This document shows positions 1 to 64,000 of a stretch of 64,000 nt of DNA, piece after piece. The stretch comes from Halorussus salinus (lineage in GTDB: Archaea > Halobacteriota > Halobacteria > Halobacteriales > Haladaptataceae), in NCBI RefSeq assembly GCF_004765815.2, contig NZ_ML974128.1, positions 1-64,000 on the forward strand. Direction: 5' to 3'. The number at the start of each line of letters is the position of its first letter. Position 1 is the first letter of the stretch. Position numbers and translations under genes: made by a program. The notes beneath the pieces were generated by a model. The model saw nothing but the letters and a program-made list of their open reading frames with translations, ran no database searches and had not been told where the DNA came from.

Positions 1-151
1 CGCCGAAGTCCTCGGAGATGTCGCTGGCAATCTCACCGATTCGTTCTGCGATTTCGTCGGTGAGTAGGTCTGCGCGGTACTTCGTGACGGTCACGAAGTG
101 ATATTGGAGCGCGTAGACCGTGTGCGATCCAGTTTCGAGGTTGTACTTCAT
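1..151 (-). CDS. tnpA: IS200/IS605-family transposase TnpA, N-terminal part (runs off window)
   Basis: The first 50 residues read MKYNLETGSHTVYALQYHFV and continue in the same frame to the window edge. This is the usual start of haloarchaeal IS200-type Y1 single-strand transposases, which excise and insert the element as single-stranded DNA using a HUH motif and one tyrosine. Both catalytic motifs would lie outside the window, so activity cannot be judged. An AT-rich TATA-like stretch (tatataaat, about 164-172 read on minus) lies just upstream of the ATG at 149-151. A subterminal hairpin at 257-274 probably marks the end of the element. Confidence 0.8.
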   Translation of the reverse strand, partial: MKYNLETGSHTVYALQYHFVTVTKYRADLLTDEIAERIGEIASDISEDFG

Positions 152-256
152 TTGGCCGTACTGATTTATATACACCCAATTCTAATAAAGGTTCGTTGTC
201 GTGGGGTATTCGGCCTGCAACCGACTGTGGTTCGTGTAGGAGTTGTCGGCTTCACG

Positions 257-274
257 CCCGCCCTAAAGGGCGGG
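257..274. repeat. Subterminal hairpin of the IS200/IS605-type element
   Basis: A perfect 7-bp stem (cccgccc / gggcggg) with a 4-nt loop lies about 105 bp upstream of tnpA. IS200/IS605 elements carry such imperfect palindromes near both ends as TnpA recognition sites. The element end is probably between this hairpin and the phosphoesterase stop at 322. The exact cleavage tetranucleotide cannot be set from one end. Confidence 0.55.
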
Positions 275-321
275 ATTCTCGCCTTGAAAAAAGATAGGCC
301 GCGGGAACCGGCGACGCTCGC

Positions 322-1332
322 TTACCGCTCGTCCACCAGCGGCAGGTCCCCGAGTTGGTCCTCGACCATCGCGGCGATGTCGGCGCTTCGGTCCGAATGC
401 TCCCGCGCGAGGTCGTGAGACTCCGCGACGCCCTCGGGGTCGGCGACCGGGACCATCCGGAGCGTCGTGCCCTCGGGACCGACCTCCGCGAGGAGGTACG
501 CCTGCGGGAACGACGAGAGCGCGGGGCAGACCGTCCCTCGCACGTCGCCGGAGATGGCGGCGGGAAGGTGGACGTGGCCCGAGAGGTGGAGCGCGTCGTG
601 GTCGGCGAGGGCGTCTACGAACGCGGGCGCGTCGCCGACCGGCGGGTGGGGCGCGTAGTGGCTCTCGTCCAAGTGCGATTCCAGCCCCGGCGGGTTGTGA
701 TGCGAGACCACGAGCGCGGCGTCGGTCTCGGGGAGCGTGGCTTCGAGCCACGCGAGTTGGTCGTCGGAAATCGCGCCGTCGTGAGTCGCGTCGAGTTCCC
801 CGTCGGGCGTCGAGGCCGAGTTCAGCCCCAGCACGTCCACGCCGCCGAGTTCGGTCCGGAAGGGGAACGACGCGGGCGCGAACCGCTCCTCGAACTCGCT
901 CACGGGCGGGGTGTCGTGGGCGTCGAAGGACTTGGGCACGTCGTGGTTGCCCGGCACGGCGACGAACGGCGCGTCGAGGTCCGCCAGCACGTCGGCGGCG
1001 GCGTCGAAGTCCTCGGGGCGACCGTCCTCGGTCAGGTCGCCCGCGAGGAGAACGCCGTCCACTCCTCGGTCGTTCGCGTCGGCGACGGCCGCTCGGAGGC
1101 GGGCCTCGGTCCGGTGGAAGACCTTCCACGTCCCTTCCTTCGCGGTCGAGAGGTGCGGGTCGGAGAACACCGCGAGCGTGGTGCGGTCCTGCGCGCGCGG
1201 CGCGGCGAACCGCGCGAGCGTGGTCGGCGTCGCGCGGGCGCTCAGGTCGGCCCACTCGGCGTCGCTCTGGTCGGTGTCTGTCGGTTCGACTGAGGCGGGT
1301 CGGCGTTTCTGGACCCCACTTCCCTCTGTCAT
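322..1332 (-). CDS. Calcineurin-like metallophosphoesterase
   Basis: A 336-residue cytosolic phosphoesterase. The metal-binding motifs of the calcineurin-like fold are all present and in order: FSDPHLS (D-x-H), AGDLTEDG (GD-x-x-x-x-G), PGNHD (GNHD/E), VVSHHNPPG and LSGHVHLP (GH-x-H). The family hydrolyses phosphomono- or diesters with a dinuclear metal centre; the substrate cannot be named from sequence. The first 45 residues are a variable acidic tail. It is a single-gene unit, divergent from the Vms1-like gene, with a TATA-like box (taaatatata on minus) at about 1378-1387. Its 3' end abuts the IS200/IS605 element. Confidence 0.88.
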   Translation of the reverse strand: MTEGSGVQKRRPASVEPTDTDQSDAEWADLSARATPTTLARFAAPRAQDRTTLAVFSDPHLSTAKEGTWKVFHRTEARLRAAVADANDRGVDGVLLAGDLTEDGRPEDFDAAADVLADLDAPFVAVPGNHDVPKSFDAHDTPPVSEFEERFAPASFPFRTELGGVDVLGLNSASTPDGELDATHDGAISDDQLAWLEATLPETDAALVVSHHNPPGLESHLDESHYAPHPPVGDAPAFVDALADHDALHLSGHVHLPAAISGDVRGTVCPALSSFPQAYLLAEVGPEGTTLRMVPVADPEGVAESHDLAREHSDRSADIAAMVEDQLGDLPLVDER

Positions 1333-1375
1333 TACGTCGGAGTACCGGCCTGAGACTCATAAACGTAGCGCAGAA

Positions 1376-1406
1376 AGTATATATTTAACACCCTAAACTA
1401 TATAGA
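1376..1406. promoter_or_regulatory. Back-to-back TATA boxes of divergent promoters
   Basis: Two AT-rich boxes sit side by side in otherwise GC-rich DNA. About 1378-1387 reads taaatatata on minus, about 45 bp before the phosphoesterase ATG. About 1395-1406 reads aaactatataga on plus, facing the gene at 1586. The spacing suits a short leader on the minus side. On the plus side it implies a leader of about 150 nt, or a further promoter nearer the gene. Confidence 0.45.
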
Positions 1407-1585
1407 TTGGGCGGCGGGCGAGCGTTCTTTCGACCGACGCGCGGGAGGCCGAAACCGAACTCCAGCGGACGGCGACGAACGACGAAAGCAATCGAGAGTC
1501 ACTTCTACGAAACTATCGTTGCCGGAGACGGCGGCGCGGCCACAAACAGAAGCTACAAGACGCCTCCGGTCACTGTTCACGGCGA

Positions 1586-2494
1586 ATGCTCGACGAGTTG
1601 CTCGGGCGCGCGGAGTTGAAAGACCGCATCGCCGACCTCGAAGACGACAAGCGCCACCTCGAACGCCAGTTGGAGGCCGAACAGGAACGTCGCTCCGAAG
1701 CCGCGACCGCGCGTCAGGAGGCCGAACAGCGCGTCAACCGACTGGAAGACCGCATCGCCGAGTTGGAGGACAGAGTCGAGCGCACCGAGTCCGACGACCC
1801 GGACCTCGACTTCCGAGGAGTCGAGACAGTCCGAGGAGACCGCCTCGGGGAACTCCTCGCGCGCCTCGACTCCGTCGAGACCGACGCCGAGGGCGCGCTG
1901 ACCGCGATGGTCGGCGACGGTGACCGGGGACTGCCCACGGCAGTCGAGGAGGCCTTCGGCGACCACGCCTCGCTGGTCGGGCGGGCGCGGCCCTGCCTCG
2001 CGGTCACCGACGACGCCGGGCTGGTGAGCGCGGCGCTGGTCCCGCCGGTCGCGCCCGACCCCTTCGCCGAGTGGGGCGAGGAGTTCCGAATCGACCGCGA
2101 GTGGTTCCTCCCGACCGGTCAGTTCGCGCTGGCGCTGGTCCGCTCGGACGTGTTCGCGGTCGGCACCTACGAGGGCCGCGAGCGCGTCGAGTTCTCGGGC
2201 TTCGAGAGCGACGTGAAGAGCGACCACTCGAAGGGCGGGTTCTCGCAGGGTCGGTTCGAGCGTCGCCGCGACGCCCAAATCGACGAGCATCTGGAGAAGT
2301 GCGAGGAGGCCATCGAGGCGGCGCTGGCCGAGTCGTCGGCCGACCGCCTGTTCGTCGTCGGCCAGCGCACCCTCCTCGGCGAGTTCGAGGAGCGCGCGGA
2401 CGCGACGAGCGCGGTGGACGCCACCGGGAAACCGGACGAGGCGCTGGCCGACGCCTTCCACGAGTTCTGGACGACGCGACTCTACCGCATCTGA
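1586..2494 (+). CDS. Vms1/Ankzf1-like peptidyl-tRNA hydrolase (archaeal release-factor-like)
   Basis: A 302-residue protein. Residues 1-70 are an acidic coiled coil. The rest resembles the VLRF1 domain of Vms1/ANKZF1, which frees nascent chains from peptidyl-tRNA on stalled or split ribosomes. The signature is KGGFSQGRFERRR at residues 216-228; the conserved Gln (Q221) is the counterpart of the catalytic glutamine of eRF1 GGQ. A following helix (QIDEHLEKCEEAIEAAL) and the C-terminal strand LFVVGQRTLLGEF also fit. The assignment is from family resemblance; the ankyrin and VIM regions of the eukaryotic protein are absent, as in archaea. It likely acts in ribosome rescue in the cytosol. Confidence 0.72.
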   Translation: MLDELLGRAELKDRIADLEDDKRHLERQLEAEQERRSEAATARQEAEQRVNRLEDRIAELEDRVERTESDDPDLDFRGVETVRGDRLGELLARLDSVETDAEGALTAMVGDGDRGLPTAVEEAFGDHASLVGRARPCLAVTDDAGLVSAALVPPVAPDPFAEWGEEFRIDREWFLPTGQFALALVRSDVFAVGTYEGRERVEFSGFESDVKSDHSKGGFSQGRFERRRDAQIDEHLEKCEEAIEAALAESSADRLFVVGQRTLLGEFEERADATSAVDATGKPDEALADAFHEFWTTRLYRI

Positions 2495-2514
2495 GTCGCG
2501 GGCCGACCGACCCG

Positions 2515-2751
2515 CTACGCGGCGTCGCTCCCCGCTCCGGGTCGCTCGGCGTGGCGCGCGGCGAGTCGGCGCTCGCGGTCGGCGTCGGTCTCGGCGGCCT
2601 CCTCGGTCGAGACGGTCCGGTCGGATTGAATCCACGCGTCGGTTCGGTTCCGGTCGTAGACGACGACGGTGGACTCGTCGAGGTCGAGGCGGGCGTATCT
2701 TCCGTCGGACGGGGCGTGTGCGTCGGCGTCTGGCGTAACTTCGTCGTTCAT
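2515..2751 (-). CDS. Small haloarchaeal protein, DUF7331-like
   Basis: A 78-residue acidic protein whose core, RYARLDLDESTVVVYDRNRTD followed by AWIQSD, matches a small haloarchaea-only family that I recall as DUF7331. The core looks like a beta hairpin rich in Y, V and D. The C-terminal third is disordered and charged. No function is known. It ends 20 bp from the stop of the Vms1-like gene (convergent). Its upstream region holds a 22-bp tandem repeat. Confidence 0.65.
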   Translation of the reverse strand: MNDEVTPDADAHAPSDGRYARLDLDESTVVVYDRNRTDAWIQSDRTVSTEEAAETDADRERRLAARHAERPGAGSDAA

Positions 2752-2762
2752 CGGTGGGTCGG

Positions 2763-2828
2763 GTTCGGTCTGTCGGCGAGTCAGGTTCGGTCTGTCGGCG
2801 AGTCAGGTTCGGTCTGTCGCTGGGTCAG
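2763..2828. repeat. Three tandem 22-bp repeats in the 2752-3169 gap
   Basis: The unit gttcggtctgtcggcgagtc plus ag occurs at 2763-2784 and 2785-2806 without change, and at 2807-2828 with changes in its last third. The array lies just upstream of the start codon at 2751. The remainder of the gap (2829-3169) turns AT-rich from about 2930 to 3060 and shows no convincing gene; it probably carries the promoter of the small gene. The repeats could be slipped-strand expansion or protein binding sites. Confidence 0.75.
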
Positions 2829-3169
2829 TTCGTTGGTGGGTTGGGTCGGTCGTCGGTCGGAACGAGCTATCTGCAACTCGATACCGACCGTTCGTCTACG
2901 TCTTCGCTACTTTCGTTATCATACACTGTTTTCGAGCCTAAATAACTTCATTCTGTAGCGTTTCTTGTCTTCTTATTCGACGCTCGCTTTCCTCGTGTTC
3001 TGTGCCAACTATTAGCAATCAAATAAAGGTTTCGTACGAACAGTTGATTCGAAAGGATACCGTTCGAGTCGGTCGTATCGTATCCGACGACGGGCGGCGT
3101 TGCTCCGTCGGAGGCCAGTCGGGACGCGGTGCGGCGGCGCGACGACGCGAGGATGCGCGGCGGTTCCCG

Positions 3170-4642
3170 TCAGATACCGGTCGGCGGAAACCCCCGCGCC
3201 TCCCGGAACGCGCCCTGCACGACCTCCGAGAGCGCCGGGTGGACGTGGACGGTCTCGGCGATGCGGTCGGCGTCCGCTCCCGCGGCGACTCCCGTGGCGA
3301 CTTCGTGGATCAGCATCGAGGCGTGGGGACCGACGACGTGGAAGCCAAGCACCTCCCCGTCGGGGGCCGCGATGGCCTTGGCGAAGCCGTCGGTTTCGAG
3401 CGCCGACCCGAGCGCGGTCCGGTCGTACGCGAAGATGCCGACCGAGTAGTCGCCGTCGAGTTCGTCTTCGGTCTTCCCGAGGCTCCCGACCTGCGGCGAC
3501 CCGAAGATGGCGTGAGCCATGCCGGGGTACTCGACCGCCGCGCGCTCGCCCCGGACCGCGTTCCGGACCGCGTACTCGGCTTCCTTGTCGCCGGAGTGTT
3601 TGAACATGTAGTTGCCCGCTACGTCGCCGATTGCCCACACCCCGTCGGCCGACGTTTCGAGGTACTCGTTCGTCTCCACGAACCCCTCCTCGTCGGTGTC
3701 GATGCCCGCCGCCTCGACGTTCCACGCGTCGGCGTTCGGGCGGCGGCCCGTCGCCAACAGTATCTCGTCTCCTCGGACCGTTATTTCGTCGCCCTCCTCG
3801 GACTCCGCGCGGACGACTTTCTCGCCATCGTCGTGACCACTGGCGTCGCGGCTCTCGTCGCTCCCGTCGCCCTCGCCTCTATCGCGCCCGTTCGGAGCGT
3901 CTTCGGCCAGTTCCGTCACCTCGTAACCGGTGTGGACCTCGTGGCGCTCGGCGTAGGCGTCGGTCAGGTGGCGGGCGATTTCGGGGTCCTCGCGGTCTAC
4001 CAACCGGTCGGCGTGTCCGACGACGGTCACCTCGGCCCCCATCGCGTCGAAGAAGTGACTCATCTCGGCCGCGATGTAGCCGCCGCCGACCACGACGAGG
4101 CTGTCCGGGCGCTCCCGGAGCCGGAGCGCGTCGGCGCTCGTCAGGAACGCCACCTCGTCGGTCCCCTCGATGGAGTCCGGTATCACGGGTCGGGAGCCGC
4201 CAGCGAGGACGATTCGCTCGCTTGTGAGTTCCACCGGACCGCCGCCAGCGCCTTCGCTCTCGGCTGTCGAGTCCACTTCGACCGTCCGCTCGCCGACGAA
4301 CCGACCCTCGGTCCGGTAGAAGGTAATCCGGTCGCTCTCGCGGGCGGTCTCCGCCTTCGACTCCGCTTCGGCGGTTATCTTGCCTATCACCTCGTCTACG
4401 ATGTCGGCGAAGCGTATCTCCTCGACGCTGGCTTCGACGCCGAGCGCGTCGGCCTGCTGGACGGTCCGAACCACGTCGGCTCGGTGAACCAGCTTCTTCG
4501 AGGGGTTACAGCCCCGATTCAGGCAGGTTCCACCGAGCCTGTCGCGCTCGACCAGCGCCACGTCCAGTCCCTCGTCGGCCGCGGCCGACGCCACGACGTT
4601 CCCGGTTCCCCCGCCGAGGACGATGATGTCGAACTCGGGCAT
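3170..4642 (-). CDS. FAD-dependent pyridine nucleotide-disulfide oxidoreductase (dihydrolipoamide dehydrogenase-like)
   Basis: A 490-residue enzyme, starting at MPEFDIIVLGGGTGN (FAD Rossmann motif); an upstream in-frame ATG at 4669 adds nine non-conserved residues. The redox-active disulfide lies in GGTCLNRGCNPSKK (Cys40 and Cys45). A second dinucleotide fold (VVVGGGYIAAEMSHFF) binds NAD(P)H. The ATG...GD motif is present as VWAIGDVAGNYMF, and the C-terminal catalytic pair is HVHPALSEVVQ (His, Glu). A charged insertion sits before the second FAD motif. In haloarchaea this family includes bis-gamma-glutamylcystine reductase and mycothione-reductase-like enzymes; the low-molecular-weight disulfide substrate is not decidable here. 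It stands alone, not beside 2-oxoacid dehydrogenase genes. Confidence 0.85.
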   Translation of the reverse strand: MPEFDIIVLGGGTGNVVASAAADEGLDVALVERDRLGGTCLNRGCNPSKKLVHRADVVRTVQQADALGVEASVEEIRFADIVDEVIGKITAEAESKAETARESDRITFYRTEGRFVGERTVEVDSTAESEGAGGGPVELTSERIVLAGGSRPVIPDSIEGTDEVAFLTSADALRLRERPDSLVVVGGGYIAAEMSHFFDAMGAEVTVVGHADRLVDREDPEIARHLTDAYAERHEVHTGYEVTELAEDAPNGRDRGEGDGSDESRDASGHDDGEKVVRAESEEGDEITVRGDEILLATGRRPNADAWNVEAAGIDTDEEGFVETNEYLETSADGVWAIGDVAGNYMFKHSGDKEAEYAVRNAVRGERAAVEYPGMAHAIFGSPQVGSLGKTEDELDGDYSVGIFAYDRTALGSALETDGFAKAIAAPDGEVLGFHVVGPHASMLIHEVATGVAAGADADRIAETVHVHPALSEVVQGAFREARGFPPTGI

Positions 4643-4718
4643 CGAACCGGGAGACGGCCGCGAGCGCAAAGAAACTCACCGCCGTTCGCGCTATCGCGTC
4701 GCTTCGTGGAAAATTAGC

Positions 4719-5174
4719 CTACTCGTCGTCGGCTTCGACCGACGGCCCGTCGGTTGGGACCGACACCCCGACTCGGCGCGTGAGCGCGCCGACGCAGGCC
4801 GCGGCGACCGTGACGTGCATGACCATCAGGACGACGACGCCAGCCACCGTCGCCGCGGGGTCCGCCGACAGCAGGACGAGGTCGGGAACGAACGAGAGTA
4901 CGAGGAGGACGGCGGCCAGCAGCGTGAAGTGGCGGTCCGGCGTCTCGGAGACCCGCGACAGCACCCAGTACGCCGCGACCGCGCCGACCGCGCCGCCGAC
5001 GGTCAGAAACATGACCGGCGGCCACGCGAGCGCGCGAAAGCCCGGTGCCACGTCGAGCGCGAGCGCGCCGGTCAGGACCGCGGCGTTCGCCAGCACCGAC
5101 AGCGTGACCGCGAGGACTCCTCGTCGGACGAGCGGTCGGGCGTCGGGTCGGATCGTCTCGGTTACTGTAGCCAT
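4719..5174 (-). CDS. Four-helix membrane protein, DUF6069-like
   Basis: Starting at MATVTETIRPDARPLVRRGV, this is a 151-residue protein with about four hydrophobic segments (for example LAVTLSVLANAAVLTGALAL and VAGVVVLMVMHVTVAAACVG). It fits the DUF6069 family of small membrane proteins, named from memory. The longer frame to 5240 adds a charged stretch that does not look like part of the family. It is encoded about 75 bp upstream of the preceding oxidoreductase gene and may be cotranscribed with it. Function unknown. Confidence 0.65.
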   Translation of the reverse strand: MATVTETIRPDARPLVRRGVLAVTLSVLANAAVLTGALALDVAPGFRALAWPPVMFLTVGGAVGAVAAYWVLSRVSETPDRHFTLLAAVLLVLSFVPDLVLLSADPAATVAGVVVLMVMHVTVAAACVGALTRRVGVSVPTDGPSVEADDE

Positions 5175-5285
5175 ACGCTCCTCTACGACGAGCGAGGATA
5201 TAGCTTCGACTGCCGAGGAGTGCGTTCTCCGAAGGTCCAACTGTCGAGACTGGAACTGACGACGGAGAAAAGCGAGTTCGGGTAG

Positions 5286-6755
5286 TTACCCGCCGAACAT
5301 CTCGCGCATCATCGGATGCATCTCCATCAGTTGCTCTTCGGCGATCTCCTCGTAGAGCTTGTAGGTGATGGAGACTGTCAGCAGTAGGCCAGTCCCGGAA
5401 ACGTCACCGATAGTGCCGAGCATGTTCGCCAGCACGGCGAGCAGGCCGACGAGCGCACCGCCGATGACTGTCACCTGCGGGATGTACCGCTCCATGACCT
5501 TCTCGATGACGCCGGTGTTCTGGCGGAAGCCGGGAATCTGCATCCCGGAGTTCTGAATCTGCTTGGCGGTCGCCTCCGGTCCCATGTCGGTGGTCTCCAC
5601 CCAGAAGATGGCGAAGATGGCACCGCCGATGACCATGAACGTGAGGTCGATGAGGACCCGGATGATGATTTGCCACGGCTCTTGGCCGACCGTCCCGGTC
5701 CACCACATCCACTGCCCGCGCGACTGAATCGGCGCGAGGTAGTAGAACAGGCCGCCCGTCGGCGCGCCGCCGGAGTAGGTACCGAGCCAGTTGGGCATCC
5801 CGCTCGCGCCGAGTTGGCTGTAGAGGATGCGACCGAGGAACTGGAGGTTGGCCTGTAGCGCCCGGACGAGAATCATCGGCAGGACGCTGGCGTAGATGAG
5901 CTTCACAGGGAACCGACCGCGAGCGCCCTTGACGCGGGCGTGACTCAGCGGAATCTCGACCCGGACGCTCTCGGCGTACACGACGACCGCGAAGATGAGG
6001 ACCGTCGTGACGAGCGCGAGGAGTCCGCCGCCGCCGAGAACGAGGTACTGAATTCCGTTTCCGGTGAGTAGCGACGGGGCGTCCGCGTTCCCGGTAATCA
6101 GCCCTATCCACGTCGGGACGAGGCCGGTCTGACCGGGGAGGCCCGGCCACGCGAACAGGCCGCCCAGTAGCTTCTGGCTCACGCCAGCGATGATGAACAG
6201 CCCGATACCGGAGCCGACGCCCCACTTGCTGATGATCTCGTCCATGAACAGGACGAGGATGCCACCGACCGCGATTTGGGCGAAGATGAGCCACTTGACG
6301 CCCATCTGGCCGAACGGCAGGCTACCGGCGACCTGCGGGTCCACCTGTAGGAAACCGCCAGCGAACACCATCGGCAGGCCGGTCAGGAAGATCATCACGA
6401 CCACCAGCAGCTTCTGGAGGCCCTGATAGAGGACCTGATCGCGGGGGTCGTCGGTGTCGAGTCCCAGCAAGTCGGCACCGCCGAGCAGTTGGAGGACGAT
6501 GCTCGCGGTGACGATCGGACCGATACCGAGTTGTAGTACTGTCCCTTGTCCGCCCGCCAGAATCGAGCGGAACTGGCCGAAGGCGTCTTGGCCTCCGATG
6601 TTGACCCCGTACAGGTAGACGTTCGTGAGGAAGAAATACAGAACCAACACGCCCGCGGTCCACCCAAGCTTGCGCTTGAACGGAACGTGGCCGTCCGGAC
6701 GCCTCACGGAGGGCATCCGAGTGAGTACTGGTTCTGCCGCTTCTTTCCAACTCAT
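5286..6755 (-). CDS. secY: Protein translocase subunit SecY
   Basis: A 489-residue polytopic membrane protein, the pore subunit of the Sec61/SecYEG translocon. The first transmembrane helix follows PFKRKLGWTAGVLVLYFFLT. About ten membrane segments are visible, with the plug region (NIGGQDAFGQFRSIL), the cytosolic loop (ESVRVEIPLSHARVKGARG) and the C-terminal ELMEMHPMMREMFGG-like tail. In most haloarchaea secY directly follows uL15; here four unrelated genes lie between. A 12-bp palindrome (gtatc tt gatac, 6756-6767) lies directly before the start codon. Confidence 0.97.
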   Translation of the reverse strand: MSWKEAAEPVLTRMPSVRRPDGHVPFKRKLGWTAGVLVLYFFLTNVYLYGVNIGGQDAFGQFRSILAGGQGTVLQLGIGPIVTASIVLQLLGGADLLGLDTDDPRDQVLYQGLQKLLVVVMIFLTGLPMVFAGGFLQVDPQVAGSLPFGQMGVKWLIFAQIAVGGILVLFMDEIISKWGVGSGIGLFIIAGVSQKLLGGLFAWPGLPGQTGLVPTWIGLITGNADAPSLLTGNGIQYLVLGGGGLLALVTTVLIFAVVVYAESVRVEIPLSHARVKGARGRFPVKLIYASVLPMILVRALQANLQFLGRILYSQLGASGMPNWLGTYSGGAPTGGLFYYLAPIQSRGQWMWWTGTVGQEPWQIIIRVLIDLTFMVIGGAIFAIFWVETTDMGPEATAKQIQNSGMQIPGFRQNTGVIEKVMERYIPQVTVIGGALVGLLAVLANMLGTIGDVSGTGLLLTVSITYKLYEEIAEEQLMEMHPMMREMFGG

Positions 6756-6907
6756 GTATCTTGATACACCTGATGGGGGCTTGTATGTGCTTCGCTTTGA
6801 ACTACGGTTCGAGTGGCACGAGATCTCACGATTCGGAGACGATTACGGGGAGACGGTGAGCGAACCGATGCGAGTGCTTTTCCCCGCGTCGATTCCTAGG
6901 CGCTCAC

Positions 6908-7666
6908 ATGAGCGACGACATCTGGCGCGCGGACGACCCGTCCGACGACGGTCGGACGGCGACCGAGGAGGGCGCGAACACCGACTCGACGCGCGACTCC
7001 GAGGGGGACGCCCCCAGCGGGGAGTCCGGCCGCTCCGGCGCGGAGACCGACCACCCCGCGACCGCCGACGAGAGCGACGACGAGAAGGAGTATCGCGTCC
7101 TCGCTACGCCGATGGACGGCGGCCTCCGACTCCTCGACCGACAGACCTTCGAGCCGGTCGTCACCGCCGACGAGGGCCACGACGCGCCGGTCGGGGACCT
7201 GCGCCCCGGCTACCTCGTGGACGCGGACCTCGACTGGTCGAGTCCCGACCCGACGGTCCGGTCGGTGTCGGTCCGCCGCCCGACGCTGTACGTCTTCGCC
7301 GACGGGGCCGACCCGATATTCGAGGCGGCCCGCGAGACGTGGACCGACGCGCGCGCCGCGGGCGACTCGATGGACAGCCGGGTCACGCGCAACACCGACA
7401 ACGAGGTCAACGGCGTCCTCTACGTCTTCGCCGAGGACCCGACGAACGGCACGTTCGAGTCGTTCCGCGACGGGACGCGACCCGTCGAACCGCTCGTGGA
7501 CCGAGTGAACGAAGGAGAGGAGGCGGCTCCGCGAGAGGTGTTCGTCCTCCGGCCGGAAGACGGCGAGTTCGTCGTCGTCACCATCGCGCTCGCCAAGGGC
7601 GGGCAGTTCGCCGACATGCTCCGGGAGACGTACGACCGGCCGCGGCCGCCGGAACCGCTCTCCTGA
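6908..7666 (+). CDS. Conserved haloarchaeal protein, DUF6663-like
   Basis: A 252-residue soluble protein. Residues 1-60 are an acidic, disordered tail. The conserved part runs from about residue 62 (YRVLATPMDGGLRLLDRQTFEP) to the end. It includes TLYVFADGADPIFEAARETW, SRVTRNTDNEVNGVLYVFAE and a final strand EFVVVTIALAKGGQFADMLR. This pattern matches a haloarchaeal family that I recall as DUF6663. No catalytic motif is evident. It is divergent from secY and convergent with the bat-type regulator. Confidence 0.65.
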   Translation: MSDDIWRADDPSDDGRTATEEGANTDSTRDSEGDAPSGESGRSGAETDHPATADESDDEKEYRVLATPMDGGLRLLDRQTFEPVVTADEGHDAPVGDLRPGYLVDADLDWSSPDPTVRSVSVRRPTLYVFADGADPIFEAARETWTDARAAGDSMDSRVTRNTDNEVNGVLYVFAEDPTNGTFESFRDGTRPVEPLVDRVNEGEEAAPREVFVLRPEDGEFVVVTIALAKGGQFADMLRETYDRPRPPEPLS

Positions 7667-7726
7667 CGCCGTGGACTGCTCTGGCGACGCCGTGACTCGT
7701 CGTCTCCTGCTCGCACGCGTCGGTCG

Positions 7727-8395
7727 TCAGTCGCTCCCGAGGAGAACCGCCCCGAGAATCCGGCGCTCGCCGCGGCGCAGTATCTCGCTTGCGGTGGACT
7801 TGTCGATGTCCAACGTCTCCGCGAGGTCCGCGAGCGTACACTCGCGGGGCACCTCGAAGTAGCCCTCGCGGAGCGCGGCGTCGAGACACTCCCGCTGGCG
7901 GTCGGTCAAGAGGTCGCCGTGGCCCGTCAGTCCGCCCTCGCGGTCGGCCCGCCCGTCCGTCTCGCCCGTTTCGACCACCGACAGGAGGTCGTAGTCGAAC
8001 GAACTCTCGTCCAGCGCGGTGCCGACCGCCTCGAACCGCTCGCGGGTCGCGGTCAGGTCGAACTCGAAGCGCCCGTCGGTGACGACGACCGGGAACTCCG
8101 GCGGGAGCGACGACCGGGCCAGAAAGTCGTAGAGTCGCTGGTCGGTCGCTTCGTACCGGGCGAGCGTGCGCTCGTCGTCGGCGTACAGCAGGTCGTACGC
8201 GACCACGTCGGGGGCGGACCGAATCGCCTCGCTCGCCGACGCCGCCTCGTCGCCGACGATTTCGCCCAGTTCCATCGCGCGGTCCTCGACCGGAATGCCG
8301 GTGAGCAGTCGGAACGTCGCGTCCGGGAACGACCGCGAGACCGTCGAAATCCAGAACTCCTCGGGGAGCGCCATCCGGAACCGCGCTCGAATCAC
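7727..8395 (-). CDS. Bacterio-opsin activator (bat)-type HTH_10 transcriptional regulator
   Basis: A 222-residue regulator. The C-terminal HTH_10 domain is clear: LTDRQRECLDAALREGYFEV, then PRECTLADLAETLDIDKSTA and SEILRRGERRILG. The N-terminal 150 residues form the ligand-sensing region seen in simple members of the family (ALPEEFWISTVSRSFPDATFR). An internal ATG at residue 8 (8374) is an alternative start. It is divergent from the DUF4188 gene, with a perfect 12-bp palindrome between them, which suggests that it controls that gene and itself. Confidence 0.82.
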   Translation of the reverse strand: MIRARFRMALPEEFWISTVSRSFPDATFRLLTGIPVEDRAMELGEIVGDEAASASEAIRSAPDVVAYDLLYADDERTLARYEATDQRLYDFLARSSLPPEFPVVVTDGRFEFDLTATRERFEAVGTALDESSFDYDLLSVVETGETDGRADREGGLTGHGDLLTDRQRECLDAALREGYFEVPRECTLADLAETLDIDKSTASEILRRGERRILGAVLLGSD

Positions 8396-8438
8396 GGCCG
8401 CTCCTCGCTCGCCGTGGCTTCATTCGCTCGCGTTATCC

Positions 8439-8450
8439 CCAACATGTTGG
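8439..8450. promoter_or_regulatory. Perfect palindrome in divergent promoter (candidate operator)
   Basis: The sequence ccaacatgttgg is a perfect 12-bp inverted repeat. It lies 44 bp from the regulator start (8395) and 38 bp from the DUF4188 start (8488). That is the usual place for an operator serving two divergent genes. No other palindrome of this quality is seen in the 92-bp gap. The bound protein is inferred, not shown. Confidence 0.5.
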
Positions 8451-8487
8451 TACAAGCTCTATCGACCAGCGCCATAAATTCCCGCGT

Positions 8488-9042
8488 ATGACCGATTCGT
8501 CTCGCGGGACGCTCGACGACGGCCGAATCCGTCCCGAGCGAACGACTGCGGAGATGGACGGGGAGTTCGTCGTGTTCGTCATCGGGATGCGACTCAACCG
8601 ACTCTGGAAGGTTCACGAGTGGCTCCCGGTGGCGGCCGCGATGCCCCGGATGCTCCGGGAACTCGACGCCGACCCCGACTCCGGTCTCCTGCACCACGAG
8701 AGCCTGCTGGGGTGGCGACTCCTCGTCTCGATTCAGTACTGGGACTCCTTCGAGGAGCTTCGAGCCTACGCGCGGGACCTCGACAGCGAACACGTCCCGG
8801 CGTGGGCGTCGTACAACGAGTCGAACGCCGGAACCGGCGACGTGGGCATCTTCCACGAGACGTACGTGGTCGAGGCCGACGACCACGAGAGCGTCTACAA
8901 CAACATGCCCCGGTTCGGTCTCGGGGCGGCCGGACGGCTCCGCCGGGCCGACGGCGAGGTCGAAACCGCGGGCAAGCGACTCGGGGTGGCCGACGACGAC
9001 CTGCTGGTCGGCGACGACGGGCGCGTCGAGCGCGACCGATAG
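8488..9042 (+). CDS. DUF4188 family (monooxygenase-like) protein
   Basis: A 184-residue protein with the DUF4188 pattern. An N-terminal RIRPERTTAEMDGEFVVFVI leads into GMRLNRLWKVHEWLPV, followed by LLHHESLLGWRLLVSIQYW and a region ending FHETYVVEADDHESVYNNMP. The fold is a ferredoxin-like alpha/beta barrel related to small haem or flavin monooxygenases; the reaction is unknown. The R-x-x-P-x-R-x-T-A element near the N terminus supports the start at 8488. It is the likely target of the neighbouring bat-type regulator. Confidence 0.75.
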   Translation: MTDSSRGTLDDGRIRPERTTAEMDGEFVVFVIGMRLNRLWKVHEWLPVAAAMPRMLRELDADPDSGLLHHESLLGWRLLVSIQYWDSFEELRAYARDLDSEHVPAWASYNESNAGTGDVGIFHETYVVEADDHESVYNNMPRFGLGAAGRLRRADGEVETAGKRLGVADDDLLVGDDGRVERDR

Positions 9043-9120
9043 CCGTCGCTCTCGGCGGCCCTCCTCGGCGGTAAGGCGGACGAGATACGCGAACGGGAGA
9101 GACGCGCCGGGCGACGAGCC

Positions 9121-9780
9121 TCAGGCGCTACAGATGCGGTGGAGGTCGTCGAGACACTCGATGTCCCACGTCGGCCAGACGTTCAACTCCCAGTTCGTGC
9201 GGTGGGGTCGCCGGATGAACGCCGAGTCGATGCCCGCGTTCTCGGCGGCCCGGATGTCGGACTCGTTGTCGCCGACGAACAGCGCCGAGTCGGCGTCCAA
9301 GTCCGCCAGCGCGCGGTCGATGTAGTGGGAGTTCGGTTTGCGCCGGTCGAGGCTCTCGATTGTCGCCTCGCGGCCGTACGCGGTGTCGAACATGTGGCCG
9401 ACCTCGAAGTGGTCGATGAGGAAGTCCACCGTCTCCTGCTGGTTCGAGGAGACGATACCCATCGAGGCGTCCAAGTCGGCGAGGGTGTGAATGTCTTCGT
9501 AGGGCGTCTTGCGCCCCTCGCGGGCCTCCATCTGTTGGGCGCGCGAGGAGGTACTGTCGAGGGCTTTCCAGAACGTCGTCGGCGTGAGACCGTACTCGGT
9601 GCAGATCTCGTCCACACGGCTGGGAGTCGCCCCAACTGTCATGTCGTCCACGTGGTCGGGGTCCGGGTCGGTCACGTCGAACTTCTCGAACGTCTTCAGG
9701 GTCGCGTCCCTGAGAACGTCGAAGCTCGTGCGACCGACGAGGACACCGTCGTTGTCGAAGACGACGGTATCGTACGTCAT
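9121..9780 (-). CDS. HAD-superfamily hydrolase (phosphoglycolate phosphatase-like)
   Basis: A 219-residue HAD phosphatase. Motif I is VVFDNDGVLVG (nucleophile Asp in FDNDG). Motif II is MGIVSSNQQ, motif III Lys lies in SLDRRKPNSHYIDRAL, and motif IV is ALFVGDNESDIRAAE. A helical cap domain lies between motifs I and II. Members act on small phosphate esters such as phosphoglycolate; the substrate is not decidable. It is the first gene downstream of the ribosomal operon, separated from uL15 by a T-rich stretch, so it is probably expressed on its own. Confidence 0.85.
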   Translation of the reverse strand: MTYDTVVFDNDGVLVGRTSFDVLRDATLKTFEKFDVTDPDPDHVDDMTVGATPSRVDEICTEYGLTPTTFWKALDSTSSRAQQMEAREGRKTPYEDIHTLADLDASMGIVSSNQQETVDFLIDHFEVGHMFDTAYGREATIESLDRRKPNSHYIDRALADLDADSALFVGDNESDIRAAENAGIDSAFIRRPHRTNWELNVWPTWDIECLDDLHRICSA

Positions 9781-9857
9781 AGTCCGTATTGAAGAGGGGG
9801 CCTGATAAGCGTTTCACTCGGGCGGCTCCCTACCGTCGGCTCGCGGACGGGGAGTGG

Positions 9858-9882
9858 CCAAAAGAACGAAAACGAAAATCCG
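9858..9882 (-). terminator. T-rich terminator after uL15
   Basis: Read on the minus strand the region gives gattttcgttttcgttcttt, just past the uL15 stop at 9898. Archaeal transcription often ends at such T-runs without a hairpin. It is the first T-rich tract after 24 closely packed genes. Confidence 0.55.
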
Positions 9883-9897
9883 CGTGGAAAACTGCGA

Positions 9898-10386
9898 CTA
9901 CTCGTCGTCGGCGTCGTCTGCGTCCTGCTCTTCGTCGGCTTCCTCGGCGCGGTCGCTGAGGAGGGCGTCGCCGCCTTCCTCCTCGATGAGTTCGACCGCG
10001 CTCGCGGAGAAGGCGTCGGCGGTGACTTCGAGCTGGTTGCGGACCTGTCCGTCGCCCAGCACCTTCACGGCGTCGGCGTCCCAGCCGTCCTCGACCACGT
10101 CGCGGGCGTCGAGGCGGTAGCCGAAGTCGGTCTCCTCGGCGTCGCCGTCGGCGGCCAGCAGGGCCGCGTCCTCGTCCAACTTCTGGACGGTGACGGTCAG
10201 AACCTCGTCTTTGACCTTGTCCGGCCGGGAGAAGCCGTGCTTGCCGAGCGGTTCGTAGTTGTGGAACTCGTGTTTGGCGCGACCCGCGCGTCCGCGTCCG
10301 CCGCGGTGACCGGCACCGCGCCGATTCTTGTGACTACCGCCGCCGTGCGTGCGGGAGCCGCGCTGTCGTCGTTTCTTGTCCGTCAT
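9898..10386 (-). CDS. rpl15: 50S ribosomal protein uL15
   Basis: A 162-residue protein starting MTDKKRRQRGSRTHGGGSHK, with the Gly/Arg-rich N-terminal extension (RRGAGHRGGRGRAGRAKHEF) that enters 23S rRNA. It has a very acidic C-terminal tail. The ATG at 10386 follows the uL30 stop by 2 nt; the longer open frame upstream is not coding. Last gene of the operon; secY, its usual follower, is absent here. Confidence 0.96.
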   Translation of the reverse strand: MTDKKRRQRGSRTHGGGSHKNRRGAGHRGGRGRAGRAKHEFHNYEPLGKHGFSRPDKVKDEVLTVTVQKLDEDAALLAADGDAEETDFGYRLDARDVVEDGWDADAVKVLGDGQVRNQLEVTADAFSASAVELIEEEGGDALLSDRAEEADEEQDADDADDE

Positions 10387-10388
10387 GG

Positions 10389-10853
10389 TTATCGCATCGC
10401 CTTCAGGAGCGAGTCGATTTGGTCGGTGTCGTGCTTGCCGAGCTGCCCGCCCTCCTTGGTCGGGTGCTTGATGCCGTCGTGACCGCCCCGCGGCGGGTGC
10501 AGCCGGAGGACCGGGGAGAGACCCTGCTCGCGCAGCGTCGTCTCCTCGTCCAGCAGCGCACTCGCGAGGTCGCTCACGTCGTCGTAGTCGGTCTCGTCGG
10601 CGACCCACTCGTCGTCGATTTGGGCGTCGCCCTCCTCGGGTTCGGCGCGCTTTTCGAGGACGGTCTCCAGCACGTCTTGGCTGGGCTCGCCGTACGCGGT
10701 GTAGTCGTTGACCTTCGAGACCATGCCGCGGTAGGCGTCGGTGTCCGGGACGAGCGTGCAGTGGTTGACGCGGTGCAGGTTCAGCATCTCCAGCGTGTCC
10801 TGCGTCGAGCCGGTCATGTCTACCTCGCCGCGAATCTGAACGACTGCCTTCAT
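10389..10853 (-). CDS. rpl30: 50S ribosomal protein uL30
   Basis: A 154-residue archaeal-length uL30. It starts [15 protein letters not shown], then LEMLNLHRVNHCTLVP, and ends in the archaeal RLHPPRGGHDGIKH and PTKEGGQLGKH segments. Its ATG shares one base with the uS5 stop (TGATG), so the two are translationally coupled. The upstream extension of the frame is not coding. Confidence 0.96.
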   Translation of the reverse strand: MKAVVQIRGEVDMTGSTQDTLEMLNLHRVNHCTLVPDTDAYRGMVSKVNDYTAYGEPSQDVLETVLEKRAEPEEGDAQIDDEWVADETDYDDVSDLASALLDEETTLREQGLSPVLRLHPPRGGHDGIKHPTKEGGQLGKHDTDQIDSLLKAMR

Positions 10854-11497
10854 CACTCGGCCACCTCCTCGCTGTAGTCGGTGCGGCCGCGCGGGCCGCG
10901 GGATTCGGCGGCGTTCTCCAAGGCGTTGTAGGTCGCCTTCGCGAGGTTGAGCGTCGTCCGGGTGTTGCCGTGGCTCTTGGTCCACGCGTTCTCGACGCCG
11001 CCCAGTTCGAGAATCTTACGGACGGTGTCGGTCGCGGCGAGACCGAGGCCGGTCGGGGCCGGAATCAGTTCGACCTCGACGCTGCCAGCCTTACCTTTCG
11101 TCCGGCGTGCCAGCGAGTGGGGTCGTTCGCTTCGGTCCTCCCACGACCCCGCGCCGCGGTTGACCTGAATCATGTTCAGCTTCGCGATGTCGATGGCCTT
11201 CTGGATGGCACCGCCGACCTGATCGTCGCGGCCTTCGGCGTAGCCGACGTAGCCGTCGCGGTTGCCGATGGCGACGACACAGCGGAACTTCACGCGGCGA
11301 CCGGAGTCGGTCATGCGCTGGACCATGTTGATGTCCAGCACCTCGTCCTCCAGTCCCGGCAGGAGCTGGTCGACCAGTTCCGGCTCCTTCAGCGGGAGTC
11401 CGGAGTTGAGGGCGTCCTCCATCGTGTCGATGTCGCCCTCGGCGACTTTTCGGCCGAGACGGGTCTGGGGTTCCCAGCCGTCGTGGTTAGCACACAT
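10853..11497 (-). CDS. rps5: 30S ribosomal protein uS5
   Basis: A 214-residue protein. The S5 N-terminal RNA-binding core is visible ([20 protein letters not shown] and [16 protein letters not shown]), and the C-terminal domain contains [19 protein letters not shown]. It helps form the mRNA entry and decoding region. Start [18 protein letters not shown] is as expected for haloarchaea and lies 3 nt after uL18. Confidence 0.97.
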
Positions 11498-11500
11498 ACG

Positions 11501-12052
11501 TTAGTCCTCCATAAGCGTCTCTCGCACTTCGTCGAAGTGCTCGGGTAGTTCGGTGGCGTCGAAGTCCCCGCTGTACAGCGGTTCGTCCAACTGCTCGGCG
11601 TACTCGGCGATGTGCTCGCCGCGGTTGCGCGGCCAGTCGGCCAGCACGCTGTCGTTGTGAGGGATTTCGAGGCCAGCGTCGATTGCGCCTTCCTGTACTG
11701 CGAACACTTTGCCGCCGGGGGTCGCGGTGTTGAGCCCGATGTCGAGGACGGCCTCCTCGTATCCGGCGTCGAGTGCGCGCTTTCCGGCCAGCAGCCCCGT
11801 CAAGTACGCGCTGGGGAGGTTGCCCGTGGGGGCTTCCCAGCCGTACTCTTCGAGGTCGCCGGAGTACGCACTCACGACCGTCTCGTCGCCGTCGGGACCC
11901 ATCGTGACCAGCTGCGCCCTGACGTGCTTGTTGCTCTTGCGAGCGACCAGCCGGGGCTTGCCCGATTTCAGCAGGCGCAACCTTTGATGGTAGTCAGTCC
12001 GGACCTCGCGGCGACGGCGCATCGGCACCGTGTATCGTGGTCCTGTTGCCAT
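11501..12052 (-). CDS. rpl18: 50S ribosomal protein uL18
   Basis: A 183-residue archaeal uL18, which binds 5S rRNA. Key segments are YTVPMRRRREVRTDYHQRLR, SGKPRLVARKSNKHVRAQLV and PSAYLTGLLAGKRALDAGYE. The acidic C terminus (DEPLYSGDFDATELPEHFDE) is a halophilic feature. It starts 2 nt after eL19. Confidence 0.97.
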   Translation of the reverse strand: MATGPRYTVPMRRRREVRTDYHQRLRLLKSGKPRLVARKSNKHVRAQLVTMGPDGDETVVSAYSGDLEEYGWEAPTGNLPSAYLTGLLAGKRALDAGYEEAVLDIGLNTATPGGKVFAVQEGAIDAGLEIPHNDSVLADWPRNRGEHIAEYAEQLDEPLYSGDFDATELPEHFDEVRETLMED

Positions 12053-12054
12053 TG

Positions 12055-12495
12055 TTAGTAGTTACTCTCGATGTAGTTGAGCAGGTACTGGACGCTGCGG
12101 AACTCCCCGCCCTTGGCTTTGTCGTACAGGTCGCGGTACTGCGACTGCGTGATTTCGCCTTCGGCGCGGAGTTCGCGGAGCTTCGTTCGCTGCGCGCGGA
12201 TCGTCTGCTGCCACTGTTCTTTCTGCTGCTGGCGACCGCCGGACTTCCCTTTGCGGGTGCCAGCGCCGGTCTGGTGACCGTAGTCGCGTTTGGCCTTGCG
12301 CTTGCGGGCGCGGCCACGCGAGTTGCCCTTCGTGTCTTTCGCTTTGATGGACCCCTCGTCGACGAGTTCGCGGATGTCTTCGCGGGTAATCGCCTCCGCG
12401 ATGGCTCCCTGCGCTTCGGGGTCGAACCAGACGCGGTTCTCGCCCACGTCGAGAACGTCCGAGGCGAGTCGCTTCTGTGCGCTCAGGTCGCTCAT
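12055..12495 (-). CDS. rpl19e: 50S ribosomal protein eL19
   Basis: A 146-residue protein shared by archaea and eukaryotes. It begins [20 protein letters not shown], with the helical N-terminal part and a basic middle ([20 protein letters not shown]) that contacts rRNA. Its ATG overlaps the eL32 stop by 4 bp. Confidence 0.97.
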
Positions 12496-13208
12496 TGGTC
12501 AACCTCCACTTCGACGTAGGTCGGGTTCAGGACGCGGATGCCCTGTTCTTCTGCCTGTTCTTCGATGCGCTCGCGCTTGCGAGCGCCGACCTTCGAGGCG
12601 ATGCGGACCGCTTCCGTGTCGCCGTCGACGCCTTCGAGGTCGTCGGTGTTGTGGACGTGGACCTCCTCGAAGCCGCTCGGGTGCTTGCCGCGCACCTCGG
12701 TCGGCGTCCGGAAGCCAGCCTGCACCGTGTCGCCTTTGCCCTTGATGCCGCGGCGCTGCTTGCTGAGCTTGCCGCGCGGGCGTCGCCACGAGGTCGGCGT
12801 CCGCTTCTTCTTGTGGTAATCCTGCCGGTTGAACTGCGGCTTGCCGACGCGCTTGCGCTGCGTGAGGAGTTCCTCCTCGCGCTCGCTGAGGTCGGGCGTC
12901 TTCTCGACCAGCCCGCGGGGCTGAAGCTCGGTCTCGACCTCCTCGTCGGTCTCGGCTTCCGACTCCTCGGGCTCGTCCTCTTCGATCTCGGCCTCGGTCT
13001 CCTCTTCGACTTCGAGACCGCCCACGTCCGCCTTGATACGGGCGGCGAGGGCGTTCCCGATGCCTTCGACCTCCGCGAGGTCGTCCTGACTCGCGGCCTT
13101 CACGTCCTGTACCGACTCGAAGCCTGCCTCGCGGAGCGCGTCGGCCTTACTCGGGCCGACCCCGCTTACGTCTTCGAGCGATTGGGGTTCGTCTTCTTCG
13201 TCTGCCAT
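12492..13208 (-). CDS. rpl32e: 50S ribosomal protein eL32 with helix-hairpin-helix N-terminal extension
   Basis: A 238-residue protein, about 100 longer than the basic eL32. Residues 1-55 form helix-hairpin-helix repeats ([20 protein letters not shown] and [16 protein letters not shown]). They are joined by an acidic linker to the eL32 domain ([20 protein letters not shown] and onward to [12 protein letters not shown]). The extension is a known trait of haloarchaeal eL32; its role is unclear. Confidence 0.96.
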
Positions 13209-13211
13209 TCG

Positions 13212-13748
13212 TTAGACACCTCCAGTCTGGGGTTTCTCGGTGATGTAGACGCCGTCCTGGAAGACGCGAGTGTCCTTGTCCTGCACGCGGGTGAGCTGTT
13301 CGATGTCCGCGGCCGTCTGGCCAACGTCCTCGATGCTCGGCCCGCTCAGGTGGAGGACTTCGTCGTCCACGTCGACGCTCGTGTCGCCGTGAATCTCGGT
13401 CGTCCGGGGCGCTTTCTCTCCGAGGAAGTTCTCGATGACGACCTCGCCGTTCTCGGCGCGGACCTGCATCGGGAAGTGGGAGTAGAACACCTCCATGGTG
13501 TACTCCCAGCCCTCGGTCACGCCGTGGAACATGTTGCGAACGTGGCTCTCGAACGTGCCCACGGTCGCGTTCGTCTTGGCGTCGTCTGCTTCGCTTTCGA
13601 TGACCACGACACCCTCCTCGGCGCTCACGGACACGTCGGGGTACCAGAGCCGTCGCGTGACGGCACCCTCCGGCCCCTCGACGGTGAGTTCGAGGTGGTC
13701 CATCTCCGCGGTCACGTCGTCCGGGATTTCGAGTTCTGTTCGTGCCAT
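13212..13748 (-). CDS. rpl6: 50S ribosomal protein uL6
   Basis: A 178-residue protein with the two similar uL6 domains. Recognisable parts are LELTVEGPEGAVTRRLWYPD, VGTFESHVRNMFHGVTEGWE and the second-domain segment VVIENFLGEKAPRTTEIHGD. It sits near the sarcin-ricin loop and factor-binding site. It starts 2 nt after uS8. Confidence 0.97.
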   Translation of the reverse strand: MARTELEIPDDVTAEMDHLELTVEGPEGAVTRRLWYPDVSVSAEEGVVVIESEADDAKTNATVGTFESHVRNMFHGVTEGWEYTMEVFYSHFPMQVRAENGEVVIENFLGEKAPRTTEIHGDTSVDVDDEVLHLSGPSIEDVGQTAADIEQLTRVQDKDTRVFQDGVYITEKPQTGGV

Positions 13749-13750
13749 TG

Positions 13751-14143
13751 TTAGTAGACGTACGCGATGACCTGACCACCGACGCCCTGTTCGCGGGCCT
13801 CGTAGTGGCTCATGACGCCGCGGCTGGTCGTCACGACGAGCGCCCCGTAGTCACGGGCGGGGAGGAATCGCTTCTCCCACTTCTCGAACTCGTCGGACCC
13901 GGCGGAGTACCGGGGCTTGACCGCGCCGCACTCGTTGATGGCGCCTTTCAGTTCGACCTCGAACTGACCGGCTTTGCCGTCGTCGACGAACTCGAAGCCG
14001 TCGATGTACCCTCGGTCGTAGAAGACTTCGAGTACGCTGCCGATCTCGTTCGAGGCGGGCTGTACGTTGTGGTCCAAATGGCCGACGCTCTCGGCGTTGT
14101 CGATGCCCGAGAGCGCGTTAGCCAGCGGATCGTTTCCTGCCAT
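13751..14143 (-). CDS. rps8: 30S ribosomal protein uS8
   Basis: A 130-residue protein starting [20 protein letters not shown], with the conserved C-terminal rRNA-binding segment [20 protein letters not shown] and [20 protein letters not shown]. It binds 16S helix 21. The ATG at 14143 lies 2 nt after the uS14 stop; the upstream part of the open frame is not coding. Confidence 0.97.
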
Positions 14144-14145
14144 GA

Positions 14146-14328
14146 TTATCGATACTTCTTGAAGCCCATGCTTCGGGCGACCTCTCGGAAACACTGCCGA
14201 CACAGGTTGATGTCGTACTTGCCGACGAGACCCTGATTCCGACCGCAGCGCTGGCACTCGTCCGTCTGGCCGGTGCGCTTGGCCGCGTGTTCCCCTGTCG
14301 CCTCGGAGTCTATTTCGCTTTCACTCAT
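14146..14328 (-). CDS. rps14: 30S ribosomal protein uS14 (zinc-binding)
   Basis: A 60-residue zinc-ribbon protein. The four cysteines are in ECQRCGRN and NLCRQCFRE, and the protein ends in the conserved SMGFKKYR. The archaeal zinc-binding form is used. Its start overlaps the uL5 stop by 4 bp. Confidence 0.97.
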
Positions 14329-14849
14329 CGTTGCACCTCAACGTCGAAGTTCGATTCGAGGTACGCGATGGCGTCCTCGGCGTCCAGCTTGTGGCCCGAG
14401 GGAACCGACCGCGTGACCTTGTCGCGCTTGCTGATTCGGTAGCCCGGCCGAACGAGGTTGACCGTCACGTCGAGCCCGTAGATGCCGACGTTCGGGTCGT
14501 ACTCTTGGCTCGGGAACTCGGTGTGCTCCTCGACGCCGAAGCTGAAGTTCCCGGTCTCGTCGAACTGACGAGCCGCGATGTCCGACAGCGGCAGCGCCTT
14601 CTCGAGGAACTCGACCGCGTCGTCGTCACGGAGCGTGACCTTCGCACCGATGGGGTCGCCCTGACGGATGCCGAACTCGGGCTTGGTGGACTTCGCGAGC
14701 GTCCGGACGCTCTGCTGGCCCGTCACGCTCTCGAGGATGTCCTCGGCGTCCGCGAGTTCGCGGCCACCTTCGCCGACGCCCATGTGGACGACGATTTTCT
14801 CGACGGTGGGTTCGCGCATCTCGTGGAAATCGGCTTCTGCTTCGCTCAT
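14325..14849 (-). CDS. rpl5: 50S ribosomal protein uL5
   Basis: A 174-residue 5S rRNA-binding protein. It shows [20 protein letters not shown], then [34 protein letters not shown] and the archaeal [20 protein letters not shown]. Start and stop overlap the neighbouring genes by 4 bp each. Confidence 0.97.
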
Positions 14850-15544
14850 TCGTCATCACCCACGAACTTCTCGTCGATGACCACGACGTATTCCTCGACC
14901 GTCTCGAAGCTGCCGTCGTCGGTCTCGACCACGACGTTGTTCGAGCCACTACCGGGCGTGACCTGAATCTCGGTGACTTCACCGATGTCGCCCGCGTGCG
15001 AGCCGCGAACCGCGGTCACGAGACTCCCCTCCTCGTAGGGGAAGTGCGCGACGACTTCGCTGTCGTCGTTGCTGACGACGATGGAGTCGCCCGCGCTGTA
15101 CTCGTCGTCCTCGACGAGCAAGTTCTGCCCGTCGTGGAGGTTGAGCTGGGTGTGACCGCCCGAGACCTTCGTCTTGTCCTCGATTTTGCCGAGTTTGCTC
15201 TCGGCGGCGTCGGCGTCGATCTCGCTCAGCGCGAGCCGACCGCCCTCGTCGGGGAAGACGCGGTAGTACTCCTCGCGCTCGGTGAACGCGATGATGTCGA
15301 ACATCCCGATGGGTCGGTCCTCGGCGACGTTCTCGTCGCCGTTGACCAGCACGTTGCCTTGGTCGAGGGCGTACCGTGCTTCCTTCCGGGACTGGACGTA
15401 GCCCAGCACGTCCCGCAGCAGGATGATGAGGGGGACGCCGTCCTCGCCGTGCGGGCCGGAGTCGGCCTTCACGGTGAAGGTTTCGGTCTTGCGCTCGACC
15501 GGCCAAGACTTCGGAACTGAGAGTCGCTTCTGGTGTTTCGTCAT
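14846..15544 (-). CDS. rps4e: 30S ribosomal protein eS4
   Basis: A 232-residue protein. The eS4 layout is present: an N-terminal basic part ([20 protein letters not shown]), an S4-like RNA-binding segment ([20 protein letters not shown]), the central eS4 domain ([16 protein letters not shown]) and a C-terminal KOW motif ([20 protein letters not shown]). Start and stop overlap neighbours by 4 bp. Confidence 0.97.
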
Positions 15545-15897
15545 TCGTTCTCACCTCGGAGGCGCTCCTCGCGCAGGTCGTCTTCGAGGTCGAGGTCGGT
15601 GACTTTGAGATTGCTCGCGTCGAGCGGCCGGGGCACTTCCTCGCCGTCGGCCTTCTCGACTGTCACGTCCTCGACGTGAACGACCGCGTCGCGGAGATCA
15701 ACGTCGATGACTTCGCCTTCCTCGCCAGCGAAGTCCCCGCGCATGACCTCGACGGTGTCGCCCGCGTTGACGCGGACGCTGCGGGAGTCGAACTCCTCGC
15801 GGAGGTCGTCGGCGAGCGTCGCCTTGACCTGCTCGTGTCGCTCGTGGAGCGAGGCGCGCTCGGTCTGGTTTCGTTGTTTGCGTGGTTGCTGAGTCAT
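15541..15897 (-). CDS. rpl24: 50S ribosomal protein uL24
   Basis: A 118-residue protein with the KOW motif [20 protein letters not shown] and the archaeal [20 protein letters not shown] segment. It is an early assembly protein of the large subunit. Its ATG overlaps the uL14 stop by 4 bp and its stop overlaps the eS4 start by 4 bp. Confidence 0.97.
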
Positions 15898-16292
15898 ACT
15901 ATCATCGTAGCGGTACTCGCGATACTTCCGAACCGCTCTGCGACTTCCCGCGCGATGGGACCCTTGATTTCGGTCCCGCGGGGCTCCTCAACGTCGTCGA
16001 TGATGACGGCCGCGTTGTCTTCGAACTTGACGCGGGTGCCGTCGGGACGACGAATCGGCTGGCGCTGGCGGACGACGACGGCTTCCAGCACCTGTCGTCG
16101 CATCTCCGGGGTACCCTTCGTGACCGAGACGGTCACTTTGTCACCGATGCCCGCCTTCGGGTGGCGGCTCTTGGTGCCGGAGTAGCCGGAGACGCTGATG
16201 ACTTTGACCTCGCGTGCGCCCGTGTTGTCGGCGCAGTTGAGGAGCGAGCCCTTCGAGAGGCCCTGCGTCACGTCGGCTTTCAGGGCTTCCAT
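15894..16292 (-). CDS. rpl14: 50S ribosomal protein uL14
   Basis: A 132-residue protein starting [20 protein letters not shown]. The uL14 core is clear ([20 protein letters not shown], then [20 protein letters not shown]). It lies at the subunit interface near the factor-binding site. The ATG at 16292 shares a base with the uS17 stop (TAATG); the frame open to 16934 is a spurious extension. Confidence 0.97.
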
Positions 16293-16669
16293 TATTCGTC
16301 GCCCTCCGTTTCGTCTTGCTGTTCGGTGCCGCCCGCGCCGAAGCTCCGCGTCGTCTCGAACTGCTCGACGACGACGTGGCTCTTGGTCTTCGAAAGCGGT
16401 CGGGTCTCTGCGATACGAACCGTGTCGCCGACTTCCAGTTCCATGCAGTCCGGGTGGTGTGCCGGGACTCGGGACCGGCGCTTCATGTACCGGTCGTACT
16501 TCGGAACCGGAACGTCGTACTCTCGTTCGACGATCACGGTCTTGTCCATGTCTGTGGAAGCGACCTCCCCTTCGAGCGTCTGACCGCGCACGGACAGCGT
16601 TCCGTGGAACGGACAGTTCTCGTCGGAGCAGGTCCCTTCCGGCTCTGATACGTTCAGTCCTGTTGCCAT
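16292..16669 (-). CDS. rps17: 30S ribosomal protein uS17
   Basis: A 125-residue archaeal uS17. It has the N-terminal [16 protein letters not shown] segment, the OB-fold core ([20 protein letters not shown], then [19 protein letters not shown]) and [20 protein letters not shown]. It overlaps the end of the RNase P subunit gene by 16 bp, which is unusual in this operon and suggests tight coupling. Confidence 0.96.
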
Positions 16670-17133
16670 GTGGTTTCACCTGCGTTTTCGGTGCGTAGTT
16701 CGGGTCGTGAGAGCAGTCGCGCGCCATCCACCGTAACGTAGGCCACGCCCTCGCCACCGCCGGACGAGGTCCGACGAGCCTCCAAGTGCCCCTCGGAGGA
16801 GCAGCCAGACGAGGTCTGACGGCCCTCCGAACGTGGTTCGGAGACGGCATCAGACTGACCGGAGCGAACTCCGGCAGTTTCCGATGCAGGTTTGGACGCG
16901 GTCCCCGAGACCTTCCTGGTCTCGGCGGATTCATCTGTGAGCGCGAACTCGAATGTCGAGCCCTCTTTCGGCACCTGCCGCACCCGAGAGTCCGAGGCGA
17001 CGCTCAACGTGCCCTGCGTCTCGGCGACGACCCGGCCCTCGATTCCCACGAGGTCGGGGTTCGGCGCGTCGGCGACGCGGACGTGAAGTCCGTTGAGTTC
17101 GTGTCGCGTCAAGTTCTCGGGTGTAAGTGGCAT
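16654..17133 (-). CDS. rnp1: RNase P protein component 1 (Rpp29/Pop4)
   Basis: A 159-residue subunit of archaeal RNase P, which trims tRNA 5' leaders. The Rpp29 fold is split. Residues 1-70 give [40 protein letters not shown] and [12 protein letters not shown]; residues 126-146 give [17 protein letters not shown]. Between them lies a low-complexity Ser/Gly/Glu insertion of about 55 residues, where shorter Rpp29 proteins have a few. Its position between uL29 and uS17 is the normal archaeal one. Confidence 0.93.
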
Positions 17134-17139
17134 GTTAGG

Positions 17140-17367
17140 TTATTCTGCCGCTGCTGCTTCGTCTTCGAGGTCGCCTTCCTCGCGCTGAATCGTCTTGATT
17201 CGCGCGATGGTGCGGCGAAGCTCCTTGAATCGGCCGGGGTCCTCCGGTGCGCCACCGGCGGCCTTCACGGCCTTCGCGTTGAGGAGTTCGGTTTCGAGGT
17301 CTTCCAGCTCCGACTCGCGCTCTGCGGGAGTCATGTCGCGGATCTCCTCGGTGTGAAGAATCGCCAT
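17140..17367 (-). CDS. rpl29: 50S ribosomal protein uL29
   Basis: A 75-residue two-helix protein starting [20 protein letters not shown], with [20 protein letters not shown] near the C terminus. It lies near the polypeptide exit tunnel. Its start shares one base with the uS3 stop. Confidence 0.97.
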
Positions 17368-18296
17368 TATTCCTCACCCTCCTCGTCGTCTTCCATCTCG
17401 TCCATGAGGTCCTCAGCTTCCTGCTCGACTTCCTCTTCGAGTTCGTCGAGTTCCTCTTCGACCGACTGGTCGGACTCGGCCTCCTCGGCCGACTCCTCGT
17501 CGCTCTCCGTCTCGCTCTCGATGACCTCTTCGACGACCTCCTCGTCGAGGTCCTCTTCGCCGGGTTCGGCGGGCGCTTCGTCGGCCGCCTCATCCTCGCG
17601 AAGCTCTTCGAGTTCCTCGTCGGTCGGCTCTTCGAGGAGTTCCTCGACGCCAGCCTGCTCGTTGGCCTCGACGGCCTCGGGGACGATCTCCTCGGGAGTC
17701 GCGTCCTCCTCGATGTCGAAGTCGTCGGGGAGCTTGGCGTTCGGCGGGATGATCTTCACGTCCACGCCGATGGTGCCGAGCTTCAGGACGGCGACGCCCT
17801 GTCCGTGGTCCACGATGTCCTCGGCGGGTTCGCCGTTGTGCTTGATGTAGCCGCGGTTGAACTTCTCGACGCGCGAGCGAGCGCCCGTGACCTTGCCCGA
17901 GAGGACGATCTCGGCACCGAGGGCACCGGCGTCCATGATGCGGTCGATGGTGGTGTGTCCGGCCTTCCGGAAGTACCAGCCACGCTCCAAAGCGTTGGCG
18001 AGTCGGTCCGCGACGATGCGGGCGTTGAGGTCCGGCTCGTCCACTTCCTGCACGTCGATCTGCGGGTCTTCGAGGTCGAACCGCTCTTCGAGTTGCGTGG
18101 TGATCTTCCGGATGTTCTTCCCGCCCTTCCCGATGACCATACCGGGCTTTTCGGCCTTGAGGACGATCTGGGTGCCCATCGGGGTCTTGGCAACGTCCAT
18201 GCCGCCGTAGCCCGCGCGGCCGAGTTCTTCGGAGAAGAACTCGTCTATCTGCGAGCGCTGGAGTCCGTCGTGAATGAACTGCTGTTCGTCTGCCAT
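17367..18296 (-). CDS. rps3: 30S ribosomal protein uS3 with long acidic C-terminal tail
   Basis: A 309-residue protein from the ATG at 18296 ([20 protein letters not shown]). The KH domain is clear ([20 protein letters not shown]), followed by [20 protein letters not shown]. Residues 215-309 are almost all Asp/Glu, a haloarchaeal extension much longer than in other archaea. The ATG shares a base with the uL22 stop. An upstream in-frame extension to 18350 is not coding. Confidence 0.96.
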
Positions 18297-18757
18297 TATT
18301 CTTGCACCTCCTCGAGTACGAGTTCCACGTCTACTTCCGGCGTGTTCCACGCGCTCGCTCGCCCCATCGCGCGGGGTTTGCGGCCCTGCACTTCGCCGAT
18401 CTTGTGGGCGGCGACGTGCATGATCTCCATCGACTCGCCGTCGAAGCCCTGCTCGTCGGCGTTGTTGACGACGTTCGTGATGAGGTCGAGGAAGGCCTCG
18501 CTGGCCTTCTCGGGGTAGCGACCGGCGTCCCAGCCCTCGATGTCGCTACGGTGGCCGACGCCGCTGTTGTGCTGCTTGAACGGCACCGACCGCTCGCCGT
18601 CGATGACCGCTTGCAGGTACTCTCTGGCGTCCGCCGCGGTCATGCCCTTGATCTCGCGGGCGATGGCTTTGCTGTGCTTGTGGCTCATGTGCCGCTCCCG
18701 GAGCATCCCCTTGGCGGTGGTGTCCGGGTCGGTCTCGACGCTGTAGCTGATTCCCAT
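18296..18757 (-). CDS. rpl22: 50S ribosomal protein uL22
   Basis: A 153-residue protein lining the exit tunnel. Typical segments are KHSKAIAREIKGMTAADARE, GWDAGRYPEKASEAFLDLIT and RKPRAMGRASAWNTPEVDVE. It starts 3 nt after uS19. Confidence 0.97.
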   Translation of the reverse strand: MGISYSVETDPDTTAKGMLRERHMSHKHSKAIAREIKGMTAADAREYLQAVIDGERSVPFKQHNSGVGHRSDIEGWDAGRYPEKASEAFLDLITNVVNNADEQGFDGESMEIMHVAAHKIGEVQGRKPRAMGRASAWNTPEVDVELVLEEVQE

Positions 18758-18760
18758 GGT

Positions 18761-19186
18761 TTACTTGAGTGGCACGAACTTCGAGGAGCGGGTCGCGCCG
18801 ATACCGGCCTGTCCGTGTTCGACCGACTTGCGCGTCAGCTGGAACTCGCCGAGGTAGTGGCCGAGCATCTCGGGCTCGACGTAGACGCGCTCGAAGCTCT
18901 GGCCGTCGTAGACGGCGAACGTCTTCCCGACGAACTCGGGCAGAATCGGCATGTTCCGGAGGTGGGTTCGGATCGGGTCGTTGGCCGAGCCCTCCTCGGT
19001 GGCCTCGCGGGCCTCTTCGAGCAGTTTCTCCTGCTCGGTGGACAGACCGCGCTCGATAGTTCGCCGCTGGCGTGCGGGAAGCAGTTCCGCGACTTCCTCA
19101 AGACTCATGTCCTGCAGGTCGTCGAGGTCGTGACCGCGGAAGGTGAACTCACCTTCACGGCCGGTTCGGTATTCGCCTTCGCTCAT
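18761..19186 (-). CDS. rps19: 30S ribosomal protein uS19
   Basis: A 141-residue protein from [20 protein letters not shown]. The family core is present ([20 protein letters not shown], then [20 protein letters not shown] and [14 protein letters not shown]). The ATG at 19186 follows the uL2 stop by 1 nt; the frame extending to 19300 overlaps uL2 and is not real. Confidence 0.97.
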
Positions 19187-19187
19187 G

Positions 19188-19907
19188 TTAGTTGCCTCCT
19201 CGTCCCGTTCGCCGGGACGAGATGTCCCCGACCTTCCGTCCGGGCGGCGCGTTCCGCGAGACGGACTTGGGCTTGCCGGGGTGCTGGCGGCCACCGCCAC
19301 CGAACGGGTGGTCGACGGCGTTCATCGCGACGCCGCGCACGTTCGGCCACTTGGTGCCGCGCGCTTTCATCTTGTGGTACTTGTTCCCCGCTTTGACGTG
19401 GGGCTTCTCGGTCCGACCGCCACCGGCGACCACGCCGATGGTCGCTCGACAGTCGGGCGAGAGACGCTTGACCTCGCCGCTCGGAAGTTCGACGACCGCG
19501 GCGTCGCGGTCGTGGGTCACGAGGTTCGCGCTCACGCCGGAGGCGCGAGCGAACTTGCCGCCGTCGCCGGGCTGGCGCTCGACGTTACAGACCGGGACTC
19601 CTTCCGGAATCTCGGCCAGCGGCATCGTGTTGCCTTCCTTGATCTCGGCGCTGACGCCGACCTGAATGGTCTCGCCGACGCCGACGCCCTCGGGCACGAG
19701 GATGAGACGCTGGTCGCCGTCTTCGAACTCGACGGCGGCGACCGGCGCGCTCCGGGCCGGGTCGTGTTCGATGTCAACGACCGTGCCGGAGACCGTGTCC
19801 ACGTCTTCGGGCTTCTTGTGCGTGAGGTCCGCCTTGTATCGGTGCGACGGAGCGCGGAACGTCGGTCCGCCACGCCCGCGTCGCTGTCCTTGAATTCGTC
19901 GTCCCAT
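19188..19907 (-). CDS. rpl2: 50S ribosomal protein uL2
   Basis: A 239-residue protein near the peptidyl-transferase centre. It starts [20 protein letters not shown] and holds the conserved C-terminal loop [20 protein letters not shown] with the invariant His. It lies 3 nt after uL23. Confidence 0.98.
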
Positions 19908-19910
19908 GTG

Positions 19911-20162
19911 TCAGAACACCCCGATTCGGGAGGCGACTTCCTGCGCGTCGTCGTCCTCCGAGAGGGTCACCGTGGCCTTCTTGTCGCCGTTCATGGTGAC
20001 CTGCGTGTTGATCTTCTCGATGGTGACTTCGTACTGCTCCTCGATCTCGTCGCGGATCTCGGGTTTCTCGGCGTCGAGGTCCACGACGAACTGGAGCTTG
20101 TTGTCGAAGTCCATCTGGTTCATCGCCTTCTCGGTGACCCACGGGTACTCGATGACGCTCAT
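19911..20162 (-). CDS. rpl23: 50S ribosomal protein uL23
   Basis: An 83-residue exit-tunnel protein starting [20 protein letters not shown], with the C-terminal [20 protein letters not shown]. In archaea it helps dock SRP and the translocon. Its ATG overlaps the uL4 stop by 4 bp. Confidence 0.97.
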
Positions 20163-20905
20163 CGGTCGGCCACCTCCTCGAGGGCGCTCTCCGTCCAGAC
20201 GGTGAGTCGGCCGGGATGCGCGCCGGGTGCGAGGTCTTCGGCGTTGAGTTCCTGTGCGGTCGCCACGTCGGCACCCGCGAGGTTGCGGGCGGCCTTCGAG
20301 GGTTCGTCGCTGGTCACGAACAGGACCGACTTGGGCGTCTTGTACTTGCGCCCACGCGTCGTCCCGCGGCCCGCTCGGACCGACTTGTTGTCCTCGGCGC
20401 GCTCGATGTCGGCGTCCGCGCCGACCGCTTCGAGGAACGAGACGACTTCCTTGGTCTTGACGAGGTCCTCGAAGTCGTCGCTCACGACGAGCGGGAGGTC
20501 TAGCTCCTCGTCGAAGCGGTGGCCGCGCTCGGCCACGAGGTCGGCGTCGGTCGTCGCCGCGATGGCCGAGCGAACCGCCTTTTTGCGCTCCTTCGTGTTG
20601 ATGTCCTGCGAGCGGTCCTTCTCTTCTTTCGGCGGGTGGGCCTTGCGACCACCGACGGTCTGGGGCACTCGCGCGCCCTGACCGTTCGTCCGGGGGACGT
20701 GGGCCATGCCGCGACCACTGCCGGGCGACTCCGCCGAGGTTCGCATCCCGGCGTAGTCGTCCGCGCCGTAGTCCTGCTTGCGGTTTGCCTGCGCGGCGAG
20801 GACGGCGCGCTTGATGAGGTCCGGCCGGACGGTCTTGTCGAAGACATCCGGCAGGTCGAGCGTACCGTCTTCCTCGCCGTCGAGGTTGCGGATAGTTGCC
20901 TGCAT
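20159..20905 (-). CDS. rpl4: 50S ribosomal protein uL4
   Basis: A 248-residue protein. It shows [20 protein letters not shown], the long rRNA-penetrating loop ([20 protein letters not shown] and [20 protein letters not shown]), and [20 protein letters not shown]. It starts 3 nt after uL3. Confidence 0.97.
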
Positions 20906-20908
20906 AGT

Positions 20909-21925
20909 TTATCCTTGGTTGGATTCGGTGCTTACGTAGCGCACCTCGGGGTCGAGGCGCGGCTGGTCTTTCGGCCGGATGGCCGGGCGGAAACGCAGGA
21001 GCCGCTTGTCGGGACCGGGGGCCGACCCCTTGACCAGCGCGTAGGAACCGTCGACTTCGCCGTAGTTGACGAAGCCGCCGTCGACGTTGATGTCGTCGCC
21101 CTCACCGATGTCGATGAGGCGCTTGTTGAGTTCGGTGCGCTGGTGGTAGCCGGTCTGGCCCTGTTGGGGCACCGTCGAGCGGACGCGGGACGGGTTCCAC
21201 GGACCGAGGTTGCCGATGCGTCGGCGCCATCCCTGACGGGCGTGCTTGCCCTTCCGCTTCTGGACGCCCCATCGCTTGACGGGACCCTGCGTGCCTTTAC
21301 CTTTCGTGACACCGCTGATGTCGGTGTACTCCCCTGCGCGGAACACGTCGTTCATGTCGTGTTCCCCGCCGTCTTCGAGGAGGTCCAGTCCGAAGTCGGC
21401 GCGGTCGTCGAGCGACCCGCCACCGACGCGAGTCTCCATCACGTCGGGCTTCTTCTTCGGGACACTGGGCACCTCGTCGGGGACGGTGTGGGTGACGACC
21501 CGAAGGTCGGCGACGTTGCCGTCTTCGAGCGCCGCGCGAAGTTCGTCCTCGGCGGCGTCCGGGTCGTGGTCCTCCGGCACGTCGAGCGTGCGCGAGAGGT
21601 GGTCGTGGAAGTCGTCGCCCCACACTTCCGTCAGCGGCTTCTTGCCGTACGGCGTGTCTTCGTAGGCTCGCAGAGCGACCGCTCGCATCGGCGGCGTCTC
21701 CACGATGGTGACGGGAACGGTCTCCTCCATCCCCTCTCGCGGGGAGTCGGATTCGTCGTTCACCATCACCACGTGGGTCATGCCTGCCTTGTAACCCGCG
21801 AAGCCCTGAAGGGACGGATTTCCGTCGCCGTCGGGCCACGAGTTGAAGCGCGGCACCTCACTGGTCGCGCGCTGGCGGGGGCCGAACCCTAGCGAACCTT
21901 TACGTGGTCTGCTTGTTTCTGGCAT
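20909..21925 (-). CDS. rpl3: 50S ribosomal protein uL3
   Basis: A 338-residue archaeal uL3. It begins MPETSRPRKGSLGFGPRQRA and includes FAGYKAGMTHVVMVNDESDS, then GVTKGKGTQGPVKRWGVQKR and RKGKHARQGWRRRIGNLGPW. It is the first ribosomal gene of the S10 cluster, 4 nt downstream of the SPOUT methyltransferase gene. Confidence 0.98.
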   Translation of the reverse strand: MPETSRPRKGSLGFGPRQRATSEVPRFNSWPDGDGNPSLQGFAGYKAGMTHVVMVNDESDSPREGMEETVPVTIVETPPMRAVALRAYEDTPYGKKPLTEVWGDDFHDHLSRTLDVPEDHDPDAAEDELRAALEDGNVADLRVVTHTVPDEVPSVPKKKPDVMETRVGGGSLDDRADFGLDLLEDGGEHDMNDVFRAGEYTDISGVTKGKGTQGPVKRWGVQKRKGKHARQGWRRRIGNLGPWNPSRVRSTVPQQGQTGYHQRTELNKRLIDIGEGDDINVDGGFVNYGEVDGSYALVKGSAPGPDKRLLRFRPAIRPKDQPRLDPEVRYVSTESNQG

Positions 21926-21929
21926 CGTA

Positions 21930-22820
21930 TCACTTCTCTTTGAGGTTCAGGCAGCCGAGGGCGGCGAACATCGCTTCTTCAGTTCGCACGACCCCGCTGC
22001 CTTGATTCGGAACCGCGTTCAGCCAGAGGTCGAACCGGCCGGGTGCGCCGTGTTCGACTCCGGACTCCGCGTCCGCCTCGTCCTCCTCGTCGTCGCCGAG
22101 CCATCGGTCGGCCAGCGAGTCGGTCGGGAGGTCGAGCATCTCCGGCAGGCCACGGCCCGGTGAACCGAACGCCACGGTCATACCGTCGCGTTCGACGCGG
22201 CCGACCAGTGGGGTCAGCCGCCGGGTCGTCAACTCGACCCCGTGGCGGGACGTTCCGATTCGAACGCCCGCGTCGTCGCGGTCGAGTGCCGCCGGAAGGT
22301 CCGTGCGCGTCACCGACCAACCCGAAGGGGGTTGGTCTACGAGTTTCGCACGGACCGGACTTCGCGAAGAGATCCTGACGGTAACGCGCTCCCCCTCGCC
22401 GACCTCCATTTCTGGCGGTACGACGAGGGAGATCGGGTGTTGCAGTCCGCAATTGACCCGAACGCGCCCTTCAGGTCCGACCTCGGTCACGATTCCCTGT
22501 CTTAACGACCCCGAACCCTCGGATTCGGAGCCGGTCAGTGAGGGGGCACGGAGCGGCGGTAGGATGCCCGCGTACTCCAGTTCGTCCCGCTTGCCGAATA
22601 CCTCCTTTCGGAGGTAGGGCGGCGTCGCGGCGTATTCCAGCACGGTGCTTACGAACCCGCCACCCCATCGCCGTTCGCCGTCGGGGTCCGGAAAGACCAC
22701 GAGGCGATCGGCCCGGAACACCGTCGCCGCACGGGCGACGTAGCCGATTTTGCGAGTTGCCTCGCGTTTGTCCTCGGCTTCCCGGACGAGGGATGACGGA
22801 ACGAGTACGCTGACGGTCAT
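21930..22820 (-). CDS. SPOUT RNA methyltransferase (SPOUT1/DUF171 family)
   Basis: A 296-residue enzyme of the SPOUT class, which methylates RNA using a trefoil-knotted SAM-binding fold; related proteins modify rRNA uridines. The N-terminal segment is VSVLVPSSLVREAEDKREAT. A middle OB-like insert contains GIVTEVGPEGRVRVNCGLQH. The knot region holds VAFGSPGRGLPEML and FDLWLNAVPNQGSGVVRTEE with AMFAALGCLNLKE. It leads the ribosomal operon, directly before uL3, the usual haloarchaeal arrangement, so it is made along with ribosomal proteins. Confidence 0.88.
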   Translation of the reverse strand: MTVSVLVPSSLVREAEDKREATRKIGYVARAATVFRADRLVVFPDPDGERRWGGGFVSTVLEYAATPPYLRKEVFGKRDELEYAGILPPLRAPSLTGSESEGSGSLRQGIVTEVGPEGRVRVNCGLQHPISLVVPPEMEVGEGERVTVRISSRSPVRAKLVDQPPSGWSVTRTDLPAALDRDDAGVRIGTSRHGVELTTRRLTPLVGRVERDGMTVAFGSPGRGLPEMLDLPTDSLADRWLGDDEEDEADAESGVEHGAPGRFDLWLNAVPNQGSGVVRTEEAMFAALGCLNLKEK

Positions 22821-22870
22821 ACCGTGACGCTTCGGTGCCCGCTCACTAGACTGTAGCGAATCGTACCGGC

Positions 22871-22903
22871 TTGGTTCTTAAAAGGGTGCCGCTTTGGTTC
22901 TTA
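22871..22903 (-). promoter_or_regulatory. Promoter of the ribosomal operon with a 10-bp direct repeat
   Basis: On the minus strand a TATA box (cttttaaga, 22876-22884) lies about 56 bp before the SPOUT start, giving a leader of about 30 nt. The 10-mer ttggttctta (plus strand) occurs at 22871-22880 and again at 22894-22903, 23 bp apart. One copy overlaps the TATA box. It could be a duplicated promoter element or a binding site for a regulator. Confidence 0.55.
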
Positions 22904-22991
22904 CCGTGGGGTGGCGTCACAAAGCTCGTAGCGCCGGAAATCGCAACTTGAATCGTGCCACCGTCTCTCGATTCCAATTCGATTCGCAAGC

Positions 22992-22999
22992 CTTATTTA
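22992..22999 (+). promoter_or_regulatory. TATA box of tRNA-Gly
   Basis: The octamer cttattta lies about 35-40 bp upstream of the mature tRNA 5' end at 23034, which suits an archaeal promoter with a short leader. Confidence 0.5.
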
Positions 23000-23033
23000 G
23001 TAACCCGGCATTATGTGGAAATGGAGTCGCAGG

Positions 23034-23104
23034 GCGCTGGTAGTGTAGTGGTATCACGTGACCTTGCCATGGTCGCAACCGGGGTTCAAATCCCCGCCAG
23101 CGCA
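23034..23104 (+). tRNA. tRNA-Gly (GCC)
   Basis: A 71-nt tRNA without intron or encoded CCA. The acceptor stem gcgctgg pairs with ccagcgc. The anticodon arm tgacc-ttgccat-ggtcg gives anticodon GCC. The T arm is ccggg-gttcaaa-tcccc in loose form, and the discriminator is A. It lies between the ribosomal operon and the peptide-modification cassette; tRNA genes are frequent integration sites, but no duplicated 3' end was seen nearby. Confidence 0.95.
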
Positions 23105-23226
23105 CTTCTCTCGGACGTAAACTGCCGAAGAGTACCGTTGCCGTTTGACACCGTCTACTTTCGTGTCGAGACCAGTGACGTATCGGTAGCCAAACTTACT
23201 TACACCTCGTTCGCCACCACACTAAT

Positions 23227-24165
23227 ATGGTCGTGGTACTTGCTGGCACTACCTCCAGTCCAGAGACGAACCACGTGGCTGACGCCGTAGAGTCTCGGGG
23301 TGGCACGGTGGTTCTGTGCGACGCGAGCGACTTTCCGGGAGGAGCGATTTCGGTTTCCCCCGGCGGCGAAACGACTGTTCTCGGCTCGTCGTTCGCCTAC
23401 GACGACGTAGAGGGTGCATACTTCCATTCGCAGGCGCTTTTCCGGCCCGAGTATCGGCTTCACGAGGTCGAAGACGACCCGGTGGCGACGCTCAATCGGT
23501 GGCAGGACCACCGAAGCTTGTTCAAGAGCCTGTGTCGGTCGTTCGAATCGAGGGGTATCGACGTACTTCCGCGACTGCACAACCACTACATGCAGGAGAT
23601 GAAGCCGTGGCAACTCGAACGCTGTGCGAACCGCGGCGTTCCGGTGCCCGACACGATCTTCACTAACAGCCCCGAGGAGGTCCGGCGGTTCTACGAACGC
23701 CACGACCGAGTCGTCTACAAGCCGGTCTCCCACGGAGCGCCGCCGAACGAGCTTACCGACGACGACCTGACCGACCAGCGACTCGAAAAGCTGGCGACCG
23801 CACCGGTACAGCTTCAGGAGTTCGTCCGGGGCGACGACCTTCGATTGTACGTCCTCGACGGCGATGTCGTCGGTGCGACCCGATACGTCAGCGAGAACTT
23901 CTCGTTCAAACTCGACCAGCGCGAATCCAAGGCGGTCGACCTCGAACCGGCGACGGTGTCCGAGGAAGTCGAATCGGCCGCGATTCGGGCGGCCGAAGCC
24001 GTCGAGTTGCAGTTCGGTGCAGTGGACGTTCGTCGGTCGGATTCGGAGTACGCGGTACTCGAAGTGAACCAGTCGCCAGCTTTGGCGGCCGCCGACATCC
24101 GAGCGGACCAGACGGTCGGTGACGCGGTTGCCGAATACTTACTCGACTCCGAGGGCGGTGTATGA
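23227..24165 (+). CDS. RimK/MvdD-type ATP-grasp ligase, likely peptide-modifying
   Basis: A 312-residue ATP-grasp enzyme. The N-terminal preATP-grasp region begins MVVVLAGTTSSPETNHVADA. The ATP-binding lysine is in HDRVVYKPVSHG. The grip strand is APVQLQEFVRGDDLRLYVLD, and the metal-binding Glu and Asn are in EYAVLEVNQSPALAAAD. The layout resembles RimK and the ligases that make ester or amide cross-links in graspetides (MvdC/MvdD) or act on small peptides. The stop overlaps the next start by 4 bp (ATGA), so it is in one operon with the M50 protease. With the convergent 36-residue peptide gene it suggests a RiPP-like system; the substrate is inferred. Confidence 0.78.
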   Translation: MVVVLAGTTSSPETNHVADAVESRGGTVVLCDASDFPGGAISVSPGGETTVLGSSFAYDDVEGAYFHSQALFRPEYRLHEVEDDPVATLNRWQDHRSLFKSLCRSFESRGIDVLPRLHNHYMQEMKPWQLERCANRGVPVPDTIFTNSPEEVRRFYERHDRVVYKPVSHGAPPNELTDDDLTDQRLEKLATAPVQLQEFVRGDDLRLYVLDGDVVGATRYVSENFSFKLDQRESKAVDLEPATVSEEVESAAIRAAEAVELQFGAVDVRRSDSEYAVLEVNQSPALAAADIRADQTVGDAVAEYLLDSEGGV

Positions 24166-25136
24166 GGACCGAAACCCAGCGCCCCGACCCGGCGGTCGGG
24201 TACACGTGGGGCGAGTCAGACGGGTCGTACTTCGTTCGGAACCCCGACGGCGATTTCAGGCAGGTATCGGAGAACGCGATGAAGTTACTCGAGGCACTCG
24301 CGGACGGTGAGATGACGACGGACGACCTCGACGGTGGCGCACTACGACTGGCCGAGCGACTGGAGGACGAAGGGTACTTCGGCCCGAACCGTCCGGTCGA
24401 ACGAATCGTCACGCCGTCGGATATCGCGCTGTGGCCTCGTTCGGTGCTGTTTTTCATCTTGTTCGGCGTCGTGGCGTACACCGTCCTGCCAGCGGTGTCG
24501 TCCCTTGGGACCCTCTCTACTCGGCTGTCGCCTTCGAGAGTCGTGACCGTCGGCGGGTTGCTTTTGACGGGTGTCGCGGTTCACGAGAGCGGCCATCACT
24601 TGGCGGCCCGTGAGTATCTCGACCCGTCGTTTCGCATCCAGCGGGTCAACGGCGTCATCCCGACGGTTACTACGAACACTAGCGGCGCGTGGATACTCCC
24701 GAAGAACCGCCGTCGGTGGATCAGTCTGGCCGGGCCGTTCGCCGAACTCCTCTGGGTTCTCGGCGTCGTCGTGTACGACGCGTTCTTGCCCGCGAGTACT
24801 GCACTCGAACTGTATCTCGTCGCCGCTCTCACGGGGTTCGCGTTCACGCTCAACCCCCTCATTCACGGCGACGGCTACTGGCTGTTGGTCGATACCTTTG
24901 GCGTCGTGAACCTCCGAAAGCGAGGACTCCATGACCTCGAGAAACCGAAACTCTCGCTGGCGGCGACGTACGTTGCCGTCTCCTATCTGTTCGGTATCGG
25001 GACGTTCGTCGCGTCCGTCGTCGGCGCGGTCTACGCGTTCGGCCCGAAAGGACTCGTCCCGATCTCGATTCTGCTCGGCGTGACGCTCCTCGACGGGGAC
25101 CGCGTCCGAACGCTGTTCGAGGCGGTCGCTAGCTGA
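24162..25136 (+). CDS. Membrane M50-type metalloprotease with N-terminal PqqD-like domain
   Basis: A 324-residue protein. Residues 15-78 resemble PqqD/RRE peptide-recognition domains (SDGSYFVRNPDGDFRQVSEN, AMKLLEALADGEMTTDDL, ERLEDEGYF). The rest is membrane-embedded, with about six hydrophobic segments. The zinc motif HESGH is at residues 141-145 (TGVAVHESGHHLAAREYL). The second M50 motif is NPLIHGDGYWLLVD (231-244), which replaces the usual NxxPxxxLDG-type motif. Site-2-type proteases cut within or beside the membrane; an RRE-like domain would bring a precursor peptide to it. Translationally coupled to the ATP-grasp gene; likely cleaves or exports the modified peptide. Confidence 0.75.
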   Translation: MRTETQRPDPAVGYTWGESDGSYFVRNPDGDFRQVSENAMKLLEALADGEMTTDDLDGGALRLAERLEDEGYFGPNRPVERIVTPSDIALWPRSVLFFILFGVVAYTVLPAVSSLGTLSTRLSPSRVVTVGGLLLTGVAVHESGHHLAAREYLDPSFRIQRVNGVIPTVTTNTSGAWILPKNRRRWISLAGPFAELLWVLGVVVYDAFLPASTALELYLVAALTGFAFTLNPLIHGDGYWLLVDTFGVVNLRKRGLHDLEKPKLSLAATYVAVSYLFGIGTFVASVVGAVYAFGPKGLVPISILLGVTLLDGDRVRTLFEAVAS

Positions 25137-25218
25137 TTGGCGTTCGACGACGTTACGGGGTCGCTCGCTGTCGAAGAAATCGAACCGGAAACGCGATTCA
25201 CTCCGGGAAGAACGCGGA

Positions 25219-25329
25219 TTACGCCCCGAAGTAGACGTTACCCATTACGCCCGTAAGCGCGGGGTTGTCTCGCTCTTCGAGTTCGGCCGAATCGGTCTCG
25301 TCTAGTTCCTCGATGAAGTGGTCTGTCAT
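25219..25329 (-). CDS. 36-residue candidate precursor peptide of the ATP-grasp/M50 cassette
   Basis: A 37-codon frame on the minus strand, convergent with the M50 gene and 82 bp from its stop. Residues 1-21 are strongly acidic (MTDHFIEELDETDSAELEER then D), and residues 22-36 are nearly uncharged (NPALTGVMGNVYFGA). This acidic leader plus hydrophobic, glycine-containing core is the usual plan of RiPP precursors. A TATA-like aatttaag lies 32-39 bp before the ATG, so the mRNA would be nearly leaderless. An in-frame upstream start is ruled out by a stop. There is no Lys or Cys; Thr26, Tyr33 and the C-terminal carboxylate are the only evident core targets. Its link to the enzymes is inferred from position. 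Confidence 0.55.
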   Translation of the reverse strand: MTDHFIEELDETDSAELEERDNPALTGVMGNVYFGA

Positions 25330-25360
25330 GTCTACACATACCTATAGCACCATGCGTACA

Positions 25361-25368
25361 CTTAAATT
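25361..25368 (-). promoter_or_regulatory. TATA box of the candidate precursor gene
   Basis: The minus-strand octamer aatttaag ends 32 bp before the ATG at 25329. With a start site 24-26 bp downstream, transcription would begin within about 8 nt of the ATG, typical for haloarchaeal leaderless mRNAs. The peptide thus appears to have its own promoter, separate from the enzyme operon. Confidence 0.5.
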
Positions 25369-25507
25369 CTTCGTGAATTAACGATGCGCGGTGCTGATTT
25401 CCGAACAGAAACGCGACAGCGTAAACGACGGAACGGCCGTCCAGTGAGAGCCGTGGAGCGAAGCGTCCCAAACGCCAAAGACACTACCGGCCCTCTATCC
25501 GCTCGCT

Positions 25508-25825
25508 ATGACCGCAATCGCACTTCTGAGCGTCGCGCCCGTGACCGAGGAGAGCATGGCCGACGAGGTAGCCAAAGCCGTCGCCGCCTTAGACGACTTC
25601 GACGTGTCCTACGAGACGAACCCGATGGGGACCGTTATCGAAGCCGACACGATAGACGAACTGTTCGCCGCCGCGCAGGCCGCCCACGAGGCGGTCGATG
25701 GCGACCGCGTGAGTACGGTCCTGAAGATAGATGACAAGCGCACGCGCGAGCAACGCGCCCGCGAGAAAGTCGATGCCGTCGAGGAGGCCCTCGGCCGCGA
25801 AGCCAAGCGCGAGCGGGAGGACTGA
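25508..25825 (+). CDS. MTH1187-family thiamine-binding protein
   Basis: A 105-residue protein of the MTH1187/YqgV family (formerly UPF0045). It begins MTAIALLSVAPVTEESMADE and includes DVSYETNPMGTVIEADTIDE, the pattern of these small ferredoxin-fold proteins. Family members bind thiamine and form tetramers. It lies 35 bp upstream of mch, and the two are probably cotranscribed. Confidence 0.88.
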   Translation: MTAIALLSVAPVTEESMADEVAKAVAALDDFDVSYETNPMGTVIEADTIDELFAAAQAAHEAVDGDRVSTVLKIDDKRTREQRAREKVDAVEEALGREAKRERED

Positions 25826-25860
25826 CAAACGGTTTAGGGAGTGACGCCCAACCCACGCGC

Positions 25861-26793
25861 ATGGACAGTCTCAATCGGAACGCGTTGGAACTCGCCGACG
25901 AAGCACTCGACTTCGCCGAGGAGCTAGACATCGGCGCGCGCGAACTCGACAACGGAGCCACCGTGCTGGACTTCGGCCACGAGTTCGACGGCGGCGTCGA
26001 AGCCGGACTCCTCCTCGCGGAGATGCAGACCGCAGGTCTCGCCACGGTCCAAACCCGGATGGACGAGGTGGCGGGCGCGCCCTTCCAGTACGTCGAGTTG
26101 ACCAGCGACCACCCCGCGCTGGCGCTCCTCTGCTCGCAGAAGGCCGGGTGGGAACTCACGACCGAGGACTTCGAGGGGTTGGGGAGCGGCCCGGCCCGCG
26201 CGCTCGTCGCCGAGGAGGACGAGTTCTCCCGCGTCGGCTACGAGGACGTGAGCGACTTCGCGGTGCTGGCCGTCGAGAGCGACGACTACCCCACCGCGTC
26301 GGCCGCCGAGCAGGTCGCGGAGCTGACCGGCGTCGAGACCAGTAGCGTCTTCCTCGCGTCGGTCCCTACCGCGAGCCTCGCCGGGAGCGTCAGTATCTCC
26401 TCGCGCGCGGCGGAGATGACGGTCTTCCGCCTCTCGGAACTCGGCTACGACCCCCTCGACATCGTGAGCATCACCGGCTCCGCGCCGGTCGCCCCCGTGG
26501 CCGGAGACGAGGAGACCGCCATCGCCCGCACCAACGACGCGCTGGCCTACGGCGGGGAGGTCCACGTCACGGTCCGCGAGGAGTTCGACCGCTTCGAGGA
26601 AATCGTCTCGACCGCCAACGACGAGTACGGCACCCACTTCGCCGACATCTTCGAGTCGGTCGATTGGGACTTCTACGAGGTCGAGGAGAGCGTCTTCGCG
26701 CCCGCCCGCGCGACCATCGACGTAATCGGCGGCGACACCCACGTCGTCGGCGAGCGCGACGAGGAGCTACTGGCCGAGAGCTTCGGTATCTGA
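25861..26793 (+). CDS. mch: Methenyltetrahydromethanopterin cyclohydrolase
   Basis: A 310-residue enzyme that interconverts methenyl- and formyl-tetrahydromethanopterin (or the tetrahydrofolate analogue in haloarchaea). It shows RELDNGATVLDFGHEFDGGV, SDHPALALLCSQKAGWEL, GLGSGPARALV and the C-terminal IDVIGGDTHVVGERDEELLA, all family hallmarks. Length is normal. Together with beta-RFAP synthase (29281) and mptA (54724) it implies a C1 carrier of the methanopterin type in this non-methanogen. Confidence 0.95.
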   Translation: MDSLNRNALELADEALDFAEELDIGARELDNGATVLDFGHEFDGGVEAGLLLAEMQTAGLATVQTRMDEVAGAPFQYVELTSDHPALALLCSQKAGWELTTEDFEGLGSGPARALVAEEDEFSRVGYEDVSDFAVLAVESDDYPTASAAEQVAELTGVETSSVFLASVPTASLAGSVSISSRAAEMTVFRLSELGYDPLDIVSITGSAPVAPVAGDEETAIARTNDALAYGGEVHVTVREEFDRFEEIVSTANDEYGTHFADIFESVDWDFYEVEESVFAPARATIDVIGGDTHVVGERDEELLAESFGI

Positions 26794-26826
26794 GACCCGC
26801 AAAACGACGAACGAGGTGCAAACACG

Positions 26827-27315
26827 ATGCAATTCAAACTGGTTCCCGAACCGCCCCAGTCTCTCGACTTCGTGGCCGACGCACAGCGCGCGGTGCCCCT
26901 CGTCCCCGGTAGCGAGGACGACTGTTGCGCCCGGATGCTCGACCGGACGGACCTGACGAGCCGCGACGAGGCTCGGACGTGGCTGACGTTCCTGCGCGCG
27001 CTCGGACTCGCAGAGGAGCAGTCGTCCGGGTTCACCCGGACGCGCGAGGACCCGACGCCGGAGTTTCTGGCCGAGCAGTTCCGAGCAAACGTCTTCGGCG
27101 TGCCCGCGCTGTTGGAAATTCTGGACGACGCCGAGAGACCACTCTCTGGCGACGAGGTGTTCGAGGAGTTCGAGAGTGAGGTGCCGACGTGGGAACACCA
27201 CAAGAATCCAAACTCGTGGGAAAAAATATGGGGTGAGAGAGTGGCGTTCCTGCTGGACTGGGCAGTGCTGTTGGGGTTGGCGGAGAAAGTGGATGGGGAG
27301 TACGTAGTCGAGTAG
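26827..27315 (+). CDS. Conserved haloarchaeal protein, winged-helix-like
   Basis: A 162-residue soluble protein that I recognise only as a recurrent haloarchaeal family without a name. It starts MQFKLVPEPPQSLDFVADAQ and has a Cys pair (DDCCARML). Two helix-rich halves end in similar phrases: WLTFLRALGLAEEQSSGFTR and FLLDWAVLLGLAEKVDGEYV. Both look like the last helix and wing of winged-helix domains, which would make this a tandem winged-helix protein. It starts 33 bp after mch and may be in its operon. Confidence 0.6.
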   Translation: MQFKLVPEPPQSLDFVADAQRAVPLVPGSEDDCCARMLDRTDLTSRDEARTWLTFLRALGLAEEQSSGFTRTREDPTPEFLAEQFRANVFGVPALLEILDDAERPLSGDEVFEEFESEVPTWEHHKNPNSWEKIWGERVAFLLDWAVLLGLAEKVDGEYVVE

Positions 27316-27319
27316 TTTC

Positions 27320-27649
27320 TTACTCGACGCCGAGATATCCTGCGGCCTCCTGTGCGATTTTCTCTGTTGTCGCCTCAACTAGACGGCCTTCTTCGTCGTA
27401 GACATCGGCGTGTCGGATGGGAACGACGGTCCACGGATTAACGTAGCTCTCTCGGGGAAGACCACCGCTTTTGAAATCGGCACTGGCGAGCGGAATAGCA
27501 GCTGCGCGTCGCGTCGTCGTGACCGCCGCGTAGAGTGCTTCTTCGTCATTAAATGGGTGAGATTCGTCGGTCAGGCAAACGTAGGGACGATACTCGTGGT
27601 CGGCGAGCAGGTCCGGACCCTTTACGACGGTGCCACGGTCGTACCCCAT
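27320..27649 (-). CDS. PemK/MazF-like toxin candidate
   Basis: A 109-residue protein with the outline of the MazF/PemK barrel: an N-terminal basic strand (MGYDRGTVVKGPDLLADHEY then RPYVCLTDE), a polar loop with SHPFNDEEALYAAVTTTRR, and a final WTVVPIRHADVYDEEGRL. MazF proteins cut single-stranded RNA. The match is by overall pattern and gene pairing, not by a full set of catalytic residues. It lies 3 bp downstream of a winged-helix gene, typical of toxin-antitoxin pairs. It ends convergent with the gene at 26827. Confidence 0.55.
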   Translation of the reverse strand: MGYDRGTVVKGPDLLADHEYRPYVCLTDESHPFNDEEALYAAVTTTRRAAAIPLASADFKSGGLPRESYVNPWTVVPIRHADVYDEEGRLVEATTEKIAQEAAGYLGVE

Positions 27650-27652
27650 CAG

Positions 27653-27970
27653 TTACTCCTCGCCGTAGTAGTCGTCGTTCGTGGACGCCGAGCTGGCCTG
27701 CGTCTGGGCCGCATACGACGCGAGACGGTCGTCTTCGGCGATAGCCCAGTATCGACCGCGGTGACGGACGAGACCGCGGTCTTCGAGGCGCGACAGGACC
27801 GCACCGACGCTTCCGCGATTGATGCCGGTCTCCTCGTGAATTTCGATTTGGGTAAACGCTTGGTGGTCGTTCTCGGCGAGAAACTGGATGATCCGGTAGG
27901 GATTGGTTCCCTCTTCGAGGTCGAGGACTCCTGTTGGACTTTCATCGAACTGGTCGATACTGATCGGCAT
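27653..27970 (-). CDS. Winged-helix (MarR-like) antitoxin or regulator
   Basis: A 105-residue DNA-binding protein. A winged helix-turn-helix spans residues 22-75: NPYRIIQFLAENDHQAFTQI, EIHEETGINRGSVGAVLSRL, EDRGLVRHRGRYWAIAEDD. The C-terminal 20 residues are polar (TQASSASTNDDYYGEE) and could block the partner toxin. The gene is first in a two-gene unit with the MazF-like gene. Direct repeats in its promoter suggest autoregulation. Confidence 0.7.
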   Translation of the reverse strand: MPISIDQFDESPTGVLDLEEGTNPYRIIQFLAENDHQAFTQIEIHEETGINRGSVGAVLSRLEDRGLVRHRGRYWAIAEDDRLASYAAQTQASSASTNDDYYGEE

Positions 27971-27973
27971 GTG

Positions 27974-28003
27974 TAATAGAACGTAATAGAACGTAATAAG
28001 TTC
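27974..28003. promoter_or_regulatory. Direct repeats at the toxin-antitoxin promoter (candidate operator)
   Basis: The 10-mer taatagaacg occurs at 27974-27983 and 27984-27993, followed by a diverged third copy (taataagttc, 27994-28003). On the minus strand a TATA-like cttatta is formed by the third copy, 25-30 bp before the ATG at 27970. The repeats therefore fill the space between TATA box and start codon. A repressor bound here would block transcription of the pair. Confidence 0.5.
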
Positions 28004-28046
28004 GGGGGCGACTTCCCGTCAGAACTTCTCCGTTACTTGAACCCCA

Positions 28047-28883
28047 TTACCGAATCTTCCGGACGTTGCTGATGTCGAAGCCAGCGTCGTGAATCTCGGT
28101 CTCGAACCGGATGATGTCCTCGGCCTCCAGCCGCGACAGGACCCCGCGGAACTCCCGGACGAACATCACCCGGTCGCGCTCGTTGCCGCCGGTCTCCCAC
28201 TCGAAGGCGATGGTGCCGTCGGCCGCGCCCATCAGACTGCCCATCTGGGTGTCCGAGAGGGCTTCCTGATTCACGAGGACGAGAATCAGGCCGTCCCACG
28301 CCCGAGAGGCCTTCTGAAGCCCCTTGACCAGCAAGGTGATGTCGCTCCAGTCCAAGTGTTCGTTCGGCGCGCGAGCGAGGTCCGTCAGCGAGTCGATAAC
28401 CACGAGGTTGCCCGTGGCGTGTTCGTTGAGGTACTCGCCGAGGGCTTCCAGTACGCCCCGGCGGTCGCCGCCCTGCCCGAGGTCGGTGATGGTCTGGGTC
28501 TTGCGGGTGTACCACTCGCGGGGGATGGCCGAGAGCTGGAAGTACTCCTGACTGAAGTCGGCGAAATCGACCGTCTCGACGCCCGCACGGACTATCTCCT
28601 CGCTCATCGTGAACTCGATTTCCCGCCGGAGTTCGTCGCCGCTGGCGGTGAACGAGACGTAGTGGATGTCCTCGGGGACCGCGGCGCGCTCGGACACGTC
28701 GCCGTAGTGGAGACCGAACTGCTCCTCGTCGGTGTGAGCCAACCCGTTGATGGTCGCGCTGGTGTAGCAGAACTCGCGGGCACCGGCCCCGGCCTCGCCC
28801 GCCAGCAGGACCACGCTTCCGGGCGGCGCGCCGCCGCCGATGATGTCGTCGAGTCGGGAGACGCCGAACGGAACTCGGTCCAT
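28047..28883 (-). CDS. RecA/KaiC-superfamily protein with degenerate Walker A (HTR-like)
   Basis: A 278-residue protein of the RAD55/KaiC-like group. It opens VPFGVSRLDDIIGGGAPPGS, then VVLLAGEAGAGAREFCYTSA. The Walker A consensus GxxGxGK(T/S) is broken: residues 29-36 read GEAGAGAR, with Ala and Arg in place of Lys and Thr. The Walker B-like strand NLVVIDSLTDLA and the C-terminal segment DRVMFVREFRGVLSRLEAED remain. It probably binds but does not hydrolyse ATP, or acts as a partner of an active KaiC/RadA-type ATPase. Related haloarchaeal proteins are called HTR-like. Confidence 0.72.
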   Translation of the reverse strand: MDRVPFGVSRLDDIIGGGAPPGSVVLLAGEAGAGAREFCYTSATINGLAHTDEEQFGLHYGDVSERAAVPEDIHYVSFTASGDELRREIEFTMSEEIVRAGVETVDFADFSQEYFQLSAIPREWYTRKTQTITDLGQGGDRRGVLEALGEYLNEHATGNLVVIDSLTDLARAPNEHLDWSDITLLVKGLQKASRAWDGLILVLVNQEALSDTQMGSLMGAADGTIAFEWETGGNERDRVMFVREFRGVLSRLEAEDIIRFETEIHDAGFDISNVRKIR

Positions 28884-29280
28884 AACTCTCGTTTCAGGCG
28901 TCTCGTCGGGGGTGCTTGGGTCTTTCGTCTACGAGACTCGCACGGAAGGGCGTGCTTGGACCTCCGACTCGTCGAGCCGCGACCGACTCGAATTTCGGTC
29001 TCACACCAACGTTCAAATACGAGAACGGAACGAACCTCACCCGGACGCTTCGTGCGGTCACGCGACCGATTCGTGGCGCAAAGCGCCACGAGAAACGCGA
29101 GCGTGACCTCGGAAGACGCAGTCTGCACAGGCCGATGACCGCGCAGGCCAGCGGCCGAGCGGACGCGTCTTCCGGCGGTTGCGGGCAGGGAGGTGACGAG
29201 TCAGTCACCAGTGTCGATGACCCCGTAACCGTCAGTCCGACTACTCCGAGAGGACTGAGCCATTCACCCGTAGAGTCGCG
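28884..29280. other. 397-bp gene-free gap with a perfect hairpin
   Basis: No frame here looks like a gene. The strongest structure is a 9-bp perfect stem with a 3-nt loop (tcgtggcgc aaa gcgccacga) at 29071-29091. On the minus strand it is followed by gtgaggttcg about 50 nt later. That order, hairpin and then a purine-rich gagg tract, recalls the dispersed repeat family at 39-63 kb, so this may be a degraded copy. Confidence 0.4.
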
Positions 29281-30246
29281 TCACCCGTCGATGTCCGCGC
29301 CTCGATTTCGAGGCTCGGCGACTAGCACGTCACCGCCGACGCCCGCCGTCGAGAGCGCGGCGTGGGCCGCGTCACGGGCCGCACCCGCGCGCTCGGCGGT
29401 AGTCACGGCGTAGACCGCGGGTCCCCACGACGACTGCCCAGCGCCAGCTATCGCGGCCGACCCCGACAGCTCCGCGACGAGTTCGCCGACCGGCGGGCGG
29501 TAGACGCCGCCCTGCTCGTCGGCGTACCACGCGCCGTTGAGTCGCCCCACCTCGGCGACCGCCGCGCCGAACTCCTCGATGTCGTCCTCGGCGACCGCAG
29601 GAAGGACGCGCCGAGTCACTACTGCGGCGATTTCGTCGGCGAGTTGGGGGTCCGCGCGCTCGACCACCGACCGCATGCTGGCCTCCTCGTCGTCGCCGCT
29701 CCGGCCGGGTTCGGTCTCGGGGAGGACGACCACGAACCGCCAGTGGTCCGGGACCTCGTGGCTGGCCGCGACTTTGGGGACCGACCACGCGCCGCGGTCG
29801 GGTCGGTCGGCCGTGAATCGCTCGGTCGGGTGGCCCGAGTCGAGGACGAATCCGCCGGACTCGAACGTCGCCACGCCGACGCCGCTTCGGCCCCCGCGGC
29901 CGAGTTTCGGGGCGCGTTCGCGGACTCGGGAGTCGCGACCGTGAGCGCGCGCGACCGCCGCGAGGACGGTGAGTGCCAACTGGGTCCCGCTCCCGAGACC
30001 GACGTGGCGGGGAAGCGTCCGCTCGACGGTCACGTCCGCACCCGGTACGTCCAGTAGTTCGACCGCTCGGCGGACGTACTCGCGGGCGTCGTCGTGCGAA
30101 CACCGCACGGTCTCCGCGGGGTCGGCGACCACCTCGACTTCGGGCGAGTCGAGCGCGACGCCGAGCGACCCGTAGAGGCGCTGGTGAGCCAGCGACAGGT
30201 TCTGAAAGCCGAAGTGGAGACGCGCTCCGGCCGCGACTCGTGCCAT
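29281..30246 (-). CDS. Beta-ribofuranosylaminobenzene 5'-phosphate synthase (GHMP fold)
   Basis: A 321-residue enzyme that condenses PRPP with 4-hydroxybenzoate or p-aminobenzoate in methanopterin biosynthesis. It begins MARVAAGARLHFGFQNLSLA. The GHMP glycine-rich motif is PRHVGLGSGTQLALTVLAAV, followed by LGRGGRSGVGVATFESGGFV and the C-terminal SAAIAGAGQSSWGPAVYAVT. These match the beta-RFAP synthase group more than sugar kinases. It is followed by a glycosyltransferase gene in the opposite sense of map order but on the same strand. Confidence 0.88.
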   Translation of the reverse strand: MARVAAGARLHFGFQNLSLAHQRLYGSLGVALDSPEVEVVADPAETVRCSHDDAREYVRRAVELLDVPGADVTVERTLPRHVGLGSGTQLALTVLAAVARAHGRDSRVRERAPKLGRGGRSGVGVATFESGGFVLDSGHPTERFTADRPDRGAWSVPKVAASHEVPDHWRFVVVLPETEPGRSGDDEEASMRSVVERADPQLADEIAAVVTRRVLPAVAEDDIEEFGAAVAEVGRLNGAWYADEQGGVYRPPVGELVAELSGSAAIAGAGQSSWGPAVYAVTTAERAGAARDAAHAALSTAGVGGDVLVAEPRNRGADIDG

Positions 30247-30300
30247 ACCCGTCGGTTCGGGGGCAACGGGGTTCGTAGTTCCGGCAGTGGCAAAAACTGG

Positions 30301-31260
30301 TCAGGTCAACGCATCGAGGACGTGGTCCGCGACGCGCTCGACGCCGTTGTCGTGGTCCGGCGACGCGGGCGGGTGGCGGACCGCCCGCGCGACGTGCGTG
30401 ACCGAGTGTTCGACTTGGAAGCCCTCGACGCCCCGGCGTTCGATGACGCGAGTCACGCCGTGTTGCTCGTCGGTGAAGGGGTAGACCACGCAGGGCGTCC
30501 CGCCGACCGCGGCCTCCATCACCGTCGAGTAGCCCGAGCAGACCACCACGTCGGCGGCCCGAATCCACGGGAGGAGCGCGGGCACGTCCTCCCAGTCGTC
30601 GTCGCCGACCAAGGTCACGTCGTGGCCCTCGGTCCGGAGGGTCTCGGCGAGTACGTCGAAGTTCGTGGAGTAGACGCTCGGGACGACCAGCACGCCGACC
30701 TCCTCGTCCGGGCCGCGACAGTCGCCGGGGTCGAGCGCCACGGGCGGGACGTGAGTTACGCCCGGCGGGTCGCCCTCGTCGGGCGGCCACACGGCCGGAT
30801 AGAGGAACGACTCGGCCGCGCCCAGTTGGTAGCGGTTGAGGAGCCACGTGAACACCTGTTCGACCGCGGCGTCGTAGTAGGATGCGGCGTTGTGGGTGAC
30901 GATGTAGAGTGGCGTCCCCGTCAGCGGCGCGGCCATCGCGGCGAACATGTCGTCGGTGACCAGTGCCGCGGGGTCTTCCCGGCGGAGCCACCGCACGAAG
31001 TCGAAGACGCGCTTGCCGCTGTAGGGGAGGCTCCGGGTCAGGACGCGCCCGAGCGACCCCTGCTGGTAGTCGCCGATGTAGTCGACGGGGGCCGCCCGGA
31101 ACACGTCGTAGCCGTTGTGTTCGATGAAGCGAGAGCCGGGGCCGCCGCCAGCGAGCGCGATGTCCGCGCCCGCCTCCTCGAAGGCCTGCCCGACCGCGAG
31201 CATCCGAGTCGCGTGGCCAGCGCCTTCGGGGTAGTGGGCGACGGCGACCGTCAGGTCCAT
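30301..31260 (-). CDS. Glycosyltransferase, GT-B fold (MGT-like)
   Basis: A 319-residue protein starting MDLTVAVAHYPEGAGHATRM; the frame upstream to 31299 adds non-conserved residues. It has the GT-B plan of UDP-glycosyltransferases: an N-terminal GAGHATRMLAVGQAFEEAGA motif, a middle linker, and a C-terminal donor-binding half with PWIRAADVVVCSGYSTVMEA and GGTPCVVYPFTDEQHGVTRV. The acceptor and sugar are unknown. It lies 54 bp upstream of beta-RFAP synthase on the same strand. Confidence 0.8.
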   Translation of the reverse strand: MDLTVAVAHYPEGAGHATRMLAVGQAFEEAGADIALAGGGPGSRFIEHNGYDVFRAAPVDYIGDYQQGSLGRVLTRSLPYSGKRVFDFVRWLRREDPAALVTDDMFAAMAAPLTGTPLYIVTHNAASYYDAAVEQVFTWLLNRYQLGAAESFLYPAVWPPDEGDPPGVTHVPPVALDPGDCRGPDEEVGVLVVPSVYSTNFDVLAETLRTEGHDVTLVGDDDWEDVPALLPWIRAADVVVCSGYSTVMEAAVGGTPCVVYPFTDEQHGVTRVIERRGVEGFQVEHSVTHVARAVRHPPASPDHDNGVERVADHVLDALT

Positions 31261-31516
31261 GCCGTCCCTTCGACGGCCTCCCGAAAAGTATGTTCTCATT
31301 CTATGATTTTCGCAGTCCCCGGACGCGACGACGACGGGCGGTCACGAAACCGACGCAGGACTTCCTTCCTCCTCGAAGCCGGTGAAAGCCGACATCGAAC
31401 TCCGGAATGAGTGGTTTTCTGACTAGAGTTTCGCCGGACGAGGAGTCGGTCGAAACGCGACCGGACCCGACCGCGGAACTCCTCCGGTCGAACAGCAACA
31501 TCTGTCCGAGGAGGGC

Positions 31517-31525
31517 AACTTAAGC
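31517..31525 (+). promoter_or_regulatory. TATA-like box of ilvD
   Basis: The sequence acttaagcc lies 22-30 bp before the ATG at 31548, giving a nearly leaderless transcript. Confidence 0.4.
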
Positions 31526-31547
31526 CCTTCCGCGGTCATGCGGACGT

Positions 31548-33257
31548 ATGACAGAGAAGCCGGGAAATCTGCGGAGTAGCGAGGTCACCGACGGGGTGGA
31601 GCGGGCTCCTCACCGCGCGATGTTCCGCGCGATGGGGTACGACGACGCCGACCTTTCGTCGCCGATGGTCGGGGTCGCGAACCCCGCGGCCGACATCACG
31701 CCCTGTAACGTGCATCTGGACGACGTGGCCGCCGCGGCCTACGAGGGCGTCGATTCGGCGGGCGGGATGCCCATCGAGTTCGGGACAATCACCATCTCCG
31801 ACGCCATCTCGATGGGGACCGAGGGGATGCGCGCCTCGCTGATATCGCGGGAGGTCATCGCCGACTCGGTGGAGTTGGTCGCGTTCGGCGAGCGCATGGA
31901 TGGTCTCGTCACGGTCGGCGGCTGTGACAAGAACCTGCCGGGAATGATGATGGCCGCAATTCGAACTGACCTGCCCTCCGTCTTCCTCTACGGCGGGTCC
32001 ATCATGCCCGGCGAACACGGCGGCCGGGAGGTCACCATCCAGAACGTCTTCGAGGGCGTCGGCGCTGTCGCCGAGGGCGAGATGAGCGAAGACGAATTGG
32101 ACGATTTGGAACGCCACGCGTGCCCCGGCGCTGGCTCCTGTGGCGGGATGTTCACCGCGAACACGATGGCCTCCGTCGCGGAGGCGCTCGGACTCGCGCC
32201 GCTCGGGAGCGCGGGGCCGCCCGCCGAGTTCGAGGAGCGGTACGAGGTCGCGGAACGCGCCGGGGAACTCGCGCTCGACTGCATCGAGAACGACCGCACG
32301 CCCTCCGATATTCTGGACAAGCGGTCGTTCGAGAACGCCATCGCGCTACAGGTCGCCATCGGTGGCTCCACGAACGGTGTCCTTCATCTCCTCGCGCTCG
32401 CCGCCGAGGCTGGCGTGGCCCTCGACATCGAGGAGTTCGACGAAATCTCCCGGAAGACGCCCAAGATAGCGAACCTCCAACCCGGCGGCGAGCGCGTGAT
32501 GTTCGACCTCTACGAGCAGGGCGGCGTCCCGGTCGTAATTCGCCGCCTCGTGGACGCGGGGCTGTTCGACGGCGACGCCATGACGGTGACGGGTCGGACG
32601 ATTGCCGAGGAGTTAGAAGCCCTCGACTTGCCCGCGGACGACGACATCGACGCCGACTTCGTGCGCCCCGTCTCCGACCCCTTCCACGACGAGGGAGCCA
32701 TCAAGATTCTCACGGGCAACCTCGCGCCCGACGGCGCGGTCCTGAAGGTCACGGGCGAGGACAACTTCCACCACGAGGGTCCGGCCCGCGTCTTCGAGAC
32801 CGAAGAGGACGCCATGCGCTACGTCCAAGAGGGGCGCATCGAGTCGGGCGATGTCATCGTCATCCGGAACGAAGGCCCTCGCGGCGGCCCCGGAATGCGC
32901 GAGATGTTGGGCGTCACCTCCGCGGTCGTCGGCGCGGGCCACGAGGACGACGTGGCGATGGTCACGGACGGGCGGTTCTCGGGCGCGACCCGCGGGCCGA
33001 TGATCGGCCACGTCGCTCCGGAGTCGTTCGCGGGCGGACCCATCGGGGCCTTGGAGGACGGCGACCACGTGACCATCGACATCGCCGACCGGACGCTGGA
33101 CGTGGAACTGTCCGACGAGGAGCTACAGTCGCGGCTGGAATCGCGGGAGGACCCCGAGATGGCATATCAGAACGGCGTGCTGGCGAAGTACGGCGCGACG
33201 TTTGGCTCGGCGGCGAACGGTGCGGTGACGAATCCGGGCGTGAAACGCGACGAATAG
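31548..33257 (+). CDS. ilvD: Dihydroxy-acid dehydratase
   Basis: A 569-residue enzyme that dehydrates 2,3-dihydroxy-isovalerate and -methylvalerate in branched-chain amino acid synthesis. The Fe-S cluster cysteines are in [27 protein letters not shown] and [18 protein letters not shown]. The C-terminal active-site region [19 protein letters not shown] is intact. Length is standard. It is a single-gene unit. Confidence 0.97.
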
Positions 33258-33327
33258 ACGTGTTTTGATTTTGCCGTAGTCCAATAACAAATTCGTATAT
33301 TATATATAAATAAATTAACATTTATAT

Positions 33328-33870
33328 ATGGAAGATTTGATAGAAATTATTAGTTCAAATGCTTTCACTATTCTCAACACTATGCTTCTTGTGTTCAGCT
33401 TGATATTTGCGTTTAGGACCCGAATGTTTCAAAAGAAAACTGCTGTCCGTGAATCAATAGAGCAATTGGACGACTATAGAATCAAAATTGGAAAATTCGA
33501 TTTCAAAATTAAACCGGCTGTTCGGAGATTCAATTATTCTCAAAAAACGACGGTGATAGAATTACAGATATTAAGAACAATTGAGAACCACGATTCTCTT
33601 TCTACACCGACCTATGTTCATGCGGATTTAGAGAACGAACATCGTGAATACATTTCTACCCAAATTAATAAAATTGACAGAGTAACATCCGCAAATTTCA
33701 GAAATAATAAATCACTAGAAAGAAGACTTGATCGGATATTCATAGAGATGAATACAGCGGACCCTGTTGAATCACGGCATACTTCTGAAATGGCCTGCGT
33801 AATAGTCGAAAAATGTGTAAGACGGATTCGACAAGGCGACGTAGAGGAAATAGAACAAATAAGGAATTAG
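33328..33870 (+). CDS. AT-rich hypothetical protein with one N-terminal membrane helix
   Basis: A 180-residue protein not recognised. Residues 12-31 form a hydrophobic helix (AFTILNTMLLVFSLIFAFRT), followed by a basic turn and a soluble alpha-helical region rich in Lys, Arg and Ile. The gene and its flanks (33280-33870) are strikingly AT-rich, use A/T-ending codons, and differ sharply from both neighbours. This points to recent acquisition from a different host or a mobile element. A TATA-rich run lies directly upstream. Function unknown. Confidence 0.6.
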   Translation: MEDLIEIISSNAFTILNTMLLVFSLIFAFRTRMFQKKTAVRESIEQLDDYRIKIGKFDFKIKPAVRRFNYSQKTTVIELQILRTIENHDSLSTPTYVHADLENEHREYISTQINKIDRVTSANFRNNKSLERRLDRIFIEMNTADPVESRHTSEMACVIVEKCVRRIRQGDVEEIEQIRN

Positions 33871-33879
33871 ATTAGCGAG

Positions 33880-34578
33880 CTATACCTCGATTTTCATCAG
33901 TTCGTCCGCGCCCTGCTGGAACTCGAAGGGGACCGAGGAGATAGCCGTCTCGTAGCCAGCCTCGGCCAGCGTCTCCCGGAGGTCGTCGAGTCGCGGGTAC
34001 CGCTTCCCGTCGAAGCGTTCCAGCGGATAGACCCGGACCTCCTCGTTGGCGACGCGAGCCAGTTCCAGCAGCGACTTCCTGTGGAACTCGTGGTCCAGTT
34101 TGTCCATGTAGAGGAACATGAGGTGGGCCGACAGGACCAGCGAAAAGGAGTCGTCGGCGTAGGGGAGGTCCGGGAGTTCCGCTTTCACGTACCGGCCGGT
34201 GTCGTGGTGGTCGGCGTAGTCGGCGATGAACTCCTCGTAGGCGCGGGTCCAGTGGGCGCGCACGTCCGCCACGTCGTCGTAGAACTCCCAGACGAACTGG
34301 TCTTCCACGCCGTCGAACCCCGCGATGGCGGTGTCGATGTCCCGCTCGCACTTCTCGCGGAGTTCGTCCGGCGGGACGTGATAGAGCATGTCCACGCCGA
34401 CCGCGTCGATGTCCCGGCGGTTCGCTTCGGCGACGAACGCACACGCTCCGCCGGGACAGTCGAGGACGGACTCGCCCTCCCACGCCGAGAGGTCGATGTC
34501 GAACATCTTCTCGTACTCCCCCACCGTCCGACCGATGAAGGCAACGTCGTCTATCGCGTACGTTTCCGTGTCACCCAT
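33880..34578 (-). CDS. SAM-dependent methyltransferase-like protein
   Basis: A 232-residue protein with a class I methyltransferase outline. Motif I is SVLDCPGGACAFVAEANRRD, with an acidic residue at the end of the next strand (AVGVDMLY). Motif IV-like sequence is LPYADDSFSLVLSAHLMFLY, and a typical C-terminal half includes YPLERFDGKRYPRLDDLRET. The substrate is unknown. The family recurs in haloarchaea as a stand-alone gene. Confidence 0.75.
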   Translation of the reverse strand: MGDTETYAIDDVAFIGRTVGEYEKMFDIDLSAWEGESVLDCPGGACAFVAEANRRDIDAVGVDMLYHVPPDELREKCERDIDTAIAGFDGVEDQFVWEFYDDVADVRAHWTRAYEEFIADYADHHDTGRYVKAELPDLPYADDSFSLVLSAHLMFLYMDKLDHEFHRKSLLELARVANEEVRVYPLERFDGKRYPRLDDLRETLAEAGYETAISSVPFEFQQGADELMKIEV

Positions 34579-34784
34579 GTATTACATCCCCTACCTTTCG
34601 GATTATAAAATTATCCTACGAGACAAGTAGTATAATAGATGCTCTGCTCGATAGCTATAGACTCTGTAGATTCGAATTCCGCCCGACGGAAGGTCTTTTT
34701 CGGCCGATTTCTGACGTTATCAATTATCAGAACTGATAATATTACACCACCAAAGCTAAGTTAACTAAACAATACGAAGGTAGT

Positions 34785-35315
34785 ATGGCACGACAGAAAG
34801 CGTTCAGTCGAGATGGCGAAGTAAGCGGACAGACGGTGCGGTCGGTCGTAGACGGCGTCGGGCAGTTCTCCAGCGCGTACGAAGACCGGGCGCTCGACAT
34901 CTTGAACGACCACGGCCTGCCCGAACCCGAGGAGGACGAGTGGTACTCGTGGGGCGCGTACATCGACGCCTTCGAGGACCTCGCGGACACCGTCGGCCCG
35001 AAGACCGTCACCAAAATCGGCTCCGAGATTCCCGACCTCGTGGAGTGGCCGCCGACCATCGACAACGTGGAAGGCGCGCTCGCCGCCCTCGACGAGCAGT
35101 ACCAGAACACCCATCGCGGCGACGAAATCGGTTACTACGACTTCGAGAAGTCCAGCGACAGCGGCGGCGTCATCGAGTGCAAGAACCCCTACCCCGACGC
35201 GCTCGACGAGGGCCTGCTGAAGGCCACCGCCGAGAAGTTCAGCGACGACGGCGCGTTCGTCCGCGTCGAACAGACCAGCGACGGCGAGGTCTCGACGTTC
35301 CAGATTTCGTGGTAA
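34785..35315 (+). CDS. Conserved haloarchaeal protein of unknown function
   Basis: A 176-residue acidic protein starting MARQKAFSRDGEVSGQTVRS. Similar proteins are common in haloarchaea. The C-terminal third (IECKNPYPDALDEGLLKATA, then VRVEQTSDGEVSTFQISW) is reminiscent of V4R/haem-NO-binding-like sensor domains, in which a YP...D...G pattern precedes a ligand-binding region. That likeness is weak, and Cys residues found in relatives are missing here. The promoter region is AT-rich, with a TATA-like tract near 34740. Confidence 0.6.
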   Translation: MARQKAFSRDGEVSGQTVRSVVDGVGQFSSAYEDRALDILNDHGLPEPEEDEWYSWGAYIDAFEDLADTVGPKTVTKIGSEIPDLVEWPPTIDNVEGALAALDEQYQNTHRGDEIGYYDFEKSSDSGGVIECKNPYPDALDEGLLKATAEKFSDDGAFVRVEQTSDGEVSTFQISW

Positions 35316-35362
35316 GTCGCCTCTCCTCGAACGATTAGACAGCGTTTCACCGCGTCTCTCGA

Positions 35363-36409
35363 CTACTGCGGCGACGTGTACTCCATCCCGAGGACCTCCC
35401 GAGCGCGCTCGGGGTCGGTGACGACCTCCCGCCCCAGCGTCTCGGCGAGTTCGACCGCCATCTCCACTACCTCGGAGTTCTTCTCGACGAGTTCGTCGCT
35501 GTGGGGGTACTTCCAGTAGGCGTCCTCGATACCGACGCGCACGACGTTCGCGCCCGCTATCAGCCCCATCGCCAGCATCGGAAGCCAGTTTCGCCCGCCG
35601 GGATAGAGACCGACGACGCTGTTCTCGACCGTCTGGCGCACGTTGTAGATTTCCGAGAGGACCTTGAAGTACGACCACGGGTCGTTGCCCGTCGTCAGCG
35701 AGTCGTGGGCACCCGCCCGGATGCAGAGGACGAACGGGTCCCAGACGGCCTCGTGCTGGTCGAAGACGTGGTATTTCAGGTCCCGCAGGACGTGGGTGTC
35801 GTACAGTTGGAAGACGGGCTTGACGCCGTTCTCCTCGTAGTACCGGACCGCCTCCGTGATGGACGACAGCGAGTGAAGCGCGCCAGCGCCGAACAGTCCC
35901 GGCGGGAGGACGACGCCACCCTGACAGTACTTGTTGCCGTCACCGCGTTCGAGGAGGTCCGCGACGCCCGACACGTAATCCGCGTGAGGACTGACCTCCC
36001 AGCCTTGGCTGAAGGTTACCACGTCGCCGCACTCCTCGAACACGGGGTCCAGCAGGTCCACCAGCAGGTCGTTGTCGTTCCACCGCGGGCGACGGTCCTC
36101 GTCGCGGGGGTGGACGTGGACCGCCGCGGCACCGGCCTCCACGCTGTCTACCAGTTCCTGAATCTGCTCGCCCTTCGAGTCGGGGACCGCGGGGTAGTGT
36201 TCCCCGCCGGGTTGCCACCCCGGACAGGCCGTCTCGATGACGACGGGACTGTCCATCGTGTCGATTTGCTCCTCGTCGTGGACCGGGAAGAACTGCTCGG
36301 CGGCCTCCCGCGTGAACGTGCCCGACGGCTCCAACTCGTCGAACGCGAGGTCGTCGTAGAGGTTTCTGTGCAGGGAGTCGCCGTCCGAATCGGAGCTGTC
36401 CGGTGCCAT
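35363..36409 (-). CDS. BKACE-family beta-keto acid cleavage enzyme
   Basis: A 348-residue member of the 3-keto-5-aminohexanoate cleavage family. These zinc enzymes condense a beta-keto acid with acetyl-CoA to give acetoacetate and a CoA ester. The metal site is AAAVHVHPRDEDRRPRWNDN (HxH), with further motifs GVVLPPGLFGAGALHSLSSI, VRVGIEDAYWKYP and the C-terminal region. The first 50 residues are an extra acidic extension. The specific keto acid cannot be told. No coenzyme A transferase neighbour is present. Confidence 0.85.
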   Translation of the reverse strand: MAPDSSDSDGDSLHRNLYDDLAFDELEPSGTFTREAAEQFFPVHDEEQIDTMDSPVVIETACPGWQPGGEHYPAVPDSKGEQIQELVDSVEAGAAAVHVHPRDEDRRPRWNDNDLLVDLLDPVFEECGDVVTFSQGWEVSPHADYVSGVADLLERGDGNKYCQGGVVLPPGLFGAGALHSLSSITEAVRYYEENGVKPVFQLYDTHVLRDLKYHVFDQHEAVWDPFVLCIRAGAHDSLTTGNDPWSYFKVLSEIYNVRQTVENSVVGLYPGGRNWLPMLAMGLIAGANVVRVGIEDAYWKYPHSDELVEKNSEVVEMAVELAETLGREVVTDPERAREVLGMEYTSPQ

Positions 36410-36599
36410 AGCGTTCGGAATTGAGCTAACTTTTATTTAATACTTTTTTTAATTAATAATAAGAAATGTCCAGTCTCTCCCGGATTCTCGGACAAATGAG
36501 TGAAGCAGTAGAAATAGTCTCTTTTCCATCAAATATGCCAAAATCGTAGTGCTACGCGAGGTTTATAGACTAACAGAGTGAATTGGTAACTGACTGGTT

Positions 36600-36746
36600 A
36601 TGGGGAAAGAAAGAACCGAAAACGTGTCGAAAGGGATAATGACAGCAGTAGCCGCGGCAAAGATATCTCAACAAGAAGTCTGGAATATATGGGGCGTACT
36701 CTCGATTTTCATCTTAATTCTCACGGTCCATTTGGTCATATTCTGA
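36600..36746 (+). CDS. 48-residue membrane peptide in an AT-rich gap
   Basis: An ATG at 36600 opens a 48-codon frame: a polar N-terminal part (MGKERTENVSKGIMTAVAAA) and a single hydrophobic helix (WGVLSIFILILTVHLVIF) to the stop. A TATA-like gtttatagac lies about 35 bp upstream, fitting a start site near the ATG. It lies in a 490-bp AT-rich stretch (36410-36897) with no other gene. Single-helix peptides like this may be toxins or membrane modulators, but nothing here fixes a role. Confidence 0.4.
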   Translation: MGKERTENVSKGIMTAVAAAKISQQEVWNIWGVLSIFILILTVHLVIF

Positions 36747-36897
36747 TTGACTGGGCAATTGGAAACTTCGAAAATAGCGATGAAGCACATTCTGTATCTT
36801 CTGAAATTAGTTTCTCTCGATAGAACAGTTCGAAGCTTCCAAATAGCCGAGAATCAGGCGGAGTCCCGACGTGAACTGAAAAATGAACTGCGGGGGT

Positions 36898-37179
36898 TCA
36901 GCTGAGTAGTTGAGCGTCCAAGTATTGGAGAGTCGCCTCATCCTCCATCTCTTGGTAGGTCTGGAACGCCGTGTTCTCACGGACGAACTGATCGAGTTCT
37001 TCTCGCGGAATCGCTCGGTAGGCGGCGGGAGTTCGCCACCTCCAGCCGCCCGTGTCGAAGAACTCTCCACACGACTGGAAGTTGGTGTACTGTTGCATGA
37101 ATCGGTCCGAGAAGACGGGTCGGAGAGGGAGCTTCTTGTTCTCGGGAACCCGATCGAGGTAACTGCGGTCTGAAAGCAT
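36898..37179 (-). CDS. Small conserved haloarchaeal protein, unknown
   Basis: A 93-residue protein starting MLSDRSYLDRVPENKKLPLR. It is helical and rich in aromatic residues (FMQQYTNFQSCGEFFDTGGW), ending ATLQYLDAQLLS. I do not recognise a named family. The GC content is moderate. Its start codon lies about 60 bp downstream of the decayed provirus genes, and it may be part of the same remnant. Confidence 0.5.
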   Translation of the reverse strand: MLSDRSYLDRVPENKKLPLRPVFSDRFMQQYTNFQSCGEFFDTGGWRWRTPAAYRAIPREELDQFVRENTAFQTYQEMEDEATLQYLDAQLLS

Positions 37180-37242
37180 TGCAATTCAATATAACCGCCA
37201 GAAGTTAAAAGGGTTCGCTTACCACGGTGAAAGTGAAACTGG

Positions 37243-37560
37243 TCAGACTGCGCCCTCAACTACCCTGACCGCCGGATACAGCCACCGCGACCAGAGGAGG
37301 TCCAACGGCGTCGGCCACCCGAAGGCGTGTTCGAGCGCGTCGTCGAGCGCGACCAGCACGCCGACCAGCGCGAGCCCGCGATGGCCGACCAGTAGGGACG
37401 CGCGAGGAGCGCCACGAGCGCGGCGCACAGGCCGACGAGCGTGATGGCCGCCCCGACAGTCGCGTAGTGCCGCCACGTGAGCGCGAAGCCGACGAGCGCC
37501 GCCAGCGTCGGGCCAGCGACAGCCCACGCTTCACGGTCGGTCCCCACCGCCACCACAGGT
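37243..37560 (-). pseudogene. Frameshifted small membrane protein of haloviral/proviral type
   Basis: Two adjoining frames make up one likely protein. The upstream part reads REAWAVAGPTLAALVGFALT, then WRHYATVGAAITLVGL and CAALVALLA. After a shift near 37395-37410 it continues SLLVGHRGLALVGVLVALDD, ALEHAFGWPTPLDLLWSRWL and ends at 37243. Hydrophobic proteins with the phrase LDDALEHAFG-PTPLD are familiar from haloarchaeal proviruses. The break is either a real mutation or a sequencing error. Confidence 0.5.
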
Positions 37561-37849
37561 AGGCGACGTGAGCGCACCAGCCGCGGTAGGTGTAGCCGTT
37601 GCACGGACACTCGGCGCCAAGGCTTCCGTCGAGGAGGGCGAACAGCACGCGGTGGTGTGCGAGGTCATCGCGGCCGTCGGTGTACCCCATGAGTAGGTCG
37701 AACTCGGCCGCGTTGGCGGGGCCGCACTCGGCGGGTGCGGCCTGCGCTCGCTTCCACGATTTGCTGTACGTCCACCCTTCGGGGAAGGTGAGACGAGGAG
37801 GTTCGCCGATGCCCTGAACCGCATCGGCGCGAGCCTTCTCGATGCTCAA
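37530..37849 (-). CDS. SWIM zinc-finger protein of a provirus remnant (3' end uncertain)
   Basis: A protein starting at TTG 37849 (overlapping the previous stop as TTGA) reads MSIEKARADAVQGIGEPPRL, then FDLLMGYTDGRDDLAHHRVL. It contains a SWIM motif CPCNGYTYRGWCAH (Cys81, Cys83, Cys92, His94; CxCx8CxH). SWIM fingers bind DNA or proteins. After WRW the frame stays open to 37256 but turns into Arg/Ser-rich shadow sequence, so the true end was probably lost or altered. The unit is tightly packed with two zinc-ribbon genes upstream. Confidence 0.5.
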
Positions 37850-37950
37850 GCGCCGTCACCTCCGGTACACTCGGGACAGAACCGCCGCGGGATGCCGCCG
37901 CGCGAGGTCTCGGTCGTGAGCCGCGCACCGCAGTCGGGGCAGAATCTCAC
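37846..37950 (-). CDS. 34-residue zinc-ribbon protein
   Basis: A GTG at 37950 overlaps the preceding stop as GTGA and opens a 34-residue frame, read RFCPDCGARLTTETSRGGIP then RRFCPECTGGDGA. The two CPxC knuckles (CPDC and CPEC) form a complete zinc ribbon. An upstream GTG at 37959 would add three residues. Overlapping start and stop codons on both sides suggest a real, compact, virus-like gene string. Confidence 0.5.
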   Translation of the reverse strand: MRFCPDCGARLTTETSRGGIPRRFCPECTGGDGA

Positions 37951-38057
37951 GGCCGACACCTCCCGTCATCGAGGGCAGGACACTGCTTCTGCTCTCGGTC
38001 GATGACGAAGCCGCAGAACTCGCAGACGGTGGTCGCGGGGCCGGACGCACGGCTCAC
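37947..38057 (-). CDS. 36-residue zinc-finger-like protein
   Basis: From GTG 38057 the frame reads SRASGPATTVCEFCGFVIDR and EQKQCPALDDGRCRP. It has the Cys set CEFC and C...C. It is the first gene of a minus-strand string that starts about 60 bp from the 3' end of tRNA-Pro. Its stop overlaps the next start (GTGA). Function unknown. Confidence 0.45.
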   Translation of the reverse strand: MSRASGPATTVCEFCGFVIDREQKQCPALDDGRCRP

Positions 38058-38078
38058 GCTGACCACCTCGATTTGGCG

Positions 38079-38103
38079 AAAAAGCGGCAAAGAACGCCGC
38101 TTT
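38079..38103 (-). terminator. Hairpin terminator downstream of tRNA-Pro
   Basis: An 8-bp perfect stem (aaagcggc / gccgcttt) with a 7-nt loop lies 15 nt past the tRNA 3' end. On the minus strand it is followed by five T residues. It probably ends the tRNA transcript; it could also belong to the attachment region of the integrated element. Confidence 0.5.
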
Positions 38104-38117
38104 CCTTTATTTTGGAG

Positions 38118-38188
38118 TGGGACCGCCGAGATTCGAACTCAGGTCCTACCGACCCCATCGGCAGAGGATACCACTACCCTACGGTCCC
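38118..38188 (-). tRNA. tRNA-Pro (GGG)
   Basis: A 71-nt minus-strand tRNA. The acceptor stem gggaccg pairs with cggtccc. The anticodon arm tgccg-atggggt-cggta gives anticodon GGG. The T arm is ctgag-ttcgaat-ctcgg and the discriminator is A. No intron, no encoded CCA. Its 3' end faces the provirus-like remnant, the usual orientation for integrase attachment at a tRNA. Confidence 0.93.
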
Positions 38189-38260
38189 GCAATGCACTTC
38201 GGGTGCAATCAAACAAAAGCCCGTCCCGGAGTTAAGCGCTTCGTTTCGCGTCGAGCGATT

Positions 38261-39358
38261 TCAGGCGGACTCCTCGTCGCCCTCGTCCGAATCCTCGTTC
38301 GCGTCGCGCGGGACCACCAAGTCCCCGTCGTCGCGGACCGCCAGACTCGCCAGCGCGTCGTTCTCGTACACCGCGACGCCGTGCATGCGGCCGATGACGT
38401 AGCCGTCGTGGTCCGACTCGACGGTCGCCTTCGACTCGCCGTGGGGCGTGCAGATGTCCGCAATCGCGTCGCCCGACTCGATTACGTCGCCCGCTTCGAC
38501 GCGGTGGCGCGCGATGCCCGGCGTCTCGGTGTGAGGGTGGACCGCGCGCTTGACGGGGTACTCGACCGGCGGCTCTGGACCGACCGCGCCGGGGTCCGGG
38601 TCGCCGGAGAGGAGACCGAGTTCCCGCATGACGTTCCGGACGCCCTCGACGCCAGCCTCGCGCACGTCCTCCTCGACGACCGCGTGGCCGCCCAACTCCG
38701 CGGTGAACGCCGGGATTCCCGCGTTGTTCAGCGCCGCGCCCGCGGTCGAACGCTGGAGGTTCTGCTCGGTGTACTCGTCGGCGGCGTACTCGTTGACGAC
38801 CGGCATTCCGAACGCCTCCGCGAGCGATTCGAGTTCGTCCGCGAGGTCGTGGGCTTCGTCTTCGGTGCGCTCCTCGCCGTAGAGGACCCTATCTCGAATC
38901 AGGAACGGCATCGACCCGACGTGGGCGGTGTGGAGGTCCACGAGCGCGTCCGCGGAGTCGGCGAACTCGTCGTAGACGCGCTCGTCCACGAGTTGCTGGA
39001 CGCTCGGCGGGCGACTGCTCTCGGCGTCGGGGTCCGGGAAGTAGCGGTTCGGGTCCTCGTCGTCGTAGTAGGAGGTCCGGGTGGTGCGGCGCAGGCCCGC
39101 GGGGTTGAGGGTCGGGACGCAGACCACGGTGCCCCGGATTTCGGCGGCCAACTCGTCGGTCATCACGTCCTGTGCGACCGCGAGGCCCGTGACCTCGTTA
39201 CCGTGGATGGCGGCCGTAATCCAGAGTGTCGGACCGTCCTCCTCGCCCTCGGCGATGAGGACGGGGAGTCGTTCGGGGGTACCGGTCGGGAGGTCGGTCA
39301 CGTCGAGCCACCCGGTCACGAGTTCGCCGGGAACGGACTCAGCAGTTCCGAGTTGCAT
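38261..39358 (-). CDS. Succinylglutamate desuccinylase/aspartoacylase-family zinc hydrolase
   Basis: A 365-residue enzyme of the M14-like AstE/AspA family. The zinc motif is LWITAAIHGNEVTGLAVAQD (HxxE), the second His is in ALVDLHTAHVGSMPFLIRD, and the catalytic Glu is in FTAELGGHAVVEE. A C-terminal barrel-like domain has RHRVEAGDVIESGDAIADIC. The family removes acyl groups from amino acids or splits amide-linked compounds; the substrate is unknown. It is a single-gene unit. Confidence 0.85.
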   Translation of the reverse strand: MQLGTAESVPGELVTGWLDVTDLPTGTPERLPVLIAEGEEDGPTLWITAAIHGNEVTGLAVAQDVMTDELAAEIRGTVVCVPTLNPAGLRRTTRTSYYDDEDPNRYFPDPDAESSRPPSVQQLVDERVYDEFADSADALVDLHTAHVGSMPFLIRDRVLYGEERTEDEAHDLADELESLAEAFGMPVVNEYAADEYTEQNLQRSTAGAALNNAGIPAFTAELGGHAVVEEDVREAGVEGVRNVMRELGLLSGDPDPGAVGPEPPVEYPVKRAVHPHTETPGIARHRVEAGDVIESGDAIADICTPHGESKATVESDHDGYVIGRMHGVAVYENDALASLAVRDDGDLVVPRDANEDSDEGDEESA

Positions 39359-39498
39359 GACTGGCAGGTGTCCGGGCGGGGTGAAAAAACTGGGTTTGGC
39401 GGCAGGCGGGAACTAGAATCGCGGACTCGAACACGGACTTGTGGACTCGAACACCAGCGTATCCAACATCGACTCATCGAACACTGTCCTCCGACCCG

Positions 39499-39640
39499 GC
39501 GTGCGCGGGCGCGGCCACTGGGCCGCGCCCATCGCGCGAGGGAGGGGTCGCGTTCAGGCGACCCCGAGGCTGGGGAGGAGTGAGGTCCGCGGTGGCGGTG
39601 CGGTCGCGGTGACTCCATCGCTCAAGCCTGAAGCTAGCTT
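39499..39640 (+). repeat. Dispersed GC-rich hairpin repeat, copy A (in the 39359-39766 gap)
   Basis: Order of parts: a 10-bp perfect hairpin (gggcgcggcc actg ggccgcgccc, 39507-39530), then cgcgcgaggg, then a second stem (ggggtcgc / gcgacccc, 39544-39565), then a purine-rich ctggggaggagtgagg, then gcggt/gcggtg iterations, ending ctcaagcctgaagctagctt (39620-39640). The same parts recur at 51.3, 52.7, 54.5 and 62.7 kb. The rest of the gap shows no gene. Confidence 0.65.
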
Positions 39641-39766
39641 CACTCTCGTTTTCACCCCGTCTCTCGCACCACTTCGCGTCTTCACTGCCCTCCTCGCGTT
39701 TGTACCACGACTCGACGCTCGTTCCTACAGCCTGAGCCAGAAAATTCCAAAAAGCAGAACTACCGA

Positions 39767-40636
39767 CTACACCAGCACACGCTCTAATTCGACCGCCAAC
39801 CCCGATTCCGCATCGGCGTCCCCGGCCATCGTCCCGAGACAGACCGCGGCGTCGTCGGGCGTGAAACAGGCGACCAACTGGCCCGACTCCGCGTCCTCGG
39901 CCTCGATGACGCCCGGTGCGTACACCTGCGCGCCCCGCGCGACCTCCTCGGCCGCGCTCGGCGCGATGGTGACTGCGGGGAGATGGGAGAGCGCGCGCTC
40001 TGCGGGCCGGACGACCTCCCGGAGCCAGTCGTCCTCGCCCTCCTCGTGCCAGCGCGCGAGGCCGTCCGCGAACTCCTCCATGGTCACCAGCGTCGCGTCG
40101 TCGAAGGGGTCGGTCGCGGTCCGGCGCAGGTCGCCCATGTGCGCGCCCGTGCCGAGCGCGAGGCCGAGGTCGTGACAGAGCTTCCGGATGTAGGTCCCGC
40201 TCTCGCACCGGATTCGCAGGAGGGCCTGTCGGTCTTTTACCTCTAGCACGTCGAGGTCGTGGACCTCCCGGACGCGGAGTCGGCGAGCGACCGCGCTCTT
40301 CTTCGGCGGTTTCTGGTAGAGCGGTCCCTCGAACTCCGCCGCGATGGCCTCGATGTCGCCCGGAGGTTCGTCGTGGAGTTCCAGCACCGCGACGTACTCC
40401 TTGGCCCCTTCGAGGAACACCTGCGAGAGGCGGGTCGCCGCGCCGGTCAGCGTCGGGAGACAGCCCGTGACCTTCGGGTCCAAGGTTCCGGCGTGGGCGG
40501 CTTGGTCCACCTCTGCCAAATCGCGGACCCACGCCGCGACCTGATGGGCCGAGGGGCCGGGCGGCTTGTCGAGGTTCACGACGCCGAAGGCGAGCAGTTC
40601 GTCGGGGGTCCGTTCGTCCGGTGGTCCGCGGAGCAT
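39767..40636 (-). CDS. truB: tRNA pseudouridine synthase (TruB/Cbf5 family)
   Basis: A 289-residue protein from the ATG at 40636 (MLRGPPDERTPDELLAFGVV). The catalytic Asp is in AAHAGTLDPKVTGCLPTLTG. Other TruB/Cbf5 motifs are LLRIRCESGTYIRKLCHDLG and a C-terminal PUA-like domain (ARGAQVYAPGVIEAEDAESG). The archaeal enzyme works with H/ACA guide RNPs on rRNA and also makes Psi55 in tRNA. It lies 5 bp downstream of cmk, the usual archaeal order. The frame open to 40963 overlaps cmk and is not used. Confidence 0.95.
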   Translation of the reverse strand: MLRGPPDERTPDELLAFGVVNLDKPPGPSAHQVAAWVRDLAEVDQAAHAGTLDPKVTGCLPTLTGAATRLSQVFLEGAKEYVAVLELHDEPPGDIEAIAAEFEGPLYQKPPKKSAVARRLRVREVHDLDVLEVKDRQALLRIRCESGTYIRKLCHDLGLALGTGAHMGDLRRTATDPFDDATLVTMEEFADGLARWHEEGEDDWLREVVRPAERALSHLPAVTIAPSAAEEVARGAQVYAPGVIEAEDAESGQLVACFTPDDAAVCLGTMAGDADAESGLAVELERVLV

Positions 40637-40641
40637 GGGGG

Positions 40642-41217
40642 TCAGAAGTCGTAGTTCGCGTCCACGGGGTACTTGCCTTCGTCGGTCTCGGGGTCGTACT
40701 CGTCGATTGCGGTCACGAGCATGTCCAGCACCGCGGGAGCGTTCCACCGCGCGGTGTTGACCGAGAGGTCGTAGATGGTGAGGTCGGTGATGTCGATGCC
40801 GTAGTACTCCCGGTAGCGCTCGGCCTCGCTCCCCTGTCGGGCCGCGGTCTCCTCGCGGGTCTCCTCGACGGCCTTCTCCTCGCGGTCGGCGATGCGCTCG
40901 GCGCGAACGTCGAGGGGCGCGTCGAGCCAGATGCGGAAGTCGGCGTGGTCGCCCGCCAGCCACCCGGCGAGGCGGGATTCGAGGACTACGTCGTCGCGCT
41001 CGGCCGCGATTTGCTGGAGGCGACGGTCCAAGTCGCGGTCTATCTGGTCGTCCTCCTCGGCGAGTTTGTTGAACTCCAGCGTCGTGTAGTCGCGCTCGTC
41101 GGCCAACTCGCGGAAGATGTCTCCGCCGCTGATGTGGTCGTAGCCGAGCGTGTCCGCCAACTCCGAGGCGGTCGTACTCTTGCCGCTACCCGGTGGTCCG
41201 GAGACGGTAATTAGCAT
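40642..41217 (-). CDS. cmk: Cytidylate kinase (archaeal type 2)
   Basis: A 191-residue P-loop kinase that phosphorylates CMP and dCMP. The P-loop is [20 protein letters not shown], with [40 protein letters not shown] and [20 protein letters not shown]. These are typical of the short archaeal CMP kinases. It is followed closely by truB. Confidence 0.95.
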
Positions 41218-41420
41218 ATCTCCACTCGGAGTGGAGGTATGAAAGAGGTTTTGAACTTCGCTGGCGGCTTGCGGACGACAGTTCTGAAGCTAGTGTCTTC
41301 GACAAATTCTGAGCGACGAGAAGAACGCGCACTGATGGAAAACGAACGCGAGCCGACCGACGGAACTGCCCGGCAAAAAACGACCGCGAAGATGGAATCC
41401 CGACCCTTCCGACAACCGCC

Positions 41421-42338
41421 TTACGTCGGCGTGGTCTGGATGTTCAGCGACTTCCGGATGAGCTGGGTCAGGCTCATCGAGCAGAGGAAGTACCAGATGA
41501 TCCACATCTGCATCGGGCCGAGGACCTTCGCCCGCCACGTCGCCTCGCCGATGAGCGGCGCGACGATTCGGGTCTCGCCAGCCGCGACGTGGCCGTCGAG
41601 GACCATCCAGTATATCCAGAGGAAGACGGGGATGGTGACGAACATCGTCCAGACCATCGGGCGGAACTGCTCTTTGAACATGCCCAACTGGTCGCCCATC
41701 GCGTCCATCTGCTCCTCGCGAATCTCCTCGAGCGCCTCGTCGTCGCCGCGCTCGCGAGCGTCCTTGCGCTTGTCCTGAATCTTCTTCATGCGCTCCTGAT
41801 AGGCGCTCATCTTGTCCATGTCCATCAGGTTCGCTTGCAGGAGGGTGCTGAACAGGCCGGTCAGGAGCGCGACGACCAACACGACGACGTAGAAGGGCAA
41901 CACGCTATCGACGGGACCGATGAATATCTCGACCGTACTCCCCACGACGTTGCGCACCGGCTGTTGAGAGTAGCCGAGGAACAACCCGCCAGCGCCGACC
42001 GCGGCGAGTTTGTCCCACGTGGTCCACGACGACTCCTCGGAATCGACATCCGCGTCGTCGCCGTCCGTGGTCGGCGTCTGGGTCGTACTCGGTACGTCGT
42101 CGTCCAACGCCGTCTCGACGGCGTCGGGGTCGGCGAGTCGGAACTCGTCGCCGACGCTCTCCAACACGTCCTTTTCGATGAGTCGGCCCCACTGCCCGCT
42201 GGTGAGGGCGTCGTTAACGTCGGCCCACTCGATTCGTTCGGAGCCGCCGTCGGTGCGGTCGTAGACGACCGCTAGGGCGTCGGCCATCGCCGAATCGTCG
42301 GCGATGAGCGACTCGATTTTGTCCGCGGTCCGTGCCAT
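41421..42338 (-). CDS. DUF106 membrane protein (YidC/Get1/EMC3-related insertase)
   Basis: A 305-residue membrane protein of the DUF106/Oxa1 superfamily. Three hydrophobic segments are seen, the first in FIGPVDSVLPFYVVVLVVAL, with a charged coiled coil (KMSAYQERMKKIQDKRKDAR) between helices. The last two helices are RPMVWTMFVTIPVFLWIYWM and GPMQMWIIWYFLCSMSLTQL. Such proteins help insert short membrane proteins beside SecY. The first 105 residues are a soluble, acidic domain. The normal neighbours adk and cmk flank it at a distance. Confidence 0.9.
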   Translation of the reverse strand: MARTADKIESLIADDSAMADALAVVYDRTDGGSERIEWADVNDALTSGQWGRLIEKDVLESVGDEFRLADPDAVETALDDDVPSTTQTPTTDGDDADVDSEESSWTTWDKLAAVGAGGLFLGYSQQPVRNVVGSTVEIFIGPVDSVLPFYVVVLVVALLTGLFSTLLQANLMDMDKMSAYQERMKKIQDKRKDARERGDDEALEEIREEQMDAMGDQLGMFKEQFRPMVWTMFVTIPVFLWIYWMVLDGHVAAGETRIVAPLIGEATWRAKVLGPMQMWIIWYFLCSMSLTQLIRKSLNIQTTPT

Positions 42339-42516
42339 TGTGACAGATTTGGAATCCCCCGGTTAATCAAGTTTCGCTCTCGTGCGCACGGAGCGAGGAG
42401 TACGAGGAGTTTCCGGTGGGTCGCTCGTCGCCGCGGACGAGGAGGGCCACGGGTCGTCTCCGGCACCGACCGTACGCGGCCAGAGGAACTAAATAGGGAC
42501 TCTCGGACCGTTTCGT

Positions 42517-44174
42517 ATGGACCGCCGAAGAGTTCTTGCCGTGGCCAGCACGGCCGTGCTGCCGTCACTCGCGGGGTGTCAAGTGTTCGGCGGAGGGCTC
42601 GACACCGAACCGGCCGCCTTCGGCGACGTTTCGCTCTCGGGACCGAGCGAGGTCGGCGTCGGCGAGGAGTTCTCGCTGTCGGTCGCGGCGAGGAACGCGG
42701 GCGGCGAGGCGGGGACGTTCACCGGCACGCTGACCCGCGACGACGGCGACCCGGCTGATAGCGATTCGACGGACGACAACTCCAACCACCCCGCCCCGGA
42801 CGACACCGAGATTCGAATCTCGAACGTGGCGGCCTCCGAGTCCCGGAGCGTCGAGGTCGGCCCCTTCTCGCTGTCGCACGCTGGCCACCACCAGTTCCGA
42901 CTCGCCGGGCGCGACGCCACCCACACCGTCTCGGCCGCGACGCAGGCGCTCCCCGGCGGCCAGCGGTTCGCCTTCGCCGACGGATTAGCGGTGTCGGTCG
43001 CCGCTCCGACCTACCACCGCGCGCTGTTCGTGGACGGGCCGGACGGTCGGGGCCTCCTCGTCGCGGGCGAGACGCGGGACGAAGACGCCGAGAGCGAAGA
43101 CGCCGAGAGCGAGGGCGACGAGGAGTCGATTCTCGCCGTCGTCGAAGTCTGGATGGAGAACCGGACCGACGCGCCGATGCCGACCGGCCCGTCGTCGTTC
43201 GACGTGCCCGGCGGCGGGGTCGTCGCCACGCTCGACGGCGCGGCGGACGGTCTCGCGTCGCTGGACGGTATCGAGGGCGACACGTGGGCGCACGCGACAG
43301 CGAGAGCAGTTCGGCAGGCGACGCCGAGAGCGGTGCGACAGACGACGGCGAGGACGGTACGGAGAACGAGGGCAAGAACGGGGCCTCCGACTCCGTGCCG
43401 GAGGTCCGCTGGCAGTTCGAGTCGGCCGACCTCCCGGCGTTCTCGGTCGCCGACCTCTCGGTTCCGACCGAGACCGAACTCGGGACGACGCTCTCGGCGA
43501 GCGCGACCGTCGGGAACTCGGGGGCGGCGTCGGGCACCTACCGCGGCGTCTTCGAGCGCCGGTCCGCCGACGAGACCGCGTGGCAGGCGCGCGAGACCGT
43601 CGAACTGGAACTCGCGCGCGGCGAGCGCCGGACGTGGACGACCGAGTGGACGCCCCCGGAAGCGGGCCGGGCGGAGTACCGCCTCCGGCCGAAAAGTGCC
43701 GTCGAGACCGCGAGCGTCCTCGCGGCCGAGCGCGGCCTCGGCGAGACGTTCACGACGCCCGACGGCGCGGCGCTCCGCGTCACCGTCGGGACCGACCGGT
43801 TCGACGGCTTGCTGGGGTCGTACATCTACGACGACGGCGCGAGCGAGACGTACCGCGCGCCGACGAGCAAGACGTTCGCGTTCGTCCGCGTCGAGGCGAG
43901 GAACGCGACCGACGAGCCGATTTCGCTCCCCGGTCCCGCTCGGTTCTCGGTCGCGGTGGACGACGAGTCGTACCGGGTTTTCCACCAGTCCTCGGCGGGG
44001 ACGACCTTCGGGTCGCCGGTCGATGGCCCGTTCTACGCGCCGACTGGCGAGTACGACGCCGAGGCGACGACGTGGGGTTGGTTGGTGTTTCAGGTCCCGG
44101 CGGAGACGACGGTCGGCGACCTCGCGGTGCGCTGGTCGCCCTCCGATGACGTGGGTGCGACGTGGCGGCGGTGA
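42517..44174 (+). pseudogene. Secreted lipoprotein with CARDB-like repeats, frameshifted
   Basis: The N terminus MDRRRVLAVASTAVLPSLAG plus C is a Tat-like signal ending in a lipobox (LAGC), so the product would be lipid-anchored outside the cell. Two similar Ig-like/CARDB-like units follow: VSLSGPSEVGVGEEFSLSVA in the first frame and LSVPTETELGTTLSASATVG in the second. The frame changes by -1 near 43290-43305, inside a Ser/Asp/Glu-rich linker. After that the second frame reads cleanly to the stop at 44172-44174 (about 552 residues in all). A one-base loss or a sequencing error would explain it. It lies between adk and DUF106 in opposite sense. Confidence 0.65.
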
Positions 44175-44263
44175 GTCGTCCGGTGGGGAAATACCACTTT
44201 CAAAGCGTCGAAGATGGCCGAAAAGAGCGGCGTCGTCTCCGAATCGGCACGGACGAGCAGGAG

Positions 44264-44908
44264 TCAGGCGTTCGCTTCGATGGCGTCCTGCACGTCGTCC
44301 CAGACCTCGTCGGGGGTCTGCTCGCCGTCGATGCGGACCAGTCGGCCCTCGTCGTCGTAGAACTGGACGACTGGCTGGGTGTTCTCGTCGTAGACCCGGA
44401 TGCGCTCGCGGGCGGTCTCCTCGGTGTCGTCCTCGCGCTGGTAGAGGTCGCCGCCGCACTCGTCGCAGACGCCTTCCTCCTCGGGCGGGTTGAAATCGAC
44501 GTGGTAGGTCGCGCCGCACTCCTCGCAGACGCGGCGGCCGGTTAGTCGGTCCACCAGTACGTCCTCGTCCACGTCGAGGTAGAGGACGGCGTCGAGGTCG
44601 GTCATCTCCGAGAGGGTTTCGGCCTGTTCGAGGTTCCGGGGGTAGCCGTCGAGGACGTAGCCGTCGGCCTCCGACAGCGCCTTCTCGACGATTTCGTTGA
44701 CGACCACGTCGGGGACGAGTTCGCCTTGGTCCATGTACTCGCCCGGCGTGTCGTATTCGAGGTCGAGATGGCCGATGTCCATCCCCTTGTTGGCGCGAAG
44801 CGCGTCGCCCGTCGTGACGTGTTCGACGCCGAACTCCGAGACGATGCGGTCGCTTTGGGTCCCTTTGCCTGCGCCCGGTGCGCCCAGTATCAGAATGTGC
44901 GGGTCCAT
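44264..44908 (-). CDS. adk: Adenylate kinase with zinc-type lid
   Basis: A 214-residue enzyme from the ATG at 44908 ([20 protein letters not shown]). It has the P-loop GAPGAGKGT, the AMP-binding [14 protein letters not shown] and [20 protein letters not shown], the [11 protein letters not shown] motif, and a lid with four Cys ([10 protein letters not shown] and CDECGGDLY). It converts ATP and AMP to ADP. The upstream open frame to 44989 is not conserved. Usually beside secY or DUF106 in haloarchaea; here a lipoprotein gene intervenes. Confidence 0.95.
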
Positions 44909-45040
44909 GTGTCTGAAGTTGCGTCGCCCACATATAAAGGTCTTAAAGAAGCGGAACAAGGGATGCGGTGAGTGAACAGTTGACAGCAAATGTCGCGCGC
45001 CCCGGCAGGTTTTTGATTTGGCCCTGATTACTCACGGGAC

Positions 45041-45931
45041 ATGCTCACGGTGCGGGCCCCGGCGACGAGTGCGAACCTCGGCAGTGGCTTCGACGTGTTC
45101 GGGGCGGCGCTGGGCCACCCCGCGGACGTGGTGCGCGTCGAGCGCGCCGACGAGACGACCATCTCCGTGACCGGCGCGGGTGCGGAGTACGTCCCGACCG
45201 ACCCCGCCGAGAACACGGCGGGCGTGGTCGCCCGCGAACTCGACGCGCCCGCCCACATCCGAATCGACAAGGGCGTCAGGCCGTCGTCTGGACTGGGTTC
45301 GTCGGCCGCCAGCGCGGCGGGCGCGGCGGTCGCGCTCAACGAACTCTACGACCGCGGCCTCTCGCGCGAGGAGCTAGTGTGGCTGGCCGCGGAGGGCGAA
45401 GCCGTCGTCTCGGGCGACGCCCACGCGGACAACGTCGCGCCCTCGATTCTCGGTGGGTTCACCGTCGTCACCGACGGCGGCGTCACGACCATCGACGCCG
45501 ACCTGCCGGTCGTGGTCTGTCTGCCCGACATCGTGGTCTCGACCCGCGACGCCCGCGGCGTCGTCCCCGAGACGGTCGAGATGGACCAACTGGTCGAGAC
45601 GGTCGGCAACGCCTCGACGCTGGTCGCTGGCATGGCCCGCGACGACCCGGAACTGGTCGGGAGGGGGCTGACCGACCCGGTGGTGACGCCCGCCCGCGCC
45701 GAACTCGTGGACGGCTACGACGCCGTTACCGAGGCGGCCCGCGAAGCGGGCGCGACCGGGGTCACGATTTCGGGCGCGGGTCCCGGCGTCTTGGCGGTGT
45801 GTCGCCACCGCGGCCAGCGCCGGGACGTGGCCGCCGCGATGGTCGGAGCCTTCGAGGAGACCGGGGTGGACGCCCGAGCGTATCAGACCGAACTCGGCGC
45901 GGGCGCGACGTTCTGTCGGGACGACTGCTGA
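45041..45931 (+). CDS. thrB: Homoserine kinase
   Basis: A 296-residue GHMP kinase for threonine synthesis. Motif 1 is TVRAPATSANLGSGFDVFGA, motif 2 is GVRPSSGLGSSAASAAGAAV and motif 3 is GATGVTISGAGPGVLAVCRH. The combination NLG-GFDVFG is diagnostic for homoserine kinase. Divergent from adk. Confidence 0.95.
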   Translation: MLTVRAPATSANLGSGFDVFGAALGHPADVVRVERADETTISVTGAGAEYVPTDPAENTAGVVARELDAPAHIRIDKGVRPSSGLGSSAASAAGAAVALNELYDRGLSREELVWLAAEGEAVVSGDAHADNVAPSILGGFTVVTDGGVTTIDADLPVVVCLPDIVVSTRDARGVVPETVEMDQLVETVGNASTLVAGMARDDPELVGRGLTDPVVTPARAELVDGYDAVTEAAREAGATGVTISGAGPGVLAVCRHRGQRRDVAAAMVGAFEETGVDARAYQTELGAGATFCRDDC

Positions 45932-46109
45932 CGAGTTCCGTCGGCTATTCGCTCGCTCGCTCGTGGTAGCCGCGCCGACGAGAGCGACCGCCTCGGTTCC
46001 GGCGGCCGCCGTGGCCACCGCGTCCGACGGGGAATATATTCGGGAGAGAGCGCATGGTCGCGCCGCTGCTCGGTTCGAACAGACGCAGTACCCACTGCTC
46101 CGAACCACC

Positions 46110-46817
46110 ATGACAGAGACCATCGACCCCGCGACCAGTCTCGGACAGCTCGTCAGGGAGAACCCCGAGTTCGCGTCCGTCTTCGAATCGCTCGGCATCG
46201 ACTACTGCTGTGGCGGCGACACACCGTTAGAGCGAGCCTGCGAGGAGACCGACCTCGAACTCCGGTCGGTCCTCGACCGGTTGGCCGACGCCGAGTCAGC
46301 CGGGTCAGACGGGACGGGCGCGTCCGCGGAGTCGCTGTCGGAACTCGTCGACGACGTGGTCGAGACCCACCACGACTACCTCCGGTCGGAACTCCCGTCG
46401 CTCGAACGCGTCGTCCGGAAGGTCGCCCGCGTCCACGGCGACTCCCACCCCGAACTCCACGAAGTCGAATCGGAGTTCCTCGACCTCAAGGACGAGGTCA
46501 CCCACCACATCGAGGACGAAGAGGAGAACGTCTTTCCCGAACTTCTGACCCTCGACGGCGAGACCCCGCCCGCGGACGCCGACGAGGAGGCCATCCGGGA
46601 GGCCATCGACCACCTCGAATCGGAACACGACGCCGCGGCGTCCAGTCTCGAACGGATTCGAGACCTGACCGACGGCTACGAGATTCCCGACGACGCCTGC
46701 ACGAGCTACCGGAACATGCTCGACCGCCTCCAGATGCTCGAAAAAGACATGCACCAGCACGTCCACAAGGAGAACAACGTGCTGTTCCCCGAAGCCGAGG
46801 AGCGACTCGCCGCGTAG
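46110..46817 (+). CDS. ric: Iron-sulfur cluster repair di-iron protein (Ric/ScdA)
   Basis: A 235-residue protein from the ATG at 46110 (MTETIDPATSLGQLVRENPE). The N-terminal ScdA domain carries the GIDYCCGGDTPLERAC motif. The hemerythrin-like part has the iron ligands in VVETHHDYLRSELPSLERVV, THHIEDEEENVFPELL, HLESEHDAAASSLERIR and HQHVHKENNVLFPEAEERL. It repairs Fe-S clusters after nitric oxide or oxidative damage. The extended frame upstream is GC-rich non-coding sequence. Confidence 0.92.
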   Translation: MTETIDPATSLGQLVRENPEFASVFESLGIDYCCGGDTPLERACEETDLELRSVLDRLADAESAGSDGTGASAESLSELVDDVVETHHDYLRSELPSLERVVRKVARVHGDSHPELHEVESEFLDLKDEVTHHIEDEEENVFPELLTLDGETPPADADEEAIREAIDHLESEHDAAASSLERIRDLTDGYEIPDDACTSYRNMLDRLQMLEKDMHQHVHKENNVLFPEAEERLAA

Positions 46818-46869
46818 CCTCCTCGTCACGACGCGCCGGAAGCGGTTCAGTTCCGCCGTCCGATTCCGG

Positions 46870-47778
46870 TCAGTTTCCGCGACCCTGCAACTGCTCTTCT
46901 TCCGGCAGGTCGGCGTTGGCCTCGCCCTTCATGCCCGAACCGATGTCCTTGCTGATGGACGCCAGCCGCTCGGGGTCGTCCCAGTTGTTCGTCGCCTCCA
47001 CGATGGCGTCGGCCATCTCCTCGGGGTCCTCGGCACCGAAGATACCCGACCCGACGAAGATGCCGTCACAGCCGTGGTGCATCATCAGCGCGGCGTCGGC
47101 GGGCGTGGCGATACCGCCCGCCGCGAAGTTGACGACCGGCAGGCGACCCTCGTCGGCCGTCTCGTGGACGAGGTCCGCGGGGGCCTCGATGTCGCGGGCG
47201 AAGGCCTCGCGCTCTTCCTTCGTCATGCCCTCTATCTTGCGAATCGCGCCCTTGATGTTGCGCTGGTGGTGGACCGCTTGGTTCACGTCGCCGGTCCCGG
47301 CTTCGCCCTTCGTCCGAATCATCGCCGCGCCCTCCTCGATGCGGCGCAGGGCCTCGCCGAGGTTGCGGGCACCGCAGACGAAGGGACTCGTGAACTCGCG
47401 CTTGTCGATGTGGTAGCGGTCGTCGGCGGGCGTCAGTACCTCCGACTCGTCGATCATGTCCACGCCGACCGCTTCCAGAATCTGGGCCTCCTTCGTGTGG
47501 CCGATTCGGGACTTGCCCATCACCGGGATGGACACCTCGTCGATTATCTCCTCTACGTCCGCGGGGTCGGCCATCCGCGCGACGCCGCCGCGCTTGCGGA
47601 TGTCGGCCGGGACGGCTTCGAGCGCCATCACCGCGACCGCACCCGCGTCCTCGGCGATGCGGGCCTGCTCGCGGTTCACCACGTCCATGATGACCCCGCC
47701 CTTCTGCATCCGCGCGAATCCGCGCTTGACGAGTTCGCTGCCTCGCTTTAGCTCCTCGATGTCGGTTTCTTCGGCCAT
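46870..47778 (-). CDS. pdxS: Pyridoxal 5'-phosphate synthase subunit PdxS
   Basis: A 302-residue enzyme that builds PLP from ribose 5-phosphate, glyceraldehyde 3-phosphate and glutamine-derived ammonia. Typical strands are [60 protein letters not shown] (catalytic Lys) and [20 protein letters not shown]. The partner glutaminase PdxT is not in the window next to it. Confidence 0.97.
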
Positions 47779-47820
47779 GTCTGGAGACTCAGGACGCGAC
47801 GGGTTAATTTGTACCGATTA

Positions 47821-47880
47821 CCCACGGGGTTCTGATGTCCCCACGCGGTTCTGGTGGTCCACCCACGCGGTTCTGGTGTC
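47821..47880. repeat. Three imperfect repeats before the DUF1405 gene
   Basis: The motif cccacgcggttctggtg occurs at about 47821, 47840 and 47862 (first copy diverged: cccacggggttctgatg), spaced 19 and 22 bp. The array lies in the 175-bp divergent gap between pdxS and the DUF1405 gene and may hold regulatory sites. Confidence 0.5.
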
Positions 47881-47953
47881 CTCCTCACGGAGTTCCCGGC
47901 GTCCGACGGCCGATACCGCCAAAGCTTTGCGCCGGAAGTGAGACGGGTCGGGT

Positions 47954-48664
47954 ATGCTTCCCGACCGCGCCGACCTCCCGCGCTACCTCGCTCCGTTACC
48001 GGAGTCCGTAGAGGACTTCGCGTTACGGTATGCGTGGGTCATCGTCGCGGTCAACCTCGCCGGGACCGCCTTCGGCTTCTGGTACTACGGCTTCCACCCC
48101 CTGCCGCTCGACGGCCCGCTCATCACGTGGCAGTTCGCCGCCGAACCGCCCGTCATGTGGCCGTTCGTCCCCGACAGCCCGGTGGCGACGTTCTTCATCG
48201 CGGCCAGCCTCGCGCTCTGGAAACTCGGGCGGAACTCCGAGGTCGTCAACGCCTTGGCCTTCTTCGGCTGTCTCAAACTCGGCCTCTGGACACCGTTCAC
48301 GCTGTTGGCGTTCATGGATGGCTTCTCGTACAACTCCGTGCTGATGTACAACTTCCTGTTCTGGAGTCACCTCGGGATGGTCGCCGAGGCGTTCCTGATT
48401 CACCGCTACAGCGACTTCCCGGTCGGTGCCGTCCTCGTCGCGGTGGTCTGGTACGGCTTCAACGACGTGGTGGACTACTTCCTCCCCATCGTCGGCACGC
48501 CCCACCATACCACGCTGCCGGGCCAAGAACTGCTGGAGACCGGTTTCATGTCCCATCCCTCGCCGACCCACGAAATCGCCGCGGCCGGTGCGGTCGTGAT
48601 TACGTACGCCGCGATTTTCCTGTCGCTGGCGACGCGGGTGAAGAAGCTAGAAGTCGGCCGGTAA
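47954..48664 (+). CDS. DUF1405 membrane protein
   Basis: A 236-residue protein with about six transmembrane helices. It matches the DUF1405 pattern: NLAGTAFGFWYYGFHPLPLD, FVPDSPVATFFIAASLALWK, KLGLWTPFTLLAFMDGFSYN and the C-terminal helix. The positions of Trp, Pro and Asp in the loops are conserved in the family. Function unknown. Divergent from pdxS. Confidence 0.85.
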   Translation: MLPDRADLPRYLAPLPESVEDFALRYAWVIVAVNLAGTAFGFWYYGFHPLPLDGPLITWQFAAEPPVMWPFVPDSPVATFFIAASLALWKLGRNSEVVNALAFFGCLKLGLWTPFTLLAFMDGFSYNSVLMYNFLFWSHLGMVAEAFLIHRYSDFPVGAVLVAVVWYGFNDVVDYFLPIVGTPHHTTLPGQELLETGFMSHPSPTHEIAAAGAVVITYAAIFLSLATRVKKLEVGR

Positions 48665-48736
48665 TCAGTTCGTTTCGGCGTCTTTCAGAGTCTCGGCTCC
48701 CAGTTTCACCGCTTACTTTCCGGAGACGCCTCCGTT

Positions 48737-49633
48737 TCACTCCGGCGTCTCCCCGTTCGCGTGCGCTCGGACCCACAACTCCCCGATTCTGGACAGGCGC
48801 GTCCGGTAGGACTTTCCATGCTCTTCCTGCTCGATGTAGCCCTTCCCGCCGGGACCGAGCCTATCGACGTTGTAGATGACCTTCGACCGGAAGCTGTCGG
48901 TGTACTCCTCGTCGAGTTCGCTCGCGAGGGCGTCGGCGAGTTCCGACACCGACTCGAACTCGCCCTCCTCGCCGAGTTTGAACAGGATGACCTCCTCGAA
49001 GGGCTTGACGTTCGAGAACGAAGCGACGGGCAACTCCACGATGTGGCCGCCCCGAATCTCCTTCGCGCCGATGGTGGTGCCCCGCTCGTCGAACTCCGCG
49101 AGGAGGTCCCGCGCGCTGTCGAGGCGGTCGGTCACCCGGTCGTCCTCGACGCCTTCTTCGAGGTCTTCGAGGAGGTCCATCTGGCGGCGCAACTCCTCGG
49201 CGAGTTCGGTTTCGAGGTACTTCTCCGGGGCGGTGTAGTAGGTGTGAATCTTCTCGCGGTCCTCCTCGCGCTCGACCATCACGGAGTGGGCCGCCGTCGC
49301 GAAGGCGAAGCTGACAGTCCGGGGCATCGAGGAGATGTTCACCCAGACCTCCCGACCCTCGTCCAGTTCGGCGTTGATGAGGTCGTAGGCCTGCTCGAAG
49401 GCGGCGTCGTAGTCGTACACGTCGGCGACGACCACGCGCTCGGTGGTCGCGCCCAGTAGATTCCGGAAGTCCTGTTCGAGTTTTTGCGAGAGGTTCCGGG
49501 AGTACTCGACGTTGGCCTCGCTCCCGACCGCGCCCTCCAGCAGGATGACGCGGTCCACGTCCAACTGGTCGCGCACGAGCGGCGCGATGAGCCGGTCGTA
49601 GTCGAAGCCGACCGGGACGATGTGGGTCTGCAT
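48737..49633 (-). CDS. HFX_2341-type regulator: CARF-like sensor plus winged helix (DUF6293)
   Basis: A 298-residue protein. The N-terminal half has a Rossmann-like pattern: MQTHIVPVGFDYDRLIAPLV, DQLDVDRVILLEGAVGSEAN, RVVVADVYDYDAAFEQAYDL, EVWVNISSMPRTVSFAFATA. The last resembles the nucleotide-binding strand of CARF domains such as Csa3. The C-terminal half carries a winged helix (FEEVILFKLGEEGEFESVSE, then GPGGKGYIEQEEHGKSYRTR). Haloarchaeal relatives are called HFX_2341 family. No CRISPR or effector gene lies nearby, so it may sense another nucleotide signal. Confidence 0.78.
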   Translation of the reverse strand: MQTHIVPVGFDYDRLIAPLVRDQLDVDRVILLEGAVGSEANVEYSRNLSQKLEQDFRNLLGATTERVVVADVYDYDAAFEQAYDLINAELDEGREVWVNISSMPRTVSFAFATAAHSVMVEREEDREKIHTYYTAPEKYLETELAEELRRQMDLLEDLEEGVEDDRVTDRLDSARDLLAEFDERGTTIGAKEIRGGHIVELPVASFSNVKPFEEVILFKLGEEGEFESVSELADALASELDEEYTDSFRSKVIYNVDRLGPGGKGYIEQEEHGKSYRTRLSRIGELWVRAHANGETPE

Positions 49634-49721
49634 GTTCGATAGTTAGGTGGGACGTTTATTAATGTCTTCAAGTGAGATATTGACTGTTCTTTTCCCTGCA
49701 AATTCGTTTTAGAACCGCTTC

Positions 49722-50477
49722 CTAATCCGTGTACTTGGATTGGAGGTTTTGCAAATAGTCCCGACCTCCCTCTACTATGTCAGCCGCTATAATTATAGTT
49801 AAGGTAGAGAATAGATGTACAAGTATAATGCCAAAAGTAAGTATTAGTAGATTCCCATCTGCTGCTTCGACCACGGATTCACCACTATTTGATTCTGATG
49901 CTTTAATCCACAGAAACCCAATAATAACGCCAAAGTGAGGGGCGTAATAAATAATCTGCTCTAAAACCCACCAGCCCTCATATTGCCTATAGTCTTCGTC
50001 TATGAACATTCCGACGGAGTAAAAAATCCCTATCGCAATAGATGTAAAGAAAGCTAGTGTCGGGTTGATCGAAGGCGCATAGAAAACTAAAGCATTGTAG
50101 ATGGCGAATAACAAACCCGAAAGGGACAACGCAAAGAGAATATAAGTCGCTGTAAGGAATGGAGATTCGATTTTTAAAGCTTGAGATGCTTCATCTACTG
50201 CTTGATTAATAATTACGAGCCCTACAATCACGAATATTACCAAACTACTCACAAGGCCTACTTCAATCTCACTTGTTGGCACATCTTTGAATTGTAGAAA
50301 ATAGAAAGTTACTGCAGCAAAAACACCGATAATTGTAAATAATTCACTGTTCTCTTTTAGAAACAAATTCAGGGATCGGGGATTTTGGTGGCTCTCTTGG
50401 GATACGTCTGATTCCTTCACCTGCTTTGAATACTCATCCCACTGCTTTTCCCATTCTCGTTCATCCATATTCTTCAC
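49722..50477 (-). CDS. AT-rich multi-pass membrane protein, unknown
   Basis: A 251-residue protein with about six hydrophobic helices, for example LFTIIGVFAAVTFYFLQFKD, GLVSSLVIFVIVGLVIINQA and ILTFGIILVHLFSTLTIIIA. A polar, acidic N-terminal tail (MDEREWEKQWDEYSKQVKES) precedes them. Two starts are possible, at 50477 or 50468. The gene with its flanks (49640-50520) is AT-rich and uses codons unlike its neighbours. It is likely a recent import. I do not recognise the family. Confidence 0.6.
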   Translation of the reverse strand: MKNMDEREWEKQWDEYSKQVKESDVSQESHQNPRSLNLFLKENSELFTIIGVFAAVTFYFLQFKDVPTSEIEVGLVSSLVIFVIVGLVIINQAVDEASQALKIESPFLTATYILFALSLSGLLFAIYNALVFYAPSINPTLAFFTSIAIGIFYSVGMFIDEDYRQYEGWWVLEQIIYYAPHFGVIIGFLWIKASESNSGESVVEAADGNLLILTFGIILVHLFSTLTIIIAADIVEGGRDYLQNLQSKYTD

Positions 50478-50597
50478 GTATAAGCTATCTCATAAATATT
50501 CACCTCTACTCAACCGATATCTGAGAACAGGGTCATTTGATCACTCTCGCAGAGAACCGCCACCTTTACCCACCACTCCCGCACCACTCACACCCGA

Positions 50598-51047
50598 ATG
50601 AGTCTCCGAAGCGCCGTCGCCGCTCCGTTCCAGCAGAAGGGCCGCGAGTCGATGCCCGAGAGCGAGTTCGTCGTCGCACTGTCGCTGGACCGGGACTGGT
50701 TCTCGCCTGACCAAGCCGAGCGGCTCATCGACGTGGCGACCGGACAGGGCCTTCTGGACCGCGAGGAGGGCGAGGTCGTCGCGGCGTTCGACCCGAGCGA
50801 GGTCGAGATACCCGAGGAGTTCGTCCCCGACGAGTCCATCCTGCAGGAGCAGTCCACCTTCGAGAAGCTCCTCGACAAGGTGGTCTCGGCCGGGACCGAC
50901 AAGCAGACCGCGGTGGCCGAAATCAACGAGTTGCAGGGGCGACTCGGCGTGACCATCGAGGCCGCCGCGGTGGTGTACGCCCGGCGGCGCGGCGTGGACG
51001 CCAGCGCGGAGGCCGCCGAGGCGCGCGAGGAGTTGCGAGGCGACTGA
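50598..51047 (+). CDS. DUF2240 family protein
   Basis: A 149-residue soluble protein of the archaeal DUF2240 family. It starts MSLRSAVAAPFQQKGRESMP, continues EFVVALSLDRDWFSPDQAER, and ends with AAVVYARRRGVDASAEAAEA. The helical C-terminal part with AVAEINELQGRLGVTIEAAA is typical. Its role is unknown; a DNA or nucleotide-related function has been supposed because of conservation across archaea. Confidence 0.82.
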   Translation: MSLRSAVAAPFQQKGRESMPESEFVVALSLDRDWFSPDQAERLIDVATGQGLLDREEGEVVAAFDPSEVEIPEEFVPDESILQEQSTFEKLLDKVVSAGTDKQTAVAEINELQGRLGVTIEAAAVVYARRRGVDASAEAAEAREELRGD

Positions 51048-51091
51048 GAAGCGCAGGTGGTTTTCGGACGGCGGGTCTCGACACGAACTGG

Positions 51092-51153
51092 AACAGCGGT
51101 GCAATCGTCCACGGAGTCGTCAGAAACAGGTGCAATCGTCGGGAGTCGTCGGA
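51092..51153. repeat. Two imperfect repeats in the 51048-51537 gap
   Basis: The unit aacaggtgcaatcgtc followed by gggagtcgtcgga occurs at 51125-51153, and a version with a few extra bases at 51092-51124. The gap has no gene; it also contains the long hairpin at 51175-51262 and dispersed repeat copy B. Confidence 0.5.
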
Positions 51154-51174
51154 AACAGGCTTTAGAAGCCCCCG

Positions 51175-51262
51175 CCCGCTCGCGGTCGCCCTGCGACATC
51201 TCCGACGGACGTAGTTGCGTCGGAGAGGGGTCGCAGAGGCGACTGTCATGAACGCGAGCGGG
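51175..51262. other. 88-nt long imperfect hairpin, candidate structured RNA or cruciform
   Basis: Four nested paired blocks: cccgctcgcg (51175) with cgcgagcggg (51253); gtcgcc (51185) with ggcgac (51238); ctgcgac (51191) with gtcgcag (51230); and tctccgacg (51199) with cgtcggaga (51218). They total 32 base pairs around a 10-nt loop, with a one-base bulge, a 3-nt bulge and a 9-nt bulge. Such exact nesting is not expected by chance. It may be a stable ncRNA, a bidirectional terminator or a mobile miniature element. Confidence 0.6.
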
Positions 51263-51289
51263 CGGCCCCTTCATCCACCCAGACGGGAG

Positions 51290-51405
51290 TTAGTGAGGGC
51301 CACGTCCTCCCCAACCGACTGCGTTACTCACTCCGCTTCGCTCCGTTGCGTTACTCATCCCTCGCGCGAACTGGCGCGGCCACTCGCAGGCCGCGCCAGC
51401 GCGCG
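51290..51405 (-). repeat. Dispersed GC-rich hairpin repeat, copy B
   Basis: Read on minus: an 11-bp hairpin (ctggcgcggcc / ggccgcgccag, 51371-51399), then ttcgcgcgaggga, then a spacer, then cggttggggaggacgtggcc near 51300. Order and spacing match copies A, C and E. On the other side of the hairpin two ccggtggtc repeats lie at about 51417-51465. Confidence 0.6.
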
Positions 51406-51537
51406 CCGAGCGTGTGCCGGTGGTCTGTGTCACCGGGCGTGTACCGGTGGTCCGTGTCGCCAGCGCGCTCCATCTCCGACCGATTCGACGCGACCGAAAG
51501 CCGAAGGCTGATTCGCTCGCGGTGCGAGGCTTCGGGC

Positions 51538-51906
51538 ATGGTCGAGGACCGAACTACCGACGGCAAGCGCATCGCCCAACTGCTCTCCTCGGAGGTGTCG
51601 AGCCGCGAGGACTCTGGACTCGACGGGCTGGAAGTCGTCAACGCCGACGCCGACGTGGAGCCGTCGGCCGAGGGCGAACTGGCCTACGAGATAGCTCGCG
51701 GCGAGGAGATTCTGGCCGACGTGTACGTCCACGACGACCGCGCCCGTGTCGAGTTCCGCGAGCGAGCGGACGCCGCGGCCGAGACCGCCGAGGAGGTCGG
51801 CCTGCGCGTGCGACCCAAAGCGACCCGGCCGCCCCGGACGCTCGTGTTCGTGGAAGACGGCGCGGAGGTCAAGCGCGCGACGGACGTGTTCGTCGCGGTG
51901 CTATAG
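51538..51906 (+). CDS. Small conserved haloarchaeal protein, unknown
   Basis: A 122-residue protein from the ATG at 51538 (MVEDRTTDGKRIAQLLSSEV). The core is an alpha/beta pattern: LEVVNADADVEPSAEGELAY, ADVYVHDDRARVEFRERADA, GLRVRPKATRPPRTLVFVED and GAEVKRATDVFVAVL. I know it only as a recurrent haloarchaeal protein. It overlaps the end of the convergent HAD gene by 6 bp. The frame open upstream to 51346 runs over the repeat and is not coding. Confidence 0.6.
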   Translation: MVEDRTTDGKRIAQLLSSEVSSREDSGLDGLEVVNADADVEPSAEGELAYEIARGEEILADVYVHDDRARVEFRERADAAAETAEEVGLRVRPKATRPPRTLVFVEDGAEVKRATDVFVAVL

Positions 51907-52578
51907 GGTTTTCAGGAGTCCGGGGAGTTCGGCGGCCAGCGAGTCGCGCTCGACGTGCGCGTCGGCATCGGGATGCGGGTCCGGGCCGCCCTCGAAGACG
52001 ACCTGAATCGCGCGGAGTCCGGCGTTGCGCGCGCCCTCCACGTCGGCCTCGGGGTCGTCGCCGACGTAGACTGCGTTCTCGGGGGCGACGCCGAGGTCCG
52101 AGAGGACCGCCCGAAACGCGCGCTCGTCGGGCTTTCCGGCGTCGAGGTCGCCCGTGACGACCACCGCGTCGAAGTTGTCCACCCAGTCGAAGCGGTCGAG
52201 TTTGCTCGTCTGGGCGTCCGTGGGACCGTTGGTGAGCAGGCCGAGCGCGTACTCCTCGCGGAGGTCCGCGAGCAGGCCCGCCACGCCCTCGACCGCGATG
52301 AGCGAGTCGGCGACCTTCTCGCGGTAGGCCGCGGCGAGTTCCTCGGGGTCCGTCTCGCTGTCCTCGGGGAGGATGTCGGCGAAGATGGGCGTGCGGTCCG
52401 GACTGTCGAGGTGCCGGGAGTGGGCTTCGAGGTACTCCTCGCGCGAGAGGTCGGGCGCGCCGACCGCCGCGGTGGCGTCGTCCAACACGGCCTGCCGGGG
52501 CCGGTCGGGAACCGTCAGCGTGTAGTCGAAGTCGAAGACGACGGCTGAGAGTGTCACGGGCCGGTCTACTCGGGACAC
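51901..52578 (-). CDS. HAD-superfamily hydrolase
   Basis: A 225-residue phosphatase-like protein. Motif I is SAVVFDFDYTLTVPD, motif II is YALGLLTNGPTDAQTSKL, the motif III Lys is in GDLDAGKPDERAFRAVL and motif IV is ENAVYVGDDPEADVEGARNA. The cap domain lies between motifs I and II (DLSREEYLEAHSRHLDSPDR). The substrate is not predictable. Confidence 0.85.
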   Translation of the reverse strand: MSRVDRPVTLSAVVFDFDYTLTVPDRPRQAVLDDATAAVGAPDLSREEYLEAHSRHLDSPDRTPIFADILPEDSETDPEELAAAYREKVADSLIAVEGVAGLLADLREEYALGLLTNGPTDAQTSKLDRFDWVDNFDAVVVTGDLDAGKPDERAFRAVLSDLGVAPENAVYVGDDPEADVEGARNAGLRAIQVVFEGGPDPHPDADAHVERDSLAAELPGLLKTL

Positions 52579-52740
52579 CCCCTTGAGGGCTACGGGAGCG
52601 ACCGAGCAACGCGGGCGCTCGGAATCTGTTCCCCTCTCTTCTTTTCGGTCGCTCGGACCCTCCTCGTCTTGTCGTCTCCGTCGCTTGGCCTGTCCTCGTC
52701 TTCTCCTCTCCGTCGCTCAAACCGTCCTGTCGCCTTTCCG

Positions 52741-52905
52741 GCGCGTGCGGGCGCGACCCTTCGTGGTCGCGCCCATCCGCGCGAGGGACGAGCGAACGAA
52801 GTGCCCGAAGGGTACGAGTGAGCGAGGAGGTTGGGGAGGTGTGAGGCCCGCGGTCGCGGTGCGGTGCCGTGCGGTTGCGGTGCGGGGCGGTCAACTCCGT
52901 GGTGT
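52741..52905 (+). repeat. Dispersed GC-rich hairpin repeat, copy C (in the 52579-53143 gap)
   Basis: Parts in order: a 10-bp hairpin (gggcgcgacc / ggtcgcgccc, 52749-52774), cgcgcgagggacg, then gaggaggttggggaggtgtg (about 52829) and gcggt-type iterations to about 52900. This is the clearest copy of the purine-rich block. No gene is seen in this 565-bp gap. Confidence 0.65.
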
Positions 52906-52915
52906 CGGCATCAGT

Positions 52916-52969
52916 GCGGTTCGCGGTCGCGGTGCTGTTCGCAGTCGCGGTGCTGTTCGCAGTCGCGGT
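52916..52969. repeat. Three tandem 18-bp repeats
   Basis: The unit gctgttcgcagtcgcggt lies at 52934-52951 and 52952-52969, and a close variant at 52916-52933. It follows repeat copy C and may be an expansion of its GC-rich end. Confidence 0.65.
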
Positions 52970-53143
52970 CTCGTCGTTCGCAGTCACTCGCTTCGCGTCG
53001 CCATCGAACCGGACAGACAGATAGCTGAACAAGAAAGCAACCAAAACCATCGCCAAAAGATTCTACATCCACTGAAAGAAAATACGAAACCACTTCCACC
53101 GCGCAAGGACAAGAGCCATGTCGGACCCACCGCAACCGCCGGT

Positions 53144-54052
53144 ATGACCTGCTTCGACCGCCTTCGCGAGCGAATCCGGCGGACTGAGAGCCTGCTGGCG
53201 GTGGGGCTGAACCCCGACCGCTCGCGGCTCCCCGACGACTGCCGGGCGTACGACTACCCCCGGCGGGCGTTCGCGCGCCGCATCGTGGACGCGACCCACG
53301 AGGAGGTCGCGGCCTACTCGGTCAGTCCGGCCGCCTACGCCGACCGGGACGGCTGGACCGCGCTGGCCGAGACCGTCGCCTACGCGCAGGGTCGGGGCGT
53401 GCCGGTCCTCCTCGACGGCAAGTACGCCGACCTGCCGAGTTCGGACCACCCGACCGCACGGGCGGACCTCCTCGGCCGCGCGGACGCCGTCACGGTCTCG
53501 CCATACTGCGGTCGCGCGGCCGTCCAGTCGGCGCTCGACGCCGACTGCGGCGTCTTCGCGGTCTGCCGGACGCCCAACCCCGGCGCGGCCGACCTTCAGG
53601 ACCGCGAAGTTGCGACCGAGGGAGGCGACGGGGAAATCGAGGATAGCGACGACGAGGAGGCTCCCGAACCCACGGTCGCCGACCGCGTGGCGGACCTCGC
53701 GGTGTCGTGGGCCGCGGAGACCTCGACGGGCGACGCCGCGTCGTCCGACTTGCGGGGCGACGTGGGCCTGCTGGTCGGCGGGTCGAGTGACGTTCTCGAA
53801 CGCCTCCGCGAGCGCGCACCGGACCTGCCCTTCTTCGCGGTCGGCGGGGCGCGCAACGACCCCGAAGTCGCCGCTCACGTCGCGCCAGAGGAGGGACCGT
53901 CGGCAGGCGTCGGACTGGTCGAAGCGACTCGGGAAGTCCTCTACGCGGGCGAGACCGCCGGGCGAGGGCGGCGTCGCGGGCAGGACGACTACGCCGCGGC
54001 GGCGGGGCAAGCGGCGCGACGGCTCGCGAGGCAACTGAACCGGAAGCGATGA
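53144..54052 (+). CDS. Divergent orotidine 5'-phosphate decarboxylase homologue, altered active site
   Basis: A 302-residue protein from the ATG at 53144, clearly of the haloarchaeal PyrF family (MTCFDRLRERIRRTESLLAV, THEEVAAYSV, FAVCRTPNPGAADLQDREVA, AAAGQAARRLARQLNRKR). The active site is changed. The usual VGLDPD is VGLNPD (Asn23), and the lysine of YKPN is replaced by Ser59. DAKRADIGNT has become DGKYADLPSS, which keeps Asp91, Lys93 and Asp96. The phosphate-binding PGVGAQGGD is reduced to VGGARNDP. An acidic insertion (EIEDSDDEEAPEP) is present. Decarboxylase activity is doubtful; it may be a paralogue with another role. Confidence 0.7.
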   Translation: MTCFDRLRERIRRTESLLAVGLNPDRSRLPDDCRAYDYPRRAFARRIVDATHEEVAAYSVSPAAYADRDGWTALAETVAYAQGRGVPVLLDGKYADLPSSDHPTARADLLGRADAVTVSPYCGRAAVQSALDADCGVFAVCRTPNPGAADLQDREVATEGGDGEIEDSDDEEAPEPTVADRVADLAVSWAAETSTGDAASSDLRGDVGLLVGGSSDVLERLRERAPDLPFFAVGGARNDPEVAAHVAPEEGPSAGVGLVEATREVLYAGETAGRGRRRGQDDYAAAAGQAARRLARQLNRKR

Positions 54053-54095
54053 CCGCGACTCCCGCTCGGACGTTCGGCCCGCAGACGTTCGGCGC

Positions 54096-54302
54096 TCAGA
54101 ACCGCATCACTTCGTCGTCGTCGAGGTCGTCGGGCTGGACCTGCCCCTCGTCGCGCCCGCCACGCTGGATGGTCGCGGCGCACTGCGCGCAGAGGGCGTT
54201 CTCCTCGTCCCAGTGGTTCTCGCAGGCGAGCGTCCCGCAGTTGGGACACGAGTGTTCGGCTTCGTTCTGCTCGCAGATTTGACAGAGGCCAGTGACACTC
54301 AT
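54096..54302 (-). CDS. Small zinc-finger protein (HIT/B-box-like)
   Basis: A 68-residue protein. The Cys/His set is CQICEQNEAEHSCPNCGTLA and CENHWDEENALCAQCAATIQ, which suits a HIT- or B-box-type double zinc fold. The C-terminal 20 residues are acidic (DEGQVQPDDLDDDEVMRF). Such proteins are frequent in haloarchaea and act as adaptors or regulators. Convergent with the PyrF homologue. Confidence 0.7.
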   Translation of the reverse strand: MSVTGLCQICEQNEAEHSCPNCGTLACENHWDEENALCAQCAATIQRGGRDEGQVQPDDLDDDEVMRF

Positions 54303-54479
54303 GGGGTTCTCACTCGATTTGGCTACGGTTTCGAGGCGTATGAGTGTGTGGGAGAATCAGTCATGGTTCGGGAGGAGGTTGTTCAGGAGGAGAGCCGCCG
54401 GAAGCGGTAGTTGGAGTGCGAGCGGTTCTCCGGGACCACACAACTGCGTCCAACCGCGCTGTAGCCGACGACGAGGAGT

Positions 54480-54630
54480 CACCGCAACGCACGGCACCGC
54501 GCCGTGACCGCGCCGCGACCGCACCGCGCCGCGACCGCACCGCGACCGCGCCCCGAACCTCCCCGCGTGCGAACGCGGCCGCGCAGTACCGCGAGCGCGG
54601 CCGCGTTCACGGCGCGTCCCGTGGTCGGTG
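54480..54630 (-). repeat. Dispersed GC-rich hairpin repeat, copy D (in the 54303-54723 gap)
   Basis: Read on minus: a 13-bp hairpin (gaacgcggccgcg / cgcggccgcgttc, 54571-54608), gcacgcggggaggttcgggg, then repeated gcggtcgcggtgcggt units to about 54490. It is more diverged than the others but keeps hairpin, gagg block and gcggt iterations in order. No gene is seen in the gap. Confidence 0.55.
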
Positions 54631-54723
54631 CAATCGAGCGCACTCCGCGGTTCGGGCCAGTAGCGCGTCCGATATCGGAGAGAACCGCGAGTGAGACGCC
54701 GAGGAGAAAAGCCGGTCCCGCAG

Positions 54724-55653
54724 TCAGTCGTCGGTCAACTCGTCGCGGAGCGTCGCCACCTCGGCCACGCGTTCGGCGTGGGCGTTGTGCTGGTGGATGG
54801 ACTCGTCGTTGCTCTGTTTCATCGTCACCACGGCGTCGTCGGGCAGGTCCGGGAACTCGCTCACGACGCCCTCGGCCATGTCGCGCACGCAGTCCTCCAC
54901 GAACTTCGCGTTCGCGTGGGCCTCGAAGGTCATGTGGTCCTCGTCGGGGCGCTTGGCGAGGTTGTAGATGCGGGCGCTCATCGAGTCCCGCGCCACCTCG
55001 ATGATGTCCGCGAGGTTCGCCTCGGGCGCGCCCTCGCTCTCGACGGTCAGGGTCGCGTGGCCGCGCTGGGAGTGGCCCGCCTGCGGGACCTCCTGCAAGA
55101 ACTCCCGGACCTCTTCTTCGCCGACGCCGAGGTCTTCCAACTTTTCGCGGGCGGTCTGGCCCATCATGCCCTGCGAGCAGGGACAGACCGTCATGCCGGT
55201 GACGCGAGCGCCGATCTCCTCGCGGGTGCCCTCGTCGGTCGCGGTGGCGCTGGCGATGATGTCGGCAGTCGCCTGCGTCGGTCGGTCGCTCTCGGGCGTC
55301 CGGTCCTTTATCATGTACTCGGCTTCCATCTGGACCTCGGCCTTCGAGGTGTAGTCGTGTTTCTCCAGCAGTCGCTCGGCGGCCTCGCCGCACACGTCCT
55401 CGACGCGGTAGGTGGGTTCGCTCACCGCGTCCTCCAGAATCTCGTCGACGACCTCCATGTTGCGACTCATGTCTGCGCCCTTCCGCCAACTGGGCAGGTC
55501 CACCATCACTTCGAACTCCGCGGTCAACACGATGGGCCGCTTGTCGGGGCGGGCGAGTTCGACTAGCTTCTTGACGCCCGTCACGCCGACTCGGTTCAGC
55601 CCGACGGTCACGTCGGGTTCCGAGGCCTGCACGTCCGGCAGTTGCTCGTCCAT
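54724..55653 (-). CDS. mptA: GTP cyclohydrolase MptA (type IV)
   Basis: A 309-residue metal-dependent GTP cyclohydrolase of the COG1469/FolE2 family, the first step of methanopterin (or archaeal folate) synthesis. It begins [20 protein letters not shown], and includes [40 protein letters not shown] (metal Cys), [20 protein letters not shown] (metal His) and [20 protein letters not shown]. This is the archaeal form. Confidence 0.95.
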
Positions 55654-55729
55654 TATCCCATCCTAGCGAATCCCTCGGATTAGGACTTTCCTTTCCGGAA
55701 AGGCTCGGCGAGGAGGTCGGACGGCTCTC

Positions 55730-56551
55730 TCAGTCGAGTTTCCCGAGCGCCTCGAAGAAGTCGCTGGACGGTTCGGCGATGCGGGTCGGTTCCGGGTCCG
55801 CACGAACCCGCACCGTCTCGGGCATCTCGAACTGCTTGCGGGTGCTGTCGGCGCTCACGTAGCCGACCGCCGCGCCCGTCGCTCGAATCTCGACCGCGCT
55901 GTCGCTGGGTATCACGAGCGGCGGCATCGACTCGGCGGCACACATCTCCGTAACGACCAGCGCGTCGGTGTCGGGATGGACCAGCGGCCCGCCCTCGCTC
56001 AGGTTGTACGCGGTGCTTCCGGTCGGCGTCGAGACCAACACGCCGTCGCCGTGCCCGGCGTTGAACACGCGGTCGTCCACCCGGACTTCGTAGTCGAGGC
56101 CCTCGCCGTGGCCGCGCTGGGGTCCCTGCACGACGATTTCGTTCAGCGCGGGGTGGACCGACCAGTCGCCCTCGCCCTCGGCCCGCAGTCGGGGCACCTC
56201 CCGCGAGGGAATCGTGTCGGTTTCGCGGTACCCGGCGACGACGGCCTCGACGGTCTCGACCGCGTCGTCCGGCCGGACCCCGTTCAGGAACCCGACCTCG
56301 CCCAAGTTCACGCCCAGAATCGGCGTCGGTCCCGCCCCGCGGGCCGCGAACAGGAAGGTGCCGTCGCCGCCGATGGAGACCACGAGGTCGCAGTCGTGCA
56401 TCTCCTCGACGGGCGACCCCTCGCGGTCCAACCGCTCGGCGGTCGCGTCGTCCAGCCGAATCGACACCTCGTCCGGTAGCGTGTTGCGTATCTCCTCGGC
56501 CAGCAGGGCGGCCCGCGAGTTGCCCTTCTGGGCGACGATGCCGACTCTCAT
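55730..56551 (-). CDS. nadK: NAD kinase
   Basis: A 273-residue enzyme from the ATG at 56551 (MRVGIVAQKGNSRAALLAEE) that makes NADP from NAD and ATP or polyphosphate. Hallmarks: DLVVSIGGDGTFLFAARGAG (GGDGT), ILGVNLGEVGFLNGVRPDD (NxG-LGFL) and GDGVLVSTPTGSTAYNLSEG (TPTGSTAY). Divergent from the KaiC-like gene. The frame open to 56671 is not coding. Confidence 0.94.
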   Translation of the reverse strand: MRVGIVAQKGNSRAALLAEEIRNTLPDEVSIRLDDATAERLDREGSPVEEMHDCDLVVSIGGDGTFLFAARGAGPTPILGVNLGEVGFLNGVRPDDAVETVEAVVAGYRETDTIPSREVPRLRAEGEGDWSVHPALNEIVVQGPQRGHGEGLDYEVRVDDRVFNAGHGDGVLVSTPTGSTAYNLSEGGPLVHPDTDALVVTEMCAAESMPPLVIPSDSAVEIRATGAAVGYVSADSTRKQFEMPETVRVRADPEPTRIAEPSSDFFEALGKLD

Positions 56552-56654
56552 CAGTGGCAGTTGCGCCCCGCCCGTAAAAAGTCCGCCGACGCGACGCCGA
56601 GAAACATTGAAATGCGGCCGGTCCGAGGTGTCGGGCATGCGACGCGCTCGACCC

Positions 56655-56674
56655 ACGAGGAGGTGCCCCACGTG
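56655..56674 (+). promoter_or_regulatory. Shine-Dalgarno site that fixes the GTG start of the KaiC-like gene
   Basis: gaggaggtg at about 56657-56665 lies 6-7 nt before GTG 56672. It is the strongest ribosome-binding site in this part of the window and favours GTG over upstream ATGs in the same frame. Confidence 0.6.
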
Positions 56675-58147
56675 ACCGACGAGGACGACTGGTTCGAGCG
56701 CGCACTCCGCGAAGAGGACGCCGACGCCGAGGACGACCGAGAGAGCGACGCCACCGACGAGGCCCCCGACACCGACGCCCCCGAAACCGACGCCGACGAC
56801 GCGCCTGCCGAGACCGCCGACTCGGCTGACCGGCCGAGCGACTTCGCAGAGACATCCGGATTCGACGCGGACGCCGACTCACCGGGGTTCAGCGCGGACG
56901 AGAACGACGCTCCCGAGACGAGCGCGGACGACGGCGACGCGCCCGACTTCGGGATGGGTGGCGGTGACACGGACGCTGATTTCGGAACAGGTGAAGACGA
57001 CACGGGCGCTGGCTTCGGAACCGGCGAGGAGGGCACCGACGCCGACTTCGGGATGGGAGGAGACGACGCGGACGAGTCTCCCGACTCCCAGACCGCCGTG
57101 AGCGAGTCCGCCAGCGGCGGGTTCGCCGATGCCGACCCCTACGACGCCGACGACGAGGACGAGGGCCTCTTCGACGAGGACTTCGCCAGCGCGTTCGAGA
57201 GCGCGCCCGGTGGCGGTCCGGGTGGCGGTGGCGGCGGGGGTGCTGGCAGTGGCGGCGGGGGTGCTGGCAGTGGCGGCGGTGGCGGGGCTGGCGACGCTGG
57301 TTTCGGCGCGACCGAGAGCGAGTCGGGCGGCTTCGGTGGCGGCGGTGGCGGCGAGTTCGGCATGGGCGGTGGCGGCGGATTCGGCGGCGGCGGTGGCGGC
57401 GAACCCTTCGAGGACGAGGCGTTCGACGACGAGGAGTTCGAGTCGTCGATTCCGCGCATCGACCTCGGCATCGACGGTCTCGACAGCATGATTCAGGGCG
57501 GCGTCCCCGAGCGGTCGCTCGTCACGACCATCGGGTCGGCCGGGACCGGCAAGACCACGTTCGGTCTCCAGTTCCTCCACGAAGCCCTCGAACAGGGCGA
57601 GAACGCGGTGTTCATCACGCTCGAAGAGAGCCACGACCGCATCGTCAACACCGCGACCGAGAAGGGCTGGGACTTCGAGACGTACGAAGACGAGGGCAGT
57701 CTCGCGGTCATCGACTTGGACCCCATCGAGATGGCCAACAGCCTGACCTCCATCCGCAACGACCTGCCGCGACTCATCGAGGACTTCGGCGCGACCCGCC
57801 TCGTGCTGGACTCGGTGTCCCTGCTGGAGATGATGTACGACGACCAATCGACCCGCCGAAACGAGGTCTACGACTTCACCAAGAGCCTGAAGGAGGCCGG
57901 AGTCACCACGATGCTCACCAGCGAGGCCAGCGAGGACACGGCCTACGCCTCCCGGCACGGCATCATCGAGTATCTGGTGGACGCGGTGTTCGTCCTGCGC
58001 TACATCCGGAGTTCCGACGACTTCCGCGAGACGCGACTCGCGGTCGAGATTCAGAAGATTCGGGACGCGAACCACTCCCGCGAGATAAAGCCCTACTCGA
58101 TTACGAACGAGGGTATCAGCGTCTACCGGCAGGCGAATATCTTCTAA
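56672..58147 (+). CDS. KaiC-like RecA-fold ATPase with long acidic/glycine-rich N-terminal region
   Basis: A 491-residue protein from GTG 56672 (read MTDEDDWFERALREEDADAE). Residues 1-175 are acidic with repeats (DFGMGGGDTDADFGTGEDDT and similar). Residues 180-245 are mostly Gly (GGGGGGGAGSGGGGAGSGGG and on). The KaiC domain starts near residue 260 (IPRIDLGIDGLDSMIQGGVP). It has an intact Walker A (GSAGTGKTT, Lys294), a KaiC-type glutamate pair in VFITLEESHD, and a Walker B strand RLVLDSVSLLEMMYD. Haloarchaea have many such regulators in motility and signalling; the target is unknown. The low-complexity part may drive condensation or tethering. Confidence 0.8.
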   Translation: MTDEDDWFERALREEDADAEDDRESDATDEAPDTDAPETDADDAPAETADSADRPSDFAETSGFDADADSPGFSADENDAPETSADDGDAPDFGMGGGDTDADFGTGEDDTGAGFGTGEEGTDADFGMGGDDADESPDSQTAVSESASGGFADADPYDADDEDEGLFDEDFASAFESAPGGGPGGGGGGGAGSGGGGAGSGGGGGAGDAGFGATESESGGFGGGGGGEFGMGGGGGFGGGGGGEPFEDEAFDDEEFESSIPRIDLGIDGLDSMIQGGVPERSLVTTIGSAGTGKTTFGLQFLHEALEQGENAVFITLEESHDRIVNTATEKGWDFETYEDEGSLAVIDLDPIEMANSLTSIRNDLPRLIEDFGATRLVLDSVSLLEMMYDDQSTRRNEVYDFTKSLKEAGVTTMLTSEASEDTAYASRHGIIEYLVDAVFVLRYIRSSDDFRETRLAVEIQKIRDANHSREIKPYSITNEGISVYRQANIF

Positions 58148-58324
58148 GCGACCTTTTTTCTTCGTCGGGTGTCCTCGCTCGCTCCCTTCGGTCGCTCGCT
58201 GTGGGTACCGCTCCTCGAAAAAACGTCGATGAAAAAAAGGGCCGCTCGCTCACTACGTTCGCTCGCGGTACGACTGCTGGAACTCGACGTGGAACGACGA
58301 GTCCACGCTCGATTGCTCGCCGAC

Positions 58325-58753
58325 TCAGCGTACGACCGTCACCGGCATCGAGGCGCGCCGGACGACGGTCTCGGCGACGCTCCCGAGGAGGATGCGCGAG
58401 ACGCCCGAGCGCCCGTGGCTCCCCATCACGATTTGGTCGAAGCCCTCGTCGTCGGCGAACTCCACGATGGTCTGGGCCGGGCGGCCCATCTCGGTCGCCG
58501 AGTCGAGGGTCGCGCCGTACTCGTCGGCGACCTTCTGGGCCTCCTCGAACAGCGCCTCGGCGCTCTCCTTCTCGTTTTCGTACCACTCCTCGGAGCCACC
58601 GGGGAGACCCACCGGAGCGGTGTAGCCCGCGTCGATGGGGTCGATGACGTGGAGCAGGGTGATGTCCTCCTCGGCGAACTCCTCGAGTGCGTAGTCGAGC
58701 GCGTCGTTCGACTGGGGCGACCCGTCGATGGGAACGAGAATTTGCTTCGTCAT
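58325..58753 (-). CDS. Universal stress protein (UspA family)
   Basis: A 142-residue single-domain UspA protein. It begins MTKQILVPIDGSPQSNDALD and has the ATP-binding motif VMGSHGRSGVSRILLGSVAE (G-2x-G-9x-G-S), then TVVRRASMPVTVVR. It thus belongs to the ATP-binding subgroup. Single gene, with hairpin-rich non-coding sequence downstream (58148-58324). Confidence 0.92.
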   Translation of the reverse strand: MTKQILVPIDGSPQSNDALDYALEEFAEEDITLLHVIDPIDAGYTAPVGLPGGSEEWYENEKESAEALFEEAQKVADEYGATLDSATEMGRPAQTIVEFADDEGFDQIVMGSHGRSGVSRILLGSVAETVVRRASMPVTVVR

Positions 58754-58836
58754 GTGAGAGGATACGGCGACGACTCGTTTAACCTTTCAGGCAATTCCCG
58801 AACTGTGAGAACTCCCCGCCGCGGTGGCGACCCGGA

Positions 58837-60798
58837 CTACTCCCGACCGTGTTTGGTCACGCACTTCGAGAGACCGATAATCTCGACCGGCTCGGAGTTG
58901 TCCGGCGAGTAGACGACCATCTGGCCCTTCTCCATGTAGGGCACCTTCCCCTCCAGATTCGCCGGGATGTTGACGCTCTTGATGGCCTCCTCGTCGCCCA
59001 AGTTCAGGACGACCGTCGTGTTTATCTGCTTGAAGACGGCCTCGTGGATGTCCTGAGGGTCTTGGGTGATGAGGAACAGGCCCAATCGCTCCTTGCGGCC
59101 CTGCTTGGCGGCCTCGGTGAACTTCCCGATGACCTTCCGGGCCTGCACGCTGTCGGCGTCGGTCAGGAAGTTGTGGGCCTCGTCCATCCCGACGACCAGC
59201 GGCGTCTCCTTCACGCGGTCGTAGCGCGGCGAGTTCGACAGTTTCTCGTCCACCAGCAGGCTGGCGAGCGCGAGGACGACGACCTCCGTGGCCCGCGAGT
59301 CGTTGACGTGGTAGGTCGGGACCACGGTCAACTGGCCGGGCGTGACGAACGACCGAATCTGGTCGGTGATGGGCCGGGCGTCTTGGTCGAACACGTCGGT
59401 AAACGCCGAGCCGATGACACGGCGCTTGACCGCGTCGTAGGTGGCTTCGTGGACCCGACCCGACTCGTCGAGTTCCTCCCGCAAGGCGGGGTCGTCGATG
59501 TAGTCCACGAACTCCCGGTAGGTCCCCGAGTCGCCGAACTGGTCGAAAAACCGCTTGATGAGCATCGTCAGCGCGTTGTACTGGTTGTCGTTGAGGCTCG
59601 CGCCCGCGACCAGCCACGGTCGATTCCGGACCATCGAGAACGGAATCGTGAACTCCACCTGCTCGGCGCGGTGGTGGTCGGCGGCGTAGGAGCTGTTCCC
59701 GACCTTCGGCACGAACGCCACGGTGTCGTCGTGGCCGCCGTGGGCGACGTTCTCGGCCTCCCACGTGCGCTCGTCGGCGCGGGTCACGTCGGGGTTGTCG
59801 TCGTGCATCTGGGCGTACTCGTCTTGGGGGTCGAACTGCACGACCGCGGCGCGTCGCTCCGCGCCGTCCTCCATCTCGTAGCGTCGCTCGTCGGCGAGGA
59901 ACTGCCGGAGGACGTTCTTCGCGCCGTGGGTCTTCCCCGAACCGGTCCCGCCCGCGACCAGCGTGTGCCGGAAGACCAGCGGGTCGCCGTCGGCGTAGTC
60001 GTCCTTGAGCCGATAGTCGATGGTCGGGGGTTCCGCGGCGGTCTGGACTTTCTCACCGCCGACCGAGAGGTGCCCGAGGAACACGCCGTCCTCGGGCATC
60101 TTCAGCCCGGTCTTGATCTCGGCCTTGTCGCTGGCCTCGCGGACGACAGACTTGGGCTTGGGCACGCGGTCGGTCATCCGACGCTTGAGGTCGGCGTCCG
60201 CGCCGTCTCGTCTCTCGCCGCCTCCGCCGTCCTCGTACAGGATGGCGACCGGTTCGAGGTCCGCCATCAGCTTGTAGTCGGTCTCCTCGATGTCGTCGCG
60301 GCGCATCGCGCGCTTCGAGTGAATCTCGGTCGCGTCGTCCACGCGGTACTCCTGTCGGTATTCGAGCGCGGCGACGCGCGCGAACAACTTCTCGCCGTCG
60401 GGGTAGGGCACGAGGAGGTACTTGCCGACCCGGACCTCCTCGCGGTTGTCGGCGGTGACGTAGGCTTGGAGGTGGGTCTCGTCCTCGTCCTCGCCGATTC
60501 GGAGGCCCTCGGCCGCCGAGAGCGTCCCGATGCCGGTGTCGGTACCCCGCGGGTCGGTGGACACGGCGTCGAATCGGTCGTCGTCGCGCGTGGCTCCGCT
60601 CGACGTGCCGGTCTCGAAGTCGCCCACGTCGAAGTCGTCGTCCGGGCTGTCGCGGTCGGCATCGCCCGAAGTGTCGCCGTCGGCGGTGGAGCTATCGGAG
60701 GAGTTCGCGTCGAAGTCGCCGGTCTCGGAGGGACTCGACTCGGCGCTCGCCGAGTCGTCGTCTTCGTTGGACCTGCTGAAGTCGCCGAGGTCGGTCAT
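58837..60798 (-). CDS. herA: HerA-like DNA translocase/ATPase
   Basis: A 653-residue hexameric ATPase which, with NurA nuclease, resects DNA ends for homologous recombination. The HAS-barrel-like N-terminal part includes THLQAYVTADNREEVRVGKY. Walker A is HTLVAGGTGSGKTHGAKNVL, Walker B is TPLVVGMDEAHNFLTDADSV, a sensor-like LGLFLITQDPQDIHEAVFKQ follows, and the conserved C terminus is EIIGLSKCVTKHGRE. The first 90 residues are disordered and acidic. Read with nurA, 0.5 kb away. Confidence 0.92.
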   Translation of the reverse strand: MTDLGDFSRSNEDDDSASAESSPSETGDFDANSSDSSTADGDTSGDADRDSPDDDFDVGDFETGTSSGATRDDDRFDAVSTDPRGTDTGIGTLSAAEGLRIGEDEDETHLQAYVTADNREEVRVGKYLLVPYPDGEKLFARVAALEYRQEYRVDDATEIHSKRAMRRDDIEETDYKLMADLEPVAILYEDGGGGERRDGADADLKRRMTDRVPKPKSVVREASDKAEIKTGLKMPEDGVFLGHLSVGGEKVQTAAEPPTIDYRLKDDYADGDPLVFRHTLVAGGTGSGKTHGAKNVLRQFLADERRYEMEDGAERRAAVVQFDPQDEYAQMHDDNPDVTRADERTWEAENVAHGGHDDTVAFVPKVGNSSYAADHHRAEQVEFTIPFSMVRNRPWLVAGASLNDNQYNALTMLIKRFFDQFGDSGTYREFVDYIDDPALREELDESGRVHEATYDAVKRRVIGSAFTDVFDQDARPITDQIRSFVTPGQLTVVPTYHVNDSRATEVVVLALASLLVDEKLSNSPRYDRVKETPLVVGMDEAHNFLTDADSVQARKVIGKFTEAAKQGRKERLGLFLITQDPQDIHEAVFKQINTTVVLNLGDEEAIKSVNIPANLEGKVPYMEKGQMVVYSPDNSEPVEIIGLSKCVTKHGRE

Positions 60799-60955
60799 CG
60801 TTTCCCGGCAATGGGCGCATGGGACAAACAGGTTTCCCTCCGGCGCGGGTCCTTCCCGCCTACACGCGTCCGGTCTCCGGCCACCGCGGCCTCGCGCGTG
60901 CGAAGACTTCCCGCGAACGGGTCCCTTTTACATTCTCGTGACGTACGTTCGGGTC

Positions 60956-61306
60956 ATGCTACTCATCCGTGGCGAAGCAGGGGGCACCACCCTCACCGGC
61001 ACGCTGTACGAGCGAGGGGAGCGCGCGCCGCGGTTCAAGGGCGCACCCGACGAGGACGCCCCCTACGTGTGGGTCTGCGACGAGTTCTATCAGGTCGAGA
61101 GCGGCGGCACGGTCCAGAAGGTAGACGGCGAGGAGGTCAACGTCGCGTTCGAGTCGCCGATGCCCCGCGGGTTCGACACCCGCGAGCAGGCGACCGAGGC
61201 CGCCGAGGACCACATCCGGACGCAGTTCGCGCGCATCGGCATCGAAGCCGACGACGTGGAGATTACCGTCGAGAAGCAGGATGTCGAGACCGCGGAACCC
61301 CGATAG
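60956..61306 (+). CDS. Small haloarchaeal protein between herA and nurA (DUF7113-like)
   Basis: A 116-residue protein from the ATG at 60956 (MLLIRGEAGGTTLTGTLYER). It is beta-rich and contains APDEDAPYVWVCDEFYQVES, VNVAFESPMPRGFDTREQAT and EDHIRTQFARIGIEADDVEI. I recall the family as DUF7113; function unknown. It is divergent from herA and convergent with nurA, so a link to DNA end processing is only suggested by place. Confidence 0.65.
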   Translation: MLLIRGEAGGTTLTGTLYERGERAPRFKGAPDEDAPYVWVCDEFYQVESGGTVQKVDGEEVNVAFESPMPRGFDTREQATEAAEDHIRTQFARIGIEADDVEITVEKQDVETAEPR

Positions 61307-61335
61307 ATTCGGTTTTTCGCTGCGTCGGTCGCCGC

Positions 61336-62595
61336 TCAGTAGTCCCGTCCCCAGCGGACCGCGTTGTAGTTCTCGTCGAGTTCGGTGTCCAGCGAGTTCT
61401 CGAAGGACTTGACGAGCGACCCGACGCTCCCGCGGTCGATGGCCGCGAGGTCGTCGGCCTTCGCGATTGCGCGAGGAGGGCCGCGCTGGAGCGCGACTTC
61501 TTGGAGAATCTGACGTTCGATTCGTTCTCGCGTCGCCTCGTCTTTGGTGAAGACCTTCGGGGCCTCGATTTTGAACACGAGGTCCCGGCGCGGGTCGTAC
61601 ACCATACAGAAGGTGACCTTGTACTCCTCGGGGTCGAGGCTCCGGTCGAGGTGCGGGTTGTCGGGGTCGTCGAAGAAGCCGTCGAGGCCCGCGCGCGACT
61701 CGAACCAGTTGGTCAGCGTCAGGTCGTCGGTCAACCGCTCGAACTCCCCGCCCACGAGTTCACGGCGTTCGAGAATCTGGGCGAACAGGCCCGCGTCGTG
61801 GGCCCACGGCACCGGGCCGAAGTCGGTCTCGCGCTTGAGCGTCCGGACGACGGACTTCGCGGAGACGTTCTTGACGAACCCGGCGAGAGGCACCCCGCGC
61901 TCGGCGAACGTCTCGACCAGTTCGACGTAGTTTTCGAGGATGCGCGAGACGTGTTCGGAGTCCTCGAAGAGGTCGGTCAGGACCGAACTCCGGGCGTACC
62001 ACCGGAGGACGCCTTTCGGGTAGATGGGACCGTCGAGGAGCAGGAAGTCGCTCACGCGGTCGGCGTGTTCCAAGGCGTGACTGCTCTCGGCGAGGTAGAG
62101 CGCCAGCGCGTGAACCACGTCCTCCTCGTACTGGTTCTCCGGGAGGTGGGTATGGACGATGCGGCGCTTGCTCCCCTCGCCGTACGCCTCCCAGTCGGTG
62201 CCGAACGTCTTCGAGGTGTCGTTCGAGTGGAGCGCCTTCACGACGGTCCGGCAGTCGTGGAGGTCCAACTCCGAGGGCGTGGCGCTCATCGCGGCGTGGG
62301 CCACGTCGAGAACTAGTCCGTTCTTGAACGGCCGGGGGTTCAGCGTCCCGGCGTCGAGGCCGTGGGTCGTCGGGAAGGGCGGCTCTTCGAGGGCGATCTC
62401 CTCGCAGTTCGCCCGGCGGCGCGACTGGTCGCCGAGCGCTTCGAGAATCGGCTCGGCCGCGTCGCCGTACAGCGGGTCGAGGTAGTGTTCCCACACGTCC
62501 TCGGCGGCGTCCCGGTGGTCTCGGTCCTCGGCGTCGTAGTCGATGTGGTCGGCCAACCCCGCGATGCCGTCGAAATGCACCGGGTCGAGGGTCAT
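61336..62595 (-). CDS. nurA: NurA-type 5'-3' nuclease
   Basis: A 419-residue protein from the ATG at 62595 (MTLDPVHFDGIAGLADHIDY). The NurA fold is indicated by THGLDAGTLNPRPFKNGLVL (first acidic metal ligand), FLLLDGPIYPKGVLRWYARS (second), GVPLAGFVKNVSAKSVVRTL, and KVTFCMVYDPRRDLVFKIEA with the C-terminal NYNAVRWGRDY. It is the nuclease partner of HerA in end resection. The frame open to 63072 is GC-rich shadow sequence over a repeat. Confidence 0.9.
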   Translation of the reverse strand: MTLDPVHFDGIAGLADHIDYDAEDRDHRDAAEDVWEHYLDPLYGDAAEPILEALGDQSRRRANCEEIALEEPPFPTTHGLDAGTLNPRPFKNGLVLDVAHAAMSATPSELDLHDCRTVVKALHSNDTSKTFGTDWEAYGEGSKRRIVHTHLPENQYEEDVVHALALYLAESSHALEHADRVSDFLLLDGPIYPKGVLRWYARSSVLTDLFEDSEHVSRILENYVELVETFAERGVPLAGFVKNVSAKSVVRTLKRETDFGPVPWAHDAGLFAQILERRELVGGEFERLTDDLTLTNWFESRAGLDGFFDDPDNPHLDRSLDPEEYKVTFCMVYDPRRDLVFKIEAPKVFTKDEATRERIERQILQEVALQRGPPRAIAKADDLAAIDRGSVGSLVKSFENSLDTELDENYNAVRWGRDY

Positions 62596-62693
62596 GGGAA
62601 ACTGGTTCTCGCCTTTCCGGCAAAAAGGGTTGGGTTCGACTCGGTTTCGGTTCTGCTTCTGTGATTGGTCGCTTCGATTCGGTCGAGGTGGCG

Positions 62694-62858
62694 AGAAGCT
62701 AGCTTTAGGCTTGAGCAGAGGAGTCTGCCGCACCGCAACCCCCGCACAGCACCGCATCGGCCTCACACCTCCCCAACCTCCTGCGGTCCTCGCTGCGCTG
62801 CGGTCCTTGTTCCCTCGCGCGGTGGGCGCGGCGCATCCACGCCGCGCCCGCACGCGCC
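62694..62858 (-). repeat. Dispersed GC-rich hairpin repeat, copy E (in the 62596-63004 gap)
   Basis: Read on minus: a 10-bp hairpin (gggcgcggcg / cgccgcgccc, 62824-62849), then cgcgcgaggga, a spacer, gaggttggggaggtgtgagg (about 62762-62781), gcggt iterations, and finally ctcaagcctaaagctagctt (about 62698-62717). The end block matches copy A almost exactly. This shows that the whole element of about 145-165 bp is shared. Confidence 0.65.
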
Positions 62859-62859
62859 G

Positions 62860-62934
62860 GAGTGGATGGTTCCGAGTCGTTCCCGAGTGGATGGTTCCGA
62901 GTCGTTCCCGAGTGGATGGTTCCGGGTCGCTCCC
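62860..62934. repeat. Three tandem 25-bp repeats
   Basis: The unit gagtggatggttccgagtcg plus ttccc occurs at 62860-62884 and 62885-62909 exactly, and at 62910-62934 with two changes. It sits between repeat copy E and the gpmI gene. Confidence 0.75.
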
Positions 62935-63004
62935 ACTTCCTGAACCCCGTTTCGTCGTTGCCGAAGCCGAAGAGTAGTTAGGATACGACGCCCTGCCTTC
63001 GCGC

Positions 63005-64000
63005 ATGAAGGCCGCGCTCATCGTTCTCGACGGGTGGGGACTGGGAAGTGAAGACGGAGGACGCAACGCCATCGAAGCCGCCGAGACGCCGAACTTCGAC
63101 CGGTACGCCGAGGAGGGAGCCTACGGCACGCTGAACGTGACCGGGCGGCGGGTCGGCCTGCCCGACGGCCAGATGGGCAACAGCGAGGTCGGCCACCTCA
63201 ACATCGGCGCGGGCCGGGTGGTCAAACAGGAGTACACCCGCATCGAGGACGCCATCCGGAACGGCGAGTTGGGCGACAACGAGGCCGTCGCGTCGGCGTT
63301 CGACTACGCCGACGAGAACGACGGCCGGGTCCACTTCATGGGCCTCGTGAGCGAGGGCGGCGTCCACTCCGACCAGCACCACCTCTACGCGCTCATCGAG
63401 TTGGCCGCCGAGCAGGGCGTCGATGCGGTCACGCACGCGTTCACCGACGGGCGGGACACCGCGCCCGAGAGCGGCGCGGGGTTCTTGAGCGAGTTGCAGA
63501 CGGTCATCGACCGCGAGGAGACCGGCGACGTGGCGACCGTCTCGGGGCGGTACTACGCGATGGACCGCGACCAGAACTGGGAGCGCACCAAGCGCGCCTA
63601 CGACGCCATCGTGAACCGGGAGGCGGAGTACGAGGCCTCCTCGGCGGTCGAAGCGGTCGAGCAGAGTTACGAGCGCGAGACGACCGACGAGTTCGTGGAA
63701 CCGACGCTCGTCTCGGGCGGTCCCGCCCTCGAATCCGGCGACGCCGCGGTGTTCTTCAACTTCCGGTCGGACCGCGCCAGACAGCTCACGCGGATGCTCG
63801 CGGACATCGACCCGGTGTGGGCGTTCGACACCTCGCCCCCCGAGATACTGCTGGCGACGATGACTCAGTACGACGCGGAGTTCGACCTGCCGGTCGCGTT
63901 CCCGCCCCACCAGCCCGAGGACACGCTCGGCGAGGTGCTGGCGGAGAACGGCCTCACGCAACTGCGCATCGCCGAATCGGAGAAGTACGCCCACGTCACC
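63005..64000 (+). CDS. gpmI: 2,3-bisphosphoglycerate-independent phosphoglycerate mutase, N-terminal part (runs off window)
   Basis: The frame from ATG 63005 starts MKAALIVLDGWGLGSEDGGR and stays open for 332 codons to the edge. It shows the first metal site (VLDGWG), the catalytic Ser region (GLPDGQMGNSEVGHLNIGAG), VSEGGVHSDQHHLYALIELA, THAFTDGRDTAPESGAGFLS and YYAMDRDQNWERTKRAYDAI. It interconverts 3- and 2-phosphoglycerate in glycolysis with two manganese ions. About the last third is outside the window. Confidence 0.95.
   Translation, partial: MKAALIVLDGWGLGSEDGGRNAIEAAETPNFDRYAEEGAYGTLNVTGRRVGLPDGQMGNSEVGHLNIGAGRVVKQEYTRIEDAIRNGELGDNEAVASAFDYADENDGRVHFMGLVSEGGVHSDQHHLYALIELAAEQGVDAVTHAFTDGRDTAPESGAGFLSELQTVIDREETGDVATVSGRYYAMDRDQNWERTKRAYDAIVNREAEYEASSAVEAVEQSYERETTDEFVEPTLVSGGPALESGDAAVFFNFRSDRARQLTRMLADIDPVWAFDTSPPEILLATMTQYDAEFDLPVAFPPHQPEDTLGEVLAENGLTQLRIAESEKYAHVT

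Follow-up and report, generated by a model that had tools for sequence, protein, structure and literature searches.

A probable graspetide-type minimal RiPP cassette in haloarchaea, with a divergent copy in Halorussus salinus

Gene clusters for group 2 (plesiocin-type) graspetides are often accompanied by NHLM peptidase-transporters (PMC13097080), and for many graspetides the leader protease is unidentified (PMC13039773). In daptide biosynthesis the leader is removed by MpaP, an intramembrane site-2 protease with an N-terminally fused RRE (PMC10036551), the M50 protease of the epipeptides (EpeP/YydH) has been proposed to cleave the peptide and perhaps to carry it out of the cell (PMC10885120), and in the TMcins the leader is removed by TmcP, a membrane protease of the site-2 clan (PMC13252029). 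The haloarchaeal cassette described here resembles the plesiocin type in the fold and sequence of its ligase (PsnB is the best match in the PDB), in the TTxxxxEE-like cores of one of its clades and in a ring spacing of five. It differs from that type in its archaeal host, in having a single short core rather than repeats and, for the copy studied here, in a ligase branch without the DxR motif and a precursor without acidic core residues; it has a dedicated RRE-S2P protease in place of the peptidase-transporters often seen with group 2 clusters. It shares the protease architecture of the daptides but lacks the enzymes for C-terminal oxidative decarboxylation, transamination and dimethylation, with an ATP-grasp protein instead, and its cores have no terminal Thr. 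Like the epipeptide systems it is compact and includes an M50 protease in the membrane, but there is no radical SAM epimerase and the protease match is weak. Finally, the TMcins rely on a site-2-clan membrane protease for leader removal, as is proposed here for the haloarchaeal cassette, but a transmembrane helix is part of the TMcin precursor, an ATP-grasp ligase has not been reported for them, and genes for an ABC transporter and a DsbA-like protein belong to their clusters.

The window, a stretch of 64,000 nucleotides of H. salinus (contig NZ_ML974128.1), contains a minimal RiPP cassette consisting of a ligase gene, a protease gene and a 36-residue ORF. The ATP-grasp ligase gene (23227..24165, plus strand) encodes a PsnB-like, graspetide-type protein of 312 aa that belongs to a divergent branch (clades A, B and C, see below) and has S226-F-K228 in place of DxR. 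It overlaps by 4 bp (ATGA) with the membrane-protease gene (24162..25136, plus strand), the product of which (324 aa) carries an RRE (PqqD-like) domain at about residues 13-82, fused to an M50/site-2-type intramembrane zinc protease. The precursor peptide gene lies on the minus strand (25219..25329), starts with ATG and encodes 36 aa (MTDHFIEELDETDSAELEERDNPALTGVMGNVYFGA), divided into the leader MTDHFIEELDETDSAELEERDN and the core PALTGVMGNVYFGA; a TATA-like box, TTTAA (25362..25366, minus strand), starts 37 nt upstream of the ATG. An earlier sequence-only reading of the locus had described the 4 bp overlap, the HESGH and GDG...D motifs and the 36-residue frame on the other strand, all of which were confirmed. 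It had also given the peptide frame a TATA box of its own; 14 of the 24 relatives inspected have a similar box 32-38 nt upstream of the ATG. The cassette sits just past a cluster of ribosomal-protein genes on the minus strand (about 19900-22820), and a tRNA-Gly(gcc) gene (23034-23105) is found immediately upstream. A tRNA-linked integration site was considered and rejected, as the tRNA-Gly has no counterpart at most of the other loci.

With the protease as query, 17 of 392 genomes of the order were found to contain a homolog, and family-level searches extended the protease set to 26 loci in 24 haloarchaeal genomes, including those of Halorussus, Halocatena, Halopiger, Halovivax and Natronolimnohabitans. 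The cassette is complete, with ligase, protease and precursor, at 25 of the 26 loci, the homologous ATP-grasp gene adjoining the protease gene or lying within about 1 kb of it. The peptide frame is thus conserved near the enzyme pair, and the proposal of a compact haloarchaeal RiPP-type cassette holds for the family; the convergent orientation of the peptide gene does not generalise, since its placement relative to the ligase/protease pair differs among loci. The odd locus (L067; C12, 3500-6020) is in an incomplete MAG and has an RRE-M50 protease without ligase or precursor. That protease is flanked by genes for an ABC transporter ATPase and an ABC-2 permease, and the locus possibly represents another peptide system. 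Two genomes carry two copies, one of them being the window's own, where the second cassette (contig C2:398357-400541; L021, L073) has the core TIVVSCHVIDVQ, with a Ser-to-Asp distance of 5, and belongs to clade B. The organism therefore encodes two different peptides; a profile search of its own genome revealed no third precursor copy. In 20 neighbourhoods no conserved gene was found beside the ligase and protease genes, local synteny aside, and no conserved exporter or immunity gene. Two relatives are located on large haloarchaeal plasmids. In the gene tables distributed with the two plasmid records examined the peptide genes are unannotated, as is a clade D precursor gene (NZ_CP096022.1:29008-29094, core TTMAMGEE) on a Halocatena salina plasmid. 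Viral carriage was also considered and rejected: the protein search returned no phage record and one IMG/VR scan with the ligase was empty.

All 25 ligase/protease pairs are accompanied by a small ORF of one N-terminal plan, H/T-[FYLV]-[IV]-[EGD]-x-L ... E-x-R-x-[NQS]-[TAP]. The acidic N-terminal part (HFIEEL...EER-x-N) is common to the family, whereas the part after it is hypervariable both in sequence and in length (9-29 residues), which is the signature of a leader and a core. The conservation is therefore opposite to the one expected earlier, when a conserved C-terminal pattern (G-x-M-G-N-x-Y-F) had been proposed; this pattern occurs in no relative. The PsnA leader is LFIEDL-like; searching the PDB with the precursor sequences brought up no PsnA chain. 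A strict form of the leader pattern has a single match in the 64 kb window, the 36-residue ORF itself, and no match away from such cassettes in the about 500 kb of other DNA around the fetched loci that served as background. The pattern, which was written from the family, misses two clade B peptides and is therefore conservative. The own-genome profile search recovers the window precursor at an E-value of 4.7e-13. Across nine pairs of related precursors, 102 substitutions fall on third codon positions, 43 on first and 28 on second positions; by this measure the ORF evolves like coding sequence. The specificity of the leader pattern and the coding pattern of substitution led us to reject a chance ORF. 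CxxxC pairs (CPLSC, CIAYC, CPEKC) recur in cores across clades (L006, L007 and the clade D cores of L011, L014-L016 and L072), so that a disulfide may add to a ring or replace it.

The ligase is generically labelled RimK-like by Pfam. The graspetide maturase model TIGR04187 matches all 17 members scanned, the window protein scoring below its curated cut-off, and RimK-family models likewise match every member scanned. The family profile ranks PsnB, the plesiocin ligase (7DRM), first in the PDB at 1.4e-72; other graspetide ligases come next (about 1e-25), and RimK reaches 5e-16. The haloarchaeal ligases share only 27-36% identity with PsnB. The AlphaFold2 model (mean pLDDT 88.7) gives the same first match in a fold search (7DRP, 1.4e-25; next graspetide ligase 1e-17), and LysX (6e-17) and RimK (about 7e-16) come after these. 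Residues K165, R206, D267, E279 and N281 are invariant, those for ATP and Mg (K165, D267, E279 and N281) being so in the main ligases. Within its own genome the window ligase scores 440 bits, and none of the other ATP-grasp proteins, the RimK-like paralogues among them, exceeds 67. Given the first rank of PsnB and the low scores of the paralogues, the window ligase is a member of the graspetide family, far from small-molecule ligases such as glutathione ligases, LysX and MptN, and does not group with a glutathione or cofactor ligase. That the locus consists of a small-molecule ligase beside an unrelated protease and a chance ORF is hardly credible: the generic RimK-like Pfam domain is all that speaks for it, against the much closer relationship to graspetide ligases, the leader conserved at 25 loci, the third-position bias and the zero background matches.

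The protease has the metal motifs H141-E-S-G-H145 and G236-D-G (236-238) ... D244. Its model (AlphaFold2, pLDDT 88.1) shows an N-terminal beta-beta-beta-alpha-alpha domain followed by membrane helices, with SpoIVFB as the sole S2P match in the PDB (probability 1.00, at a modest E-value of 0.003). The N-terminus alone aligns weakly with PqqD (hhalign, 0.003). When compared with archaeal PqqD-M50 proteins, in which Pfam recognises PqqD at the N-terminus, the protease family aligns end-to-end (hhalign, residues 18-289, 4e-23). This match supports the architecture that had been read from the sequence, with an M50/site-2 protease that carries a PqqD-like/RRE domain at its N-terminus. Among curated models, the NCBIfam entry daptide_HExxH matches 17 of 17 members (best 3.2e-21; window protease 7.5e-11, at 41.8 bits against a curated cut-off of 300), and the YydH/LiaK models match more weakly (window protein 0.0072). 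These best matches could be taken to mean that the RRE-protease is the key enzyme of a daptide- or epipeptide-like pathway and that the ATP-grasp protein is accessory. We consider this very improbable, as an ATP-grasp gene is present at 25 of the 26 loci, the cores have no terminal Thr and no conserved aminotransferase, alcohol dehydrogenase, methyltransferase or radical SAM gene was found at 20 loci; membership of either class was rejected on the absence of the partner genes.

In the ligase tree all haloarchaeal ligases fall together with modest support (84/73), and comprise clade D (12 loci) and a derived group of clades A, B and C, which stands on a long stem with full support (100/100). 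The cores of clade D resemble that of plesiocin (TTMAMGEE, TTLALGEE, TTLAVGEE or TTxxxGEC, including TTMATGEC), the outer Glu of TTxxxxEE being replaced by Cys in some of them, and all 12 clade D ligases keep DxR, as D-Y-R. By the sequence criteria tested, clade D is canonically graspetide-like. The sequence-only reading had noted that a classical graspetide pattern was missing; this is correct for the window peptide, which has no TTxxxxEE-like core (the group 2 feature), but not for the family. Over all clades, 21 of the 25 cores have a Ser/Thr followed by an Asp/Glu at +5, compared with a mean of 7.8 in shuffled cores (reached in none of 2000 shuffles), and in clades B and C, which lack TTxxxxEE, the same spacing is present in 7 of 7 precursors (none of 5000 shuffles). 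Since these shuffles treat related sequences as independent, their significance is somewhat overstated, but clades B, C and D still agree. The distance of 5 is that between Thr2 and Glu7 of TTxxxxEE, so that for most of the family one or more ester rings of the plesiocin type are predicted.

We therefore consider it probable that the family represents a graspetide-type minimal RiPP cassette, in which the ligase forms a ring and RRE-guided site-2 cleavage at the membrane follows. The computation shows which genes are present, their homology, the conserved leader, the spacing in the relatives and the loss of the motif; from these we infer all chemical steps, their order, a cleavage site, a mode of release and a function. 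The 36-residue precursor would be translated from its own gene and its acidic helical leader (HFIEEL...EER) would dock on the ATP-grasp ligase. The ligase would then activate a carboxylate with ATP as an acyl phosphate, and attack by a core Ser/Thr would close the ring with loss of water, the ring predicted for clade D being the inner one of plesiocin, Thr(i)-Glu(i+5). Subsequently, the RRE domain of the membrane protease would hold the leader while its zinc centre, of the site-2 type, cleaves the peptide at the membrane close to where leader and core meet, with the conserved R-x-[NQS]-[TAP] stretch as a candidate cut region, and the peptide would exit without a dedicated transporter. The product is possibly a protease inhibitor or a signal.

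The clades other than D differ from it in their ligases. DxR is present in all the aligned references PsnB, MdnB, MdnC, CdnC, TgmB and PruB and in a RimK-like paralogue, whereas in all 15 ligases of the A+B+C group it is replaced by [ST]-x-[KQ]. To judge from the motif, its loss could mean a changed reaction or lost activity; the persistence of the +5 spacing in the DxR-less clades B and C suggests that ring formation continues in this branch. Within clade A, four of the six cores are acid-free: the window core PALTGVMGNVYFGA, which ends in Ala, TVVSTPITWFGG, TRVTCPLSC and TYYTGGCIAYC, all four of which keep a Ser/Thr at core position 4. Since DxR was lost only once on the tree, the pattern suggests, but does not prove, that motif and core are linked. 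The window copy thus has neither an acidic core residue nor DxR, and we regard it as a divergent variant rather than filing it as a member of the graspetides. The clade C loci (L083:2688-3644, L084:7543-8733) encode a second, tandem ATP-grasp protein, perhaps an inactive partner, in which the ATP-binding Lys is replaced by Gln.

The window core has neither Asp nor Glu, so the linkage that defines graspetides cannot arise within it. For the window copy the most likely donor would be Thr26 and the most likely acceptor the C-terminal carboxylate, giving a side-chain-to-tail macrolactone; this acceptor is favoured by the acid-free core together with the loss of DxR from the ligase, and Asp21 would be a less likely one. 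In its general form, the proposal is that a graspetide ligase of the A+B+C branch has, in copies such as this one, switched its acceptor to the C-terminal carboxylate (or another non-Asp/Glu group), with release of the tail-to-side-chain macrolactone by the RRE-site-2 protease. We rate it as unlikely, and know of no precedent for a tail ring among graspetides. If true, the switch would provide an archaeal analogue of the autoinducing-peptide pheromones, made by ATP-grasp chemistry.

The same acid-free cores, lost DxR and intact ATP/Mg residues, together with the matches of RimK-family models, would also fit ligases in the A+B+C group that tag the peptide in a RimK-like manner, linking one of its carboxylates (the C-terminus or a leader Glu) to a free amino acid or amine without cyclisation, after which the site-2 protease would release a pheromone-like signal. 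Such tagging is improbable: cyclising ligases of the PsnB type are by far the nearest relatives, the RimK-like paralogue itself retains DxR, and Ser/Thr-x4-Asp/Glu is kept in every clade B and C precursor. Likewise improbable is a ring that reaches into the leader, in which Asp21, just before the core, is joined acid first, with reversed polarity, to Thr26 in a side-chain ester. The spacing is again 5, as it is between Glu20 and Thr25 in the Halorussus amylolyticus relative (L007), but in the acid-free relatives L005 and L006 this position is occupied by Thr or Lys, and in plesiocin, thuringinin and microviridin it is always the nucleophile that comes first and the acid that follows (PMC7823629).

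A graspetide-type cassette is apparently undescribed in archaea. No description of archaeal graspetides was found in the open-access literature, and the archaeal surveys covered do not mention graspetides, the characterised archaeal RiPPs being mainly lanthipeptides; we do not claim priority. The linkage chemistry in the branch of the window copy may be new. The family offers a compact three-gene archaeal system with a dedicated leader protease that is open to test. Moreover, its clades form a natural series, from canonical cores with DxR (D) via the spacing without DxR (B and C) to the acid-free part of A, which makes the choice of carboxylate by a graspetide ligase directly testable.

Longer PqqD-M50 fusion proteins were observed in non-haloarchaeal archaea (L034-L037), and in one case (L036) the fusion gene adjoins a gene for a radical SAM/SPASM-like protein. 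These fusions suggest further undescribed archaeal RiPP loci.
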